Under the pieces are notes generated by a model. That model had not been told where the DNA came from, did no database searches, and worked only from the letters and a program-made list of their open reading frames with translations. A stretch of DNA of 64,000 bases, from NCBI RefSeq assembly GCF_030718085.1, contig NZ_JAVAJF010000002.1, positions 434,001 through 498,000 on the forward strand. Reading direction: 5' to 3'. Source of the stretch: Marinobacter sp. MDS2. GTDB lineage: Bacteria; Pseudomonadota; Gammaproteobacteria; Pseudomonadales; Oleiphilaceae. The position numbers and the translations under genes are program-made. This document shows, piece after piece, positions 1-64,000 of this stretch (the stretch's first letter is position 1; each line of letters begins with the position of its first letter).

Positions 1-1627
1 CTCTGAGTTTCAGGATGAATTCCGGTGGCTCAAAGGTATCCGGTTTCGCGCACTTCCAGTATTTATCGAACACCGTTAACCCGGTTTCGCCCTCAAGCAA
101 GATGCCGGGCTCTAGAAAATGGTACAGGTCGAGATAGCTCTGCACCTTGGTTTTCGACACTCGGCGTACAATATGTTCCGGCCCCAATTCTGAAGGATGT
201 TTCAAGCCAGAGGCTTCCAGCAGGTTCTGAAGGGCATCCAGCGTCTTGTTGTGGAAGTTGTACACCCGTTCGCTTTTCAGGGGCACGTCCAATTTGTTGC
301 CACGGCGCGGGTCCTGGGTGGCGACACCAGACGGGCAGCGGCCGGTGTGGCAGTTAAGCGCCTGAATGCAGCCCAAGGCGAACATGTAACCGCGTGCGGC
401 ATTGCACCAGTCAGCGCCCATGGCCAGTGTGCGAGCAATGTTGAAGGCTGAGGTGATTTTGCCAGCCGCGCCTATGGCGATGTCATCGCGCAGGTTGGCA
501 CCAACCAAAGTGTTGTGTACCAGCAGCAGAGCTTCGTTCAGCGGCATGCCCAGGCGATTAATGAACTCCAGCGGGGCAGCACCGGTACCACCTTCGCCGC
601 CATCGACAACGATAAAATCCGGCTTCTTGCCGGTTTTCAGCATGGCTTTGACGATCGCGAACCACTCCCACGGATGCCCGATGGCGAGTTTGAAGCCAAC
701 GGGTTTGCCACCGGAAAGCTCCCGCAGTTGCTCGATAAACTCAAGCAGCTCAATAGGGGTGGAAAACGCAGAGTGGCTAGACGGTGAAACGCAATCTTCG
801 CCCATGGGTACACCGCGTGCGTCAGCGATTTCAGCGGTGACTTTTTCGGCGGGAAGAATGCCGCCGTGGCCGGGTTTGGCCCCCTGAGATAGTTTGACCT
901 CTATCATTTTTACCTGATCCAGGCGGGCATTCTCCTGAAACCGCTCCGGGCTGAAGGTGCCATCCGGATGACGGCAGCCGAAGTAACCCGAACCAATCTC
1001 CCAGACCAAATCCCCGCCCGGTTCTTTGTGGTAACGAGAGATGGAGCCTTCACCGGTGTCATGGTAAAAACCGCCTTTCCTGGCCCCGGCGTTCAGGCTC
1101 AGTATGGCGTTCGCCGATAACGAACCAAAGCTCATGGCAGAAACGTTAAAAATGCTGGCGCTGTAAGGTTTTGCGCAATGTTTCCCGATCACTACCCGGA
1201 AGTCGTTGGACGGCAGTTTGGTGGGGGTGAGGGAGTGGTTCATCCACTCGAAGCCTTCTTCGTACATCGACAGTTGCGAACCGAACGGGCGTTTGTCGAG
1301 CACCCCTTTGGCGCGCTGATAAACAATGGCGCGCTGCTCACGCGAGAAAGGGCGTTCATCGGTATCCGATTGAATAAAGTACTGGCGAATCTCTGGCCCT
1401 ATGGATTCGAGCAGATACCGAAAGTTCGCCATGATTGGGTAGTTGCGGCTAACGGTGTGTTTTCGCTGCAGAAGATCTCTGGTGCCAAGGGCCGTCAGGG
1501 CAGCGAACACAAGTGGGAATAGGTATCCCGAGCCGGCCCACAATGAGAGCGGAAGGGAAATGAGCAGTCCCGCGATGCTGAGGGCGTAGGCGGAATAGCG
1601 AAAAGGGAAGGTGGTGGTCTTAACCAT
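1..1627 (-). CDS. FMN-binding glutamate synthase family protein (3' end cut by window edge)
   Basis: An open reading frame runs from an ATG at 1627 leftwards without a stop to base 1, giving 542 codons, so only the last few residues can be missing. The N-terminus has two hydrophobic segments (about residues 10-45), as in membrane-anchored members of the family. The rest matches the FMN-binding central domain of glutamate synthase: a stretch with NVSAMSFGSLS, a glycine-rich GGFYHDTGEGSIS segment, and KLSQGAKPGHGG, all typical of the FMN-binding barrel. The glutaminase domain of true GltB is absent, so an oxidoreductase of unknown substrate is the safer reading. It is divergent from the BCCT transporter gene. 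Confidence 0.9.
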   Translation of the reverse strand, partial: MVKTTTFPFRYSAYALSIAGLLISLPLSLWAGSGYLFPLVFAALTALGTRDLLQRKHTVSRNYPIMANFRYLLESIGPEIRQYFIQSDTDERPFSREQRAIVYQRAKGVLDKRPFGSQLSMYEEGFEWMNHSLTPTKLPSNDFRVVIGKHCAKPYSASIFNVSAMSFGSLSANAILSLNAGARKGGFYHDTGEGSISRYHKEPGGDLVWEIGSGYFGCRHPDGTFSPERFQENARLDQVKMIEVKLSQGAKPGHGGILPAEKVTAEIADARGVPMGEDCVSPSSHSAFSTPIELLEFIEQLRELSGGKPVGFKLAIGHPWEWFAIVKAMLKTGKKPDFIVVDGGEGGTGAAPLEFINRLGMPLNEALLLVHNTLVGANLRDDIAIGAAGKITSAFNIARTLAMGADWCNAARGYMFALGCIQALNCHTGRCPSGVATQDPRRGNKLDVPLKSERVYNFHNKTLDALQNLLEASGLKHPSELGPEHIVRRVSKTKVQSYLDLYHFLEPGILLEGETGLTVFDKYWKCAKPDTFEPPEFILKLR

Positions 1628-1743
1628 GAATACCTCTAAATGGCCCTGGAGGATGGGTGCTCCTCAGTATATGCCAGACAGGCCAACATGGAGCAAGCTG
1701 CTGAAAAGAATTGAAAAAAGACTTCGCCCTTTTTTGTGTGGTC

Positions 1744-1749
1744 TATAAT
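1744..1749 (+). promoter_or_regulatory. Candidate -10 box of the BCCT transporter promoter
   Basis: TATAAT lies about 150 bases before the transporter start. No good -35 hexamer stands at the usual spacing, so activator dependence or another start is possible. Confidence 0.4.
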
Positions 1750-1775
1750 TCTGTGAAGGGACGCGACACAAGGGG

Positions 1776-1801
1776 TACTTTGATGTTTTGAGATCAAAGT
1801 A
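1776..1801 (+). repeat. Perfect 9-bp inverted repeat in the BCCT transporter leader
   Basis: TACTTTGAT and ATCAAAGTA are exact reverse complements separated by 8 bases. There is no T-run after it, so it is not a simple terminator. Lying just downstream of a TATAAT box, it could be an operator or an mRNA hairpin controlling the transporter. Confidence 0.6.
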
Positions 1802-1894
1802 ATAGGATAACGCGCTTGTAATCTTTCGGGGCGGCTTGGAATAGCCTCTCATCATCCATCTTTCAGACATCACACCAAAACCAGGAGGCTCCAC

Positions 1895-3487
1895 GTGGGC
1901 GAGGTAGTGAAAGACGAATATCAAACGGACTACGTTGCAGGCCAGGATAATATCAATCCGTTTGGCCTGGACCTGCATAACTGGGTATTCCCGGTAACTG
2001 CAGTGGTTGTAGTGGCGTTTGTCATAGGAACTCTCATGTTTCCGGCTTTGGCCAAGGAAACGCTTGATGGAGCAAAGTGGGGAATTATCGCCAGTTTTGA
2101 CTGGTTCTTCCTGCTAAGCGCCAATATCTTCGTGATAGTGAGCCTTGCGCTTATCTTCATGCCAGTGGGTAAGATCCGTCTTGGCGGGCAAGATGCAAAG
2201 CCGGAGTTCACCCGAATTTCGTGGTTTGCCATGTTGTTCGCAGCGGGCATGGGTATCGGTCTTATGTTCTGGGCTGTTGCCGAGCCGGTGGCGTATTACA
2301 CCGGGTGGTATGAAACACCGTTTAATGTTGAGGCGAATTCCGAAGCGGCTCGTGATCTGGCTATGGGGTCTACCCTGTACCACTGGGGTCTGCACCCTTG
2401 GGCTATCTATGCGATCGTAGCCCTGTCGCTGGCATTCTTTGCGTTTAACAAGAACATGCCGCTGACCATTCGTTCTGCCTTTTTCCCGCTGCTGAAAGAC
2501 CGAGTGTGGGGCTGGCCGGGGCACATTATTGATGTGCTGGCGGTTGTGGCGACTATTTTTGGTTTGGCGACTTCCTTGGGTTTTGGTGCGCAGCAGGCCG
2601 CTTCAGGCTTGAACTACCTCTTTGATGTGGGCGCGGGTACCAACGTTCAGATGGCCATTATTGTGGGCGTAACGGCTCTGGCATTGATGTCGGTTCTGCG
2701 TGGACTTGATGGTGGTGTGAAGGTGTTGAGTAACATCAACATGATCACCGCTGCAGTATTGCTGGCTTTTATCGTATTTGCCGGCCCGACCATGACCATT
2801 CTGGAAACCATTTGGGTAACGTCGTCTTCTTATGTGACTAACGTCATTCCTTTGAGTAACCCGTTTGGCCGTGATGACTCCGCCTGGATGCAGGGCTGGA
2901 CTGTCTTCTACTGGGCTTGGTGGATCTCCTGGTCACCTTTCGTAGGTATGTTTATCGCACGTGTTTCCAAAGGTCGTACTGTACGTGAGTTTGTCACCGC
3001 AGTTCTGATCATCCCGACCGTGATTACGACAGTATGGATGAGTGGCTTTGGTGGTACTGCGCTAGAGCAGATTCAGAACGGTGTAGGTGTGCTGGCCGAG
3101 AAAGGACTCACAGATGTTTCACTGGCAACCTTCCAGATGTTCGAAGGTTTGCCGCTGACCGGCATTATCTCCTTTGTGGGCATCATTCTGGTGTTGGTGT
3201 TCTTTGTGACCTCATCGGATTCCGGTTCACTGGTAATCGACAGCATCACTGCTGGCGGTAAAACCGATGCACCGACAGCTCAGCGTGTGTTCTGGGTTGT
3301 TATGGAGGGGGCCATTGCCGCTGCGTTGATCTTCGGTGGCGGTGATGATGCTCTGGGCGCTATCCAAGCGGTGGCAATCAGTGCCGGTCTGCCGTTTACC
3401 CTGATCTTGCTGATCATGACGTGGGGCTTGCTCAAGGGGCTTTCCCAAGAGCGAAAACTACTGGTCCAGCGGGGCGAATTGCTCTGA
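1895..3487 (+). CDS. BCCT family betaine/carnitine/choline-type transporter
   Basis: A 530-residue, roughly 12-helix inner-membrane protein. It carries the family segments GMGIGLMFWAVAEP (about residues 112-125) and the long WAWWISWSPFVGMFIAR signature (about residues 344-360), with tryptophans of the kind that form the aromatic substrate box. BCCT carriers take up quaternary ammonium osmolytes, usually with Na+. The start is a GTG placed 6 bases after a strong AGGAGG at 1883-1888. It stands alone and ends in a bidirectional terminator. The leader holds an inverted repeat that may mediate control. The exact substrate cannot be told from sequence alone. Confidence 0.93.
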   Translation: MGEVVKDEYQTDYVAGQDNINPFGLDLHNWVFPVTAVVVVAFVIGTLMFPALAKETLDGAKWGIIASFDWFFLLSANIFVIVSLALIFMPVGKIRLGGQDAKPEFTRISWFAMLFAAGMGIGLMFWAVAEPVAYYTGWYETPFNVEANSEAARDLAMGSTLYHWGLHPWAIYAIVALSLAFFAFNKNMPLTIRSAFFPLLKDRVWGWPGHIIDVLAVVATIFGLATSLGFGAQQAASGLNYLFDVGAGTNVQMAIIVGVTALALMSVLRGLDGGVKVLSNINMITAAVLLAFIVFAGPTMTILETIWVTSSSYVTNVIPLSNPFGRDDSAWMQGWTVFYWAWWISWSPFVGMFIARVSKGRTVREFVTAVLIIPTVITTVWMSGFGGTALEQIQNGVGVLAEKGLTDVSLATFQMFEGLPLTGIISFVGIILVLVFFVTSSDSGSLVIDSITAGGKTDAPTAQRVFWVVMEGAIAAALIFGGGDDALGAIQAVAISAGLPFTLILLIMTWGLLKGLSQERKLLVQRGELL

Positions 3488-3502
3488 TCGACTGAGTTAG
3501 GT

Positions 3503-3539
3503 AAAAAAACCGAAGCTTGATTGGCTTCGGTTTTTTTTT
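3503..3539. terminator. Bidirectional rho-independent terminator
   Basis: CCGAAGC and GCTTCGG form a 7-bp stem with a 7-base loop, flanked by A7 on one side and T9 on the other, so it can serve both the transporter and the convergent operon. Confidence 0.92.
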
Positions 3540-3556
3540 GTCTGAATGCAAGCTTA

Positions 3557-4504
3557 TTACATTCGGCTGAAGCTATTCATCGCAAACTGCGCTCGTTCGC
3601 GCGGGCTGAAATGAGGGCGCTTTAACCCCTCGATCGCTTTTAGGCGCGGCATCAAACCACAGCCGTTAGCCATTTGAATCGCCAAGCCGGGGCGGGCGTT
3701 CAGCTCCAGCAACAAGGGGCCTTGGTGGGCATCGACCACCAAATCCACACCCATATAGCCCAGGCCGGTCGCTTCATAACAGCGGGCGGCCATTTCCAGC
3801 ATGTTCTCCCAAGATTCAATCTGAATGTTCTCGAGAGCCAGCCCGGTATCCGGGTGGAGGGTGATGGGGCGGTTAAACTGAACGGCGTTCAGGCTTCGGC
3901 CGGTGCCGAGATCCAGGCCGACACCGACGGCGCCTTGATGCAGGTTCGCTTTGCCGTCCGAGGCTTTGGTGGCTAGCCTTAGCATGGCCATGATGGGGTA
4001 TCCCTGAAATACAATGATGCGAATGTCCGGCACACCTTGGAAGGAATACTTGGCGAGATCGGGTGAGGACTCCACCAGATCTTCGACAATCGCCACATCC
4101 GGCGTGCCGGCCAGAGAGTAAAGCCCGGCCAGAATATTGGTCAGGTGCCGCTCCAGCATGGCAACGGGGATTCGGGCGCCAGACGCTTTGATGAAGTCGT
4201 CACCATCACGACCGGTGATTACAGTGATGCCTTTTCCGCCTGAGCCTTTGGCGGGCTTGATGGCAAAACCGGAGAGGTCCTCGGCCATTTCGCGGAAGTG
4301 GGAAATCTCGTGCTGCTGGCGCACCACCTGGAGAAGTTTCGGCGTTTTAACGTCGTATTCGCCTACGGCGAGCTTGGTCTTCAGTTTGTTATCAACCAAG
4401 GGGTACGACGAGCGGTCATTGTACCGGGCAATGTAATCCACATTGCGCCGGTTCATGTTCAGCATCCCGATTCGATTCAGCCTGCGAGGGGAAATCCAGT
4501 CCAT
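3557..4504 (-). CDS. RimK-like ATP-grasp alpha-L-glutamate ligase-like protein
   Basis: A 315-residue ATP-grasp protein. Visible parts are the glycine-rich ATP loop KPAKGSGGKGI (about residues 82-92) and the C-terminal Mg-binding LLLELNARPGL (about residues 267-277), as in RimK-type ligases that add amino acids to a carboxylate. It is the last gene of a three-gene operon with a 7TM transglutaminase-like protein, starting one base after that gene ends, and a retropepsin-like protease. This trio is conserved in many gammaproteobacteria, but its substrate is not known to me. A role in peptide ligation and cleavage at the envelope is inference. Confidence 0.85.
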   Translation of the reverse strand: MDWISPRRLNRIGMLNMNRRNVDYIARYNDRSSYPLVDNKLKTKLAVGEYDVKTPKLLQVVRQQHEISHFREMAEDLSGFAIKPAKGSGGKGITVITGRDGDDFIKASGARIPVAMLERHLTNILAGLYSLAGTPDVAIVEDLVESSPDLAKYSFQGVPDIRIIVFQGYPIMAMLRLATKASDGKANLHQGAVGVGLDLGTGRSLNAVQFNRPITLHPDTGLALENIQIESWENMLEMAARCYEATGLGYMGVDLVVDAHQGPLLLELNARPGLAIQMANGCGLMPRLKAIEGLKRPHFSPRERAQFAMNSFSRM

Positions 4505-4505
4505 A

Positions 4506-6023
4506 TCAGTCGTAGGCCTTCATCGGGTTGAATCGACGAAGCTCGCTGAGTTTGTAGCCTGTGTACTGGCCCATCAGCAGAATCAGCCCCAGAATGACCA
4601 GGTGCAATTCCGGGAAGTTGAAGGTCAAGTGACCCGCCAGCGGCCGGCTCATGGCGAGGTAGGCGCAAATGGCAACAAACAAGCTGCCCGCGCCTTGTAC
4701 CGCGACTTCACGGGGGCCTTCTTCCTCCCAGAGGATCGACATACGCTCGATGGTCCAGGCAATGATCACCGTGGGGAAGAAGGTCACGGTCATGCCGGTG
4801 TTGAAGCCCATTTGGTAGCCGACGATGCTCAAACCGGCGGTGATGAATATCACCAGTATGATCAGCGCCGAGATTCGGGAAACGAGAAGCAAATTAAGGC
4901 TTGATAGATAACCCCTGAGCAGTAGACCTATGGCAACTACGGACAGGAAGGCGATCAGCCCGGGTACCAGTGTGGTTTGCACAAAGGCAACGGCAATCAA
5001 TACCGGCATGAAGGTGCCGGACGTGCGAACGCCGATCACCATGCGCATAAATGCGACCATTAGGGCACCGATTGGCAGCAGCAACAGCATTCTGAACATG
5101 CTTTGTTCTTCAATGGGCAACTGGTAAAAACTGAGTGCACTCAGGCCGTTGGAGGCCGCTTCCCGCGCTGCTAACTGCAACGCCGGGATTGTCTGCCGGA
5201 GCATGGAAAAGCTGACTTGAGAGTTGTCGCCGCCCACTACGTCCAGCAGGGATTCCGAGCCTTGGCGCCATAGCAGAAGGTGCTCCGGAACACCTTGTTC
5301 TGCCGTACGCGGGTCAAACGTTAGCCAGCGCTCGCCGTTATAGATCTGAATGAAAGGGACAAGGTGCTGGCGCCGGCGCGCATCTTCAAGTTTGAGTGCG
5401 TCCGCCGTGCGAGCGGCGATGCCTGCGTGATTCAGCATCCTGACCAGAATTTGCAGGTAATTTTCATCAGACACCAGCATGGTGGAATTCTGGGTGCGGT
5501 TGTCTGGCTGCATGAGGGTGATCAGCTCCCGGGTCAGGCTTTCGGGTGAGCTGGAACGTTCTGTTGCTTGGCTAAGTAGCTCCCTTACCGCGGTGGCTTG
5601 TGGCTCTTCCCAGAAGACCGTTTGGGGCTGGGGCGGGCGTTTAGGTGGCTGCTGAACGATGCTGTCATCAGGTACGAATTGGGTTTTGAAGTAAAGGGTT
5701 TGTGGGCCAGTGACTTCACGTTTTGTCCATTCTGCACGTCGGCTGCCGTTGTTCTCAAGGATAGAGAAACCGTATCCGGGCGAGGCCGCCTGCTCGGTTA
5801 AAATACGAAAGCCGGGAGGTTGTTGCGGTACATGCAGGTTAACCTGCGCCGATTCGCCATACCCTTGAAAATCCACTCGGGCTTCAACCATCCAAACCGG
5901 TTGCTGTTCGCCGGTCATCCAGGGGATGCCCATCTCGAAATGTCGCCAGGTGGCCACGGAAAGCCCTGCGGTAATGAGCAGGAACACGGCCACATAAAAT
6001 GGAATGCGGGACCTCACGGTCAT
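4506..6023 (-). CDS. Inactive transglutaminase-like domain fused to seven membrane helices
   Basis: A 505-residue protein. It has an N-terminal membrane anchor (about residues 8-25), a periplasmic region of about 280 residues ending in a transglutaminase-like segment (around YLQILVRMLNHAGI and WLTFDPR, about residues 190-240), then seven predicted helices from about residue 310 to near the C-terminus. The segment where a catalytic cysteine would be expected has none that I can see, matching the family described as inactive transglutaminase fused to 7TM. It overlaps the upstream protease gene by 4 bases, so the two are probably translationally coupled. Function unknown; probably a membrane partner of the ligase and protease. 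Confidence 0.85.
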   Translation of the reverse strand: MTVRSRIPFYVAVFLLITAGLSVATWRHFEMGIPWMTGEQQPVWMVEARVDFQGYGESAQVNLHVPQQPPGFRILTEQAASPGYGFSILENNGSRRAEWTKREVTGPQTLYFKTQFVPDDSIVQQPPKRPPQPQTVFWEEPQATAVRELLSQATERSSSPESLTRELITLMQPDNRTQNSTMLVSDENYLQILVRMLNHAGIAARTADALKLEDARRRQHLVPFIQIYNGERWLTFDPRTAEQGVPEHLLLWRQGSESLLDVVGGDNSQVSFSMLRQTIPALQLAAREAASNGLSALSFYQLPIEEQSMFRMLLLLPIGALMVAFMRMVIGVRTSGTFMPVLIAVAFVQTTLVPGLIAFLSVVAIGLLLRGYLSSLNLLLVSRISALIILVIFITAGLSIVGYQMGFNTGMTVTFFPTVIIAWTIERMSILWEEEGPREVAVQGAGSLFVAICAYLAMSRPLAGHLTFNFPELHLVILGLILLMGQYTGYKLSELRRFNPMKAYD

Positions 6024-6823
6024 GCGTCATCTCCCGTTTGGGTTTTATTGCGGTAACTCTTGGGAAGTTCGGTCGCGAATTCTTTCCCCACATCGATCAG
6101 CATGACGTCGCGCAACACGTTGCGGCCAATCAAGACTTCGTAGGTGAGGTTGGTGCGATCGGCAAGGGTAAACTCCGCAACTTGCTCATGATCGCCAATG
6201 GCAAACTGAAGCTCTACCACAACGCGGCGTTCGGCTTCATCGGCAGCGGATTGGATAATTTTAACGCGGCGGGAAATTTCTTTCTCCAGAGTGACCCATT
6301 CTTCACCGGAGCTGCCAGGCACCGGGACTTCAAACCGTACCCAGTTGCCGCCATCGCGTTCAAAGCGCTTTACATTTCGGGTGTGTATTGACGAGGTTTC
6401 TGCACCGCTGTCGATTCGGGCGGTATAGACTGTTCCGGCGTCGGCCAGATACAGTTTCTCGACCTCTCCCACAACAACCTTGCCTTTCAGGCGATCAGCC
6501 CGGCCAGTGTCTTTGGGCACCGGAGGACAGCTTCGTTGAACAACCGGCGGGCAGGTGGGTTTTTCGACTTGGGTGGCGATCGCATCCAGAATCGTTTGAG
6601 TGGATTGCTTTTGGTGGCCGAGCAGTTGTTCCTGGCGCACGCCGGCGTTGCTTTCCATTGTCACCAGAGTGGCTCGCTGTTTGTTGAGCGATGCTCGAAT
6701 GTCATCGACCCCTTCCTTGGGCACCATAAAATATTGGTCCGCAGTACATCCGGTTAAAGCAAGAAAAAACGCTGTCATGCCGAAAGCAATTAGTGGTCGA
6801 GGTTTGAAGAACCTGTCACCCAT
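6020..6823 (-). CDS. Retropepsin-like (RimB-type, so-called ATP-dependent zinc) protease, lipoprotein
   Basis: The ATG at 6823 is chosen because AGGGG lies 8 bases upstream and the following residues make a lipoprotein signal ending in LTGC; a longer frame from 6886 exists. After a linker of about 100 residues comes the protease domain. It carries ARIDSGAETSSIH with the D-S-G-A of retropepsin-like aspartic peptidases, and ends with VLIGRNVLRD. The historical family name, ATP-dependent zinc protease, is not supported by any visible ATP or zinc motif. First gene of the operon with the transglutaminase-like and ligase-like proteins; it probably acts in the periplasm. Confidence 0.85.
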   Translation of the reverse strand: MGDRFFKPRPLIAFGMTAFFLALTGCTADQYFMVPKEGVDDIRASLNKQRATLVTMESNAGVRQEQLLGHQKQSTQTILDAIATQVEKPTCPPVVQRSCPPVPKDTGRADRLKGKVVVGEVEKLYLADAGTVYTARIDSGAETSSIHTRNVKRFERDGGNWVRFEVPVPGSSGEEWVTLEKEISRRVKIIQSAADEAERRVVVELQFAIGDHEQVAEFTLADRTNLTYEVLIGRNVLRDVMLIDVGKEFATELPKSYRNKTQTGDDA

Positions 6824-6961
6824 GAATATCCCCTGAATTGGCTGCTCGATAAACCGGTTGTGGAGTTTGTGCCGGTCAGCCTTCATTGTGTTGTCGGTCA
6901 GGAGGATGAGTATACTACAAGCTGGATGTTCGACGCCTTTACAGATGGTTAAGGCGCAGGC

Positions 6962-7345
6962 TTATTTGCCAAGAAACGAACCCGTTCCCAGAGTGGTTTC
7001 CGAGCGCAGGTATTCCTGAATCACTGGTGAACAATTGAGGTAGAACAAGAGCAGCTCACGTTGAATATCCTGATCCTGGATTCGGGAGGCATAGCCGATC
7101 ACTGCTTTTAGTGTTTCGTCGTCTGCTGCCGGGTTCTCTGGCGCCGCGAATGATTGATCGTAACGGTCGCGCAACAGCTGGTTCAGCCGCTCAAGGTGAA
7201 ATTCGCCGGTATGGGTGATGTGAGGCAGCACCTTGGCCCCGCTGCGACGGCCGGGCGTTTGGCATTGCGCCCAGCTGGTTTCCTCTGCAGTGGCTTCTGT
7301 TTGCAGAAGTTCCGATTCCAGTTTTCTCCAGAGTTCTTTCAACAT
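6962..7345 (-). CDS. Hypothetical protein
   Basis: A 127-residue soluble, acidic protein that I do not recognise. The start at 7345 (MLKELWRKL) has AGGA 8 bases before it, while the longer frame from 7387 begins with a TTG lacking a ribosome site. The C-terminal half is helical in character, including a stretch with RELLLFYLNCSP. It is divergent from rmuC with a gap of about 250 bases. Confidence 0.6.
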   Translation of the reverse strand: MLKELWRKLESELLQTEATAEETSWAQCQTPGRRSGAKVLPHITHTGEFHLERLNQLLRDRYDQSFAAPENPAADDETLKAVIGYASRIQDQDIQRELLLFYLNCSPVIQEYLRSETTLGTGSFLGK

Positions 7346-7598
7346 GCTCGAGTCCTGCAGATGAGCATTTGGTTGGCGTGCCATCAAAAAATGAATCGCT
7401 GTTTCATTCTTTTTAGATGAATTTACCCCTTGCGTCTAGAGCGACGTCCGTCAATTGCGTTAAATGCCAAACAGTCGAGGCTGTTATTGCGGCGCTTTTC
7501 CAATTTCCCCCAAAATCAGATCTCTGGGTTAGACTGTCAGGCTTTGGCTATTGATAACCGCCTTGATTCATCTGTTGAATGTTCAGGAGTTGCCGTAA

Positions 7599-9053
7599 GT
7601 GGTAGAGGGATTCGCTCAATTCAGTGCAGCCAACCCGGAAATGGTTCTCGGGGTTGGTGCGGTTTTGCTGGCCGTTTGCTTGGGTTTGCTCGGCTTGTTG
7701 GTTCACAGAACGTCCCGGTTAAACGCCGCCCATCAAGCGCGCGCTTTGCATGATCAAGAAATCCGGTATCTGGAAACAAACTTGGCCGAGAAGCAGGATC
7801 GTGCAGAGAAGCTGGAGCATGCGGTAGAAAACTGGCGGGATCAGGTTGCGGTTTTGAAGGCCGATCTTCGTGAGCAGCAGGTGACTCTGGACAAGGAGCG
7901 CCGCGCCGCCAGAGAAAAGCTCGAGTTGCTGGAAAAGAATCGGGACAGCCTCAAGCAGGAATTCGAGAATCTGGCTAATCGCATCTTCGAGCAGAAGAGC
8001 GAGCGCTTCAGTCAGCAATCGAAAACCAATCTGGATGCTTTGCTGACGCCGTTTCGAGACCAGCTGCAGGATTTCCGAAAGCGGGTAGAAGATGTGTACA
8101 CCACAGAAACCCGCGATCGCCAAGCCCTGCGCAGCGAGATTAAATCACTGCAGGACCTGAACCGACAGATTACCGAAGAAGCTGCCAACCTCACGAAAGC
8201 GCTGAAGGGCGATAAAAAGGTACAGGGCAACTGGGGCGAATTGATTCTCGAACGGGTGCTTGAGCGTTCGGGATTGCGCAAAGGCATTGAGTACGAAACT
8301 CAGGGCAGCTATCGGGACAGCGACAACCAGCTGTTGCGCCCGGATGTCATCGTTCACCTGCCAGACCAGCGCAATCTGGTGGTGGATTCCAAGGTGTCGC
8401 TGGTGGCTTACCAGCAATGGGTGATCGCCGACGATGACGAAACTCGCGAACAAGCGCTGAAACAACACGTTGAAGCGGTGAGAAACCACATTCGCACCCT
8501 GAGCGAGAAAGATTACAGTCAGCTCAACGGGCTTCATTCGCCGGATTTCGTGCTCTTGTTTATGCCTATTGAGCCTGCGTTTGTAGCGGCTTTTCAGCAA
8601 GATGATAACTTGTTCGCTGAAGCATTCGAGAGAAAGATTATTGTGGTAACACCTACCACTCTGTTGGCGACGTTGCGCACCATCGAGAATATTTGGCGCT
8701 ACGAGCGGCAAAGCCAGAACGCACGCCGTATTGCCGAACGCGCGGGCGCAGTTTACGACAAGTTGCGAGTGTTTGTGGAAGCCATGGAACGACTTGGCAG
8801 TCAGCTGCATACGGCGCAAGGTACGTATGATAATGCGATGAATACCCTGACCCGAGGCCGTGGTAATCTAATCTCTCAAGCTAACAGGTTTGTGGAGCTG
8901 GGTGTTCGGGTGAAAAAGGAACTGCCAAAAAGCATTGTTGAACAGGCTGAGGTTGATGCCGACGATGTTGAGAGTGCGGGCGAGCCCGAATCACGCCGTG
9001 ACGCAGAGTCAGTGGACATGATTTCAAACGGCACCGATAGTCATCAGGAGTAG
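7599..9053 (+). CDS. rmuC: DNA recombination protein RmuC
   Basis: A 484-residue protein with the RmuC layout. An N-terminal membrane helix (about residues 15-34) is followed by a long coiled coil (about residues 45-200). The conserved nuclease-fold domain contains GNWGELILERVLERSGL, a YRPDVIVHLPD-like segment and VVDSKVSL (about residues 205-265). RmuC limits inversions and other rearrangements and is thought to be an endonuclease acting near the membrane. The start is a GTG 9 bases after AGGAG. A hypothetical exported protein follows after 4 bases and is probably cotranscribed. Confidence 0.95.
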   Translation: MVEGFAQFSAANPEMVLGVGAVLLAVCLGLLGLLVHRTSRLNAAHQARALHDQEIRYLETNLAEKQDRAEKLEHAVENWRDQVAVLKADLREQQVTLDKERRAAREKLELLEKNRDSLKQEFENLANRIFEQKSERFSQQSKTNLDALLTPFRDQLQDFRKRVEDVYTTETRDRQALRSEIKSLQDLNRQITEEAANLTKALKGDKKVQGNWGELILERVLERSGLRKGIEYETQGSYRDSDNQLLRPDVIVHLPDQRNLVVDSKVSLVAYQQWVIADDDETREQALKQHVEAVRNHIRTLSEKDYSQLNGLHSPDFVLLFMPIEPAFVAAFQQDDNLFAEAFERKIIVVTPTTLLATLRTIENIWRYERQSQNARRIAERAGAVYDKLRVFVEAMERLGSQLHTAQGTYDNAMNTLTRGRGNLISQANRFVELGVRVKKELPKSIVEQAEVDADDVESAGEPESRRDAESVDMISNGTDSHQE

Positions 9054-9057
9054 CAGT

Positions 9058-9936
9058 ATGTTGTTAACTCACAAGCGGCGTATGCCGGCAACTCGTTCGT
9101 GGTTGGCCGGATTGGTGTTGTCGTTCTCGGTGGTTGGTGCCGGTCATGCTCAGGCGCTGGAGCCGGAACATGAAATTCACCGGCTTATGTTAGCCACCGA
9201 AGAGGCGGTGAGCGCCGAGCGTTGGAGTGAGGCAGGCGAGTATCTTAATCGTCTTCAGGTGATGAAAGGCGAGAAACCCGCCGAGTATCTGTATTACCGT
9301 GGCAGAGCCATGTTGCAGGCCAAGCATTTTAACGAAGCGCGCTCTGCGCTCGAAGGGTACGTCAGTCGCGTTGGTGCCGAAGGCAAGCATTACCAGCAGT
9401 CGCTGAAGCTGATTACCGATATCGAAAAGCAAAGTAAAGCGAATGCCCGGGCATTGGTTGAGGGAAGCGTGGCGGTTAAAGAGCCGGTCGCGGTGATCGA
9501 GCCCGCAGGTGAAGAAGGTTTGGCAAGCCTGCGTAAACTGTATCTTGCGAAAACCGACCGAGAGGCGTTGACCATTCACCTGAATGCCTTGCTGGATGCC
9601 AACGGTTGGCGGAAAGACAAAACTGTTGTGCGTCTGGACCGGCCTGCGGACATTCAGTATCGGGTGACCATTAACGACAGCGAACTGACCATCCAGCAGG
9701 TGAAGCGAGAGATCGATGGCACACTGGTGCGTAAAACAAGCCCGTTACCGGTGTACGGTGTAAACCCACAGCCTCGTTGGGATTGCGAGGCGGTTGTAGG
9801 TGCATGCTGGATCTACGATCCGAGGGATGGTTCTCGACTGTTCCAGCTTGCGCCCAATCAGGCGAAAGTGAGCGAAATCGCTCGCACCTTGGGGCGCCTC
9901 ATCCGCAACCTGCAGCAAGGAAGCGGGGGCAGTTGA
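9058..9936 (+). CDS. Exported hypothetical protein with TPR-like N-terminal half
   Basis: A 292-residue protein with a signal peptide (cleavage probably after GHAQA, about residue 33). The next 100 residues are helical and resemble tetratricopeptide repeats (AGEYLNRLQ... YLYYRGRAML... ARSALEGYV). The C-terminal half is predicted beta-rich, with two cysteines in DCEAVVGACW that could form a disulfide in the periplasm. It follows rmuC by 4 bases with a GGAG site before its ATG. No specific family recognised. Confidence 0.75.
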   Translation: MLLTHKRRMPATRSWLAGLVLSFSVVGAGHAQALEPEHEIHRLMLATEEAVSAERWSEAGEYLNRLQVMKGEKPAEYLYYRGRAMLQAKHFNEARSALEGYVSRVGAEGKHYQQSLKLITDIEKQSKANARALVEGSVAVKEPVAVIEPAGEEGLASLRKLYLAKTDREALTIHLNALLDANGWRKDKTVVRLDRPADIQYRVTINDSELTIQQVKREIDGTLVRKTSPLPVYGVNPQPRWDCEAVVGACWIYDPRDGSRLFQLAPNQAKVSEIARTLGRLIRNLQQGSGGS

Positions 9937-9940
9937 TCGC

Positions 9941-10963
9941 TTAGATCCCGGCCAGATTACCCCGCTCGCCTTCACGCCAGGCGCCCGGGGTAACGCCGGT
10001 CCACTTCTTGAATGCACGGTGGAAGGTAGACGGTTCCGTAAAGCCCACTCGTTCCGCTATGTCATTGATTGGCAAGTCCTGATGGCTCAGGTAATAGATG
10101 GCCATATCCCGCCGCAGTAAATCCTTGATTTCCTGAAACGACGTGTTCTCCTGTTTCAGCCGACGCCTTAGCGTTTGCGGACTGGTGTGCAGCTCTTGGG
10201 CAATCCAGTCAAAGTCCGGCATGGGTTTGGAGAAGTCTCGGCCAATCAAACCGCGAATGCGGCCCGTCCAGGTGTTGCTTTCATCGGGGCGGGATAACAG
10301 ATCTGCCGGCGAAGTTTTCAGGAATTGGCGCATTTCGGGTTTGTCGCGAATCACTGGCGCTGACAAAAACCGTGTGCTGAAAGTGAGGGCAGTGCAGTCC
10401 GATTCGAACGCCAGTGGGCAGCGGAAAATGTGCCGCAATTCATCACCATGGTCAGGCTTTGGGTAATGGAACTCGGCCTTCTCCAGTTCCACCGGTTGCC
10501 CGATCAGCCAACTCACAAGACGGTGCCAGATAACCGGCAGGCTCTCTTGCAGGAAATGGTCTGGGTCGCAGTATTCACCTTCAATTATCGACACCAGCCG
10601 CGCACTGTCTTCGTGAATTTCCAGCTTCATGCCGGCCATGGGCTCGAACAGGCGGGAAAACTCGTACGTTTGCCGCAAGACTTCTTCCAACGTCTGGCAG
10701 TTAATCGCCAGCTCACACATGGTCGCAAAGGTGCCTGATCGGGCCCGTCGTGGCCCCAACCCCATCAGCTCATCACCGGTTCTGACCCAGATCACTTGCA
10801 TCAAGCGGCTGAATTGGTCGTTGTTCACCCGGGCTTTTTCGATACGCAGAAGGTCTGGTGAAATCCCGGCTTCAAGCAGCAGTTCGCGAACATTGAATCC
10901 TAAGCGCTCGGCGCCTGTAAGCGATGCTTCGACAAAGTGTTTTGAAACCGTAAGAGCAGACAT
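9941..10963 (-). CDS. AraC family transcriptional regulator (arabinose-binding-like N-terminal domain)
   Basis: A 340-residue regulator from the ATG at 10963; an in-frame upstream extension to 11113 looks like leader. The N-terminal two thirds resemble the ligand-binding domain of OruR/ArgR-like AraC proteins. The C-terminal 100 residues hold the double helix-turn-helix, with DWIAQELHTSPQTLRRRLKQEN and INDIAERVGFTEPSTFHRAFKKWTG. It is divergent from the CaiB-type CoA-transferase gene with a shared promoter region of about 190 bases, so it may control that gene; this is inferred from position only. Confidence 0.92.
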   Translation of the reverse strand: MSALTVSKHFVEASLTGAERLGFNVRELLLEAGISPDLLRIEKARVNNDQFSRLMQVIWVRTGDELMGLGPRRARSGTFATMCELAINCQTLEEVLRQTYEFSRLFEPMAGMKLEIHEDSARLVSIIEGEYCDPDHFLQESLPVIWHRLVSWLIGQPVELEKAEFHYPKPDHGDELRHIFRCPLAFESDCTALTFSTRFLSAPVIRDKPEMRQFLKTSPADLLSRPDESNTWTGRIRGLIGRDFSKPMPDFDWIAQELHTSPQTLRRRLKQENTSFQEIKDLLRRDMAIYYLSHQDLPINDIAERVGFTEPSTFHRAFKKWTGVTPGAWREGERGNLAGI

Positions 10964-11150
10964 AAACGAACCTATAGTGAGACGCCATTCATCATAAGTG
11001 CACGGAAAGACAATGCAACCGCTTGAATGACCGCGAAGATGGAAGATTTCGCCAATGGGATTGGCCAAACGGGTAGTTGGCCGAGGCTTGAAAAACCGGC
11101 AGCATGAGTTCATGAGCTAATAACGGAAAACAAAACAACAGGAGATTGCC

Positions 11151-12209
11151 GTGACAGCCCCGCTCAAAGAACTGAAAGTCCTCGATTTCAGCACGTTACT
11201 ACCTGGGCCCTACGCTACCATGATGTTGGCCGATATGGGTGCCGAGGTGCTTCGTGTTGAAGCGCCAGACCGAGTGGACCTGGTGAAAGTGATTCCGCCC
11301 TTTGATGGCAAATTCAGCACGGCGTATTCCTACCTTGGCCGTGGCAAGCAAACCCTTCAGCTCAACCTGAAGCAAGAAGGCAGCGCCGATAAGATCAAAG
11401 AGTTGGTAAAAGAGTACGACGTGGTGGTGGAACAATTCCGCCCCGGCGTGATGGACCGCCTAGGCATTGGTTACGAGGCACTCAAAGCCATTAACCCCAA
11501 GCTGATCTATTGCGCGATCACAGGCTACGGCCAAACCGGCCCCTACAAAGACCGCGCCGGCCACGATATCAACTACCTCGCCATCTCCGGTGTGGCCAGC
11601 CACTGCGGCCGAGCCGACAGTGGGCCACCGCCGATGGGTATTCAGATAGCCGACGTGGCTGGCGGCTCTCACCACGCAGTGATGGGCATTCTGGCTGCTG
11701 TTATCCGTCGCCAGCAGACCGGTGAGGGCGCTTTCGTGGACATCAGCATGACCGATGCCGCCTTTGCCATGAACGCCATGGCGGGCGCCGCAGCCATCGC
11801 TGGCGGCCAAACCCAGAAGCCGGAAAGCGGCATGCTGAACGGCGGCACCTTCTACGACTACTACCAGACCAGCGATGGCCGTTGGTTGTCTGTGGGAAGC
11901 CTGGAGCCACAATTCTCGGCGCGCTTGTGCGATGCCCTGGAAATTCCGGAGATGAAAAGTTTTGCGCTAAGCCAGAACCCGGAGCACCAGCAGGCGCTCA
12001 AGCAAGCCATCAAGGAAAAAGTGGCTGCCAAAACCTTTGCGGAATGGCGTGCGGTTTTTGCAGAGGTAGACGCCTGTGTTGAGCCAGTGTTGACGATTGA
12101 GGAAGCGGCGGAGCATCCTCAGATGAAAGCTAGGGGGATGGTTGTTGAGAGGGATCGGGGGGATGGTGTTGGGCAGAGGCAGTTTGGGGTGCCGATTCGA
12201 TTTGCTTGA
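11151..12209 (+). CDS. CaiB/BaiF CoA-transferase family protein (alpha-methylacyl-CoA racemase-like)
   Basis: A 352-residue family III CoA-transferase/racemase. The N-terminus has LKVLDFSTLLPGPYATMMLADMGAEVLRVE, and the centre has GYGQTGPY, the usual family signature. AMACR members invert the alpha-methyl centre of branched acyl-CoAs so that beta-oxidation can proceed; CaiB members move CoA between carboxylates. The start is a GTG after ACAGGAG. The protein stops at PIRFA, about where relatives carry roughly 15-20 more residues, so the C-terminus may be slightly short. It is divergent from an AraC regulator. Confidence 0.9.
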   Translation: MTAPLKELKVLDFSTLLPGPYATMMLADMGAEVLRVEAPDRVDLVKVIPPFDGKFSTAYSYLGRGKQTLQLNLKQEGSADKIKELVKEYDVVVEQFRPGVMDRLGIGYEALKAINPKLIYCAITGYGQTGPYKDRAGHDINYLAISGVASHCGRADSGPPPMGIQIADVAGGSHHAVMGILAAVIRRQQTGEGAFVDISMTDAAFAMNAMAGAAAIAGGQTQKPESGMLNGGTFYDYYQTSDGRWLSVGSLEPQFSARLCDALEIPEMKSFALSQNPEHQQALKQAIKEKVAAKTFAEWRAVFAEVDACVEPVLTIEEAAEHPQMKARGMVVERDRGDGVGQRQFGVPIRFA

Positions 12210-12231
12210 ACTCTTTTTCGCTTTAATAAAC

Positions 12232-12260
12232 AAAAAACCGGCCTGAATGGCCGGTTTTTT
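12232..12260. terminator. Bidirectional rho-independent terminator
   Basis: AAAAAACCGGCC and GGCCGGTTTTTT flank a 5-base loop. It can end both the CoA-transferase transcript and the convergent lipase transcript. Confidence 0.93.
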
Positions 12261-12280
12261 GTTATAGGTTGCTAGTTGTT

Positions 12281-15088
12281 TTACGGCGCTACCGTACCAA
12301 GTAAGGTTAGTGTTTGTTGCACGAATGCGGCAAATCCTGCGTCCTGAGGGTCTACAGGACCACTATGGGTGCCAGCTGGAATGGTCGTAACAGCTGTTCC
12401 TGTCAATGCCAGCGGCTGGGTGCCGGCTAGCGGAGCGTTAAAGCTGTCGATAGTAATGTTGCCGCCACTCTCTGTTTTGAAGTTGCCTTTCAATGGTGAG
12501 CCGCCCCAGACAGGGTCAGCCGAATTCGGAATCACCGTATCGTTGGGTGCTTCAACCAAGGCCAGCGGCGTAGCCAAGTCGGCCAGGTTATCCGCGAAAT
12601 TGATCGGATCAGCGGTATCGATCGCCGCTTGGAAAATATTGAAGTAACTCTCAAGGCCAGAGTCGCCTTGTGTCAGGCCAGCTGCCGCTTGCAAACCAGG
12701 TAGAATGCGTGGGGCAAAGGTCTGAGAGTTTTCCAGAGTGCGTACAACGCCGCCGCCAGGAGTCAGTAAGGCCGCACCGGCAATGTTGTTGAACGCTGAT
12801 GGTACTGTGCCTGCCGGCGTTCCGTCGCTAATCGTGTTTCCAAGTTGATCTCCGTTAACGGCGGCTATGAACGGTGCGCCTGTAATGGTGCCCAAGGAGT
12901 GACCGACAAACAGAACCGGTGTCGTGGGCGCGATCGTGATGCTGTTTGATTGGTCTATCGGGAGGTTGAGACCGGCGAGACTTGCGCGCAAGTTCATCTG
13001 GTCAACTGCACTTTGACGAAGGTTGTCGCGTGTGCCCAAAAAGTTGGTCAGGTTAATGAACAAGCTTCCGGAGTCGCCCGCTGTTTCGGTCATAGGGCTC
13101 GGTACGCTAGGCTGTGCAGCATAGAAGCCAAAGTGGCGCTCGTCGCCGTCTTGTGGCGCAATTCCAGGGATGGTGCTGCCTGCATTGGCTACGGTGTTCT
13201 GAATCGAGACTAAGCCTGCCATCGTAGCGGATGAATCAGCTATAACTGAATCGCATGCCCCGCCCATTATCTGTTGTATCGCCACCGCTGGGTCAGAGCT
13301 CAGCCCTGCTCCATTGTCGTTGCAGGTGGTAGCAATTTGCTGGTAATAACCAAGTGAAAGTTGACCTGCAATGAGGGCAGCCCGGTTCGTGTCGTTCACG
13401 TCAAGCCCAGCACCTGTCAGCAACACATTGGCAAGATCATCTTGTTCTTTCTGTGTGAATGGAGCGATACCATGCAAAGGCTGGTCAATAGCAACCACTA
13501 CATACCCGTTGGCGGCCATGGCACTGCCAATGGTCAGGGCTGTACTGCGGTCGGTAGTGATACCGTGCTGGAACAGCACAACGCCTTTAATGGTTGGGCT
13601 CGCAGGGTAAAGTACCAGTGCCGGAGCGTCTACATCTGCCTGCTTCTTAGGGAAGGGGAAAATGTGGTTCACAGCTGTCGAAACGGACGGGTCCGCTTGT
13701 GGGATAGAAAGTCCAGTACCTGTGAATGCAGTGTTCAGCGCTGCTGCCAGGCTGCTGTCTGCGACCCAGGATTTGGTGACCAGATCCGCGCCTGAAGTTC
13801 CGAGGTAGTAGGGAAGCTTTACGGTGCCTTGTGCCGCCAATACATCGTTCGGTGCCAAACCTGATGATTTGAGCGCTGTAAGGGTGCTGGAAGCTACCGC
13901 TGAAACTAGGCCGACGGGCGCTGGTGCACCCAAGGTAAAGTCGCTCGCACTTCTGTTCAGTGGTGAGGGGGTTGGCAGAACCCCGGAAGCTGCAAAGTTT
14001 GAAGCGAGTGCAACCGCAGCACAGTCTACTGCTGCATCTCCACCGAGTGATACTGTGGGTTCGCACGGCGCGCCGGTCCCGTATAGAGAGGAAAGTGCTT
14101 CAGTCGCGGTTTTCCCACTATCACCAAGAGGAATGTTCGGGAACGCGGTGAACGCGCCGTCTACCGTTGCTTTCACAGTGGCGTAATCCGCTGCTCCGCC
14201 TGCAACTGCTTGCTTTGCAGCTGACACTTTGATGAAGGATTCAAGTTGATCCTCAAACCATGCCGCAGGCTCAGCAATGTACTGGAGCGCTTTCTCATCG
14301 TTAGAGGTAGTGAAGCTATAGGTCAACGCTATCTGGTCTTCAGCAATTGGGGTGCCAGCGGCTTGAGCATACGCAAGTGCTAAAGGCTCCCAAAGCTTGT
14401 TGACCAGACTCCTGACGGGAGCAAGAGCGTTGCTAAGCAGTCCCGCATTTGGGTCCTCTGCTGTGCCAGCTGCAGTTATGTTGGCGTAAACGGGATCCTG
14501 GATAATAGAGTCGCCGTTGATATCTTTAACATCAGTCGTGATAAGAACAACATAACGTTTTTTGGGTTTGAGGGGCTCAAGCGGAAGGATGCGAATCGCC
14601 GACGTGCCGTCCAGCGTTTCCACATCAGCTCTTGCCAGAACAGGTGAGCTGCCCACGGCAAGACCCAGTGTGGGGGGCTCGCTGATAGAGAGGGCTCGAA
14701 GAGGATCTTCGCTGGCGTAAGCTAGCTCGATGAGGTGTACAGACTTGCCATAAACGACTGTCTCGATATCTAGCTGACCGTTGGTTTGGATAACGGCAGG
14801 GGCCACGGTGGAGGCGCCGGAAAGTTCATTGAGCGCAGTTGTGACAGGCGGTTTAGTATCCGCTACACCAAAGGTTCCGTCCCCTTGCTCGCTGTCAAAA
14901 ATCAAGTCATTCGGCAGAGGCAGTTGACTGGTCGCCGGATTAAAAACTGGCCAAGTCTTCCCATCAATAGAAGAGTCTTTGTATTTCGGGCTGGGGTTGG
15001 CGTTACTGTCGTTGCTGCCGCTGTCAAAGCAGCCCGTCAACCCTAGAGTAGAAGCCACGGCAAGACTTAATAAAGTTTTCTTGAACAT
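12281..15088 (-). CDS. VolA/Pla-1/cef family extracellular lipase (lipoprotein)
   Basis: A 935-residue protein with a lipoprotein signal peptide ending in LGLTGC (cysteine 20) and a Ser/Asn-rich linker. The catalytic part is in the C-terminal half, where FVGHSLGTITG gives the alpha/beta-hydrolase nucleophile elbow (serine near residue 729). Length and layout fit the surface lipases/lysophospholipases of the VolA/Pla-1/cef group in marine gammaproteobacteria. These release fatty acids from external lipids, in keeping with the lipid-degrading genes nearby. Monocistronic, with a terminator after it and a long promoter region before it. Confidence 0.88.
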   Translation of the reverse strand: MFKKTLLSLAVASTLGLTGCFDSGSNDSNANPSPKYKDSSIDGKTWPVFNPATSQLPLPNDLIFDSEQGDGTFGVADTKPPVTTALNELSGASTVAPAVIQTNGQLDIETVVYGKSVHLIELAYASEDPLRALSISEPPTLGLAVGSSPVLARADVETLDGTSAIRILPLEPLKPKKRYVVLITTDVKDINGDSIIQDPVYANITAAGTAEDPNAGLLSNALAPVRSLVNKLWEPLALAYAQAAGTPIAEDQIALTYSFTTSNDEKALQYIAEPAAWFEDQLESFIKVSAAKQAVAGGAADYATVKATVDGAFTAFPNIPLGDSGKTATEALSSLYGTGAPCEPTVSLGGDAAVDCAAVALASNFAASGVLPTPSPLNRSASDFTLGAPAPVGLVSAVASSTLTALKSSGLAPNDVLAAQGTVKLPYYLGTSGADLVTKSWVADSSLAAALNTAFTGTGLSIPQADPSVSTAVNHIFPFPKKQADVDAPALVLYPASPTIKGVVLFQHGITTDRSTALTIGSAMAANGYVVVAIDQPLHGIAPFTQKEQDDLANVLLTGAGLDVNDTNRAALIAGQLSLGYYQQIATTCNDNGAGLSSDPAVAIQQIMGGACDSVIADSSATMAGLVSIQNTVANAGSTIPGIAPQDGDERHFGFYAAQPSVPSPMTETAGDSGSLFINLTNFLGTRDNLRQSAVDQMNLRASLAGLNLPIDQSNSITIAPTTPVLFVGHSLGTITGAPFIAAVNGDQLGNTISDGTPAGTVPSAFNNIAGAALLTPGGGVVRTLENSQTFAPRILPGLQAAAGLTQGDSGLESYFNIFQAAIDTADPINFADNLADLATPLALVEAPNDTVIPNSADPVWGGSPLKGNFKTESGGNITIDSFNAPLAGTQPLALTGTAVTTIPAGTHSGPVDPQDAGFAAFVQQTLTLLGTVAP

Positions 15089-15558
15089 GGGTGGAACCTT
15101 TTCCTGTTGTTGTATCGTTATATCCGGCTTAGACGGAACCGGTCGGCCCCTGAATTCCGCTCTTTTGCCTGTTCTGCTTAGTTGTCTGAAATCGTAGCCA
15201 GCACGTTAAGCCAATTTCTGTAGCATTGACTATAGCGACACCTTGGCAAGTGTTGATCAGCCAAAAGTGTGATTCTGCGTTGCAACCCCTCCTCGCACAG
15301 ATGGAGTCGCCTCCTTGAAAAATAGAGTGCGTTTAGGGGTTTGTCGAGTTAAGGGGGGCTGCTGCTGCAGGATTTAACAATTTGTTTCAAAAACAGCCTG
15401 TGGGCTTCATAGATTCCGGCTAGTGAGGTCATAGTGTGTTTCGCCTTCCGTCGCATGCCTCGCGTGTCGAGTTTTCTGGTAAACTCTCGCTTCCTTTATA
15501 AGCAGGGCCACTTTGGGGTTCTGCGCACTTCCATAATCAGAAAGCTGATGAGGCGACT
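15089..15558. other. Gene-free region between lipase and fumarase genes
   Basis: About 470 bases between two divergent genes. I see no convincing coding frame, tRNA or terminator. It must contain the promoters of both genes, but no hexamer pair stands out enough to mark. Confidence 0.5.
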
Positions 15559-17073
15559 ATGACCACCGTAATCCGCCAGGACGACCTGATCGAAAGCGTA
15601 GCCGATGCGCTGCAGTTTATTTCCTATTACCACCCGAAGGATTTCATTCAGGGCGTGTACGAGGCCTACAAGAGGGAAGAGTCTCAGGCGGCGAAAGACG
15701 CCATGGCCCAGATTCTGATCAACTCCCGCATGTGTGCCCAGGGCCATCGCCCGATCTGTCAGGATACGGGCATCGTGACCGTATTCGTGAACATCGGTAT
15801 GGATGTGAAGTTCGAGTGCGATATGGCGCTGGATGATGTAATCAACGAAGGTGTGCGCCGCGCCTACACCCACCCAGACAACGTGTTGCGTGCTTCTGTA
15901 CTGGCTGATCCGGACGGCAAGCGTCAGAACACCAAAGACAACACCCCCGCCATCATTCACTACAAGATGGTTCCGGGGAATACCGTTGAAGTGCACGTGG
16001 CAGCGAAAGGTGGCGGCTCAGAAGCCAAGTCCAAGTTTGCCATGCTGAACCCGTCTGATTCGGTTGTAGAGTGGGTTCTTAAGATGATTCCGCAGATGGG
16101 TGCTGGCTGGTGTCCGCCCGGCATGCTGGGTATCGGTATTGGTGGTACCGCTGAAAAGGCAATGGAGCTGGCGAAGGAGTCCTTGCTGGACCCGATCGAC
16201 ATTCACGATCTGCAAGAGCGCGGTGCCTCTAACCGTGCTGAAGAGTTGCGTCTTGAGTTGTTCGAAAAAGTGAACGACTTGGGTATTGGTGCCCAGGGTC
16301 TGGGTGGTTTGACCACGGTTCTGGACGTGAAGGTAAAAGACTACCCGACGCACGCTGCCAACAAGCCGGTTGCGATCATCCCGAACTGCGCCGCGACTCG
16401 CCATGCGCACTTCACGCTGGACGGCTCTGGCCCGTCTTTGCAAACGCCGCCGAGCCTGGACGACTGGCCGGAAATCACCTGGGAAGTGGGTGAGAACGTT
16501 CGCCGCGTGAACCTCGATACCGTGACCCCGGAAGACGTAAAAGACTGGCAGCCGGGTGAAACCGTTCTGCTGTCCGGCAAGATGCTGACGGGCCGTGATG
16601 CGGCTCATAAAAAAATGGTCGATATGATCGAACGCGGTGAAGAGTTGCCGGTGGATCTGAAAGGCCGCTTCATCTATTACGTTGGCCCGGTTGATCCTGT
16701 GGGCGAAGAAGTGGTTGGTCCCGCTGGCCCCACTACCGCCACCCGCATGGATAAGTTCACTGACACCATGCTGGAGAAAACCGGTTTGACCGGTATGATC
16801 GGTAAAGCCGAGCGCGGGCAGGTTGCGATTGACGCCATCAAGAAGCACGGCGCGGTTTATCTGATGGCCGTGGGCGGTGCGGCTTACCTGGTATCAAAGG
16901 CGATCAAAGGTTCAGAAGTTGTGGCCTTCGAAGAGCTGGGAATGGAAGCGATCTACGAGTTCGAAGTGGAAGACATGCCGGTAACGGTAGCGGTCGATTC
17001 GCGTGGTAGCTCTGTGCACCAGACCGGCCCGGTTGAATGGCAGGAGAAGATTATCGCAGCCAAGGCTGTGTAA
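15559..17073 (+). CDS. Class I (iron-sulfur) fumarate hydratase
   Basis: A 504-residue class I fumarase converting fumarate and malate in the TCA cycle. Cysteines in RPICQDTG, GWCPPG and IPNCAATRH are those expected to bind the catalytic 4Fe-4S cluster. The N-terminal alpha domain (to about residue 290) and the C-terminal beta domain with LSGKMLTGRDAAHKKM are fused in one chain, as in E. coli FumA/FumB. It is the only gene in its transcription unit here. Enzymes of this class are oxygen-sensitive; sodB also lies in this window, but further away. Confidence 0.95.
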   Translation: MTTVIRQDDLIESVADALQFISYYHPKDFIQGVYEAYKREESQAAKDAMAQILINSRMCAQGHRPICQDTGIVTVFVNIGMDVKFECDMALDDVINEGVRRAYTHPDNVLRASVLADPDGKRQNTKDNTPAIIHYKMVPGNTVEVHVAAKGGGSEAKSKFAMLNPSDSVVEWVLKMIPQMGAGWCPPGMLGIGIGGTAEKAMELAKESLLDPIDIHDLQERGASNRAEELRLELFEKVNDLGIGAQGLGGLTTVLDVKVKDYPTHAANKPVAIIPNCAATRHAHFTLDGSGPSLQTPPSLDDWPEITWEVGENVRRVNLDTVTPEDVKDWQPGETVLLSGKMLTGRDAAHKKMVDMIERGEELPVDLKGRFIYYVGPVDPVGEEVVGPAGPTTATRMDKFTDTMLEKTGLTGMIGKAERGQVAIDAIKKHGAVYLMAVGGAAYLVSKAIKGSEVVAFEELGMEAIYEFEVEDMPVTVAVDSRGSSVHQTGPVEWQEKIIAAKAV

Positions 17074-17115
17074 TCTGAGTTTTCTGCTTTAATCAGTGCG
17101 GCCCTGAGCGAAGGT

Positions 17116-17439
17116 TCAGGGCTGCCACTGAAAGCTTTTCATCGATACCCTTCCTTTGTTTACTTCTACCCCTTCCAATCGCAGCTTTTCAGTTTGCAGT
17201 TGACGGGTTTCTGTACCTTCAGGAAAAGCGATCTGGCCGTTGCTCCGGAGAACCCGGTGCCAGGGGATGCTGTGGCCGGCCGGCAATTTGCCCAGTGCCC
17301 GGCCAACAAAGCGGGCTTGGCGGCCAAGACCCGCCATGGCGGCAACCTGACCGTAGCTGGCCACGTTCCCCGGGGGGATCGCAGCCACCACCTGCCAGAT
17401 CTTTTGTTCTTTAGTGGGTTCGTTACCGATTTCGTCCAC
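17116..17439 (-). CDS. Alkyltransferase-like protein (MGMT family, no catalytic cysteine)
   Basis: A 107-residue single-domain protein of the methylated-DNA-cysteine methyltransferase fold. The helix-turn-helix segment VASYGQVAAMAG and the active-site segment IPWHRVLRSNGQ are clear. In true MGMT the latter reads PCHR; here tryptophan replaces the alkyl-accepting cysteine, as in alkyltransferase-like (ATL) proteins. ATLs bind O6-alkylguanine, flip it out and hand it to nucleotide excision repair. Damage recognition is therefore inferred, alkyl removal is not expected. It lies 23 bases downstream of the SDR gene on the same strand. Confidence 0.9.
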   Translation of the reverse strand: MDEIGNEPTKEQKIWQVVAAIPPGNVASYGQVAAMAGLGRQARFVGRALGKLPAGHSIPWHRVLRSNGQIAFPEGTETRQLQTEKLRLEGVEVNKGRVSMKSFQWQP

Positions 17440-17462
17440 GCAGAACTCCGCAATTCAGCCGA

Positions 17463-18224
17463 CTAGAGGCGAAGCGCACCGTCAACTTCGATCATGCGAC
17501 CAGACATATAGTCGTTCTCAAAGATGAATGCAGCGGCCGATGCGATTTCTTCCGGCTTACCCATGCGCTTGAGCGGGATGCCAGCGGTCATTTTTTCCAG
17601 TGCTTCCGGCTTCATGGAAGCGGTCATTTCGGTTTCGATGAAACCCGGGGCGATGCCCATGCAGCGGATGCCGTAACGGGCCAGTTCTTTCGCCCAAACC
17701 GGCACGAGTGCAGACACGCCGGCTTTGGCAGCGGAGTAGTTGCTCTGGCCCATGTTGCCGGCACGGGAGATGGAAGCGATGTTGATGATCGCGCCTTTGT
17801 CGCCGTTTTCGATCATGCGGGTAGCGGCTTCACGGCCGCACAGGAACACACCGGTGAGGTTAACGTCGATAACCGACTGCCACTGGCTCAGCTCCATACG
17901 CTTCTCAAGCTTTCCGTCTTTCACTTTTACCATCAGGCCGTCGCGCAGGATACCGGCGTTGTTGATCAGGCCGTTTAGCTGGCCGAAGTCGGCAACGATG
18001 GCTTTGAATGTATTCTCTACATCTTCTTCCTTGGCCACGTTGCACACGTAGGCTTTGGCTTCAACGCCGGCTACTTTGCAGGCTTCAACCGATTCGGCCA
18101 GCTTGTCTTCCATCAGGTCGATCAGCGCCAGTTTTGCGCCTTTAGCTGCCAGGTATTCGGCCATTGCACGGCCCAGACCCTGGCCGCCGCCAGTAATTGC
18201 GATTACGGAGTCTTGAAGTTTCAT
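17463..18224 (-). CDS. SDR family oxidoreductase (FabG-like)
   Basis: A 253-residue classical short-chain dehydrogenase/reductase. It has the nucleotide loop TGGGQGLG (residues 11-18), NNAG (about 88-91), the catalytic serine in NIASIS, and YSAAK with Tyr and Lys (about 163-167). The closest general description is a 3-oxoacyl-ACP or acetoacetyl-CoA reductase, but substrate cannot be fixed from sequence. The alkyltransferase-like gene follows after 23 bases. Confidence 0.9.
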   Translation of the reverse strand: MKLQDSVIAITGGGQGLGRAMAEYLAAKGAKLALIDLMEDKLAESVEACKVAGVEAKAYVCNVAKEEDVENTFKAIVADFGQLNGLINNAGILRDGLMVKVKDGKLEKRMELSQWQSVIDVNLTGVFLCGREAATRMIENGDKGAIINIASISRAGNMGQSNYSAAKAGVSALVPVWAKELARYGIRCMGIAPGFIETEMTASMKPEALEKMTAGIPLKRMGKPEEIASAAAFIFENDYMSGRMIEVDGALRL

Positions 18225-18352
18225 AGTTTGCCCTTAGTTAGTTTCTCAGTGATGGTAAGAATTAACTGTGTGCCCGTGGCTTTGAGTCATTTTTGTATGG
18301 CGCGGAGTATACCAGACGTTGCCGAACACACATTCACGACCTCGAGGCCAAT

Positions 18353-18865
18353 ATGCCGGTTTTTCTTTTTCTGTTTATTGTCATGCCCGTTGCTGAACTG
18401 GTGGTGCTCATCAAAGTGGGGGGCATGATTGGCGCGCTTAATACCATTGCGCTGGTGTTCCTGACGGCCATTGTCGGTGCCTGGCTGCTACGAAAGCAGG
18501 GGTTGCAGACCTTGTTGAGGGCGAATCAGCGCCTCAACAGTGGTGAGCTGCCCGCGAAAGAAGTGGCGGAGGGGCTGATTCTGGCGGTAGGTGGCGCGAT
18601 GCTGCTCACCCCGGGCTTTATCACCGATGCGTTTGGTTTTTTCTGTTTGTTACCCGGAACCCGGCATTGGCTGGCGGGGCAGGCGATGAAGCGCATGGTG
18701 GTCGCAGGGCAAAGCCGAAGCTTTCATTTTCAGTCCGGTGGCGGGTTTGGCTCGGGCCCCTTTGGACCGCAGCGGCCGTTCGACCGAAACGCCGGCGGTG
18801 ACATCATTGAAGGCGAGTATCAGGATCAGACCGAGGCGGACCGGGACAAGTTGGAAAAAAAGTAA
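18353..18865 (+). CDS. fxsA: FxsA family membrane protein
   Basis: A 170-residue protein beginning MPVFLFLFIVMPVAELVVLIKVG, the FxsA N-terminus. GAGG stands a few bases before the ATG at 18353, which is preferred over an upstream in-frame ATG at 18293. Hydrophobic stretches near residues 3-20, 25-42 and 75-105 mark the membrane domain; the last 50 residues are Gly/Phe/Arg-rich then acidic. FxsA was named for suppressing phage F exclusion of T7 when overproduced. Lying directly upstream of groES is common in gammaproteobacteria. Confidence 0.92.
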   Translation: MPVFLFLFIVMPVAELVVLIKVGGMIGALNTIALVFLTAIVGAWLLRKQGLQTLLRANQRLNSGELPAKEVAEGLILAVGGAMLLTPGFITDAFGFFCLLPGTRHWLAGQAMKRMVVAGQSRSFHFQSGGGFGSGPFGPQRPFDRNAGGDIIEGEYQDQTEADRDKLEKK

Positions 18866-18885
18866 AAAATTTTCATCGTGGGGTG

Positions 18886-18912
18886 TTGAAAACGTATTCG
18901 ACAGCCCCATTT
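18886..18912 (+). promoter_or_regulatory. Sigma-32 heat-shock promoter of groES-groEL
   Basis: TTGAAA at 18886-18891 is followed after 13 bases by CCCCATTT at 18905-18912, a near-consensus RpoH promoter (CTTGAAA, 11-15 bases, CCCCATnT). It lies about 150 bases before groES. Confidence 0.88.
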
Positions 18913-19062
18913 AAGTTGCACAGATTCGCCGCAGGTTGAAAAGCTCTGACTATCAGATGTTTGGAGACCGGGCAGTTTGTCGGGTCCGGGTTTTCCGGCC
19001 AGACATTTTTTAACAAGCAATTGTCATTGCCACATTAATCTGACTATTGGAGAAACCGAGCA

Positions 19063-19350
19063 ATGAAGATTCGTCCGCTACACGACCGTGTTGTTGTGCG
19101 CCGTAAGGAAGAAGAAGAAAAAACTGCAGGTGGCATCGTGCTGCCGGGTAACGCTAAAGAGAAGCCGTCTCAGGGCGAGGTAATCGCAGTGGGCAACGGC
19201 CGCATTCTCGAGAATGGCGAAACTCGTTCACTGGCAGTCAAAGTGGGTGACACCGTTGTTTTCGGCCAGTACGCCGGCAATACCGTGAAGGTAGACGGTG
19301 AAGAGCTGCTCATCATGAGCGAGAACGATATCTACGGCGTGCTTGAGTGA
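19063..19350 (+). CDS. groES: Co-chaperonin GroES
   Basis: A 95-residue 10-kDa co-chaperonin beginning [14 protein letters not shown], with the mobile loop [21 protein letters not shown] (about residues 20-40) that contacts GroEL. It caps the GroEL folding chamber in the cytoplasm. First gene of the heat-shock operon behind the sigma-32 promoter; groEL follows after 75 bases. Confidence 0.98.
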
Positions 19351-19407
19351 TCGCATAAGCGACACGCACGAACGAACATTTATCCGATCGATCAAATTTC
19401 GGTTTAA

Positions 19408-21087
<1,680 letters not shown>

Positions 21088-21125
21088 GCATCATGTAACT
21101 GATTCACCCGCGTTCATCGCGTTCG

Positions 21126-21160
21126 AAAACCCCGAAAGTCTCTGGCTTTCGGGGTTTTTT
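21126..21160 (+). terminator. Rho-independent terminator after groEL
   Basis: AACCCCGAAAG pairs with CTTTCGGGGTT around a 7-base loop and runs into T6. Confidence 0.93.
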
Positions 21161-21241
21161 ATTGGTTACTCCGTAATCTTTCTTAATTCTCCGGTAGGCG
21201 TAAGGCATAGTGTTTGGGTAAATCGAGCCACTGTGCTATGT

Positions 21242-21256
21242 TACACTGAGTGATGT
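21242..21256 (+). promoter_or_regulatory. Candidate operator shared by the SDR and monooxygenase/hydrolase genes
   Basis: TACACTGAGTGATGT, about 100 bases before the SDR start, matches 13 of 15 bases of a site on the opposite strand at 23176-23190 in the next promoter region. The match suggests one regulator for the three genes; that regulator is not seen nearby. Confidence 0.55.
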
Positions 21257-21356
21257 TTAGAAGTTTAAGGTTTTCTTGTGAGGGTATGGGCGCTTGATGC
21301 GCTGACGTACCCCTCAAAAAAAACAGTCGAATTCATATTTATCGGAGTTCTCATCA

Positions 21357-22199
21357 ATGAAAAGTTTGCGAAATAAAGTGGCGGCCGTCACTGGAGCTGC
21401 GTCTGGTATTGGACAAGCCCTTGCTCTAGCCCTTGCGAAGGAAGGTTGCCACCTCGCGTTGAGTGATGTGGACCCCGTCGGGTTGAAGAAAACGGTATCC
21501 GAGCTGAAACAGTTCGATGTCAAAGTGTGTCATGACGTACTGGATGTGTCTGACCATGCGGCGATGAAAAGGTGGGCCGACAACGTTGTTGATTATCACG
21601 GTAAGGTAAATCTGATTTTTAACAATGCCGGTGTGGCGATGGGCGGTACCGTCGAAGAAACCCCGTTGGAAGATTATGAATGGATCCTGAATATTAATTT
21701 GTGGGGCGTGATATATGGTACCAAGGCTTTCTTGCCCTATATAAAGTCGTCGGGTGAAGAAGGGCATGTGGTAAATATTTCAAGTGTGTTTGGCTTGTTC
21801 TCGCAACCCACACAAAGCGCTTACAACACTTCAAAGTTTGCAGTGAGGGGATTTACGGAATCGCTTAGACAAGAGCTGGATCTTGAAAAAGGGAGGGTGT
21901 CAGCGAGCTGCGTCCATCCAGGCGGTATTAAAACCAACATCGCCAAAAATGCGCGAATGAACAAAAGCGTGGAGAGTATTGCCAAGCAAGCCAGCGCTGA
22001 GGAGGTGCGCGACCAGTTCGAGAGTCTTTTCATAACCACGCCAGAGAAAGCGGCGTCAGTTATTCTGAACGGTGTAAAGAAAAACCAGCGCAGAATATTG
22101 ATAGGGCCTGACGCCAAGCTGTTGGACGTTATGGCGAGAGCGTTACCGGCTTCGTATCAAGCCTTGGTGGAAAAGTCGCTGGCTTTCACCGCGAAATAG
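21357..22199 (+). CDS. SDR family oxidoreductase
   Basis: A 280-residue classical short-chain dehydrogenase with TGAASGIG (residues 13-20), NNAG, NISSVFG and the catalytic YNTSK. After the core comes a C-terminal extension of about 40 residues, as in long-chain aldehyde/alcohol-type SDRs. It begins a cluster with a membrane-type metal-dependent hydrolase and a flavin monooxygenase, a set common in alkane or fatty-compound degraders. Base composition is somewhat richer in A+T than the flanking groEL. Substrate unknown. Confidence 0.88.
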   Translation: MKSLRNKVAAVTGAASGIGQALALALAKEGCHLALSDVDPVGLKKTVSELKQFDVKVCHDVLDVSDHAAMKRWADNVVDYHGKVNLIFNNAGVAMGGTVEETPLEDYEWILNINLWGVIYGTKAFLPYIKSSGEEGHVVNISSVFGLFSQPTQSAYNTSKFAVRGFTESLRQELDLEKGRVSASCVHPGGIKTNIAKNARMNKSVESIAKQASAEEVRDQFESLFITTPEKAASVILNGVKKNQRRILIGPDAKLLDVMARALPASYQALVEKSLAFTAK

Positions 22200-22258
22200 C
22201 AACGCTGAACAAGAACGCGGAAAGTAGAGGTTACCGTCCGCGTTCCAGTATTTCGTCA

Positions 22259-23116
22259 TTAGGCGGCTAAGCCTTTCTGGTCAGTAAGAAATTGATCTAT
22301 TTGCTCCAGATACTCGCGGTTGTCGTGATCCCACGGGTGAAAGTCGGGTCGAAAGTAATCCAGATAATTGCCGATTTGACGGCGCAGTAATCCAATATCT
22401 CCCATCGTGTATCTGAAAAAGTTCTTCCAGCCGTCCCAGTTGGTGATTTGCCCCTCATTGCGCAATGCAGCAATAAACGCAGGAATCGTTAACCCCCAAA
22501 AAATCACGGTCGCAGTAACGAAGCCGGCACTTCGGCCTAGGTAGGCTCCTGCGCCTTTCCCCATGACGACATCCCAAACGTCATAAGCAACGGCTTTGTG
22601 CTCGGTTTCTTCCAGAGCGTGCCAGCGCCACAAAGCGGCATATTGCGGGTCCGCGCCTTCGGTGGCAAGTGGTTCGGATAACACTCCGTCAGCCAACAGG
22701 GCCGTAAAATGCTCCAAAGCGATCGTCGATGAAAGCCCGAAAGATTTGGGTGCATGCTTGGTCGCGCTTTTAAGCAGTTTGGTCACTACCCGTTCAAACG
22801 TTCTGGCGGCCGGCGTTTTGGCTAAGAACGCGGAATTGTACTCCTCATGTTCACGACCATGCATCGCCTCTTGACCAATAAAGGCTGTGACGGCTTTTTT
22901 TAGCTCAGGGTCTTCAATTTTGTCCCGGTAGGCTCGAACGCTATCGATAAAGAACCGCTCACCGACAGGAAGAATGGTTGAAAAAATATTGAGGAACGTT
23001 GTGAAAACCGGGCCGCCAGAATAGTGCCACTCACTAATAATCTGTGGATCCAAAGCGAACTGAATGTCGCGTCTCGTTGGCATTAGCATCGGTGTGTTCT
23101 TGTTCGGCTGACTCAT
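22259..23116 (-). CDS. Metal-dependent hydrolase family protein (PF10118-like)
   Basis: A 285-residue protein from the ATG at 23116, which has GGAGG 6 bases upstream. Motifs of the family are visible: GQEAMHGREHEEYN (about residues 90-103), ALEHFTALLADG, and the pair WRWHALEETEHKAVAYDVWD (about residues 165-184), rich in His and Glu for a metal site. The pattern of paired E..H residues resembles a di-iron helical bundle. It is divergent from the flavin monooxygenase across 160 bases. Function in the family is poorly known. Confidence 0.85.
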   Translation of the reverse strand: MSQPNKNTPMLMPTRRDIQFALDPQIISEWHYSGGPVFTTFLNIFSTILPVGERFFIDSVRAYRDKIEDPELKKAVTAFIGQEAMHGREHEEYNSAFLAKTPAARTFERVVTKLLKSATKHAPKSFGLSSTIALEHFTALLADGVLSEPLATEGADPQYAALWRWHALEETEHKAVAYDVWDVVMGKGAGAYLGRSAGFVTATVIFWGLTIPAFIAALRNEGQITNWDGWKNFFRYTMGDIGLLRRQIGNYLDYFRPDFHPWDHDNREYLEQIDQFLTDQKGLAA

Positions 23117-23175
23117 ATTAGCCTCCAAATGGCGTTGATTTTTTACGTGCACCAATTGATTACCTGTACAACGTT

Positions 23176-23190
23176 ACATTGCTCAGTGTA
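23176..23190 (-). promoter_or_regulatory. Candidate operator in the hydrolase/monooxygenase divergent promoter
   Basis: Read on the minus strand: TACACTGAGCAATGT. Extended by one base it is an imperfect palindrome (TACACTGA against TACATTGC on the other arm, 6 of 8). It lies between the two divergent starts and matches the site at 21242-21256. Confidence 0.55.
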
Positions 23191-23276
23191 GCATTGTCTA
23201 GAGTTTGAATTCTCTCTGGCTGGAGTGATAGCTGCGGAGGGTAATTCTGTCATGGGCCAGTTGGCGCGGAGATAAT

Positions 23277-24785
23277 ATGAGTAAGCACGTTGATGTATTG
23301 ATCATAGGGGCCGGCTTGTCTGGGATAGGGGCAGCTGCTCATCTGAGAAGACATTGCCCCCAAAAGACATTTGCGATCTTGGAAAGTCGATCGTCTATGG
23401 GCGGCACTTGGGATCTGTTTCGCTATCCGGGTATCCGGTCAGACTCCGACATGTTCACGTTGGGCTATAGCTTTAAACCATGGACAAATGAGAAGAGCAT
23501 TGCCGACGGCGCTTCGATCCTGAACTACATAAAGGAGACCGCTCGCGAATACGGCATCACAGAGCAAATCACCTATGGAATGCAGGTTGTCCGTGTCGAG
23601 TGGAATAGTGCGCAAGCGCAATGGAAAGTTATTGCCATTCTGAACGATAGCAACGAAGAGCATGTTTTCACGTGCAATTTTTTGATGGGTTGTACGGGTT
23701 ACTTTAACTACGAGGCGGGTTATACGCCTGAGTTTCCGGGCATTGAAAAGTTTAAGGGGGAGGTTGTTCATCCCCAGAAATGGACGGATGACATTCAGTA
23801 CAAAGGTAAAAAGGTCGTCATTATTGGGAGTGGCGCTACGGCCGTAACCTTATTGCCTGCGATGAGTGGCCAGGCGGAGCATGTCACTATGTTGCAGAGG
23901 TCGCCAAGCTATGTGGCTTCTGTCCCGGAGAAAGATCATATTTCCATTGGTTTACGTAAGGTTTTGCCCGAGAAGCTGGTCTATAAATTAGCTCGGGCAA
24001 GAAACGTGGGTGTCCAGCTTGGCGTTTACCGGCTTTCCAAACAAAAGCCTCAAGCGGTTAGGCGCCTTCTGCTGATGGCCGCCAAGCGCCAGCTAGGCAG
24101 CGATTTCGACATGACTCATTTCTCACCTCACTATAATCCGTGGGATGAAAGGTTGTGCGCGGTACCCAATGGCGATTTATTCAAAGCGTTGAAGCAAAAA
24201 CAAGCTTCTGTAGTTACTGATCATATCGACAGCTTTACCGAGCAAGGGATTCGGCTGAAATCCGGTAAGGTACTGCAAGCCGACATGGTTGTTACAGCGA
24301 CTGGATTGGATATGAAAATATTCGGTGGAGTCACGCCTGTCGTCGATGGACAGCCTGTGAATATCGGTGAATGTCTGATCTATAAAGGCTCCCTGGTCAG
24401 CGGCATGCCGAATTTCTCTATGACGTTTGGATATACCAACTCATCCTGGACGTTAAAAGCCGATCTGATAGCTGAGTATTGCTGTCGCCTGATCAATTAT
24501 ATGGACAAACAAGGGATCCCTTACTGCGTCCCCGAAGCCAGGTGCGATGAATACTCGGATGCGCCGTTTCTAGACTTGCAGTCAGGATATGTGGCTAGGG
24601 CCAGGCATTTGTTGCCGAGGCAAGGTAATAGCGGCCCGTGGAAGGTCATACAAAGTTATTTGCACGACACTGCGGTGATTCGTTTTTCAAAGGGCAGCGA
24701 GTCCGGGTTGAGGTTCGCAAAAGCAAGTCCGAAGAAAAAGACAATAGCCGCCTTGCTGGGCCCGGTAGGCCTCAAATTTTCCTGA
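23277..24785 (+). CDS. Flavin-containing (Baeyer-Villiger-type) monooxygenase
   Basis: A 502-residue flavoprotein. It has the FAD loop GAGLSGIGAA (residues 11-20), the GGTWDLFRYPGIRSDSD segment (about 42-58), the monooxygenase fingerprint FKGEVVHPQKW (about 159-169), and a second NADPH loop GSGATAV (about 182-188). This pattern is that of Baeyer-Villiger/EthA-like enzymes that insert oxygen into ketones or oxidise sulfides using NADPH and O2. It is divergent from the metal-dependent hydrolase and shares a candidate operator with the SDR, suggesting a joint oxidation pathway. Confidence 0.93.
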   Translation: MSKHVDVLIIGAGLSGIGAAAHLRRHCPQKTFAILESRSSMGGTWDLFRYPGIRSDSDMFTLGYSFKPWTNEKSIADGASILNYIKETAREYGITEQITYGMQVVRVEWNSAQAQWKVIAILNDSNEEHVFTCNFLMGCTGYFNYEAGYTPEFPGIEKFKGEVVHPQKWTDDIQYKGKKVVIIGSGATAVTLLPAMSGQAEHVTMLQRSPSYVASVPEKDHISIGLRKVLPEKLVYKLARARNVGVQLGVYRLSKQKPQAVRRLLLMAAKRQLGSDFDMTHFSPHYNPWDERLCAVPNGDLFKALKQKQASVVTDHIDSFTEQGIRLKSGKVLQADMVVTATGLDMKIFGGVTPVVDGQPVNIGECLIYKGSLVSGMPNFSMTFGYTNSSWTLKADLIAEYCCRLINYMDKQGIPYCVPEARCDEYSDAPFLDLQSGYVARARHLLPRQGNSGPWKVIQSYLHDTAVIRFSKGSESGLRFAKASPKKKTIAALLGPVGLKFS

Positions 24786-24916
24786 ACTTTGGGCTGGGGG
24801 CAATCGTCCCCGCTCGCTCAGTCCAACAGGGCCCTCGTTCTGATACCGGGACGGAGTGATAGCGAAGATTGATGTACAAGAAAGTTCAGTTTTTTGCCCT
24901 GCTTTGGTTTGTATAG

Positions 24917-24954
24917 AAAACCCCGCGCTGGATCACATCCACGCGGGGTTTTTT
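24917..24954 (+). terminator. Rho-independent terminator
   Basis: AAAACCCCGCG pairs with CGCGGGGTTTT around a 14-base loop and runs into T6. It ends the monooxygenase transcript ahead of gspN. Confidence 0.88.
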
Positions 24955-25026
24955 GTTGCTTTAATCATGCGCTTGGCAATTGTGTTTGTTAGACTCGGCA
25001 ACCGACTTACAAATGTGCACGATGTA

Positions 25027-25818
25027 ATGAGTGAAGATTCCCCAAAACCTTTTTTTCGCCCTGGCAAGTTCATCTTGCTGTTGCTGCTTGGGGTGCTTGT
25101 CTTTGCGGTGACGCTCGTCATTAGAATGCCTGTTGGCTGGGCATGGCATCAAGTGTCGGGGCAGGTTGACCTTCCGCCCCAGGTACAAGTGCGCCAAGTG
25201 TCCGGGAGTGTGTGGAGTGGCGCGGCTAAAGTGCATTTGGCGGGCTTTCCTGCGCGGCTTCAGTGGCAACTGGATTGGCCGTCGTTAACGGATCTGACCT
25301 TGCCGATCGCGTTTTCAGTGTCTTCATCACAATCTCGGTTGCAAGGTGTGGCGACTGGCGGCTGGCCCGGTCATTTTGAGGTAATGGCTGGCGGGGTGGT
25401 AACCGTTGCGGAATTCAAAGACCTGATCCGTCAGAGCGGAGGGGCAATGATCGAGGGCAAGGTGGCCATTGAGCATCTGAATCTGCGTTGGGCTGAAGAT
25501 CGCCTACAACACGCCGAAGGCGTGGGGCGCTGGGATGGCGGCATGGTTACCTGGCCGATGGGGAACCAGACGGGGCAGGCCCGCTTCCCCCCGATGCAAG
25601 CCAACCTGGATACTGTTGAAGGCGGTGTTGCACTGGATATTTTGGAGCAGGGCGGTGACGGCCCCGCAGCGGATGCCAGCATTCTTTGGAATGGCATGAT
25701 GGAAATTCGTGTGTACAAGCGCATGGTTGATTTGGCACAACAACCTTGGTCTGGCAACAGCAAGCCCAGTGATGTGGTGTTCCGGGTGAAGCAACCTCTA
25801 TTGCCGGGAGGCCTTTAA
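25027..25818 (+). CDS. gspN: Type II secretion system protein N
   Basis: A 263-residue inner-membrane protein. The start at 25027 (MSEDSPKPFF) is taken because the longer frame reads through the terminator. One helix near residues 12-32 is followed by a periplasmic domain with VSGSVWSGAAKVHL and the repeated beta pattern of GspN. GspN is an accessory, often dispensable, part of the type II secretion machine. gspC begins 1 base after it and gspD follows, so the three form an operon. No clear ribosome site precedes the ATG. Confidence 0.85.
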   Translation: MSEDSPKPFFRPGKFILLLLLGVLVFAVTLVIRMPVGWAWHQVSGQVDLPPQVQVRQVSGSVWSGAAKVHLAGFPARLQWQLDWPSLTDLTLPIAFSVSSSQSRLQGVATGGWPGHFEVMAGGVVTVAEFKDLIRQSGGAMIEGKVAIEHLNLRWAEDRLQHAEGVGRWDGGMVTWPMGNQTGQARFPPMQANLDTVEGGVALDILEQGGDGPAADASILWNGMMEIRVYKRMVDLAQQPWSGNSKPSDVVFRVKQPLLPGGL

Positions 25819-25819
25819 C

Positions 25820-26686
25820 ATGTCCGGCTTCCCCGTAAAAACACAAGAACGGCTGTCTCGCTCGCTGGCGAACCTGCTTCTCGTTCTGTTGGTTGTGTAC
25901 CTGGGGGTAGAGCTTGCACGTATGGCCTGGTGGTATGTCTGGCCCGATCAGCCGGTGCCCGAATTGTATGGGCAGGTATCCGGGGCGCAGGGTACTTTAA
26001 GGGGGGGGGATCTGGCCCCCATTGCCGGTTATGAAATGTTTGGCCGGTCCGAGTCTCAGGCGGGGGTGGCGGACGTGATTCGGGAAACCGCTCCGGAAAC
26101 AGGTCTGAGATTACGCCTGGAAGGGGTGTTGATAGGGCAGCGTCCGGAAGACTCCGGTGCTATAGTTGCCGGAAGCAATGGAGAAACTGAATACTACCGC
26201 GTAGGCGATACATTGCCGGGCAATGCGGAACTTGCCGAGGTTGAACCAGCGCGAATCTTGATAAGACGGGGCGGGCGTTACGAATCGCTGGCCTTTGAAG
26301 AGGTTCTCGGCGTTGAAGGAATTGTGGCTGAAGCGCCGGAAGAGCCATCTCGGCCAGCAGGCTCTCCTGATGACTTTCTGGCCAATGCCAGGGCTCAGCT
26401 GGATACTCAGGGGGCCGCGGCTCTCAGGGCTTACGGGTTGAGTCCGGCGAGCGACGATGGTCAATCCGGATATGTGTACGATGGCTCGAACGCCATGTTG
26501 AATGCCGTTAATCTGAAGCCCGGTGATGTGATCACCGCTCTGAACGGCCAGCGCTTGGGCGACTTCGCACAGGATAAAGCGCTGTTTGACGAATGGCGCA
26601 GTCAGCCAAGGCTGGATATAGAAATAGAACGTAACGGAAGTCTACTCACGGTCAGTTACGCCATTCCCGAGCAATGGCGTAACTGA
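25820..26686 (+). CDS. gspC: Type II secretion system protein GspC
   Basis: A 288-residue protein with a short cytoplasmic start and one membrane helix (about residues 18-38). The homology-region domain LRLEGVLIGQRPEDSGAIV...YRVGDTLPG (about residues 94-135) binds the secretin. A C-terminal PDZ domain (LNAVNLKPGDVITALNGQRL, about residues 225-250) recruits substrates. It links the inner-membrane platform to the GspD secretin. gspD follows after 32 bases. Confidence 0.93.
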   Translation: MSGFPVKTQERLSRSLANLLLVLLVVYLGVELARMAWWYVWPDQPVPELYGQVSGAQGTLRGGDLAPIAGYEMFGRSESQAGVADVIRETAPETGLRLRLEGVLIGQRPEDSGAIVAGSNGETEYYRVGDTLPGNAELAEVEPARILIRRGGRYESLAFEEVLGVEGIVAEAPEEPSRPAGSPDDFLANARAQLDTQGAAALRAYGLSPASDDGQSGYVYDGSNAMLNAVNLKPGDVITALNGQRLGDFAQDKALFDEWRSQPRLDIEIERNGSLLTVSYAIPEQWRN

Positions 26687-26718
26687 CCGGGTAATTCAAT
26701 ACAGGACGACACCGCCAG

Positions 26719-28668
26719 ATGTATAACCATAAAACAAACATCCTCAGGGCTCTCTTATTTGTTCTTCTACTGCCGTTAATGGCGGTGGCACAGGCGCAGG
26801 AAGAAACCTGGAGGCTGAATCTCAAGGAAGCCGATATACGGGCCTTCGTAACCCAGGTTGCGGACATCACGGGCTACAGCTTTGTGGTAGACCCGCGAGT
26901 GAAGGGCAAAGTCACGGTGCTGTCGAGCGCACCGATGAACAAAGACGAAATTTACGATCTCTTTTTGGCGGTACTGAACGTGCACGGCTTTACTGCCATT
27001 CCTGGCGAAGAGGTCGTGAAAGTGGTGCAACAGGTGGATGCTAAACAATCCGCTGAAATACTGGATCGGTTTAACGCAACACCCTCTGAACAACTGATTA
27101 CCCGGGTTATCCAGATTGATAACGCCAATGCGCTGGAGTTGGTGCCGATTCTTCGCCCTTTGGTTGCTAAATACGGGCATTTGGCCGGAGTGGCGGCGGC
27201 CAATGCCCTGATCGTGAGTGACCACTCATCCAACATTCAACGCATCGAACAGATCGTTCGTGAGCTCGACAGCCCCTCCCGTTCTGAGGTGGAAGTCATC
27301 CAACTTCGTGAAGCTTGGGTTGGCGACATGGTGAAGTTGCTGCAGGAATTGGCGCCAAGTGAATTGGGCCGTGCCGGTAACGACAATGTAGCCAAAAAAT
27401 ACAATGTGACGGCCGATGAACGCAGTAATCGCCTGATTCTGCGCGGCGACGAAGTCTTCCGTGAAAAGATGCGAGTGCTGATCCGCAAACTGGACCAGCC
27501 CTCCGCAAGCGGCGGCACAACCAAAGTCATCCGCCTACGCCACGCCGATGCAAAAACCCTGACTGAGATTCTCAAAGGCGTGATGGGTGAAGCTATTAAA
27601 GAAAGTGGCGGTTCCGGCGGCGCAGGCGGCGGATCCGGTAACCCGAACAATAACTTTGCTGTTTTCGCGGATGAGGGATTGAACGCTTTGGTGGTTCGTG
27701 GCGATCCGTCCTTGATGCAGGAAGCGGAACAGATTGTCTCTCAGTTGGACGTCCGCCGTGCTCAGGTGATGATTGAAGCGGCGATTGTAGAGATCAGTGA
27801 CGAGCTGGGTGACCAGTTGGGTGTTCAATTAGCGGCCGGCGACGAATCTGCTTCCTCTTTGCCGGTGCTGGGCACCAACCTTACCAGCGGTTCAGGCATG
27901 GTTGGCTTAAACTCGGTGATCGGTGCCTTGGTGGGCGATGTGGTTCCGCAGTTGGGCGGTGGTGTCACTGTTGGCGCAGGCAATCGTGACGAAAATGGCA
28001 TTACCTGGGGTGTGTTGATTCAGGCACTGTCCTCAGCCTCGGCGGCAAACCTGTTGTCTACGCCGAGCATCATTACTCTGGATAATCAGGAATCCGAAAT
28101 CATTGTGGGCCAGAACGTGCCGTTCCGTACCGGGCAATCTACCGTCACCGGCGATGGGACAACCAACCCGTTCACCACCATAGAGCGGCGCGACGTGGGC
28201 CTGTCACTTAAAGTGACGCCGACCATTAGTGCCGATGGTTTGGTGCGCATGGTGGTCGAACAGACTACCGAGGATATTTCGGCGACGACAGTAACCGGAG
28301 CTTCCGATTTGATTACCAATAAGCGGGAAATCAAAACCACGGTACTGGCAGACGACGGCGAAACTGTTGTGCTGGGTGGGCTGATCAAAGACGATTACCA
28401 GGTGAACAAGAGCAAGGTGCCGCTGTTGGGCGACATTCCATATCTGGGCCGGCTGTTCTCTTCGGAGAGTGAAAGCCGTGTTAAACGCAATTTGCTGGTG
28501 TTCCTGCGCCCGACCATCATGCTTGGAAAGCAAGATGCGACAGCAGCGACTCTGCAGAAGTTCAACCGGTTGTGGGATGTGAATCTGGAGGTTCGCGAGA
28601 AGCTGGGCCTCCCGGAGCCCGAGGCTGAGCCGGCTGTAGAGATGCTGTTTGATGGGCGCCGCTATTAA
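26719..28668 (+). CDS. gspD: Type II secretion system secretin GspD
   Basis: A 649-residue outer-membrane secretin. After a signal peptide (about residues 1-27) come the N0 domain (WRLNLKEADIRAFVTQVADITG), the N1-N3 ring domains with a Gly/Ser-rich insert near residue 300, and the secretin core with PFRTGQST and VLGGLIKDDYQ. It forms the gated channel through which lipases and other exoenzymes leave the cell, plausibly a route for exoenzymes. gspE to gspM are not next to it. Confidence 0.96.
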   Translation: MYNHKTNILRALLFVLLLPLMAVAQAQEETWRLNLKEADIRAFVTQVADITGYSFVVDPRVKGKVTVLSSAPMNKDEIYDLFLAVLNVHGFTAIPGEEVVKVVQQVDAKQSAEILDRFNATPSEQLITRVIQIDNANALELVPILRPLVAKYGHLAGVAAANALIVSDHSSNIQRIEQIVRELDSPSRSEVEVIQLREAWVGDMVKLLQELAPSELGRAGNDNVAKKYNVTADERSNRLILRGDEVFREKMRVLIRKLDQPSASGGTTKVIRLRHADAKTLTEILKGVMGEAIKESGGSGGAGGGSGNPNNNFAVFADEGLNALVVRGDPSLMQEAEQIVSQLDVRRAQVMIEAAIVEISDELGDQLGVQLAAGDESASSLPVLGTNLTSGSGMVGLNSVIGALVGDVVPQLGGGVTVGAGNRDENGITWGVLIQALSSASAANLLSTPSIITLDNQESEIIVGQNVPFRTGQSTVTGDGTTNPFTTIERRDVGLSLKVTPTISADGLVRMVVEQTTEDISATTVTGASDLITNKREIKTTVLADDGETVVLGGLIKDDYQVNKSKVPLLGDIPYLGRLFSSESESRVKRNLLVFLRPTIMLGKQDATAATLQKFNRLWDVNLEVREKLGLPEPEAEPAVEMLFDGRRY

Positions 28669-28695
28669 TCGCTGAGCGTTAACAAAAAGCCCGTT

Positions 28696-28730
28696 CCCGG
28701 CACACTTCGTGGCTTGCGAGCCGTGCCGGG
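28696..28730. other. GC-rich hairpin after gspD
   Basis: CCCGGCAC pairs with GTGCCGGG, enclosing an inner GGCT-TGCG-AGCC hairpin. No T-run follows, so it may be a weak terminator or an mRNA 3' stabiliser. Confidence 0.45.
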
Positions 28731-28814
28731 CCGAGTATTACTCAGGCCTAAAGTGACCGTAATACAAGGACCACCAAGTAGGAACGAGCATGTTCCTTCC
28801 GCCGGTCCCTAAGA

Positions 28815-29249
28815 TTACTCCGCCATGTGAATGCCAGTACCGCCCATTTCCTCGGGAATGTCCTTTAGTTTGGGGAGTCCGTCATGCACCGGCAGTACGG
28901 ATTCCTGATAGTGCACATGTACCCCAGGCTGGTATGAGAACCCGGGGATGATAGCGGCATAGACATCCGTTAAACCCATCGACGGGTGTTCGGTCATCAA
29001 GTGGCCACCGCAAATTTTGCACCATTTTCGGCAACTTTCAGGCGTCTTGTTGTAAGTGCCAATGTTGGCCTCACCCTGTTGAATGGTAACGGCTTCAGTC
29101 TTCCACAGGGAAAAGGCGTTCACCGGGCTCGCCGACCAATGTCGGCAGGAGTCGCAATGACAGTAGCCCATGGCTTCCGGGTTGCCCCTTACGGTTAACC
29201 GGACAGCGCCGCAAAAGCAGCATCCGTCCCAGGAATTTTGTTCGTTCAT
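28815..29249 (-). CDS. GFA family protein (Gfa-like zinc-binding)
   Basis: A 144-residue protein of the glutathione-dependent formaldehyde-activating-like fold. It shows the zinc cysteines C-x-C-G (residues 11-13), CHCDSC (about 30-35) and a later CKICGG (about 77-82). Many GFA proteins have no known substrate, and the direct role in formaldehyde is doubtful even for the founding member. It lies 45 bases downstream of a nitrilase on the same strand and is probably cotranscribed. Confidence 0.88.
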   Translation of the reverse strand: MNEQNSWDGCCFCGAVRLTVRGNPEAMGYCHCDSCRHWSASPVNAFSLWKTEAVTIQQGEANIGTYNKTPESCRKWCKICGGHLMTEHPSMGLTDVYAAIIPGFSYQPGVHVHYQESVLPVHDGLPKLKDIPEEMGGTGIHMAE

Positions 29250-29294
29250 GATACACCTCCAGCTTACTGGTTCGTGTTAGGGAATTCGTCGATC

Positions 29295-30233
29295 CTATTC
29301 GTTGAAGCTGACCGGCCTTTGTTGCCGGGTATTCACCTGCAGTGAAAAAATGTCCGGTCGGGCGTAGTGACCGGCGATGTCAAGGCTGCGCCTTGCCGCG
29401 CTCACTTCACTCACATCGATCTCAACCAGCAGCAGCCCGGTTTCCTGCCGCATTGGGCCTGCCACTATCTCCCCGGCCGGCGATATGACCACCGAGTCAC
29501 CGGAGTTGATCCATTCCTCTTTGTCGGGATATAACCGATCGACTTCTGGAAAGTCCGCAGGCAGGTCACGTGTACGCAACACGTTGCCCGCACCCAGAAC
29601 CCAGCACCCGCCTTCCCGGGCGATGTGCTGCAGGGTGCGAAGCCAGCGGTCACCGCTGTCATAGGTCGGCGCGATGTAGATGTCGATGCCCTGGGCGAAC
29701 AGCGCATAGCGCGCCAGCGGCATATAGTTCTCCCAGCACACCAGAGAACCCACCCGGCCAACGGGTGTATCGACGACTTTCAGACCGCTGGCATCGCCGA
29801 AGCCCCAGACCATGCGTTCCGGGTTCGTGGGCATGAGTTTGCGGTGGCAATTCTGCACGGTGCCTTCCGGACTGATGGTCAGCACCGAGTTGTAGATTGT
29901 GGACCGGCTGGTATCTTCGTCGCGCTCTTCGATGCCGCAGACAACCGTCACCTGCATCTCCTTCGCAACGTCCAGTAGGGGGCGCAACTGGTCAGATCCG
30001 ATTTGCACGGCGTTGTTCAGCAGACGGCTATGTAACTGCTCTGATAAGCCCCAGTCTCCGCCCGGTTTCAAACGCCATATCCAGGCGGGATAACCGGGAA
30101 TGTAGGTTTCCGAGAACACCACCAGTTCGGCGCCTTGGGTAGCCGCGTCCTTAACCAGTTGCACGGCTCTGTGTATGGTCTCTTCCCGGTTCAGAAAAAC
30201 CGGGGGTTCCTGAACTATCGCTATCTTTGTCAT
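29295..30233 (-). CDS. Nitrilase / carbon-nitrogen hydrolase family protein
   Basis: A 312-residue protein from the ATG at 30233. The nitrilase catalytic triad is visible: Glu in FSETYIPGYPAW (about residue 43), Lys in HRKLMPTNP (about 128) and Cys in LVCWENYMP (about 162). The CWENYMP form is typical of true nitrilases, which hydrolyse nitriles to acid and ammonia, more than of amidases. The divergent HxlR-type gene 250 bases away is its likely regulator by position. Confidence 0.92.
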   Translation of the reverse strand: MTKIAIVQEPPVFLNREETIHRAVQLVKDAATQGAELVVFSETYIPGYPAWIWRLKPGGDWGLSEQLHSRLLNNAVQIGSDQLRPLLDVAKEMQVTVVCGIEERDEDTSRSTIYNSVLTISPEGTVQNCHRKLMPTNPERMVWGFGDASGLKVVDTPVGRVGSLVCWENYMPLARYALFAQGIDIYIAPTYDSGDRWLRTLQHIAREGGCWVLGAGNVLRTRDLPADFPEVDRLYPDKEEWINSGDSVVISPAGEIVAGPMRQETGLLLVEIDVSEVSAARRSLDIAGHYARPDIFSLQVNTRQQRPVSFNE

Positions 30234-30485
30234 GACCCTTGCCTCTTCAGCGGTATTCGCGTGGGTGACGCGCAAGCTGGGCTGTAGGAATGCACATCAC
30301 ATCAGTCTTTTCAGTGCTCATAGTGTCGTTCCTTTTCCAAGCAATGACCCTGCGGTTTGCTGAGCCTGAGATTATTGTCTCCCTCTTATGTGCGGGCGCG
30401 ATAGTCCAGAAAATGGAGCGACCGATGTCTGCAAGGGCTAATATGAAAGCTTGGGGCCGGAATTTCTACAAAGGAGTCAACACTC

Positions 30486-31166
30486 ATGACCAACTATGGA
30501 CAGTACTGCACCGTGGCACGGGGCTCGGAGATATTGGGCGAGCGGTGGACTCCGTTGGTGGTAAGGGAACTACTGTGTGGCAGCACCCACTTCAATGAGA
30601 TTCGTCGGGGTCTGCCAAGAATGTCGGGTACACTTCTGGCACAACGTTTGAAAAAGCTAGAGGAAATGGGCGTACTTCAGCGGGTTCAGGGCGACAGTAA
30701 CCCTGAATACCAGCTGACGCCAGCGGGCGAAGAGCTGCGTCCAATTATCCTGGCTATTGGTCACTGGGGGGCGAAGTGGATTGGTAGCCGGTTGCAGGCG
30801 AATCAGCTTGATGCCGGTTTCTTGATGTGGGATATCCGCCGTTTCGCACAGTGTGACAAATTTCCCGCTGAGCGCCGCGTAGTCATCCACTTTTTCCTGA
30901 ACGATGCGAGACTGCGTGAGCGGCATTGGTGGCTGGTTGTGAGCAACGGAGAGATTGATCTTTGCCGAGAGGACCCGGGGCACGAATTAACGCTCGTCGT
31001 GGAGGCCAGCGTCCTCAGCCTGACCGAGATCTGGACCGGTGACAGCGATCCGGACAGGGAACAGGAAGCGCGTCGTCTTATAGTCCGTGGCAGCGAACGG
31101 GATTGCCGGGAGCTCTGGGGCTGGCTCGGCCGAAGCGTGTTTGCGGCCAGTAGAGCACGCGACTAA
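30486..31166 (+). CDS. HxlR family transcriptional regulator with C-terminal SCP2-like domain
   Basis: A 226-residue protein. Residues 1-100 are an HxlR winged helix: GSEILGERWTPLVVRELLCGSTHFNEIRRGLPRMSGTLLAQRLKKLEEMG. The C-terminal 110 residues match no DNA-binding fold and resemble the sterol-carrier-like domain found in some HxlR proteins, perhaps a ligand pocket. It is divergent from the nitrilase-GFA pair. AAAGGAG lies before the ATG. Confidence 0.88.
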   Translation: MTNYGQYCTVARGSEILGERWTPLVVRELLCGSTHFNEIRRGLPRMSGTLLAQRLKKLEEMGVLQRVQGDSNPEYQLTPAGEELRPIILAIGHWGAKWIGSRLQANQLDAGFLMWDIRRFAQCDKFPAERRVVIHFFLNDARLRERHWWLVVSNGEIDLCREDPGHELTLVVEASVLSLTEIWTGDSDPDREQEARRLIVRGSERDCRELWGWLGRSVFAASRARD

Positions 31167-31239
31167 TGCAAGCAATGGGCGCGTGACTTAAACCAATGGG
31201 CCTTTACGATACCCGGCCCGCTTATGGTTTTCAGAGCAC

Positions 31240-33222
31240 TTACAGCGGCGGCATGGGGCAGTCCAACTGATCGGCTACCAGCCTCATCAGTTCATATTCC
31301 CGCACCTCCACCTTGCCATCATGCAGGATGCAATGACCGCAGGCATCGATGATGCCGGGCTTCAATAAGGGCGACAACCGGCTCAGAGAGGCTAGGGCGG
31401 CCTGAAGCTCTTTGATAGAGACTGATGGGGTCGGCGGCTGGTTTGGCTGTGAGAAGAAGCCTGCGATGGCTTCCTGATAAAGTTTTGCTGCATCTTGCTC
31501 GGAAGGGGAGCCAGCGCGGGCGAATAGCCCGACAACACATTCAATGTCGGCTCTTACTGAGCGATAGTTTCTGTGCCTCACAGGCACCGCCTGCTCTGCG
31601 TTGGGAGCCAGGTGCCGGCTTAAGAACGTGTTTAGTGCCAGCTCAAACAAACTTAAACGTTTATCGGCAGCGACCAGCTTTCGAACGTTGTTTAGTAGTA
31701 GACGACGCTCGTCGGAATCTAATTTTCTCAGCGCCGGCATCGCCAATTCGAGAATCGGGAATCGGGCGGCTTCACCTAATGCTATAAGAGTGGGATTCAA
31801 CTTGGTCAGTATGTCCCGCTGTTCCCCCAGCAGAGTGTGTTCGGGCAGGAGTGCCAAACAGCGCTCCCGTTCGTTGGCGGGGAGATGGTAGGTCAGTAAG
31901 CCATAACACAGCTGGATGGCGCCGGCCCGGGTGTAGAGCAGATTTCGGAAAGTAGCCGGCAGTTGCTGCAAAAGATCGGCTGCAAAGGCTTCGCTCTTTG
32001 GCGTAACGGTGCCCACCCGAGAGGATAGCTGGCTGGCTGGTTGGGGTGCGGTTTCATTGAACGAGGACCGCAACGGAGAAAGCCGGGCACCTGGTGTACC
32101 ACGCGCAGGCCCCGTCACTTGATTGGCCAGATCGGCGAATCGAACCGTTTCTGGCTGCGGTGTATTTGTTTGCAACTTTGCGCTCGGCTCGGTATCTCTC
32201 AAGCGGCTTCGAAGGCGCGCTAATAATCCGGGTTGTATCGCGTTGATGCGTTCATTGACGGGCGGGTGTGAAGCCAGCAGCGAGCTGAATTTCATCCGTG
32301 CCGATTCACCGAAGCACATGTGATTCATGTCGCTGGCATGGCTGGTGGTGTCGAGGTAACCGCTGGTCATACCAATCTTGAACAGCGCCCCGCCTATGCC
32401 TTCCGGATTTCGGGTGAACTGTACCGAAGACGCGTCTGCCAGCATTTCTCGTTGGCGTGACACCGCGGCTTGAATCAGTCGGCCGAAGAATACGCCTACG
32501 TACCCGATAATCATCAGAACGAGGCCCAGAACGCCCATGGCGAATTGTGCGCGATTATCGCTATTTCGGCTTCGTGTGGCGCTGCTGTAGAAGCCCACTC
32601 GCAGGAGGAACTGGCCGATTTGGCCAATCATCAGAATGCCCGCAAGAATGGCAATCAGCCGCACGTTAAGGCGCATGTCACCATTCAGGATGTGGCTGAA
32701 CTCGTGTCCCACCACACCTTGGAGTTCGTCCCGGTCTAGTTGCGACAGAGCCCCTTTGGTGACCACCATCACGGCTTCACCCGGGCTGTAGCCCGCCACA
32801 AAAGCATTGATGCTGGTTTCACCGTCCATCACGTACAGTTCGGGCACCGAAACACCGCTGGCAATGGCCATTTCTTCCACGATGTTGCGCAGTTTGCGTT
32901 CGTCGGGATCGCGGGTGTCCGGATCGATCAGGCGTGCCCCGACCATTTTTGCCACGCGCGAACCGCCCCCGGCCAGGTCTGCCCAGCGTACTAGCGAGCC
33001 AATTCCGATCAAAACGACGACCGCTGCTGCGGTGGTAATGCCGTGCGAAGACAGTAGCCAATGATGAAAGGGTAGGGGGGAGCTTTCGCTTCGGGTAACC
33101 AGATAGCCGACCAGACAGACCGCCAGTGTGATCAGCACGACGGCGGTCAAAAACAGGACAACAAGAAGCGTGGTGTTGCGCCGGGCGTGAGCCTGGCGCT
33201 GAAAAAAACCGGGTGCTGCCAT
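31240..33222 (-). CDS. M48 family metallopeptidase (HtpX-like) with C-terminal TerB-like region
   Basis: A 660-residue membrane protease, more than twice the length of HtpX. Two helices (about residues 15-40 and 52-75) precede the catalytic domain with zinc motif HEFSH (about residues 172-176) and further helices (about 190-260). The third ligand glutamate is probably in the MLADASSVQF segment. The last 300 residues, cytoplasmic, end in a motif with ILHDGKVEVREYELMRLVAD, reminiscent of TerB-like domains. The lemA gene lies 10 bases upstream on the same strand; M48-LemA pairs are common. Likely role: membrane protein quality control. Confidence 0.9.
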   Translation of the reverse strand: MAAPGFFQRQAHARRNTTLLVVLFLTAVVLITLAVCLVGYLVTRSESSPLPFHHWLLSSHGITTAAAVVVLIGIGSLVRWADLAGGGSRVAKMVGARLIDPDTRDPDERKLRNIVEEMAIASGVSVPELYVMDGETSINAFVAGYSPGEAVMVVTKGALSQLDRDELQGVVGHEFSHILNGDMRLNVRLIAILAGILMIGQIGQFLLRVGFYSSATRSRNSDNRAQFAMGVLGLVLMIIGYVGVFFGRLIQAAVSRQREMLADASSVQFTRNPEGIGGALFKIGMTSGYLDTTSHASDMNHMCFGESARMKFSSLLASHPPVNERINAIQPGLLARLRSRLRDTEPSAKLQTNTPQPETVRFADLANQVTGPARGTPGARLSPLRSSFNETAPQPASQLSSRVGTVTPKSEAFAADLLQQLPATFRNLLYTRAGAIQLCYGLLTYHLPANERERCLALLPEHTLLGEQRDILTKLNPTLIALGEAARFPILELAMPALRKLDSDERRLLLNNVRKLVAADKRLSLFELALNTFLSRHLAPNAEQAVPVRHRNYRSVRADIECVVGLFARAGSPSEQDAAKLYQEAIAGFFSQPNQPPTPSVSIKELQAALASLSRLSPLLKPGIIDACGHCILHDGKVEVREYELMRLVADQLDCPMPPL

Positions 33223-33232
33223 GAATCAGGCC

Positions 33233-33823
33233 TCAGAAACTGACTTTCGGGGCCTGACGGGCTTCGGGAGATTCCAGTTGAAGTTGGGCGGTTTCTTTAA
33301 AGGCAAACATACCGGCAATGATGTTGTTCGGGAACTTCTCGCGGAAAATATTATAGGTCATTACGCCATCGTTGTAGGCTTGGCGTGCGAAGGCGACCCG
33401 GTTCTCGGTGCTGGACAGCTCTTCCATCAACTGTTGAATGGTTTCGTTGGCTTTCAGTTCCGGATAGTTCTCGGACACAGCGTAGAAGTTGGCCAGAGCC
33501 TTGGTGAGAAGATTTTCGGCACTGCCCAGTCGCTGTATCTTGGTGTTGTCGGCAGGGTCTTTGGCGGCGTCTTTCTGGGCGCTAACGGCATTGTTACGCG
33601 CTTCCATGACCTGGGTGAGCGTGGATTTCTCGTGATCCAGGTAACCCTTGGCCGCTTCTACCAGGTTGGGGATGAGGTCGTGTCGCCGTTGCAGTTGTAC
33701 GTCGATTTGGGCGAAACCGTTTTTGAACTGATTACGCAGTGATACCAGATTGTTGTAGATGAAAACCAGATAGATCACGACGACCGCGATCACCACAAGG
33801 CCGATGACTGTTGTCATTCCCAT
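33233..33823 (-). CDS. lemA: LemA family protein
   Basis: A 196-residue protein with an N-terminal membrane helix (residues 4-25) and the LemA core: NNLVSLRNQFKNGFAQIDVQLQRRHDLIPNLVEAAKGY, followed by long helices. LemA proteins have no settled biochemical role but recur next to M48 proteases, here 10 bases downstream, suggesting they work together at the membrane. Confidence 0.95.
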   Translation of the reverse strand: MGMTTVIGLVVIAVVVIYLVFIYNNLVSLRNQFKNGFAQIDVQLQRRHDLIPNLVEAAKGYLDHEKSTLTQVMEARNNAVSAQKDAAKDPADNTKIQRLGSAENLLTKALANFYAVSENYPELKANETIQQLMEELSSTENRVAFARQAYNDGVMTYNIFREKFPNNIIAGMFAFKETAQLQLESPEARQAPKVSF

Positions 33824-33843
33824 GCTTAACCCTCGAACTGTGT

Positions 33844-35913
33844 TTAGGCGTTATTTTCCACGATCTTGGCGTGGAAAGTCTTTACAAATTTCTCGAAATC
33901 ATCGGGCAATAGAGGCCTGCTGAACAAATACCCTTGGGCCACTTTGCAGCCTCGCTGGGTGAGGTAGTGCTCTTGCTCTTCCGTTTCCACCCCTTCTGCG
34001 ATAACGGTCAGGTTCAGGCTTCGGCCGAGATCGATGATGGTGTTGGCAATCCGGGTATCTTCCTCGTTGGCCAGAAGATCCTGGATAAATTGTTTGTCGA
34101 TCTTCAGATGCTGTACCGGCATTTTCTTCAAGTAGGTCAGCGATGAATAGCCGGTGCCAAAGTCATCGACCGCTATGCTGATGCCGGCCCTGTGCAGTTG
34201 GTGCAGTTTTGCAACCGCATCGGTGATGTTGGTCATAAAGCTGGTTTCTGTGATTTCCAGTTCCAGCCGGCCGGGCGGAACCTGATATTGGGCGATGCAC
34301 GACAGAATATCTTCGACAATGGAATTCTGCCTCAGCTGCACCGCCGACAGGTTCACGGCAATTCTGAGATGGGAGCCGGTAGCCGCCCAGAGGGCAGCCT
34401 GCTTGCATGCTTGTTCCAGTACCCATTTGCCTATTTTGACGATATGCCCACTGGTTTCGGCAATGGGAATGAACTTGTCCGGGGATACGAAACCGCGCTC
34501 CGGGTGCTTCCAGCGAAGCAAGGCTTCTGCGCCAATAACCCGTTTGGTTTCCAGGTTGATTTGGGGCTGGTAAACGAGATGGAACTCTTTGTTTTCGATG
34601 GCTTGAGCGAGGTCCTTTTCCATCTGTTTGCGATCACGGATTTCCTGATCGATGCTGGCAATGTAAAACTGAAAACGGGTGTGACTGTTCTGCTTCGCGA
34701 GTGCCATGGTTTGCTCTGCACTTTGCAGCAACCGGTCGGCTTCGGCAGCATCGTTCGGGAAGATCGAAATGCCCAGCGTTGATGTCATGGCAATGCGGTG
34801 GCTGCCAGCGTCGATCGGGGTGCCAACGATGGACAATATTTTTTCTGCCGTTTCTGCAGCGTGAAAGTTGTCGCGAAGCCTTTTCTCGACAATGACAAAT
34901 TGGTCGCTTCCCAAACGAGCCAGAGCGAAACGATCTGTCGGGAAATTCGCGCTTAACCGGCTGGCAACTGATTTCAGAATCAGATCACCGGTGCGAAAGC
35001 CGCATTGCTCGTTCACCGATTTAAAATCATCGATGCCGCACACGGTCAGTGAGAAGGAGATGCCCCTGGCCTTGGAGGTTTCTATGATCTTCTGCAGGTC
35101 CTCCAAGAAAGCATCCCGGCTGGGTAGGCCTGTCAGCGTATCAATTCTCGCAAGTTCATTAACCCGATCCTCGGCTTCGCGGTGTTTTTGCTGGCCTTCG
35201 GCAATTGCAACCAGCAGGTTGTTGGTGGCGTTAACCCAGACTCCGAGTTCGTTTGTCTCGTGACCTTTAGGGACGCTGAGGAGGTACTGGTCCGGGTAAT
35301 CAGGATCAACCTTTTTAAGGGAATGCACGATCCTGAGCAAAGGGCTGGCCAGCAGCCAGTGGAAAAGGATGAAAAGTGCCAATCCGAGTATCAAGGCGAT
35401 GGCGATGCCCGATGCAAAAGTCGTGAGCCCTCGCATTAACCAGATTTCGGCATCGTGTGCGGTGTCGAGGTGTATCTCTAGGTAGCCGTATGGCTCGGTT
35501 GGATTATCGCTGCGTTTAAGGGTTTCCCGATAGACCCAGACCTTGCCGAAAATAAGATCCGTAATAGGGCGAAAGCCCAGTTTGCTAGGCGAGCGTTTGC
35601 GGCTACTTAGCTCGCTGCCATCGAGATGGGAAATGCGCGCAAGATTAATAGGCTCCAGAGCGAAAAGCCCGTCCACAACCTGTTGCCCCAGGGTTTCGTC
35701 AATGCTGAAAACCGCTTGGGTGGCTGCATCATAGACCATGGCAAGGGTTTGTTCTGCCTGCTGTTTGAGCTCCGACGACACCCTCTTTGCATCCAGAGCA
35801 ACCTGAACCGTGCTGACGGCGAGCCCGGTGATTAACGCAACGGCCAGCACCCATCGCAGGATTCGGGATCCCAGATGATTTTCTGCTTCAAGCGTTTTCG
35901 TCATGCCAATCAT
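33844..35913 (-). CDS. Membrane GGDEF-EAL protein, probable c-di-GMP phosphodiesterase
   Basis: A 689-residue protein. Two helices (about residues 20-40 and 165-190) flank a periplasmic sensor domain, then a HAMP-like segment, a GGDEF domain (about 255-420) and an EAL domain (about 430-685). The GGDEF site reads GSDQF, so cyclase activity is unlikely. The EAL site is intact: EALLRW, DDFGTGYSS and EGVETEEQ. It should cleave c-di-GMP, with the degenerate domain perhaps binding GTP. It lies 20 bases after lemA's upstream end on the same strand, so all three genes may be cotranscribed. Confidence 0.93.
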   Translation of the reverse strand: MIGMTKTLEAENHLGSRILRWVLAVALITGLAVSTVQVALDAKRVSSELKQQAEQTLAMVYDAATQAVFSIDETLGQQVVDGLFALEPINLARISHLDGSELSSRKRSPSKLGFRPITDLIFGKVWVYRETLKRSDNPTEPYGYLEIHLDTAHDAEIWLMRGLTTFASGIAIALILGLALFILFHWLLASPLLRIVHSLKKVDPDYPDQYLLSVPKGHETNELGVWVNATNNLLVAIAEGQQKHREAEDRVNELARIDTLTGLPSRDAFLEDLQKIIETSKARGISFSLTVCGIDDFKSVNEQCGFRTGDLILKSVASRLSANFPTDRFALARLGSDQFVIVEKRLRDNFHAAETAEKILSIVGTPIDAGSHRIAMTSTLGISIFPNDAAEADRLLQSAEQTMALAKQNSHTRFQFYIASIDQEIRDRKQMEKDLAQAIENKEFHLVYQPQINLETKRVIGAEALLRWKHPERGFVSPDKFIPIAETSGHIVKIGKWVLEQACKQAALWAATGSHLRIAVNLSAVQLRQNSIVEDILSCIAQYQVPPGRLELEITETSFMTNITDAVAKLHQLHRAGISIAVDDFGTGYSSLTYLKKMPVQHLKIDKQFIQDLLANEEDTRIANTIIDLGRSLNLTVIAEGVETEEQEHYLTQRGCKVAQGYLFSRPLLPDDFEKFVKTFHAKIVENNA

Positions 35914-36078
35914 TGCAGCTCATGTGTCATGGGTATCGGGGGTGTTGGTTCGTCCGGACGGCACCCACAACAGAGTATGGTTGAAGCCGATTTTGACGCC
36001 ACCGAGTATGCCTGAAATTTCCGTTATGTCTTGAAAGCGCGTGTATAGATTTGTTGCAGTTTGATCAATGTCATAAAA

Positions 36079-36117
36079 CAGAAACGCCCGCCGGGAAATT
36101 CCGGGCGGGCGTTTCTG
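36079..36117 (-). terminator. Terminator hairpin downstream of sodB
   Basis: A long GC-rich hairpin (AAACGCCCGCC against GGGCGGGCGTTT) with the sodB stop about 50 bases away. T-rich on the minus-strand side (GTTTCTGTTTTATG), as expected for sodB. Confidence 0.8.
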
Positions 36118-36163
36118 TTTCTGGGCAGCGGAAGGGGCTTCGCTGCCAGACTCAGCTGCTGAA

Positions 36164-36742
36164 TTATGCCAGGTTTTCGTTTACGAAATCCCAGTTAACC
36201 AACTTCCAGAAGCCTTCCAGGTAGTTCGGACGGCTGTTGCGGTAGTCGATGTAGTAGGCGTGTTCCCACACGTCGACCGTCAGAACCGGCTTGTCTGCGC
36301 CAGTCAGCGGCGTTTCGGCGTTGCTGGTGTTGACGATTTCAACACTGCCGTCGGCCTTTTTGACCAGCCAAGTCCAGCCTGAACCGAAGTTGTTGGCGGC
36401 TTTGTCGTTGAATTCTTTCTTGAAGTTATCGAAAGAGCCGAACGCCTTTTCGATGGCTTCTTTAGCTGCACCCGTTGGCTCGCCGCCGCCGTTAGGCGTC
36501 AGGCCGTTCCAGAAGAACGTGTGGTTCCAAACTTGGGCTGCGTTGTTGAACAGAGGGCCGCTGGCACTCTTGATGATCTCTTCCAGAGACTTGTCCGCAT
36601 TGTCAGTACCGTCAACCAGGCCGTTCAGCTTGGTTACGTAGGTCTGGTGATGCTTGCCGTAATGAAACTCAAGAGTTTCCTGGGACATGTGCGGTTCTAG
36701 AGCATTCTTTTCGTAAGGCAGTGCGGGAAGTTCAAATGCCAT
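36164..36742 (-). CDS. sodB: Iron superoxide dismutase
   Basis: A 192-residue cytoplasmic Fe-SOD. Metal ligands are visible: His in LEFHYGKHHQTYV (about residue 27), His in QVWNHTFFW (about 74), and Asp and His in VDVWEHAYYIDY (about 157 and 161). The FFWNGL and GSGWTWLV segments fit the iron rather than the manganese form. It dismutates superoxide and protects iron-sulfur enzymes such as the class I fumarase encoded at 15.6 kb. GGGAGA precedes the ATG. Monocistronic. Confidence 0.97.
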   Translation of the reverse strand: MAFELPALPYEKNALEPHMSQETLEFHYGKHHQTYVTKLNGLVDGTDNADKSLEEIIKSASGPLFNNAAQVWNHTFFWNGLTPNGGGEPTGAAKEAIEKAFGSFDNFKKEFNDKAANNFGSGWTWLVKKADGSVEIVNTSNAETPLTGADKPVLTVDVWEHAYYIDYRNSRPNYLEGFWKLVNWDFVNENLA

Positions 36743-36813
36743 GAGGTCGTTCTCCCTTTCTCTCTTTGTTTATGAGTGTGCGTACCAGCAATATAAGGGC
36801 GAATTGTTTTAAT

Positions 36814-37932
36814 TCAACCCTTTGCTGTGAGACTGCACGTAAAATCGGGACTGCCCGGTAGGAATTGCGCGCAGTTTTTCACGCGCCAGACCAGTTCTTC
36901 GTAGCTATCCGCCAGAATGTTGATGTGCCCGAGCTTGCGGCCGGCGCGCTCGCCTTTGTTGTAAAGATGGACGTGAGCGTAGGGTAGTTCAAGAATGCGC
37001 TCAATGTCGCCGTGCTCGCCAATGATGTTGATCATGCAGCTCAGTCCTCGAGCTTCGACGCTGCCAAGTGCGTGCCCGCTGACCGCCCGAATATGGTTTT
37101 CGAACTGGCTGGTCATGGCGCCTTCAATGGTCCAGTGACCGGAATTGTGAACCCGGGGCGCCATCTCGTTGGCAACCAGGCCTTTCGCTGTTTCGAACAA
37201 TTCCAGAGTGAGCACGCCCACGTACTCTAATTCATTAAGCAGTGCTTTGATGTAGCGCTCGGCGTCTTGTTGAACATGGGCCGGCAACCCGGGCGCAGGC
37301 GCGATGGAATAGCGCAAAATGCCTTCGTGGTGGGTGTTCTCGGCAATCGGGTAGAAGGCGACATCACCGTCTTCCGAACGCACGGCAATCAGCGATACTT
37401 CGCGGCTGAAATTAACGAACTTCTCGACCATAACCCGTGGGTGGCCGATGGATGCCCAGGCGGCTTCGGCGTCTTCCGGGCTTCTCAGTACCGCCTGGCC
37501 TTTGCCGTCGTAACCTTCAGTAATGGATTTGGCGACAACCGGGCAACCGAGGGCTTCAGCAGCGGCTTTCAGTGACTCTGCACTGTCGGCGGTTTTCCAC
37601 TCGGGCGTTGGAATCCCGAGCTGGCCGAACAATGTTTTTTCCTCTTCCCGGTTCTGGCATACCTTCAGCGCACGGGGGCAGGGGTGTACCGGTTTGTGCT
37701 GTGCCAGCTGTTCGGCCACATCCACCGGCAAGTGTTCGAATTCGTAGGTGACGCGGTCTACTTTTGAAAGAAAGTTTTCCAGCTGTTCGCCGTTCCGGTC
37801 TACGATGGTCTCGCCAAGGCCAGCGCTGGGGCTTCCCGACATGTCGTAAAAGACAAAATCTTTGGCTAGCGGATACCCGGCAAGCGCCAGCATACGCCCT
37901 AGTTGACCAGCTCCTAGTACACCGATTTTCAT
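36814..37932 (-). CDS. purK: N5-carboxyaminoimidazole ribonucleotide synthase
   Basis: A 372-residue ATP-grasp enzyme from the ATG at 37932, which has AGGAG 7 bases upstream. It begins MKIGVLGAGQLGRMLALAGYPL and contains the ATP-grasp segments KSITEGYDGKGQAVL and EMAPRVHNSGHWTIEGA. It carboxylates AIR with bicarbonate and ATP in purine synthesis; PurE then isomerises the product. It follows purE by 37 bases in one operon. Confidence 0.97.
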   Translation of the reverse strand: MKIGVLGAGQLGRMLALAGYPLAKDFVFYDMSGSPSAGLGETIVDRNGEQLENFLSKVDRVTYEFEHLPVDVAEQLAQHKPVHPCPRALKVCQNREEEKTLFGQLGIPTPEWKTADSAESLKAAAEALGCPVVAKSITEGYDGKGQAVLRSPEDAEAAWASIGHPRVMVEKFVNFSREVSLIAVRSEDGDVAFYPIAENTHHEGILRYSIAPAPGLPAHVQQDAERYIKALLNELEYVGVLTLELFETAKGLVANEMAPRVHNSGHWTIEGAMTSQFENHIRAVSGHALGSVEARGLSCMINIIGEHGDIERILELPYAHVHLYNKGERAGRKLGHINILADSYEELVWRVKNCAQFLPGSPDFTCSLTAKG

Positions 37933-37969
37933 TCGAACGCTCCTGCCTCTTAAGGTTTTGGAGTGGGCA

Positions 37970-38461
37970 TCACTGATCGCTGGGATCAGGGTTGTCCAGC
38001 ACGGTCTGAGTTTGAGTTGCCCTGAATTCGTCAACCGCTTTGCGAACCTTGTCGTCAAAGGTGCCAATAATCTGGGCGGCCAACAGGCCGGCGTTCGTGG
38101 CACCGGCTTTGCCGATGGCGAGTGTGCCGACCGCGATACCCCCCGGCATTTGTACGATCGAGAGCAGTGAGTCCAGACCGTTCAGCGCCTTGGACTGAAC
38201 CGGCACGCCCAAAACGGGCAAGGAGGTTTGTGACGCAACCATGCCCGGAAGGTGCGCAGCGCCGCCTGCGCCTGCGATGATGGCTTTCAGGCCACGATCC
38301 GAGGCCGTTTTCGCGTACTCAAACAAAAGATCGGGGGTGCGGTGGGCAGAGACGACTCGTGTTTCATAAGGCACGCCGAGTTTGTCGAGCATGTCGGCGG
38401 CGTGTTCCATGGTGGGCCAATCAGATTTCGAGCCCATGATAAGACCTACAAGCGGCTGCAT
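37970..38461 (-). CDS. purE: N5-carboxyaminoimidazole ribonucleotide mutase
   Basis: A 163-residue class I PurE. It starts [18 protein letters not shown] with the conserved GSKSDWPTM loop, followed by VVSAHRTPD and [11 protein letters not shown], the substrate-binding segments. It moves the carboxyl group from N5 to C4 of the imidazole ring. AGGA lies ahead of the ATG at 38461. First gene of purE-purK. Confidence 0.97.
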
Positions 38462-38637
38462 AAGCAACAGTCCTGTGATAATTGGAAAGCCGGCCATTGT
38501 ATGGATTGGCCCCCCGCCATGCAAGATTGGGGGTGCCGCCAAACAACGCACCTGTATGGTTATTCATTTTAACGTTTTGATTGGCGAGCGTATTATCTAA
38601 TCTTCTTTATTAACCCCCTCTGTATTCAGGAGTTGCA

Positions 38638-39588
38638 ATGGAACCCATTCGTCCAGATGACGATGAGCTGAGAGCTGACGAACCGTTTGGTGGTGCCGAG
38701 CGAAGAGAACCGGAAAAACCACGAGTGAAACAAGAAAAACCGGCTAAAAGTCCCAAGTCGCCGAAGTCGGTCAACGACAGCGGCCGTGTCGGCGGAGGGA
38801 CTGCACTGGTTTGGGTGCTGTTGGTGCTTGTCGCTGCAGCCGCCGGGGTGGGCTGGTATCTGCAAGAGCAACGTATTCAGGCTCTTGAGGGGCAGCTTCA
38901 GGACGCTGATTATTGGGCAAGACAAAGTAATCTGGCGCTGGCACGCTTTGAGGGTGAATTGTCTGAAACCGGAGAGTCTTTGGAGGAGCGAGGGGCTCGG
39001 TTAGAGCAGCAGATTGCCGGTCATGAAAAGCGCCTGGAAACGGCGGATAGCGAGATCCGCAAGTTATGGGTGATTGCGAACGAGAAAAATAAGCAGCGCT
39101 TGAACGAGCAGCAGCAAAAAATCGTCGCCCTCGAGAAACAGCTGGCGGGGGCAGGAAAAGCTGTTACAGATCTTGGTGCGCAGCTGGAAAAAGTTCGCTC
39201 CGGGATTGCCGGAGATGTGGCTCAGTTGGCGGAGCGCATGAAAGGAGCCATTGCATCTCTGGAACAGGCCGATCAAGCCACGGAAAAACAACTGGCGGCC
39301 GTCGAACAGAAAATAGACGGTGTTGAGCCTCTTGTTGAACGTCGTATCAAACGCTTTGAGCAAGAGCAGAAGTTGAGCATGGACGGTTTAGAGGCTCGTA
39401 TCGCGACACTGGAAAAGAAAGCGGGAACGCAAGCCGACGGTAGAGACGTTCGGGCATTGAAGACCCAGATATCTGAACTAAAACAAGCGGTCGCGTCTAT
39501 CGATGCTTCAAGGGCGCAGCTGACGTCCCGGTTGGTTCGTTTGTCTGAAGAGGTCAATCAGATTCGGTCCAGAGCTGGCGGGCAGTGA
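38638..39588 (+). CDS. Membrane-anchored coiled-coil protein, hypothetical
   Basis: A 316-residue protein with a charged cytoplasmic N-terminus of about 55 residues, one membrane helix (about residues 57-77), then almost continuous coiled coil to the end (heptads through LEGQLQ, EERGARLEQQ, LEKQLAGAG, VEQKIDGVE, LKTQISELKQ). No catalytic motif is seen. The layout suggests a periplasmic or envelope spacer protein; the family is unknown to me. GGAG lies 6 bases before the ATG. Confidence 0.75.
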   Translation: MEPIRPDDDELRADEPFGGAERREPEKPRVKQEKPAKSPKSPKSVNDSGRVGGGTALVWVLLVLVAAAAGVGWYLQEQRIQALEGQLQDADYWARQSNLALARFEGELSETGESLEERGARLEQQIAGHEKRLETADSEIRKLWVIANEKNKQRLNEQQQKIVALEKQLAGAGKAVTDLGAQLEKVRSGIAGDVAQLAERMKGAIASLEQADQATEKQLAAVEQKIDGVEPLVERRIKRFEQEQKLSMDGLEARIATLEKKAGTQADGRDVRALKTQISELKQAVASIDASRAQLTSRLVRLSEEVNQIRSRAGGQ

Positions 39589-39714
39589 TTTAAGGCGAAG
39601 CTGTGCGAGGTTGAATGTAACGGTTTGTATTCATCCCTTGCGGTAGCTCTCATTTCTCTCGGGTAGCAGTTGATATGATCAGGCAACTCGAAAAGGGATG
39701 AAGAGTGAAAAACA

Positions 39715-40575
39715 ATGAGAATCCGAGTGCCTTTCGTTAAGAACGCCGCCATGCTTTGCTGTGTGGTGGCGTTGTCCGGTTGTACGGTATACCAATCTAT
39801 TGGTAAGAGTGTCGGTGGTTTTCTGCACCCCGTGTCAGGTCATAACTTCGTGCACATCGATACCGATGAGTGGAGCCAGAATAACGCACTGCTCTATTTT
39901 TACCGTACCGACTCTGAATGGGCGGGCGATGAAATTGAAGCGCCCAGTGTCTATATCGACGACCATCATTATTTCAATATCCGTAATAACAGCTTTACAT
40001 GGCTTGAGGTCGCGCCGGGCGAGCGGCACATCGCGATGCGTCGTCCTTTGCTTGGGCTTGAGGGGCTGGGTTCGTTCAGTCTCAGCTTGATTGCAGATGC
40101 CACGCTCAATGTTGAGTCAGGCAAAATTTATTACCTTCGCTATAACGAACTCACCGAGCCGGACGAGCTACACCCAGAACTAGATCCCGATGATCCGTTG
40201 GCGTCCGGTGATTTGCAGTTGGTGACGCGAAGCTATGCCATGAGGCCCGGCGAGATTGTTTCGACGTTGTTTCTAAACAGTGATTTGCTGGCGCCGAACC
40301 ATGCCGCTGCGTCTATCGTCGAGGAAAACCAAGACGACGATTATGAAAAGCGGAAGGCGGCCCTCGAAGAAGAGCGGGAGCTGGAGGTTGAGCGGCTTAA
40401 GCAGCTGGGCAAGTATGAGTCGGCTCCTTGGTACTGGCCGTTCGGAGGAGGCCGGGCGGTGCCTCTGGAAAGTGATCAAAAACTGCAACAGCTTGATGAG
40501 CAGTATGCCCGGCTCGAACAAGAGCGTGAGCGACGGAAAGAAGCAGAGTCTGGCGGAGGCTGGTGGATTTTTTGA
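39715..40575 (+). CDS. DUF2846-like lipoprotein
   Basis: A 286-residue protein with a lipoprotein signal (VVALSGC, cysteine 23) and a domain like DUF2846: ALLYFYRTDSEW, SVYIDDHHYFNIRNNSFTWLEVAPGERHIAMRR, and YYLRYN. The C-terminal 80 residues are a charged helix ending in GGGWWIF. A surface or periplasmic role is inferred from the signal alone. Upstream is a 126-base gap with no visible terminator. Confidence 0.75.
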   Translation: MRIRVPFVKNAAMLCCVVALSGCTVYQSIGKSVGGFLHPVSGHNFVHIDTDEWSQNNALLYFYRTDSEWAGDEIEAPSVYIDDHHYFNIRNNSFTWLEVAPGERHIAMRRPLLGLEGLGSFSLSLIADATLNVESGKIYYLRYNELTEPDELHPELDPDDPLASGDLQLVTRSYAMRPGEIVSTLFLNSDLLAPNHAAASIVEENQDDDYEKRKAALEEERELEVERLKQLGKYESAPWYWPFGGGRAVPLESDQKLQQLDEQYARLEQERERRKEAESGGGWWIF

Positions 40576-40705
40576 AGCGTTGGTGGGTACACTGAGGCGT
40601 TCGCCTAAAGCACTGCGCCGTTTGGGTTCAAGTCGCTGATTTTGGTTAATAATTGCTCGGCTTGAGGGTGTTTCGAAAAAGTTTAGATTTTTTTCGTGAA
40701 AACGT

Positions 40706-40733
40706 TTGACACCGACGAAGAAATGCTTAAAAT
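40706..40733 (+). promoter_or_regulatory. Sigma-70 promoter of the tRNA cluster
   Basis: TTGACA at 40706-40711 and TAAAAT at 40728-40733 are 16 bases apart, followed by a GC-rich discriminator (GCGC) typical of stable-RNA promoters under stringent control. The first tRNA begins 98 bases on. Confidence 0.85.
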
Positions 40734-40831
40734 GCGCATCTCACTTGGTTGAGACAGCAACGCTGAATCAGCAAGCGCCAAAAGCGCACAAGTGACTGCT
40801 TAAGGCTTGAAGAACAGTAAAGCCTCGAAGT

Positions 40832-40907
40832 GGGTGGTTAGCTCAGCTGGGAGAGCATCGCCCTTACAAGGCGAGGGTCACTGGTTCGATCCCAGTACCA
40901 CCCACCA
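40832..40907 (+). tRNA. tRNA-Val (anticodon TAC), copy 1
   Basis: A 76-base cloverleaf: acceptor GGGTGGT, D-arm GCTC/GAGC, anticodon loop CTTACAA, T-arm with GGTTCGATCC, and encoded CCA. Identical to the copy at 41055-41130. Confidence 0.97.
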
Positions 40908-40970
40908 CTTTTAAGCAGTAAGTCAGACGAGTGTCTGGCACCCGATTTAGCCGAATAGGCTGAGTCATGC

Positions 40971-41047
40971 GGAGCGGTAGTTCAGTTGGTTAGAATACCG
41001 GCCTGTCACGCCGGGGGTCGCGGGTTCGAGTCCCGTCCGCTCCGCCA
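40971..41047 (+). tRNA. tRNA-Asp (anticodon GTC)
   Basis: A 77-base cloverleaf: acceptor GGAGCGG with CCGCTCC, anticodon loop CTGTCAC, T-loop GGTTCGAGTCC and encoded CCA. It lies between the two tRNA-Val copies. Confidence 0.97.
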
Positions 41048-41054
41048 CTTTTTC

Positions 41055-41130
41055 GGGTGGTTAGCTCAGCTGGGAGAGCATCGCCCTTACAAGGCGAGGG
41101 TCACTGGTTCGATCCCAGTACCACCCACCA
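41055..41130 (+). tRNA. tRNA-Val (anticodon TAC), copy 2
   Basis: Identical in sequence to the first tRNA-Val. Only 7 bases separate it from tRNA-Asp, so all three come from one precursor. Confidence 0.97.
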
Positions 41131-41143
41131 GGTTTGAAGAAAA

Positions 41144-41172
41144 GCAGATCCAATCGGATCTGCTTTTTTTTT
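41144..41172 (+). terminator. Rho-independent terminator of the tRNA cluster
   Basis: GCAGATCC pairs with GGATCTGC around a 4-base loop, followed by T9. Confidence 0.94.
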
Positions 41173-41248
41173 GCCTTCAGAAATCTCAGCGTGCCACAAA
41201 AGAAGCCGGGAGACCTAAGTCACCCGGCTTTGATTTGCCTACCGTGCT

Positions 41249-42655
41249 TTACTTGCCAATCAAAGACTGGCCACAAACCCGCACAACGTTACCTGTAACA
41301 CCAGCAGAGGCTGGGTTGCAGTACCAGGCAATGGCTTCCGCCACGTCAATTGGTTGACCGCCCTGAGACAGGCTGTTCATGCGTCGGCCGGCTTCACGGA
41401 TGGTAAAGGGCATGGCGGCCGTCATTTGCGTTTCGATAAAGCCGGGCGCGATAGCGTTGATGGTGATGCCGTCCTTAAGCTGCTTGGACATGGCTTCCAC
41501 GTATCCGATGACGCCACTCTTGGCGCAGGAATAGTTGGTTTGGCCGAAGTTGCCGGCTATGCCGCTGATGGACGAGATGCACACAATGCGGCCGTTCTCG
41601 TTCAGCAGGCTGCGGTGCATCAGCTCTTCATCGATCAGCTCTTCTGCGGTCAGGTTGACAGCAATGGTCATGTCCCAGAAGTGCTCTGGCATGTTGCCGA
41701 GCGTCTTGTCACGGGTGATGCCCGCGTTGTGAACCACAAAGTCCACACCGCCGGTTTCTTTGGCGATGAAATCTGCAATCAGCTTTGGTGCTTTTTCGTC
41801 AGTGATATCGCAGGCCAGAGCCTTGCCTTTGATGGCATCGGTAACGGTTTTCAGATCTTCCAGGGCTTGCGGGATATCGAGGCCAATGACCGTTGCGCCA
41901 TCGCGAGACAAGGTTTCGGCAATGGATGCGCCGATGCCGCGAGACGCGCCGGTGACGAGTGCGACTTTGCCGGCAAGAGGTGCGACCGGATTGGTGGCTT
42001 TCGCTGTGTCGGCTTTTCCGATGCGAACAAACTGACCTGACACATAGGCTGAGCGAGGCGACAGGAAGAAGCGTACGCTGGAGTCCAGCTGGTTCTCGGC
42101 ATTAGGTGCCACCCAGATCAGGTTGGCGGTGGCGCCTTTTTTGCCGATCTCTTTGCCCATGGCCCGTACAAAACCTTCAAGCGACTGCTGGGCTGCAGCC
42201 TGAGGTGCCTTGCGGCAGGTATGCGGGTCTTGTCCGATCACCAGAATACGGCCGTTGGCGGCCAGTTTGCGGATAGTCGGGTGAAAGAAATCGTACAACG
42301 CGCGCAATTCCTGTGGCGTTTTCAGACCGGTTGCGTCAAAAACCAGAGCGGAGAACTTGCCGTTCAATTCGCCGGTCACATCCAGCGCTTCGGCTTTATT
42401 GCCTAGTTTCGAGGATTCGTCCAAAGTGTCCAGGCCGGTTGCGTGAAACAAATTGGCGGGGCTGGCGCCCAGTGTGGCACCTAATGTGGCGACCGCCTTT
42501 GCGCCGGAGCCGGCGCCAACCAATACGTCGCCTTCAATATAAGGCTGGTCGACACGCTTCAGGCGCTTCAACGGGTTAGGCGAAGGCAGGCCTAACGATT
42601 GGGCGGCAGATTTACCGACGGGGGTGTTGACGAGCTTGAGATAGAGGTCAGACAT
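41249..42655 (-). CDS. High-molecular-weight 3-oxoacyl reductase (FabG4-like)
   Basis: A 468-residue protein made of two Rossmann-like halves. The N-terminal half (to about residue 220) is a degenerate domain as in FabG4. The C-terminal half is a full SDR, with VTGASRGIG (about 234-242), NAGITRD, ISSISG and the catalytic YSCAK, ending in the usual CGQSL. FabG4 proteins reduce 3-oxoacyl-CoA/ACP using NADH. It is divergent from a FadI-like thiolase, a pairing that suggests joint work in fatty acyl-CoA metabolism. Confidence 0.92.
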   Translation of the reverse strand: MSDLYLKLVNTPVGKSAAQSLGLPSPNPLKRLKRVDQPYIEGDVLVGAGSGAKAVATLGATLGASPANLFHATGLDTLDESSKLGNKAEALDVTGELNGKFSALVFDATGLKTPQELRALYDFFHPTIRKLAANGRILVIGQDPHTCRKAPQAAAQQSLEGFVRAMGKEIGKKGATANLIWVAPNAENQLDSSVRFFLSPRSAYVSGQFVRIGKADTAKATNPVAPLAGKVALVTGASRGIGASIAETLSRDGATVIGLDIPQALEDLKTVTDAIKGKALACDITDEKAPKLIADFIAKETGGVDFVVHNAGITRDKTLGNMPEHFWDMTIAVNLTAEELIDEELMHRSLLNENGRIVCISSISGIAGNFGQTNYSCAKSGVIGYVEAMSKQLKDGITINAIAPGFIETQMTAAMPFTIREAGRRMNSLSQGGQPIDVAEAIAWYCNPASAGVTGNVVRVCGQSLIGK

Positions 42656-42840
42656 ACATGCTTCCTATTAGGGCGTTTTGCTAAGAATGCCATAAAGGGT
42701 AAGGATTCCTCAGCCTATTGGATTGACTGAAGCCGGTGTTGGTGTTGTCAGACTTGCCAATGAGACGCGCCGGTTTATCGATAGACTTCAGCCTAACGTC
42801 AAATTATTCGACTCTTCATTGTGATACAGGACATTTTGAT

Positions 42841-44160
42841 ATGGCACAGGCTCAGAAAAGCACCAAATCCAAAGCAGCGAAATCCGGCACCGGTATTCGT
42901 CGCGTTGCGGTTATTGGTGGTAACCGAACGCCGTTTGCTCGGTCCAACTCGGCATACAGTAAGATCAGCAACCAAGAGATGCTGACCTCGTGTTTGCGCG
43001 GTCTTGTGGATCGTTACAACCTGCAAGATAAACGCTTGGGTGAAGTGGTTGCCGGCGCGGTTATCAAGCACTCCCGCGACTTTAACCTGACCCGAGAGGC
43101 GGTGCTTAGTTCTGGCCTGGCGCCTGAAACCTCGGCGTATGACATCCAGCAGGCGTGTGGTACCGGCCTTGAAGCCGCTATTCTGGTAGCCAACAAGATT
43201 GCCCTGGGGCAAATCGAGTGCGGTATTGCTGGCGGTACAGATACTACCTCCGACGCACCTATTGGTGTGGGCGAAGGCTTGCGTGAGATCCTGCTGGACC
43301 TTAACCGTGCGAAAACCGCCAAAGAACGCCTGAAAATTCTGACCCGTTTCCGCCCCAGCCATCTGGCTCCGGAAATTCCGACCAACGGGGAGCCCCGTAC
43401 CGGTTTGTCTATGGGGGATCACTGCCAGATCACCGCCAAAGAGTGGAGTATTGCCCGCGAAGATCAGGATCAGCTTGCTTACGAAAGCCATCAGAAGCTG
43501 GCGAAAGCCTACGAAGAAGGTTTCTTTGAAGACTTGATCACCCCGCTGGCGGGCCTGGATAAAGACAACATCCTGCGCCCTGATACCACGCTTGAAAAGT
43601 TGGCGACACTGAAGCCCTGCTTTGATCGTGAAAACGGCACCATGACCGCTGCCAACAGCACCGCGCTGACCGACGGTGCGTCTTGCGTGTTGCTGGCGAG
43701 TGAAGAGTGGGCCAAAGAGAATGGCCTGGAAGTTCGGGCGTGGCTGACCTTCTCGGAGGTTGCTGCGGTTGATTTTGTGGATAAGAAAGAAGGCCTGTTG
43801 ATGGCGCCTGCTTACGCCGTTCCGCGTATGCTGGAAAAGGCTGGCCTGACGCTTCAGGATTTCGACTTCTATGAGATTCACGAGGCCTTTGCCGCTCAGG
43901 TTCTGTCAACGCTGAAAGCCTGGGAAGATCCCGCGTTCTGTAAAGAACGCCTCGGCCTGGACAAGCCGCTGGGCAGCATCGACCGTTCGAAGATGAACGT
44001 GAAAGGCTCCAGCCTGGCAACCGGCCACCCGTTTGCTGCCACCGGTGGGCGCATTGTTTCGACGCTGGCGAAGTTGCTGGAAGAGAAGGGAAGCGGCCGC
44101 GGCTTGATTTCGATCTGTGCGGCCGGTGGTCAGGGTGTTACGGCTATTCTGGAGCGCTAA
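42841..44160 (+). CDS. Acetyl-CoA C-acyltransferase (FadI-like thiolase)
   Basis: A 439-residue thiolase from the ATG at 42841, with AGGA 9 bases before it; an in-frame start at 42736 lacks support. The acylated cysteine is in QQACGTGLEA, the histidine in IHEAFAAQ and GHPFAATGGR, and the second cysteine in SICAAGGQG. The long form with AVIGGNRTPFARSNSAYSKISNQEM at the N-terminus is FadI-like. It cleaves 3-ketoacyl-CoA in beta-oxidation, or condenses acetyl-CoA in reverse. Divergent from the FabG4-like gene. Confidence 0.93.
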   Translation: MAQAQKSTKSKAAKSGTGIRRVAVIGGNRTPFARSNSAYSKISNQEMLTSCLRGLVDRYNLQDKRLGEVVAGAVIKHSRDFNLTREAVLSSGLAPETSAYDIQQACGTGLEAAILVANKIALGQIECGIAGGTDTTSDAPIGVGEGLREILLDLNRAKTAKERLKILTRFRPSHLAPEIPTNGEPRTGLSMGDHCQITAKEWSIAREDQDQLAYESHQKLAKAYEEGFFEDLITPLAGLDKDNILRPDTTLEKLATLKPCFDRENGTMTAANSTALTDGASCVLLASEEWAKENGLEVRAWLTFSEVAAVDFVDKKEGLLMAPAYAVPRMLEKAGLTLQDFDFYEIHEAFAAQVLSTLKAWEDPAFCKERLGLDKPLGSIDRSKMNVKGSSLATGHPFAATGGRIVSTLAKLLEEKGSGRGLISICAAGGQGVTAILER

Positions 44161-44184
44161 ATTCCAGGAATGTTGTAATTCCCT

Positions 44185-44213
44185 TTGACATAAGGCGCTT
44201 CACCTCGTATTAT
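44185..44213 (+). promoter_or_regulatory. Sigma-70 promoter of tRNA-fMet
   Basis: TTGACA (44185-44190), 17 bases, TATTAT (44208-44213), then the GC-rich discriminator TCGCGCC. A near-consensus stable-RNA promoter 44 bases before the tRNA. Confidence 0.9.
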
Positions 44214-44257
44214 TCGCGCCACGTTGATCAAGGCGACTTGGTTAACAACCAGTTTGA

Positions 44258-44334
<77 letters not shown>

Positions 44335-44343
44335 TATAAAAGA

Positions 44344-44378
44344 AAGGCAGATCAGTAACTTACTGGTCTGCCTTTTTT
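44344..44378 (+). terminator. Rho-independent terminator of tRNA-fMet
   Basis: AAGGCAGATCAGTAA pairs with TTACTGGTCTGCCTT (one G-T pair) and runs into T6. Confidence 0.93.
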
Positions 44379-44403
44379 GCGTTTGGGGTGAGGGAAAATC
44401 CCT

Positions 44404-44440
44404 GTGACAAATATGTGACGTATTTGTGCCAAAACGTGAA
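44404..44440 (+). repeat. Helically phased GTGAC-like direct repeats, candidate integrase arm sites
   Basis: GTGAC, GTGAC, GTGCC and GTGAA begin at 44404, 44415, 44426 and 44436, that is every 10-11 bases; another GTGAC is at 44468. Within them ACAAATA and TATTTGT (44407-44427) also form a perfect 7-bp inverted repeat. Between the attachment tRNA and int/xis, this is where arm-type sites for recombinase or excisionase are expected. Confidence 0.5.
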
Positions 44441-44584
44441 AGCCCCAACTTGGGCTCATTTCCAAAAGTGACCGTAAGGCTTCTTGTGGCACAGAGTCTA
44501 ACTGCGGCGGACGTGCCCCCGCTTTCCCGCATTCTTTGGCCGGCTCCTTCCTTGGAATCGCTATGAAATGGGTTTCTTGTCTAT

Positions 44585-44791
44585 CTATTCGTCTTTCTGA
44601 AATTCCAGTAGATCACCGACCTCACATTCAAACAGTTTGCAGAGCTTATCGAGCGCGTCGAGCTCAATACGTTGGGCTGTTTCTTTGTAGAGAAGCGTCA
44701 CTGTATTTCGGTTGAGTCCTGTTTCTCGAGCTACATCCACAATCTTCATTTTATGCTCGCCCATCAGTCGGGCTAGGTGGCATCTAATCAT
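44585..44791 (-). CDS. Small XRE/Cro-C1 family regulator
   Basis: A 68-residue single-domain helix-turn-helix protein from the ATG at 44791, with AAGGAC upstream; a longer frame to 44848 exists. The motif reads VDVARETGLNRNTVTLLYKE, and the tail LDKLCKLFECEVGDLLEF is the usual last helices of the small Cro/C1 (YozG-like) class. It is divergent from the excisionase-integrase operon, and two operator-like sites lie between them. It probably represses that operon and itself. Confidence 0.88.
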   Translation of the reverse strand: MIRCHLARLMGEHKMKIVDVARETGLNRNTVTLLYKETAQRIELDALDKLCKLFECEVGDLLEFQKDE

Positions 44792-44817
44792 TAATTGAGT
44801 CGTCCTTAATGAACAAA

Positions 44818-44886
44818 TGTCATCCAGAATGGCAAAAAGTTCTTGCAAATGTACTTTTATTGCCTAAAATGCCATTTAGGGTGACA
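44818..44886. promoter_or_regulatory. Pair of inverted operator-like sites between regulator and xis/int operon
   Basis: TGTCATCCAGAATGGCA (44818-44834) and TGCCATTTAGGGTGACA (44870-44886) match as inverted copies at 14 of 17 positions. Each is itself an imperfect dyad of form TGyCA-N7-TGrCA. They flank the divergent promoters, the classic place for the small XRE regulator to bind. Confidence 0.65.
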
Positions 44887-44945
44887 TTCTGATACGAGGA
44901 ATGTCTTTTGTTGATCTAGAGTAGCGCAACAGAAGGAACAATTCG

Positions 44946-45191
44946 ATGGAAAATTCCTACACCTACCTGACTACTGAAGAATTGGCTGGTCGTATCAAAT
45001 ACGACTGCAGAACTATCCGTCAGTGTTTAAAAGACACGGTGCTGTTGGAGGGCAAGCACTACATCAAGCCGTTTGGTCGCAGGAAGATTCTTTTCCTCTG
45101 GGAGGAGGTTGAGAAAGAAATGTTGGTTAATGCTCGTGAGCATGAGCACTTGTCCATTCCAATGGCCAGTGGGGTGGTGTGTCATGGGTAA
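44946..45191 (+). CDS. Excisionase-like DNA-binding protein
   Basis: An 81-residue protein with an AlpA/Xis-like winged helix: YLTTEELAGRIKYDCRTIRQCLKDTVLLEGKHYIKPFGRRKILFLWEEVEKEM. AGAAGGAAC precedes the ATG. Its last codons overlap the integrase start by 8 bases, so the two are coupled. Excisionases bend attachment DNA and steer the recombinase toward excision; this role is inferred from position and fold. Confidence 0.8.
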   Translation: MENSYTYLTTEELAGRIKYDCRTIRQCLKDTVLLEGKHYIKPFGRRKILFLWEEVEKEMLVNAREHEHLSIPMASGVVCHG

Positions 45192-46413
45192 AGTGAGAGT
45201 GCGAAAAGAAACCGGGAAGCTGTACCTGGATTTTATGTACCGAGGACACCGCTGCCGCGAACAGACAGCGTTGCCGAATACGGCAGCGAATCGTAAGCGT
45301 GTTGAAGCGCTCCTGCAGAAAGTTGAAGCGAGCATTCTGGTGGGTTCATTTGATTATGCAGAGCAGTTTCCGCAGAGTAAGAACCTTAAGAAATTTCAGC
45401 CGAAAACAGGGAGTGGTGAAGTTAATGGTTCCGTACAAGCGGGGCCTGATACTGGAGAGCATACTCCTATGTTTTCGGATTTTGCTGATCAATGGTTTGC
45501 AGAAAGCAAAATTCAGTGGCGAAACTCCCACACTCGAAATGTGATCTCCATTCTCGAAAGCTCGCTCAAACCAGCTTTTAAGAACAAGCAGGTAGGCGAG
45601 ATCACTAAGGCCGACATTCTTGCCGCCCGGAACAAGATGGCGAAGCGTAAGGGCAGGGGAGCAAACGGCCTGATGTCGCCTAAGACCATCAACAGCCACA
45701 TGACGATCCTGCGGATGATTCTAACGGAGGCGGCTGAGCGGTTTGACTTCACGAATCCCTATCTGAACATAAAGCCGCTCAAGCAGCAGAGGGTACACAT
45801 CGAGCCTTTCTCCCTGAATGAGGTAGAAAAGATTCTCGAAACGGTCAGAGAGGATTACCACAACTATTACCTGGTGCGTTTTTACACCGGCATGCGAACG
45901 GGGGAGGTTGATGGCCTCAAGTGGGAGTACGTGGATTTTGAAAAGCGGGAAATCCTGGTACGTGAAACACTTATCCACGGCCAAACCGAGTACACAAAAA
46001 CGGACGGCTCACAAAGGGAAATTCCAATGTTTGGCCCCGTGTACCAGGCACTCAAATCCCAGTACGAGGCAACCGGCAAACTCAGCAAGTTCGTATTTTG
46101 TAACCGGCTGGGAGAGCCGCTGGACCACAATAACGTGACCAAGCGTGTTTGGTACCCTTTGTTGGAACACCTCAAGCTGAAGAAACGCAGACCCTACCAG
46201 ACCCGGCATACAGCTGCGACGCTACTCCTCGCGTCGGGAGAAAACCCGGAATGGGTCGCCCGCACTCTGGGCCATTCCTCAACGGAAATGCTGTTTAAAG
46301 TGTATTCCCGCTATATCCCGAACCTGACTCGCATGGATGGCAGCGCCTTTGAGCGACTGATTCAGAGTCGGGTCATCGAAAACGATAAGGAGGTAGGTGA
46401 TGAAACTGAATGA
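45184..46413 (+). CDS. Tyrosine-type site-specific integrase
   Basis: A 409-residue recombinase from ATG 45184 (MGKVRVRKETGKLYLDFMYRG), which gives a family-like arm-binding N-terminal domain (DUF3596-like); the frame is open further upstream. The core-binding domain is about residues 100-190. The catalytic domain shows Arg in TGMRTGEVDGLKW, His-x-x-Arg-type residues in QTRHTAATLLLASG, HSS in ARTLGHSS, and the nucleophile Tyr in VYSRYIP. It catalyses integration at the tRNA-fMet. It overlaps the following HD gene by 14 bases. Confidence 0.95.
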   Translation: MGKVRVRKETGKLYLDFMYRGHRCREQTALPNTAANRKRVEALLQKVEASILVGSFDYAEQFPQSKNLKKFQPKTGSGEVNGSVQAGPDTGEHTPMFSDFADQWFAESKIQWRNSHTRNVISILESSLKPAFKNKQVGEITKADILAARNKMAKRKGRGANGLMSPKTINSHMTILRMILTEAAERFDFTNPYLNIKPLKQQRVHIEPFSLNEVEKILETVREDYHNYYLVRFYTGMRTGEVDGLKWEYVDFEKREILVRETLIHGQTEYTKTDGSQREIPMFGPVYQALKSQYEATGKLSKFVFCNRLGEPLDHNNVTKRVWYPLLEHLKLKKRRPYQTRHTAATLLLASGENPEWVARTLGHSSTEMLFKVYSRYIPNLTRMDGSAFERLIQSRVIENDKEVGDETE

Positions 46414-47353
46414 TCTACGCCCGTTGATGCAGGAAACTTTTAAAGGCACCTACCGACTGACGGGGCGTGTTGCCTGTTTTGATGATGAAGGCATTCCGTA
46501 TCTGAAACTTCGGTTAAGCAGCTGTGCCAGCGACATCGTGGTTCTGGCGGTAATTGGTTCTATATTGATTCCAGAGCACTTGGGCCACATGGATCTGGTC
46601 GTGGTCAAAGGGCAGGTGTGTGTGGGTGCGGAGGAAAGTGAGATCCTGCTGACCGATATCCGCCGCCCGTTGCAGGCAGACGTTGCCGGCTTGCCTGCAT
46701 TGCAGACTTTGCCACGGACGTTCTGTCCGAGACCGGAGGCACTGGATCAGCTGGTGGCTGCGGTTCGGTCTTTGCAGTCAGCCCCGTTACAGATGTTCAT
46801 TAAGCGAGTATTGGAGCGCCGTGACAGGCTGGAAGTCTTTCTAAAAGCTCCGGCGAGCAGGAATTACCATCATAACGAGCCTGGCGGGCTGCTGGCTCAT
46901 TCCTTGGACGTGGCGAAGAACGTAGTGGTCATGACGAAGACCAATGAACCAGACATGCCACGAGAACTTCAGGAACTCGGTTTCGTCGCTGGTTTGTTGC
47001 ACGATATTGGCAAGACCTACACCTATGATACGTGGGGTAAGCCGACAGCAACTGCAAGGTTGTGCGACCATGCCGACATGACTTTAGAGGCCTGCGCCTA
47101 CGGCCTGGCTTATCTTGACAAGGTAGACCCTGATGCGGCTCTTGCACTCCGGCACATTTGGACCTGTGCCTCGCCCGGTGCTCGCTACGGTGTCAGCCCT
47201 GCGATGACGCTTGCCCGCTACGTTCGGGACGCCGATGCCCAGAGTGCCATGGCTGACAATCAGCGGAAGGCCTATCGAAAGCGCCAGTCAATCGGTTTTG
47301 GGCGGCTCGGAAACAACACATATTGGCGGCCATCGATAGAAGCTCATGGATGA
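46400..47353 (+). CDS. HD-domain phosphohydrolase with N-terminal OB-like domain (YhaM/TraI_2-like)
   Basis: A 317-residue protein. The ATG at 46400 follows AAGGAGG closely and is preferred over the GTG one codon earlier. The N-terminal 110 residues look like an OB fold (LTGRVACFDDEGIPYLKLRLSS...VVKGQVCVGAEESEILLTDIRRP). The HD domain has HHNEPGGLLAHSLDVA and GLLHDIGKTYTYD, plus DHADMTLEA. This layout is that of YhaM-type 3'-5' exoribonucleases and of TraI_2 HD proteins in integrative elements. Its overlap with the integrase makes it part of the same operon. Confidence 0.85.
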   Translation: MKLNDLRPLMQETFKGTYRLTGRVACFDDEGIPYLKLRLSSCASDIVVLAVIGSILIPEHLGHMDLVVVKGQVCVGAEESEILLTDIRRPLQADVAGLPALQTLPRTFCPRPEALDQLVAAVRSLQSAPLQMFIKRVLERRDRLEVFLKAPASRNYHHNEPGGLLAHSLDVAKNVVVMTKTNEPDMPRELQELGFVAGLLHDIGKTYTYDTWGKPTATARLCDHADMTLEACAYGLAYLDKVDPDAALALRHIWTCASPGARYGVSPAMTLARYVRDADAQSAMADNQRKAYRKRQSIGFGRLGNNTYWRPSIEAHG

Positions 47354-47508
47354 GGCTGATGGAAACTACAGTGAGGGGTGTGAGCACATGGCGGCCACAC
47401 CCCTTTTTCATTAGATGGTGTGTGAGGAAAGCAGCTAGGCAGTGAAGCAGGCATTTACCCGGCAACGGTGCTAAGGTCAGAAAAAATATCGCGTCCAGAG
47501 CGAAGGAA

Positions 47509-48051
47509 ATGCTGAAAATATACTACCTCCATGGCTTCGCCAGCCGCTTCGATACCACCAGCGACAAACTTAAAGCGCTCGCGAAGCTTGGCCCTGTCTA
47601 TGGTCACGACATCGATTACACTCAAGCCTCGGAAGACGTCATTGAAGATAGCCTGGACAAACTGATGCAAGTGAACCCGGACCTTCTGGTTGGGACCTCG
47701 ATGGGGGGATGGTTGGCGGGTATTCTGGGTGCCGAATCCGGCATTCCGTTTGTCGCCATCAACCCGGTGATGGATCCCGGTCACACTCTCAAGCCCTGGA
47801 TAGGGCAGGGTGTTTATCATCAGGGGCACGCCTATCAACTGACGGACGAAGTGGTTTCAAGCTACTATCCCTTCACCCACTATGGCAGCGGGCTTGTGTT
47901 GCTGGATCAGGGGGATGAACTGATTCCGTGGAACGACACCGTCAGGGCGCTTGGGGATTATTTTCCGGTTCATAGTTTTGAGGGCGGCAGCCATCGGTTT
48001 GAGCACACGGAAGAAGCGTTGAAGCTGATTCGGGAACATGTGAAGGATTGA
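47509..48051 (+). CDS. YqiA-like alpha/beta-fold hydrolase
   Basis: A 180-residue compact alpha/beta hydrolase. It has YLHGFASR near the start (oxyanion region), the nucleophile elbow VGTSMGGWLAG (Ser64), the acid in LDQGDELIPW and the histidine in GGSHRFEH. This is the layout of the YqiA/UPF0227 esterases. Substrate unknown. AGCGAAGGAA lies before the ATG. The HEPN gene follows after 39 bases in the same direction. Confidence 0.85.
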   Translation: MLKIYYLHGFASRFDTTSDKLKALAKLGPVYGHDIDYTQASEDVIEDSLDKLMQVNPDLLVGTSMGGWLAGILGAESGIPFVAINPVMDPGHTLKPWIGQGVYHQGHAYQLTDEVVSSYYPFTHYGSGLVLLDQGDELIPWNDTVRALGDYFPVHSFEGGSHRFEHTEEALKLIREHVKD

Positions 48052-48090
48052 AACCGAAAACCCGGACTGGATGAACGGACGGACCGAACC

Positions 48091-48741
48091 ATGAATTACG
48101 ACACTCTCAAACAGCGCCACCGTGATGAGCGAGACGGCTACCCTGCCAATCTCAGCCTGCGGGTTCATCGGTCGCTGAGCTGGTTACAGCGAGCAGAGCA
48201 ACTGGATGACCCGGATAGCCGGTTCATCTTTCTGTGGATTGCGTTCAACGCGGCCTATGCCACAGAGATCAACGAAGAATACCGGACGACAGAGAAAACC
48301 GCCTTCCGTGGTTTTTTGGAGAAGTTAGTCTCTCTTGATGCAGACAAACAGCTGGATGAGCTGACCTGGACAGAATTCCCCCGGAGTATTCGGGTACTTC
48401 TCAGCAATCGTTTTGTGTTTCAGCCCTTCTGGGACCATCAGAACGGAAAGCTCAGTGAGGACGAGTGGCAGGACCAGTTTGCCCGTGCAAAAGTCGCCGC
48501 TCAGTCAGCCTTGGGCTCAGAGGATACCGCGACGGTACTGGGCATTGCGCTTAGCCGGATCTACACCCTGCGAAATCAGTTGATACATGGCGGTGCTACT
48601 TGGGGCAGTAAGGTAAACCGGGAGCAGGTTCATGACTGTGTGGCCTTGATGAGCCAACTGGTTCCCGTCATTCTGACGATCATGATGGATCACTCCGAGA
48701 CACTGTGGGGCGATGCCTGTTATCCGGTAGTGAAGGAGTAG
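48091..48741 (+). CDS. HEPN-domain protein (ApeA-like HEPN), probable RNase-like
   Basis: A 216-residue protein. The C-terminal third contains YTLRNQLIHGGATWGSKVN, with the R-N-x3-H motif (Arg161, Asn162, His166) of HEPN ribonucleases, set in an all-helical domain with FLWIAFNAAYA near residues 47-57. HEPN proteins often serve as toxins or abortive-infection RNases in defence islands. No antitoxin-like nucleotidyltransferase is adjacent, so its partner, if any, is unknown. Confidence 0.8.
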   Translation: MNYDTLKQRHRDERDGYPANLSLRVHRSLSWLQRAEQLDDPDSRFIFLWIAFNAAYATEINEEYRTTEKTAFRGFLEKLVSLDADKQLDELTWTEFPRSIRVLLSNRFVFQPFWDHQNGKLSEDEWQDQFARAKVAAQSALGSEDTATVLGIALSRIYTLRNQLIHGGATWGSKVNREQVHDCVALMSQLVPVILTIMMDHSETLWGDACYPVVKE

Positions 48742-48818
48742 TGGGCGACGAGTAAATGCATGCCTTCTAGTCCGCTTCGGCCTGATCAATGTCCAAGGAA
48801 CGGTAAACAACCCACACT

Positions 48819-49403
48819 ATGATCTCTATGCCGCACTACCTGAAAAAACTGTTTTCCCGGGCGTATCGCCGTCAGCTTGCTGCTGAAGAACGCCAGAACG
48901 AGCTGCAGGCCCAGATTCAAGAGCATCTGGCGACACTTCCCAGATGTGAAGGACAAATACTGGTTGCCACTACCGAGAACCGGGATGAGGGCTTTTTCTG
49001 CGACGTGACGGTCCCGGCAAGAGTGTTGTTGGCCTGGGCAAGGGAAGACGCCGAGAGAACGGTGATTCAAAGCGTCAGTGCCCAAGCGGCGAGGGAGGTG
49101 CTGCCAATCTGGCTCGCCAATTCCACCTTCGACACACGCAAGGTGAGTCGGTTGCCGGAGGGCCATTTCGGCCTCGTTGAAGAGCGGATTAATGACTGGG
49201 TAACCGATGGAACCGCTACGGTGTATTGCCCGGAATGCGGCCATGAAGTCCAAGACGTTGCGATCACGAAGGCAAATGAAATGAGAGCTGGCAGGGCGTA
49301 CTACTGGTGGACAGACATCTGGAGCTGCCCCCGTGGTCACCTGTTACGCCAAAAAGACCAGGAAATCCGGTTTATATTGAAGCCTCACCGACAAAGAGGT
49401 TGA
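48819..49403 (+). CDS. Hypothetical protein with C-terminal zinc ribbon
   Basis: A 194-residue protein I do not recognise. The N-terminal 40 residues are basic and helical. The C-terminal part has CPECGHEV (about residue 140) and CPRGHLL (about 170), two cysteine clusters that could bind zinc. A second in-frame ATG at 48828 is an equally possible start, as neither has a clear ribosome site. It lies just ahead of the SOS operon but has its own promoter region. Confidence 0.65.
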   Translation: MISMPHYLKKLFSRAYRRQLAAEERQNELQAQIQEHLATLPRCEGQILVATTENRDEGFFCDVTVPARVLLAWAREDAERTVIQSVSAQAAREVLPIWLANSTFDTRKVSRLPEGHFGLVEERINDWVTDGTATVYCPECGHEVQDVAITKANEMRAGRAYYWWTDIWSCPRGHLLRQKDQEIRFILKPHRQRG

Positions 49404-49506
49404 TTCGGCTCAGACTCCTCCCGCCTTCCTGGCAGCTGCACTAGTCCGAGTATAGAACACTAGGCCCAATGATGGGTTGACCCAACCGTATTGTCTCGCC
49501 AAAATG

Positions 49507-49522
49507 CTGTATATTCAAACAG
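49507..49522 (+). promoter_or_regulatory. LexA box (SOS operator) of the umuD-umuC operon
   Basis: CTGTATATTCAAACAG fits the CTGT-N8-ACAG consensus exactly, 16 bases before the umuD start. DNA damage should induce the operon through LexA cleavage. Confidence 0.92.
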
Positions 49523-49537
49523 TATCCGGTGTAAAGC

Positions 49538-49981
49538 ATGTCCTGCATTCTGCTTGGTGACTACGAATCCGTCTCACGCCTGAACATCCCGATGTTTCTT
49601 GAACGGGTCTCGGCTGGCTTCCCATCGCCGGCGGAGGACTACGTTGAGAAAACCATTGACCTGAACGAGCTGTGTATTCAACACCCGGCTGCCACGTTTT
49701 TTGTGCGAGTGCAGGGAGAGTCTATGGTTGAGGCGGGCATCTATCCCGGCGATGTCCTGGTGGTGGACCGGTCGCTGAGGGCCAAGCACGGAGACATCAT
49801 CATCGCCAGCCTGGAAAGCGAGATGACGGTGAAGCAATTGCATTTGACGCCACCGCCCGTTCGGCTCCTTCCACGGAATTCAGCGTACCGGCCTATTACC
49901 GTCGAGGGCGATATGGTGATGGAGGTGTTTGGGGTGGTCACCAACGTCATCCGGTCACTCAAGCGGGGAGGGCAGGGATGA
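49538..49981 (+). CDS. umuD: UmuD-like DNA polymerase V subunit (LexA-type autopeptidase)
   Basis: A 147-residue S24-family autopeptidase. The cleavage region reads SAGFPSPAEDYVE with an Ala-Gly bond where E. coli UmuD has Cys-Gly. The catalytic serine is in VQGESMVEAGI (about residue 62) and the lysine in EMTVKQLHL (about 99). Cleaved UmuD' dimers join UmuC as polymerase V for error-prone lesion bypass. Under a LexA box; it overlaps the next gene by 4 bases. Confidence 0.96.
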   Translation: MSCILLGDYESVSRLNIPMFLERVSAGFPSPAEDYVEKTIDLNELCIQHPAATFFVRVQGESMVEAGIYPGDVLVVDRSLRAKHGDIIIASLESEMTVKQLHLTPPPVRLLPRNSAYRPITVEGDMVMEVFGVVTNVIRSLKRGGQG

Positions 49982-50727
49982 CACCTGAATCGGCAGTATC
50001 CTTTGCCACCGTAAGACGACGGTTCGATTTTCGCAGCATCGAGGTCGGACGCTGGGTGACGCCTCAGGAGCGGGACCGGGCAGCCGGCCGGTTCTATCAG
50101 GCGCTTTGTGATTTGATGACGATCCTGCGAGGACCGGAGCCATTGATCTCCCTGAGGAGCACGCTGGGCCTACAGTATGGCATCGGCGGCCGGTTGGGCG
50201 TGGCGGCGCACTACATTCCCGCCACCCGGCAACTGGCGCTGGCCAAGAACGCTGGTGCGGGTAGCCTCGCTCATGAATGGTTTCACGCCTTTGATCACTA
50301 CATGGGTGGCAAAGCTTACCGGAATGCCGGACCGTGCGGCTTCGCTTCCAGTGCCTGGCTGAACAGCGTAAGCAGTAAACCCCACCCACTGAATGAACGG
50401 CTAGGCGCCTGCTTCCAGGCCATCATGCTGACGGAGGGCGGCACAGCGCCGAGCACTTTGTTCCGAGCCGCCCAGGTGGCCGATCAGCACTTGAAAACGG
50501 TTTATTACGCCAAACCGGAGGAGCTGTGCGCTCGCGCCTTTGAAGCCTTCATTGAAGACAGCCAGCCGCGTAACCGATTTCTGGTAAACGGAACCGTTCA
50601 CTCTGATGAAGCCAAGGCGGGTCTGTATCCGCAGGGCGAGCATCGCCAGCGTATCAATGACGCCTTTCAGTATTACTTTGCCGCTCTCGGGGCTGCGCTG
50701 TATCGGGAACAGGCCAAAGCCGGATGA
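49978..50727 (+). CDS. HExxH metallopeptidase-like protein between umuD and umuC (LPD1/CLCA_X-like)
   Basis: A 249-residue protein whose centre reads SLAHEWFHAFDHYMGG, an HExxH zinc motif at His99-Glu100-His103. A similar core is seen in large polyvalent proteins of plasmids and phages (LPD1-like). It overlaps both umuD and umuC by 4 bases, so it is translated with polymerase V and under the same SOS control. I infer a role in the SOS or DNA-transfer response, perhaps as a protease, but no substrate is known to me. Confidence 0.8.
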   Translation: MTPESAVSFATVRRRFDFRSIEVGRWVTPQERDRAAGRFYQALCDLMTILRGPEPLISLRSTLGLQYGIGGRLGVAAHYIPATRQLALAKNAGAGSLAHEWFHAFDHYMGGKAYRNAGPCGFASSAWLNSVSSKPHPLNERLGACFQAIMLTEGGTAPSTLFRAAQVADQHLKTVYYAKPEELCARAFEAFIEDSQPRNRFLVNGTVHSDEAKAGLYPQGEHRQRINDAFQYYFAALGAALYREQAKAG

Positions 50728-52010
50728 GGAAGCCTGTGTTCGCCCTGGTGGACTGCAATAACTTCTATGCCTCCTGCGAGAAGCTGTTCCGTCCGGATCT
50801 TCGTCATACACCGGTTGTGGTGCTGTCCAACAACGACGGCTGCGTCGTCGCCCGTTCCAAAGAAGCCAAGGCGCTGGGGATCAAGATGGGCGTGCCGGTT
50901 CATCACATTAAACCGGAAATTCGCCGATACGGCATCCAGGTGTTCTCCTCCAACTACACCCTCTATGGCGACATGAGCCGGCGGGTGATGACGACTCTGG
51001 AAGCCCTGGCTCCCAAAGTGGATGTCTATTCCATCGATGAAGCCTTTCTGGACCTGACCGGCATTGACCGGGTGGTGTCCTTTGAGGACTTTGGGCGAGA
51101 GGTCAGGAACACGGTGTATCAGAACGCCGGCTTACCGGTCTGTGTGGGCATTGCTCCGACGCGAACCCTGGCCAAGCTGGCCAACCATGCCGCCAAGAAA
51201 TATCCAGCCACTGGAGGCGTGGTCGATCTGACGGACCCCGACAGGCAACGGCGGCTGATGGTGCGGGTACCGGTTGAGGAGGTTTGGGGTGTCGGGCGAA
51301 AACTCAGTGCCAGGCTTCAGGCCATGGGTATTGTCACGGCGTTACAACTAGCGGATACCCATCTGGCAACGCTCAGAAAACAGTTCTCTGTGGTGTTGGA
51401 ACGCACCGCCCGGGAGCTCAATGGCGTGCCCTGTGTTCCGTGGGAGGATGTGCCGGCCCCGAAGAAGCAAATCATGTGCTCGCGATCGTTTGGTCAGCCC
51501 CTTCAGAAATTGAGCGACCTGGAAGAAGCCGTGGCGCACTTTGCGACTCGCGCGACCGAGAAGCTACGGGGAGGCCAGCAGTATGCTGGGGAACTGATGG
51601 TGTTCATCCGAACCAACCCGTTCAAAACCGCAGCGCCGCAGTATTCACGCAGTGCCAGCGTGAAGCTCATCCAGCCCAGCCAGGACTCCCGGATTATTGT
51701 GCAGCAGGCTCTGAACCTGCTTAGACCGATGTATCGGGAAGGATTTGATTACGCCAAGGCCGGCGTAATGTTGGGGGAACTGGTGGGTGAGTCGGGTGTT
51801 CAGGAGGATCTCTTCCAAGCCGCGCAGGAGCAGGCGCCAGACAGTGGCAGATCGGAACGCCTGATGGCGGTGATGGATACCATCAACAGGAAGTCCAGGG
51901 CGACGGTCTACATGGCCAGAGAGGCCGGGTCTGCGGCCTATGCGATGCGGCGTGGGCATTTGTCGCCGGCGTATACGACAGATTGGGCAGCTTTACCCTG
52001 GGTAAAGTGA
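50724..52010 (+). CDS. umuC: DNA polymerase V catalytic subunit UmuC
   Basis: A 428-residue Y-family polymerase. It has ALVDCNNFYASCEKLFRPDL (first catalytic aspartate), VYSIDEAFLDLTG (Asp-Glu pair), the helix-hairpin-helix VWGVGRKLSARLQAMGI, and the UmuC C-terminal domain ending in TDWAALPWVK. It performs mutagenic translesion synthesis with UmuD'. Island-borne umuDC sets are common on mobile elements. The HNH gene converges on it with only 4 bases between stops. Confidence 0.97.
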   Translation: MRKPVFALVDCNNFYASCEKLFRPDLRHTPVVVLSNNDGCVVARSKEAKALGIKMGVPVHHIKPEIRRYGIQVFSSNYTLYGDMSRRVMTTLEALAPKVDVYSIDEAFLDLTGIDRVVSFEDFGREVRNTVYQNAGLPVCVGIAPTRTLAKLANHAAKKYPATGGVVDLTDPDRQRRLMVRVPVEEVWGVGRKLSARLQAMGIVTALQLADTHLATLRKQFSVVLERTARELNGVPCVPWEDVPAPKKQIMCSRSFGQPLQKLSDLEEAVAHFATRATEKLRGGQQYAGELMVFIRTNPFKTAAPQYSRSASVKLIQPSQDSRIIVQQALNLLRPMYREGFDYAKAGVMLGELVGESGVQEDLFQAAQEQAPDSGRSERLMAVMDTINRKSRATVYMAREAGSAAYAMRRGHLSPAYTTDWAALPWVK

Positions 52011-52014
52011 CCCG

Positions 52015-52662
52015 TTAAGTGGAGCGAGGTAGCTGCAGTAATGCTTTTATGTCGTCAGGGCTCTGTTCTTTGCCGCCATAGTGCAGTGCTGCGTGGCAGT
52101 TCGGGCATACCGGGATCAGGTCATTAATGGGATCTACTTCATACTGCTCGCCGATTTTCGAGATCGGGACAATATGATGGACGTGTATGAAGCCTTGAAA
52201 GTCCGCTCCATAGGTTTGCGCAAAATCGAAGCCGCAGATCAGACAAGCCGAGCCGTGGTGTTCGATACAAGCGGCCCTGGCTGCAGGGCTTCGTTCATAA
52301 CGGTTTACAGTAACGGACCTCCGAGCGCCCTCCCAGACTGAATCGGGAACTTCTTCCGGTATCGAAGCCGTTTGTTCATCCAGCGCTAGGGCGACCACAG
52401 TGAACCCGAGCTCTTCGAGTTTTGGGACAACGGTGGCAAGACCACCGGAAAACTGCTTAGACGACAATGGCGTGCCAAATTGATAGCCGTGTGCGGCACC
52501 AACAATGGCTTTGGAGTCGTAGCTTCTCCCGCCATGAATAAGTGCAAAGGTGCGGGCTTTGCCAAAACCGTAACGCTTTAGAAACACCTCTTGTCCCAGC
52601 TGGTCGTACTCGGCTATCGCCTCCAGGACGGCCTTGGGATCATTTAGGTCTTTCAAACTCAT
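52015..52662 (-). CDS. ScoMcrA-like HNH endonuclease
   Basis: A 215-residue protein from the ATG at 52662, chosen for AAAGGA 8 bases upstream; the frame is open to 52785. Residues 1-92 match the N-terminal domain of ScoMcrA: LNDPKAVLEAIAEYDQLGQEVFLKRYGFG and GRSYDSKAIVGAAHGYQFG. Residues 120-215 form an HNH nuclease: ACLICGF, VHHIVPIS, and CPNCHAALH, with zinc cysteines 140, 143, 186, 189 and general-base His162/163. ScoMcrA cleaves methylated or phosphorothioated DNA; this shorter protein keeps the recognition-like domain and the nuclease only. It lies 289 bases downstream of a second nuclease. Confidence 0.9.
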   Translation of the reverse strand: MSLKDLNDPKAVLEAIAEYDQLGQEVFLKRYGFGKARTFALIHGGRSYDSKAIVGAAHGYQFGTPLSSKQFSGGLATVVPKLEELGFTVVALALDEQTASIPEEVPDSVWEGARRSVTVNRYERSPAARAACIEHHGSACLICGFDFAQTYGADFQGFIHVHHIVPISKIGEQYEVDPINDLIPVCPNCHAALHYGGKEQSPDDIKALLQLPRST

Positions 52663-52951
52663 GGGACGAATCCTTTCAATTAGACGTTCACCGAAATACA
52701 CCATGCCATGATAACGCGTGACTGTGCAGACAAGTTTATTTCCTTCGATCGTCAGTAATCCACCGTCGAATCCAGTCCAAAGCACCTTCTGATGGCTGAA
52801 TTACGCACACCGCGAACCTCTCCAAGCACCACGTCTTGTTCTGATACTCAAGCGATCTGGTTAAACGCTCTGGGTGGACCATTCGGATTAAACGTAGACT
52901 GGAGACAGGTAACGTAATACCCTGCCTCCATTTCATCTTGCTGTAGCTGAG

Positions 52952-53878
52952 CTATCCTAGCTGTGTTAAGTCTTCAATAAACTCATCGCGGCTAGGATAG
53001 ATGACTCCAACGTTGCAGTGTCTTAGATAATCTAATAAATCTTTGCGTGGCATTTCTGGAACTAATACTGCTTTTCTTGGCCTTGACTCAATGAAACGCT
53101 CATAGTCCATTAACTGACCAACAGCACTTCGTAGATACTCTCTTGCTGTGGAGCCTTTTGCTTCTATTAGAAGGTTGTCAGAATGGTCAAATATATCAGT
53201 AAATAGAGGTTTTTCCTCGCCTTTTGGTTTTATTTTGAGGCGTTCAAGAATGATTCCATTCTCCTTCTTCCATTTTACGTATTCTGTTACTAATGAAGAC
53301 TCCCTTCTTTCTGCAGTAACCTCACCTTTGGCCGGAGTGTAGTAAGCCCTTTCAGTGTGGTTGTTTTCGATAGGCACGGTATCAGTCGTAGTTTCATCCG
53401 GTATGATCGGTAGGCCTTTGGAGTATTCTGGGGTCCTGTTCAGAGGCTTTAACCGAAACTTGATAACCTTTCTTAAGGCGCCTGTCCCTTTTTTGCCGTC
53501 CGGTCCATCCGTTTCGTAATAGTCGACGAGCTTAAACTGTCCCTCATAAGACACGGGTTTTCCTTTTGATGTGCCTAGAAATAGATGCAGTTCCTTGCCA
53601 AGCCTTTCGTGCTCGAGGATCGCCTTGTTACCCCTCTGAAATATTTGGTCGCCGTCTTGACCTTCACCGCAATAGTGGAAGTAGCCATCCTGAAACCAAC
53701 CGTCGTAGTAGCCATACTGTTCGCCAGCGGTTGGCGTGCTAAACAGCATTACGATTTTTTCGACAGATGAAGGGCTAATACCGCTTCGGATTTGTCCCCC
53801 GATTGCTTCGTGGAGGTCGCTACGCTTGATTGTGCTACCGACTTTCAGATCTGGGAAGTGTTTTTCTAAGATATTCAT
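52952..53878 (-). CDS. SRA-like domain plus PD-(D/E)xK endonuclease (modification-dependent restriction type)
   Basis: A 308-residue protein. Residues 40-145 read like an SRA/YDG domain: GYYDGWFQDGYFHYCGEGQDGDQIFQRGNKAI, the fold that flips out modified cytosine. Residues 190-300 are a PD-(D/E)xK nuclease, with Asp228 in FTDIFD and Glu239-Ala-Lys241 in LLIEAKGST. There is no methyltransferase gene nearby, as expected for a modification-dependent enzyme. It has clearly lower GC than its neighbours. GAGG precedes the ATG. It lies between the HNH nuclease and the WYL-Argonaute pair on the same strand as the WYL gene. Confidence 0.88.
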   Translation of the reverse strand: MNILEKHFPDLKVGSTIKRSDLHEAIGGQIRSGISPSSVEKIVMLFSTPTAGEQYGYYDGWFQDGYFHYCGEGQDGDQIFQRGNKAILEHERLGKELHLFLGTSKGKPVSYEGQFKLVDYYETDGPDGKKGTGALRKVIKFRLKPLNRTPEYSKGLPIIPDETTTDTVPIENNHTERAYYTPAKGEVTAERRESSLVTEYVKWKKENGIILERLKIKPKGEEKPLFTDIFDHSDNLLIEAKGSTAREYLRSAVGQLMDYERFIESRPRKAVLVPEMPRKDLLDYLRHCNVGVIYPSRDEFIEDLTQLG

Positions 53879-54207
53879 AAATACTACCTCAAAATTACAA
53901 TTAAAAGAGACATCAAAAAATCACATCTTTTAGTATGGTGTTTTTCTTGAGGATTGCAAGCCTTGGTCTGATTTTGGTGAAATTTTCCAGGGGGTGATCG
54001 ATATAGTGCTTTTGAGGGCCCTGTAAAACCTGTAGTTAGAACAGACAATTCGAGGGCCGAGAAGGGCAGTAGTGGTGCAGCCGTTGTTAAAGTGCCTTGA
54101 AACTCAAGGTAGTAACGGTGTCTACAGTTAGTTGACGTCCAGTAGCATCGGTAATTTTTTACAAGTTGATCGCCTCAATTTGTAGCTCACGCCGATTGAT
54201 TCGTTGG
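53879..54207. other. AT-rich gene-free region between nuclease and WYL regulator
   Basis: About 330 bases with no coding frame I can support. It contains CCTTGA-aac-TCAAGG at 54095-54109, nested inside a wider CCGTT...AACGG pair (54081-54117), a possible RNA hairpin, and a promoter for the nuclease. Confidence 0.5.
53930..53959 (-). promoter_or_regulatory. Candidate sigma-70 promoter of the SRA nuclease gene
   Basis: On the minus strand TTGCAA is followed after 18 bases by TACTAA, about 55 bases before the start codon. Moderate match only. Confidence 0.45.
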
Positions 54208-55083
54208 TCAGAGAATCAGGTCTTTCAGCGTATGCCGATTGGCCAAAGCCAATTGATGAGCTTTCGGGTTAGCCCGGGTTTGTGCGGGCGTACCAATCTT
54301 TAGTGCAATGGCCATATACATTACTAGGGGCGAACGCACCCATATTCGTAGCGTATTGTCGGGCTCCATAGCGTAGTCATCAGCCACCAGTTGTTGTTGC
54401 TCCGGCTGCAGCGCGGGATTAGGTGTCAGTACCATCTCAACTTCTTTAAACCATTCAATATCATTGGACGGTTTCCCCAACTCCAGGCGTTCGCCTTCCA
54501 AATCGGGCACATCGACGAACCGGTGTAGCATGAAGTCCTTGAAAACCCGGTCTCGCTCGCAAAATGCCCGGACATGCCAGCGACCGTCGGCAAACACCAG
54601 TGTGTGAGGGGCAATCAGCCGCTCTTCGCCACAAGGGTTGGCGAAGGATCGATAACACACATTGATACGCTGGCCCTCACGAACTGCCTGCAAGATGACG
54701 CGAACGATCTCGGGATTAACGGGGCGAGTTAGGGATGGCAATCTGTCTATTGGGGCTCGCCCTGTTTGCAGGGCGTAGAAATAGTTGTTGTGTATGGATT
54801 CACTGTGCAGCAAATTCAGATACTCATGTACCTCACCGTGACTGAAACTGGGCCGAAACTGCGGTTCGAGGACGTAGCCCCTTGTCTGGCTGCAGTGACG
54901 GATATTATCTGGTACCGCTCTTTGGTATGACTTGATGATTTCTGAAGCTTTGCTTCGGCCAATGGCAAACGCCACTTTAAGATGGTTAGTCGTGAGACGC
55001 CCTTCCCAAAGGGCAACAACTTCGATCAGGTGGAACTGAGCAACGCGCTCCCAGGTAAGTGCTGTGTCGATGTTTGCATCCAT
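54208..55083 (-). CDS. BrxR/CapW-type WYL-domain transcriptional regulator
   Basis: A 291-residue protein. An N-terminal winged helix (WERVAQFHLIEVVALWEGRLTTNHLKVAFAIGRSKASEIIKSYQ) is followed by the WYL domain (about residues 120-195, with NVCYRSF, IAPHTLVFADGRWHVRAFC and FKDFMLHRF) and a WCX-type C-terminus. Length and layout match BrxR/CapW, which repress phage-defence operons and respond to infection. The start at 55083 is favoured by this homology and because a palindromic operator lies upstream; the frame is open to 55161, which would put that palindrome inside the gene. Divergent from the Argonaute gene. Confidence 0.88.
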   Translation of the reverse strand: MDANIDTALTWERVAQFHLIEVVALWEGRLTTNHLKVAFAIGRSKASEIIKSYQRAVPDNIRHCSQTRGYVLEPQFRPSFSHGEVHEYLNLLHSESIHNNYFYALQTGRAPIDRLPSLTRPVNPEIVRVILQAVREGQRINVCYRSFANPCGEERLIAPHTLVFADGRWHVRAFCERDRVFKDFMLHRFVDVPDLEGERLELGKPSNDIEWFKEVEMVLTPNPALQPEQQQLVADDYAMEPDNTLRIWVRSPLVMYMAIALKIGTPAQTRANPKAHQLALANRHTLKDLIL

Positions 55084-55108
55084 ATAAACACACGGGTCTG
55101 CTTGAAAT

Positions 55109-55136
55109 TTGGACAGATTGTAAATCTGTTCAGTAT
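55109..55136 (+). promoter_or_regulatory. Argonaute promoter with a palindromic operator between -35 and -10
   Basis: TTGGAC (55109-55114) and CAGTAT (55131-55136) are 16 bases apart. The perfect palindrome ACAGATT-GTA-AATCTGT occupies 55113-55129, filling the spacer. A WYL dimer bound here would block RNA polymerase. Promoter assignment is by pattern only. Confidence 0.65.
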
Positions 55137-55200
55137 CGCATGATCGGCAGCGCTTCGGCATCCTCAGGACGACTAGTTAATTCGAAAGGGATGCACTGAT

Positions 55201-57453
55201 ATGGCGTTAGCTCAGGAACAGGTCGGCCTTTTGGCGATGGGGCTTGATTGCGACCTGAACAAGGTCTCTGTTCACCGTTATCGCGTGATCGTTGAGTCAG
55301 GTCTCAATGAAAACGAATCTCAGGCTCAGCAGAGTCGAAAAGCGGCCAGGCTCACATCAATCAAGAACAACTGGCAACCCGTAACCGATGCGGGTCTCTT
55401 TCTGGTTGTTACCCTGCAACCCCTAGAAATACTCAACATCGAAATCTATGGATTTAAATGCACTCTTGAGCCTGAAGGAGAAGGGGTACTCGAGGCAGCT
55501 AAAGAAGGGGAAAGGGCTGCGATTGAAAGGTTACTGAACCAGGATCTTTATCGCGCCGCCTTGAGTCTGGCAAAGGATCGAAACCCCTCTCATGGGCGAG
55601 CCCTGAAGGCATCTCGGAATAGCTCTGGCTGGGTTGAGCTTGAAGAAACTAATCCATCAGACAGAGTCAGCACAAAGGCTGCTTATCTGGATTTGTTCAA
55701 AACTCTGCGACTGATACCGGAACTTCTACCGTGCGGAAAGGTTATTCTTGGACTTACGCTTCGCCACAAAATATGCGCCCGGGATGGCATTACTGTCGAC
55801 TGGGTGATCAACAAACGTCCGGAATGGCTCACGGCTATCAAGCGTGTACGTCACCGTTACACTGACCATGGTAGACCGCGGGGTGTGGCCCATTTTCATG
55901 GAGTGGCGAATGATAAAACTGTTAATTCAGCGGTGCCTGGTATGCCGCATACCCTTTATAGCTACCATGAAGAAAAGGGCCATATCCCCCCAGGGCAAGC
56001 TCAAAGTGTCCGGGCCAGCCATGTAGTTAAAGTGAGCTACGGGCGCAAGGACAGATTTGATCACCTGGGCGCGCTGCTGGAACCCATGTTTGACTTTGAA
56101 ACCCTCCAGAAGATTGATAGCCCATTGCTCAATAGGATGGCCAGGGATCTAAAGTGGCCGATCATTGATCGACTGCAAGCCAGCGCCGGGATGGTAAAGG
56201 GCCTGAGGTTGCCGGGATTTGGGACAAAGGTTGTGCCGGTTACATCGCTGGAGAATGCTGCGGATAATATCTGTCCGCCATTCAGTTTGACCTTTCACAA
56301 TGGCCGTACCAGCGACACTGAAAAAGCAGTATTAGCCCTAGGCGCTTTCCGCGGCATGACCCGTTCTCAGGTTGTTTGCCTAGCGGTCGGTACCAGCGTT
56401 ACGTCAGATGTATTGAGTAGACACTTCTATAAGTTGCGAGAATCCTGCCAAAGATTGTCAGCCGGTCCATTACCTAAGTGGCTAGGTATGACCACACCTA
56501 AGCCACTGAAGGATGCCCAGGAGTTGGATAAACGACTGGCTGATACCCCGCCTGAGAATACGCTGTTAGTGGTTGCCATTGACAGGTCCGTTGACAAGGC
56601 GACGATCAGAGATGTGGCGTTTCGTCATAAGTTGGCCTGCCAATTCATGCTCACGGATCATAACCCAAAGACATACCAAAACAGCTATTACAACAACCTG
56701 GCGGCCGGAGTGTTCAGTAAAGGAGGTGGTTTGATTTGTGGCCTGGGTGAGATGCCGGGTGAGGTGGATCTGTTCATCGGTCTGGACATGGGTGGAGTAT
56801 CGCAGCGAGCACCGGGCTCAGCTTTTTTGTTTACCTGCAACGGGGCGCAGCTTGGTTGGCAATTGGCCGATTTGCAAAGCGGCGAACGCCTTGAAGACGA
56901 AGCTCTGAAAAGCCTACTGCATAAAAGCATTCAAGAGTATCGCCACCACCATAATGGAGAACCGCCACGCAAGATTACCATTCACCGCGATGGCCGATTT
57001 TTTGAGAGCCTGGAGGTCATAAGGGATATTGAGCAACAGTATGACATCAATATCAATGTGCTTGAGGTGATTAAAAGCGGTGCCCCGATCCTGTTCCGAA
57101 AATATCAGCATTCCGGGCAGAGAAAGTACCGAAATCCCGAAGTGGGGGACGTCTATCGCTATGTCGGTCTCGACGAGCTCATTCTGGCCACCTATAGCGG
57201 TCAGGAGCTAGGCGTCTGGGGCGAAAAAGTCAGTGTGAGGCCACTTCGCTTGCGAAAACGCTACGGTAAACAATCGTTGGATATCATGGCTCAACAGGTT
57301 CTGCTTTTGAGTCGCATTCATGGTGCATCTCTGTATCGCCACCCAAGGTTACCAGTGACCACGCATCATGCGGATCGCTTTGCGACTCTGAGGCAATCGT
57401 GCAGCCTTGACGCACTTTCTCATATGGACAGAGCCTGTCCGGTATATTTGTAG
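55201..57453 (+). CDS. Prokaryotic Argonaute (long, catalytically complete)
   Basis: A 750-residue Argonaute. The PIWI domain (about residues 520-750) has all four catalytic positions: Asp529 (FIGLDMGG), Glu562 (SGERLEDE), Asp597 (HRDGRF) and Asp724 (TTHHADRFA), with spacing close to Thermus Ago. The MID domain (about 445-520) keeps Gln481 and Lys507, but the first pocket pair is Lys466/Arg470 instead of the usual Tyr/Arg/His-Lys. The region 245-300 looks PAZ-like, so this is a long pAgo; it ends in a hydrophobic CPVYL like other Agos. Guide-directed nuclease activity is expected. No TIR, Sir2 or other effector gene adjoins it; a BrxR-type regulator is divergent. Confidence 0.95.
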   Translation: MALAQEQVGLLAMGLDCDLNKVSVHRYRVIVESGLNENESQAQQSRKAARLTSIKNNWQPVTDAGLFLVVTLQPLEILNIEIYGFKCTLEPEGEGVLEAAKEGERAAIERLLNQDLYRAALSLAKDRNPSHGRALKASRNSSGWVELEETNPSDRVSTKAAYLDLFKTLRLIPELLPCGKVILGLTLRHKICARDGITVDWVINKRPEWLTAIKRVRHRYTDHGRPRGVAHFHGVANDKTVNSAVPGMPHTLYSYHEEKGHIPPGQAQSVRASHVVKVSYGRKDRFDHLGALLEPMFDFETLQKIDSPLLNRMARDLKWPIIDRLQASAGMVKGLRLPGFGTKVVPVTSLENAADNICPPFSLTFHNGRTSDTEKAVLALGAFRGMTRSQVVCLAVGTSVTSDVLSRHFYKLRESCQRLSAGPLPKWLGMTTPKPLKDAQELDKRLADTPPENTLLVVAIDRSVDKATIRDVAFRHKLACQFMLTDHNPKTYQNSYYNNLAAGVFSKGGGLICGLGEMPGEVDLFIGLDMGGVSQRAPGSAFLFTCNGAQLGWQLADLQSGERLEDEALKSLLHKSIQEYRHHHNGEPPRKITIHRDGRFFESLEVIRDIEQQYDININVLEVIKSGAPILFRKYQHSGQRKYRNPEVGDVYRYVGLDELILATYSGQELGVWGEKVSVRPLRLRKRYGKQSLDIMAQQVLLLSRIHGASLYRHPRLPVTTHHADRFATLRQSCSLDALSHMDRACPVYL

Positions 57454-57567
57454 ATATAGGTCGATCCAAGGTTGGGGCAGCGCAATCCAGCGATACGACA
57501 GTGTGGGTGGCCTAAGCCGTAAAGATTTGACTACACTGCCCCAGACAGGCCAGCCAAGGATGCAGCT

Positions 57568-58236
57568 ATGTGCGGACGGTACAACGTAAGCGACTCTCCG
57601 GAAGTCCAAACGCTGATGGAACAACTGGGGCTGTCTGGCATTGCACCCAGGCCTCAACACAATGTACCACCAGGCGGAATCGGTGAGTTTGTCATAGAAG
57701 CGGCGGATGACCGGTACCTGCTACAAGGGATCTGGTCGCTATTAATTGAGCCGAACCCGAACGGCTATGGTTTCCGGCCCAACCCGAAATTTCACACCTT
57801 CAATGCCCGCAGCGATCGGCTGACCAGCAGTCCGTTATGGAAAAAGGTGTATGCGACCAAGCGTTGCATTATTCCAGTCAGCGCATTTCACGAATGGAAA
57901 GGTAAGCAGGTTTACAACATTCACCCGCAGAATGAGGCCACGGCACTGGCGGGGCTCTGGCAATCCTGGCATTTCGGGGACGAGCAGGTGAATTCCTTCA
58001 CCGTCATCACACTGCCGCCTCACCCGAGGTTCAGCCATATCCACCCGAAAAGCATTCCACTGATGCTCCGGCCAGAAGAGTTTGATTTGTGGCTGGATCC
58101 TGAGTTTCACGAGACGGATGCCTTTCGGGGGCTGATGCGAGCGCATATTTCTGCACCGCTGGTGTGCGAGCCGGTGCGGAGTACTCATGACTTGAAGCCG
58201 GTAGGCGATAAGGAGGTTATCACTGCCGATGGTTAG
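57568..58236 (+). CDS. SRAP domain protein (YedK/HMCES-like)
   Basis: A 222-residue protein with the SRAP catalytic Cys2 (MCGRYNVS), the NARSD segment (Asn79-Arg81), Glu109 in SAFHEW, and His159 in FSHIHPKS. SRAP proteins crosslink covalently to abasic sites in single-stranded DNA and shield them. In this island the gene follows the Argonaute by 114 bases on the same strand and may be transcribed with it; link to SOS or defence is inferred. Confidence 0.94.
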   Translation: MCGRYNVSDSPEVQTLMEQLGLSGIAPRPQHNVPPGGIGEFVIEAADDRYLLQGIWSLLIEPNPNGYGFRPNPKFHTFNARSDRLTSSPLWKKVYATKRCIIPVSAFHEWKGKQVYNIHPQNEATALAGLWQSWHFGDEQVNSFTVITLPPHPRFSHIHPKSIPLMLRPEEFDLWLDPEFHETDAFRGLMRAHISAPLVCEPVRSTHDLKPVGDKEVITADG

Positions 58237-58242
58237 GTGTTT

Positions 58243-58425
58243 TTAGCGAACCCACCAGGAAATAAAAAACACCGGCGCAACCACCAGAATCGGAATCTTT
58301 AACCACACCGGGAAGGCTTCCCATTCCTCCCAACCGACACCGTGGTCATTGAAATAGCTGATGCACAGCATCGACACCACAACCCAGAGCACCGCACCCA
58401 ACGCAGCTAAAATCAGAATCATCAC
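58243..58425 (-). CDS. Small membrane protein
   Basis: A 60-residue protein with helices at about residues 3-22 and 41-57 around an acidic loop (VGWEEWEAFP). It overlaps the next gene upstream by 4 bases, as in a coupled pair. Function unknown. Confidence 0.65.
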   Translation of the reverse strand: MMILILAALGAVLWVVVSMLCISYFNDHGVGWEEWEAFPVWLKIPILVVAPVFFISWWVR

Positions 58426-58847
58426 GCACCTCGCTGGATGTTAAAGACAAACGTCATCGCATTGGCTTTGCTGATGGTTAGCACGTGAATGCTGGCGGCA
58501 TCTTCGTGCATCTCCAGATTGAGCAACTCCAGCACAGAATTCGAATAGCGAAGCTCCTCAAACCATCGAGCATAGAAATGCTGAACGGCTGCGGAAAGAT
58601 CCTCTGACTGGGTGATGAGCTCGCAGCGCAATAGGGCATCGGGGCAATCGGGCTGCTCGCGAATGAATGATTGCTCGCTGAACACAGGGTCGTTGTGGAT
58701 CAGGGCATTAAAGATGTCGTGCTGGAACCCCAGCATGGTGGAGTCGAAATCGTAGGTTTTTGGGGTAAACCCATGTTCTAGCAGGAGGGCGGCAAATTTG
58801 TGTTTGTTCAGGGCAGGGTTCCTTGTGTCGTTGGCAGAGTTGGCCAT
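58422..58847 (-). CDS. Hypothetical protein
   Basis: A 141-residue soluble acidic protein, read here from ATG 58847; ATG 58880 is also in frame and neither has a clear ribosome site. Contains KHKFAALLLEHGFTPKTYDFDS near the N-terminus. I do not recognise a family. Coupled by a 4-base overlap to the small membrane protein. Confidence 0.6.
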   Translation of the reverse strand: MANSANDTRNPALNKHKFAALLLEHGFTPKTYDFDSTMLGFQHDIFNALIHNDPVFSEQSFIREQPDCPDALLRCELITQSEDLSAAVQHFYARWFEELRYSNSVLELLNLEMHEDAASIHVLTISKANAMTFVFNIQRGA

Positions 58848-58941
58848 TGGCTTTACTTGACCAGCACAAGAATCTAGCATGACGTAGCGTCAGAATGTGT
58901 CGCTTAAGCTGTCGACTTCGAGAAAAGACAAAGATCCCGCC

Positions 58942-59949
58942 ATGTCCAGCACTGCCGTTCGCTACCTCACCATGCTCCGGATGGTGCCCCGGTACCCAAG
59001 ATCCATCACCACCACCGAACTGGCGAGCCGCCTGGAAGAGCAGGGCTTTTCGGTAACCATGCGCTCGATCCAGCGGGATCTGGAAAAGCTGAGTGCAGAT
59101 TTCCCTTTGTTGGTTGATGAAAACTCCCGGCCTTACCGCTGGTCGTTTGATCGCAATGCGACCATGGACATCATACCGGCGCTGGATCTGCCGGCAGCAC
59201 TCACGTTTGAGCTGGCGAAGGCCTACCTCTCACCAATGCTGCCCCCAAGGGCGCTGTCCCACTTAAAGCCTCACTTCGATGAAGCCCACCGCACGCTGTT
59301 GCGTGAAAAGAACCCCCTGGGCCAATGGCCAGACCGGGTCAGGGTGATCAATCGGGGGTTAGGAGGTGCGCGCCCGCCTGTTGATGTCGATGTTCTGGAA
59401 GCGGTCACCGAAGCCTTGCTCCGGGAATACCAGTGCAAACTTACGTATCAGGCTCGCAGCTGGCCGGAGCCGGAAGAGATTGTGGTGCATCCATTCGGGC
59501 TTATCTTCCGGGACCCGAACGTGTACCTGATTGGTACCATCGAAGGCAGGGAAGGGGTTCGCCAGCTGGTGTTGCACAGGGCCACGGCCGGTGAGGTAGT
59601 GGAAGAGCTCATCGAGCGCCCGGAAGATTTTGATCTGGATTTGTACATCCACTCCGGCGCCATGGGTATTCTGAAATCCGATGAGCCGGTGTATCTGAAG
59701 TTACGCTGCGACAAACCGGTGCTGAACCACCTGATCGAATCCCCACTGGGATTTGATCAGATCACCACCGAGATTGATGACCAGACCTTCGAAATGGCCG
59801 TCACCGTGGGCGACACCCAGGACTTGCGCTGGTGGCTTACCGCTCAGGCGGTGCATTGCGATATTCTGGAACCGGCTTGGTTGCGGGATGAGATTGAAGA
59901 CACGCTCAAGCAGGGGCTGAAGCGGACGCGGCAGGCCAAGTCTTGTTAG
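58942..59949 (+). CDS. WYL-domain transcriptional regulator (DeoR-like HTH type)
   Basis: A 335-residue protein. Residues 1-60 form a DeoR-like winged helix (TTTELASRLEEQGFSVTMRSIQRDLEKLSADFPL). The WYL domain runs from about 160 to 220 (CKLTYQARS, EIVVHPFGLIFRDPNVYLIG), followed by a WCX domain (about 245-325). It differs in layout from the BrxR-like regulator beside the Argonaute. Start at 58942 is chosen over 58897 by domain fit. Its target is unknown; the divergent unknown gene pair is the nearest candidate. Confidence 0.9.
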   Translation: MSSTAVRYLTMLRMVPRYPRSITTTELASRLEEQGFSVTMRSIQRDLEKLSADFPLLVDENSRPYRWSFDRNATMDIIPALDLPAALTFELAKAYLSPMLPPRALSHLKPHFDEAHRTLLREKNPLGQWPDRVRVINRGLGGARPPVDVDVLEAVTEALLREYQCKLTYQARSWPEPEEIVVHPFGLIFRDPNVYLIGTIEGREGVRQLVLHRATAGEVVEELIERPEDFDLDLYIHSGAMGILKSDEPVYLKLRCDKPVLNHLIESPLGFDQITTEIDDQTFEMAVTVGDTQDLRWWLTAQAVHCDILEPAWLRDEIEDTLKQGLKRTRQAKSC

Positions 59950-60893
59950 CGACTATTCGTGTCGCTTTGAGCATGATTCGCCACCCCAAACGGAATATGT
60001 ACCATCGGAACATTCCCCGCATCCGACTGCAGATGGCTGCGCTGGTCATCAAAGAACATATGGGGCTTCAGCACATTCAAAATGCGGTCTTTCTTCATAC
60101 CGCCCAGGAAAAACACCTCATTGGCATCCACGCCCCAGTGTTCCAGGGTGGTAATCACACGCTCGTGGGCAGGGGCGCTGCGGGCGGTGACGATGGCGGT
60201 GCGCAAGATGCGCTGGTAGTCCGGATCGGCTTTCTGGGCCTCATCTTCCAGTTGCTGCAGCAGTGACAGCTTTCTGAATAGGTTAGCCAGTGGGCCAGGG
60301 CTGTGGGGAATGCGGGCCTTGGAGGTTTCGTGGGCATGGAATGCTTCCAGCTCACCACCTTTGTAAACCCGCTCTGACGCATCATCGGCAATCACCCCAT
60401 CGAAGTCGAAAGCAATACGCAGCTCGAAATCGTCCTCGTCATCCACCACAGGGGACGGCAGCACCGTGCCTGCCGGGTATTTGTAGTCGATGGCTTTTAG
60501 AACATCCTGCTCATTGGACGACAGGAACAGCGACGCATTGAACGCCGGAATATAGGGGTAGGGTGACTTGCCCTCCAGAAACGCCGCCCGGGAGATATCC
60601 AGCCCATGGTACTCAATCGACCGAAACACTCGTTTACCGGTGATTGAGGAGTTGCGGGACAGCAGTACCACTTCCACCGGCGAGGTCTCCGGAAACCGCT
60701 TGTTGATGTTCAGAAACCGCCGAACAAACGGAAACGCCACCCCCTTGTCCAGCGGGACCTCCAGATGCTCTTCCTGGTAATCCCGGTAGGCAATGGCACC
60801 CTGCTCCTGAAACACCCTGTCGGACTCAGACAGGTCAAACAGAGCGCTGGAAGCTACGGCGATAACGAGCTTTTCTTCTATGGGGTGGGGCAT
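59946..60893 (-). CDS. 5'-nucleotidase (PF06189-type, cytosolic NT5C1-like)
   Basis: A 315-residue HAD-fold enzyme from ATG 60893. It shows the nucleophile segment AFDFDGVIADD (about residues 158-168), the TARSAP segment (about 240), and FFDDQRSHL near the end. Enzymes of this family dephosphorylate nucleoside 5'-monophosphates. On a defence-rich island it could deplete nucleotides during infection, but that is inference. Its stop overlaps the stop of the convergent WYL gene. Confidence 0.88.
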   Translation of the reverse strand: MPHPIEEKLVIAVASSALFDLSESDRVFQEQGAIAYRDYQEEHLEVPLDKGVAFPFVRRFLNINKRFPETSPVEVVLLSRNSSITGKRVFRSIEYHGLDISRAAFLEGKSPYPYIPAFNASLFLSSNEQDVLKAIDYKYPAGTVLPSPVVDDEDDFELRIAFDFDGVIADDASERVYKGGELEAFHAHETSKARIPHSPGPLANLFRKLSLLQQLEDEAQKADPDYQRILRTAIVTARSAPAHERVITTLEHWGVDANEVFFLGGMKKDRILNVLKPHMFFDDQRSHLQSDAGNVPMVHIPFGVANHAQSDTNSR

Positions 60894-61100
60894 GGTGGTG
60901 TACTCTGGAACTCGGTGATCAGTGACCAAACACTATCATCTGGCTGCGACACTTTTTGTCGCTTGCAAACCGTACCATGAAAAGTAAGTTGAAATGTTCC
61001 CGGGCGGCAGCCGTCGGTTCGCTCACATGAAAGAGGCTTTGCCTCGGGTTGAGGCCTTCCATGATCGCACCGAAGTAGTTTATGGACTAGGAGAGAATTA

Positions 61101-61679
61101 ATGGATGATCTAGAGCGGGTGCTTGAGCCCGAGTACATAGCGAAGCTTACTGTCGAGAACGCTTCGTACATTAGAAGCTACCCCCATATGCTCGAATATT
61201 TCCACGACATACCCCAGTTGACGGCGAAGGATGTCGTTGTCGGTGCACACATGGTCTACGGATGGATGCCAACCATAGTGCACCTCAATAAGAATGGCGC
61301 AAAGCTGGAAGATGTCATCCCAATTCTGCAATCCGCGAAGGACGGCGACGTTGCCCTCAACACGAACGAGCTTGAAGTGGTGAAGAAGTGTGTCAACAAC
61401 TCTATAGTTGGAGCTTCTAAACTGCTTCACTTTATCAACCCCGAGCAGTATCCGATCTGGGATTCAAAGATCTTTCGATTTGCTTATCCTGCCACCGAGC
61501 CGCACCCGAATCGGGTCAACAATGTAAAAACTTATACCGTTTACCGGGAAAGACTGCTGAAGCTAATGCATCATCCCCGATTCCTGGAGTTGCACTCGCA
61601 CATCAATCAAGAGCTGGGGTATAGCGTCTCCGGGCTCAGAGCGCTCGAACTAGCGATGTTCGTCGGCGGAACTAAGTAA
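61101..61679 (+). CDS. Hypothetical protein
   Basis: A 192-residue soluble protein. The stretch SIVGASKLLHFINPEQYPIWDSKIFRF (about residues 104-130) is reminiscent of conserved segments in uncharacterised helical proteins, but I cannot name the family. GGAG is 9 bases before the ATG. Flanking genes are accessory. Confidence 0.7.
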   Translation: MDDLERVLEPEYIAKLTVENASYIRSYPHMLEYFHDIPQLTAKDVVVGAHMVYGWMPTIVHLNKNGAKLEDVIPILQSAKDGDVALNTNELEVVKKCVNNSIVGASKLLHFINPEQYPIWDSKIFRFAYPATEPHPNRVNNVKTYTVYRERLLKLMHHPRFLELHSHINQELGYSVSGLRALELAMFVGGTK

Positions 61680-61801
61680 ACGCACTACTAAGAACTTGAG
61701 GGAAGTGGAGTGCACTGTCTGGTGCCCCCCCCCTGAGCTGCGCGGGCTCAGGGGAAGAGAGCAGGGGCTGAGGCGGACCCGAAGGACCGGTAACGCATGA
61801 G

Positions 61802-62146
61802 TCATTCCCCCACGGTTTCAACAATCACCGTTTTACCTTTTGCCCGGGCATAATTCAGGGCGGACGCGGTACCCCGGGATTTGCCATCCCAGAAGGCGAT
61901 CACCAAATCAGCTGTATCAACGATGGTACGGTTGCGAATCGGGCCGGCCCCACGGCCGTATTGTTTCCAGTCGGGTTTGATCACGGTAATAGGCAGCTTA
62001 TTTTCTCGGGCCAGTTGCTCCGCCAGAGCATCCGCGCCTTTTGCACCACCAGAAATGATATGTGCAGGTAGCCAGGGTTGAAGCACACGCTCCAGGCGGT
62101 CGTAGTCATTAAAGTGGCGAGAACCAATAACGGCGATCTTGCGCAT
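61802..62146 (-). CDS. SLOG family protein (YpsA/DUF2493-like)
   Basis: A 114-residue protein from ATG 62146, with GGAG 6 bases upstream. The Rossmann-like SLOG fold is plain: MRKIAVIGSRHFNDYDRLE, SGGAKGADALAEQLA and the ribosyl-binding GPIRNRTIVDTADLVIAFWDGKSRGT. SLOG proteins bind or process nucleotide derivatives and recur in defence and mobile-element contexts. Confidence 0.9.
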   Translation of the reverse strand: MRKIAVIGSRHFNDYDRLERVLQPWLPAHIISGGAKGADALAEQLARENKLPITVIKPDWKQYGRGAGPIRNRTIVDTADLVIAFWDGKSRGTASALNYARAKGKTVIVETVGE

Positions 62147-62203
62147 GATGAGCTCCAAAGGCTTGTGTATTGGAGCGAAAGCTTAAGGTGTAGTGGCGAC
62201 AAA

Positions 62204-62548
62204 TTATGTCGCCTTGGCGTTAACTCTCCGCAACGCTTCTTCCCGGGCAACATCCCAGCTGGAATCGTCGGTACGCAATCCGTTAGCTCCCAGCGGTGGT
62301 ACCCCGCGCTCTTTGCGTCGGGCGTTTACCTTCTCGGTGTAGTCCAAACTCATGGGATTAATACCACGGCGACGGTCATTGGCGTCTGCGATGGAATCCA
62401 TCATGGCATCGTATTCTTCCGGGAAGAGTTCGTAGTGAACATCGTGGACCAGCTTGTTGAGCTCATCCAGCTTCCGGCACTCCTCCCCGGATAGACCCTC
62501 GCGTTCTGCGGTGCGCTTCTTGAGCATTTCTTTTTCGGCACGATTCAT
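62204..62548 (-). CDS. Hypothetical charged helical protein
   Basis: A 114-residue protein from ATG 62548 with AGGGAG before it. The first 60 residues are strongly charged and helical (RAEKEMLKKRTAEREGLSGEECRKLDELNK). No domain recognised. It lies 57 bases upstream of the SLOG gene on the same strand, so both may form an operon. Confidence 0.7.
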   Translation of the reverse strand: MNRAEKEMLKKRTAEREGLSGEECRKLDELNKLVHDVHYELFPEEYDAMMDSIADANDRRRGINPMSLDYTEKVNARRKERGVPPLGANGLRTDDSSWDVAREEALRRVNAKAT

Positions 62549-62836
62549 CGTTTTCTCCCTGTTGATTTCAACTCCGATAATTCTAGAGCAGAGAGGCGAC
62601 ATTCAATGTCGCAGCGCCCCGTAAGAATAGCGAGGGGTCAAGGTTCTATGCCTCGACGATCCGAAAGATCACGTGATTGGCGAAAAACACTTTGCAACAT
62701 GTAAACAATAGTTACGTTTGTTGGAATTGGCTCCAACTTCAAGCAGTATTGCTTATACTCGGAATGCAACGCAGCCTAACTTTTCTGAACTTTGCGGGCT
62801 GGCCGCGCAGAGAGATTTACCAAACAAGGACGAAAG

Positions 62837-63760
62837 ATGTACGACCTGATCGGTGATATTCACGGCCACGCCACTGAACTCAAAGCCCTCCTCACCAAGA
62901 TGGATTACCGCGAAACAGACGGCGTGTGGCAGCACCCCGAGCGAAAGGTCATTTTCCTGGGTGACTTTGTAGACCGCGGCCCGGAACAGGTAGAAACCGT
63001 CACCATTGCCCGAAACATGGTCGAGAAGGGCCACGCTCTGGCGGTCATGGGCAACCACGAATTCAACGCAGTAGCCTGGGCTACGGAAGACCCGCAAAAC
63101 CCTGGTGAACATCTTCGCCCCCATATCGAAAAAAACCTGAAGCAGCACAGAGCCTTTCTGGAGCAAGTAGGTGAGGGGAGCGAACTGCACCACAGCATGA
63201 TCAAGTGGTTCAAAACCTTGCCGGTGTACCTGGACTTGCCGGAATTTCGAGTAGTACACGCCTGTTGGCACCCAGAGCATCTTGCGGCCATAGCCAAGCA
63301 CACCGATAAAGAAAACCGGTTACTTCCTGGCACCTGGGAGGAGGCAAGCCGAAAGGGCTCAGAGGCCTATGAGGCGATTGAAACTCTTCTCAAAGGGTTG
63401 GAGATTCCGCTTCCGGGCGACCATCACTTCTTCGACAAAGATAAGAATAAGCGAACCAACATCCGCACTGAATGGTGGCGCGAGGGTGAGCTGACCTATC
63501 GCGATCTTGCCATGGTACCGGAAGAGGTCATCGATAAAATTCCCCATGAACCAGTAGCTTCTCACGTTTTACCCGGTTACGACGGTGAGAAGCCGCTGTT
63601 TGTGGGGCATTACTGGATGAAAGGGGAGCCGGCTCCATTGAATGAGCGCATTGCTTGCCTGGATTACAGCGTTGCCGGTGGGCCCGGCGGAAAATTGTGC
63701 GCATATCGGTTCGATGGAGCACAAAGGTTGAAAGCAAAGTGTTTTACCTGGGTCCAGTAA
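62837..63760 (+). CDS. Metallophosphoesterase (PrpE/ApaH-like)
   Basis: A 307-residue phosphoesterase from ATG 62837, with AGGA 6 bases upstream. The metal motifs are complete: DLIGDIHGH (DxH), LGDFVDRGPEQ (GDxxDRG), VMGNHEFNA (GNHE), VVHACWH and VGHYW. The order is that of calcineurin-like phosphatases acting on dinucleoside polyphosphates or phosphoproteins. Substrate undecided. Nothing ties it to its neighbours. Confidence 0.92.
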   Translation: MYDLIGDIHGHATELKALLTKMDYRETDGVWQHPERKVIFLGDFVDRGPEQVETVTIARNMVEKGHALAVMGNHEFNAVAWATEDPQNPGEHLRPHIEKNLKQHRAFLEQVGEGSELHHSMIKWFKTLPVYLDLPEFRVVHACWHPEHLAAIAKHTDKENRLLPGTWEEASRKGSEAYEAIETLLKGLEIPLPGDHHFFDKDKNKRTNIRTEWWREGELTYRDLAMVPEEVIDKIPHEPVASHVLPGYDGEKPLFVGHYWMKGEPAPLNERIACLDYSVAGGPGGKLCAYRFDGAQRLKAKCFTWVQ

Positions 63761-63876
63761 CAGTAAGGCGTAGGTTATAAAAATTTTTTGCTGATTTAGT
63801 TGGCGAAAGCAGTAGCTATGGTCAATGAAATCGTCCAAAGCAAATGAAGAAGAAATGCTGTAAAAAGGACTTTCAA

Positions 63877-64000
63877 ATGGATATGGGTATGAGAAGTAAG
63901 TCAAAAGCCTGGGTGAATGAGTTTTTGTTCATTAGAGGTATGATTTCGGGGCCAGATGGAAGTCCGTTATACCTATACCACGTGACTGATGAAGAATTTG
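63877..64000 (+). CDS. Unknown gene, 5' part only (cut by window edge)
   Basis: An open frame from ATG 63877, with AAGGAC 6 bases upstream, reads MDMGMRSKSKAWVNEFLF followed by an open run to the edge (41 residues visible). The frame is also open from ATG 63844. The fragment is too short to assign. Confidence 0.6.
   Translation, partial: MDMGMRSKSKAWVNEFLFIRGMISGPDGSPLYLYHVTDEEF

Follow-up and report, generated by a model that had tools for sequence, protein, structure and literature searches.

A long prokaryotic Argonaute with a complete catalytic tetrad is paired with a divergent BrxR/CapW-type regulator

Introduction

BrxR and CapW are regulators that repress the immune operons next to which they are encoded (PMC9122601, PMC9122588). 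Both are stated to repress until single-stranded DNA is bound (PMC13373217). BrxR is known from BREX islands of Acinetobacter and of E. fergusonii (pEFER), where it lies beside a defence system and binds to a site upstream of its own gene. CapW belongs to the same family and represses the adjacent operon of CBASS, a cyclic-nucleotide system, from which it is freed by ssDNA. Protection by CBASS did not need CapW-dependent induction (PMC9122588); therefore, inducibility need not improve defence.

In the open-licence literature searched, a WYL gene beside a prokaryotic Argonaute (pAgo) appeared, among the passages covered, solely in PMC12409362. There, VC1772 is a WYL gene upstream of Vibrio cholerae ddmDE; a regulatory role was suggested and said to be under study. 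Its partner DdmE is catalytically inactive and acts with the helicase-nuclease DdmD. A large survey of pAgo neighbourhoods assembled operons from same-strand genes only, and the word WYL is absent from its text (PMC6299218). A divergent regulator would therefore be missed. A BrxR survey is likewise without the words pAgo or Ago (PMC9122601). Altogether, the control of pAgo genes is little discussed in the literature covered.

Here we describe a locus in 64,000 nucleotides of DNA from Marinobacter sp. MDS2 (the window) in which a long Argonaute with a complete catalytic tetrad is encoded divergently to a regulator of the BrxR/CapW type. The regulator is the same wHTH-WYL-WCX protein as BrxR, yet its partner is a single divergent Argonaute instead of a downstream operon or a cyclic-nucleotide system. 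As in V. cholerae, a WYL gene is next to a long pAgo gene; unlike DdmE, however, the Argonaute has all four catalytic acids. The first-pass annotation of this DNA had been aware of no described system of such form. This holds for a catalytically complete long Argonaute with a WYL partner, which was not found in the open-licence literature searched, and has to be qualified by VC1772 beside an inactive pAgo (PMC12409362). The pairing is real, conserved and probably regulatory within one Argonaute subfamily from a small group of marine bacteria. If it works as proposed below, it would offer an example, open to experiment, of Argonaute induction by infection or DNA damage, explain the carriage of a potentially self-harming nuclease and extend BrxR/CapW control to Argonaute defence. 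The small size of the two-gene unit and the shortness of a conserved block between the genes make laboratory testing easy.

Results

A long Argonaute and its divergent neighbour

The ago gene (55201-57453, + strand) codes for a long-type Argonaute of 750 amino acids with the order N-L1-PAZ-L2-MID-PIWI; N, PAZ, MID and PIWI domains are present over about 700 residues. By alignment to CpAgo and CbAgo the catalytic tetrad was assigned to D529/E562/D597/D725, which is invariant in 25 of 25 aligned sequences. The four catalytic acids of the first-pass annotation are all there; the fourth had to be shifted to D725 since residue 724 is an alanine. In the MID region K466, R470, Q481 and K507 are invariant in the homologue alignment, and we take their spacing to resemble that of the 5'-phosphate pocket in the MID domain of TtAgo. 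The solved long Argonautes of the TtAgo/CbAgo/CpAgo/KmAgo type are 16-20% identical to this protein. It is probably a DNA-guided DNA nuclease, with guide and target assigned by analogy to its relatives. The subfamily is rare: it was detected in three of the 390 genomes surveyed at order level and in three of the 163 at family level, and in the family of genome G218 in 3 of 116 genomes.

The regulator gene (54208-55083, - strand, start at 55083) encodes 291 amino acids. The precomputed Pfam domains of the protein (P0031), PF26109, PF13280 and PF26107, are read by us as wHTH, WYL and WCX-like, respectively. BrxR is the best match in sequence and structure; the top six structural matches are all BrxR/CapW proteins, with the CapW-ssDNA structure 9c5g in fourth place. 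The WYL regulators DriD and PafBC are distant (13-18% identity). Architecture and best matches thus agree with the BrxR/CapW type that had been proposed at the outset. The pocket residues of CapW, Tyr145/Arg183/Phe185/Arg189 (PMC9122588), are kept and correspond in alignments read by eye to Y144, K182, F184 and R188, the presumed ligand pocket of the regulator. The tyrosine, phenylalanine and arginine are invariant in 17 of 17 sequences and position 182 is either K or R.

The divergent pair is conserved in one Argonaute subfamily

In the window the two genes are divergent and 117 bp apart, exactly as initially reported. The count of conserved divergent pairs, which the first-pass annotation had proposed, gave a divergent BrxR-type regulator in six of six subfamily Argonaute loci with readable upstream DNA and in none of six loci of more distant relatives; neither side is fully independent, with L003 and L004 close to each other and L008-L010 being three Pseudoalteromonas. 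The paired loci besides the window are from M. persicus (L002, Argonaute 80% identical to that of the window), Nitrincola tapanii (L003, 71%), Marinobacterium marinum (L004, 70%), Marinospirillum minutulum (L005, 68%) and a Nitrincola metagenome-assembled genome (L030). In L030 both genes are split into frames, perhaps through low-coverage sequence; the pieces of its Argonaute share 96-98% identity with P0016 and 57% with the window protein. No regulator was present in the available flanks of L008 and L010 (Pseudoalteromonas), L011 (Methylotuvimicrobium), L013 (Aromatoleum) and L021 (Hydrogenophilus plasmid pTH1), nor in the 0.9 kb upstream of L009 (Pseudoalteromonas), where an IS110-like gene is located. 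Loci lacking usable upstream DNA were excluded before counting: L006 and L012 are C-terminal fragments located where contigs end, and L007 has 124 bp upstream.

Twelve Argonaute loci came from a scan of genome contigs. Family, order and class surveys (163, 390 and 369 genomes) yielded three matches each, mostly the same loci; the class match G652 was weak (2.3e-5) and was not used. The flanks of three PF02171 loci outside this subfamily (L032, L033, L034) were devoid of BrxR matches. The PF02171 class survey from 369 genomes, with matches in five and three above cut-off, was too thin to serve as background. A bounded Argonaute clade was not obtained: the node uniting the P0001-P0015 types was supported by only 0.10, and the nodes adding P0016 and P0017 by 0.79 and 0.96.

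Do the neighbourhoods share anything else? A third gene common to the five intact neighbourhoods was not found (blastp E 1e-6, ORFs of at least 80 amino acids, up to 10 kb per side, 1.6 kb upstream in L003), and a DdmD-like helicase-nuclease was absent among the scanned ORFs beside ago. Identities of Argonautes and regulators correlated with r = 0.91 over seven pairs, two of which were matched only by shared contig sizes (54754, 108996) in protein listings; counting the observed order, 7 of the 5040 permutations did at least as well.

A selected non-coding block separates the genes

The gap between ago and the regulator measures 108-117 bp where the pair is intact (five loci); in L030 it is 132 bp. 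It contains a conserved block of 45 bp (55097-55141, limits chosen by eye after the alignment was seen), the presumed operator/promoter of both genes, which lies 13 bp from the regulator start codon on one side and 59 bp from ago on the other. In all ten pairwise comparisons of the five intact loci the block is 80-98% identical; the corresponding values are 22-55% for fourfold-degenerate sites of both genes and 47-68% for the remaining gap. The non-coding block is under selection. Its core is also found in L030. In the genome of the window the 30-bp core is single-copy with up to three mismatches allowed; therefore, a second obvious regulator target of this kind is absent. We also considered that the block is conserved as part of a 26-residue N-terminal extension of the regulator. 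This was discarded by an in-frame stop and the lack of an upstream start in three of five loci. Three of the 16 closest regulator homologues among the matches listed are annotated at 317 amino acids.

Inside the block of the window is a perfect inverted repeat, ACAGATT-GTA-AATCTGT (55113-55129), which is imperfect in the other loci. It is readable also as 6-bp arms with a 5-bp spacer; the half-sites of Acinetobacter BrxR have a spacing of 5 bp (PMC9122589). Statistically, the repeat with 7-bp arms is weak as 91 of 2000 shuffles reached such a length. Arm symmetry amounts to 8 of 10 pairs in the window and to 5, 5, 6 and 2 of 10 in L002-L005. Compared with operators of BrxR/CapW, roughly 20-25 bp imperfect palindromes near the promoter, a conserved block is present, yet the palindrome is weak outside the window. 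An operator in common with Acinetobacter BrxR was dismissed; by eye, the quoted site does not fit the block. A consensus scan detected no sigma-70 promoter in the gap (shuffles average 0.4). LexA control of the pair was rejected because CTGT-N8-ACAG does not occur in the gap, the sole such site of the window being at 49507. An RNA element in the gap was rejected as well: Rfam at gathering thresholds reported only four tRNAs in the window.

A chance neighbourhood is excluded by the conservation in six of six loci, the absence of another common gene and the non-coding block. The conserved two-gene unit and the strongly conserved control region give good support to the view that this long Argonaute has a BrxR/CapW-type regulator dedicated to it. 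The dedicated regulator postulated from the window is thus borne out, in one subfamily only; its infection-responsive repression, likewise postulated, is predicted from characterised BrxR/CapW proteins.

The regulators form a separate subfamily with altered DNA-contact residues

In Acinetobacter BrxR the segment S37-R38-Q39-Q40 is among the DNA contacts (PMC9122589). This SRQQ, shared by close homologues of that protein, is replaced in the regulator by G42-R43-S44-K45, and the pattern GR[SN]KAS is found in six of six paired loci. SRQQ is not family-defining, as E. fergusonii BrxR departs from it too (PMC9122589). Among the best 120 of 264 regulator homologues, 16 carry GR[SN]KAS, 92 have [G/S/A]RQQAS, six have other letters and six are without a pattern match. 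In this set the GR[SN]KAS carriers are the 16 full-length homologues with at least 55% identity, and they constitute a single clade with a support of 0.999 in a tree of full-length sequences. Within this clade pairing with ago was demonstrated for P0031, P0035 and P0041 and is suggested for two members by shared contig size. We take the change to GRSK to indicate an altered DNA specificity. Altered contact residues and a conserved block would fit a regulator with an operator of its own.

BrxR-family genes as such are common. With up to six candidates scored per genome, 159 of 390 order-level genomes had matches. Only three of these exceeded 500 bits, all adjoining this Argonaute; the next best had 333 bits. 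In 28 further BrxR-family loci with flanks of up to 1.5 kb, Argonaute was absent. The genome of the window (G000) has a second BrxR-family regulator with GRQQAS (L070:7531-8430; G000:C1 about 1961081-1961917), the neighbours of which look like housekeeping and not like defence genes by eye. All 16 window-genus genomes of the order sample, G000 included, contain a match as strong as this C1:1961081 paralogue. At another locus (L073:7850-15939) a BrxR-family gene is divergent to ORFs which, by eye only, resemble a type I-F CRISPR locus.

A proposed mechanism and its alternatives

We propose that the locus is a two-gene defence cassette in which a long Argonaute with a complete tetrad is combined with a divergent BrxR/CapW-type repressor of its own. 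In healthy cells a regulator dimer on the 45-bp block would keep both ago and its own gene low. Replication of a phage or plasmid, or DNA damage, would generate single-stranded DNA, which may enter the WYL pocket and cause the dimer to release DNA. Argonaute would then be produced and acquire guides that direct it to the invader. Repression of ago and of the regulator itself with release by ssDNA is proposed because of the precedent of BrxR and CapW, the 9c5g match and the kept pocket residues. Binding to the block, repression, the ssDNA signal and a role in defence are all inferred from these relatives. As a whole, we consider this explanation reasonably likely.

Some WYL regulators are activators. 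The main rival is that the regulator activates ago, its ssDNA-bound form recruiting RNA polymerase to an intrinsically weak promoter like DriD or PafBC do. However, sequence and structure place the protein with the BrxR/CapW repressors and not with the two activators, to which the above-mentioned distance applies, and we regard activation as unlikely. The target may also be elsewhere. On the same strand downstream of the regulator the window contains an SRA-like gene, a weak Pfam match (52952-53878, - strand), and an HNH gene (52015-52785, - strand), and in a BrxR survey the gene was counted with downstream genes, type IV enzymes included, in 37 of 210 systems (PMC9122601). The regulator might then govern itself and this type IV restriction-like pair (52015-53878), with ago as a mere neighbour. 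Neither gene is conserved with the pair, however; ago and the regulator are all that the five intact neighbourhoods have in common, and these two co-diverge, which makes such an arrangement improbable. Least probable of all is a hitchhiking relic, i.e. pair and block were co-inherited in a few lineages devoid of a functional tie. The small size and rarity of the group speak for such a history, yet the block is far better conserved than the fourfold-degenerate sites and no flanking gene accompanies the pair.

Returning to the defence cassette with an ssDNA-released repressor, a more far-reaching version is conceivable, to which we give less credence than to the cassette itself. This could be the first inducible long Argonaute, a guide-directed nuclease with its synthesis under the control of a WYL repressor that senses ssDNA. 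Single-stranded DNA might both switch the gene on and supply or reflect guides and products, so that the response to replicating invaders would amplify itself. The DNA-contact residues of the regulator may have diverged so that it is insulated from the core BrxR-family paralogue which its genome also encodes.

Genomic surroundings

Several candidates for a mobile home of the pair were discarded. An island boundary by tRNA-end repeats was not found: the window and the next 19 kb have no direct repeat of at least 14 bp from the tRNA-Met region. A phage home was rejected as IMG/VR gave no match by profile patterns or the block pattern and one phage record was 30.8% identical over 32% of the protein. 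A plasmid home fared no better; among 34 plasmid records one alone covered at least 80%, at 48%. At 44258-47353 a tRNA-Met lies ahead of an arm-type integrase gene and a TraI_2/HD gene, which suggests an integrated element. At 49507-52010 the LexA-like box CTGT-N8-ACAG stands just before genes for an S24 peptidase, LPD1 and a umuC-like protein. The SRA-like gene and its HNH neighbour each match parts of models for type IV modification-dependent restriction. A different, second WYL-WCX regulator (58897-59949) is encoded 1.4 kb downstream of ago; its gene overlaps the end of a 5'-nucleotidase gene which matches the PADLOC candidate PDC-S08.

In the regulator-less L008, L010 and L011 the common upstream genes resemble a type I restriction system by eye, and for L008 a specificity subunit was confirmed. 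The Argonaute relative of Aromatoleum (L013:9950-11326) is cut down to MID-PIWI, with 458 amino acids from query residue 309. It keeps the motifs GLD, HRDG and HHADR and directly follows an AAA ATPase gene (AbiEii-like).
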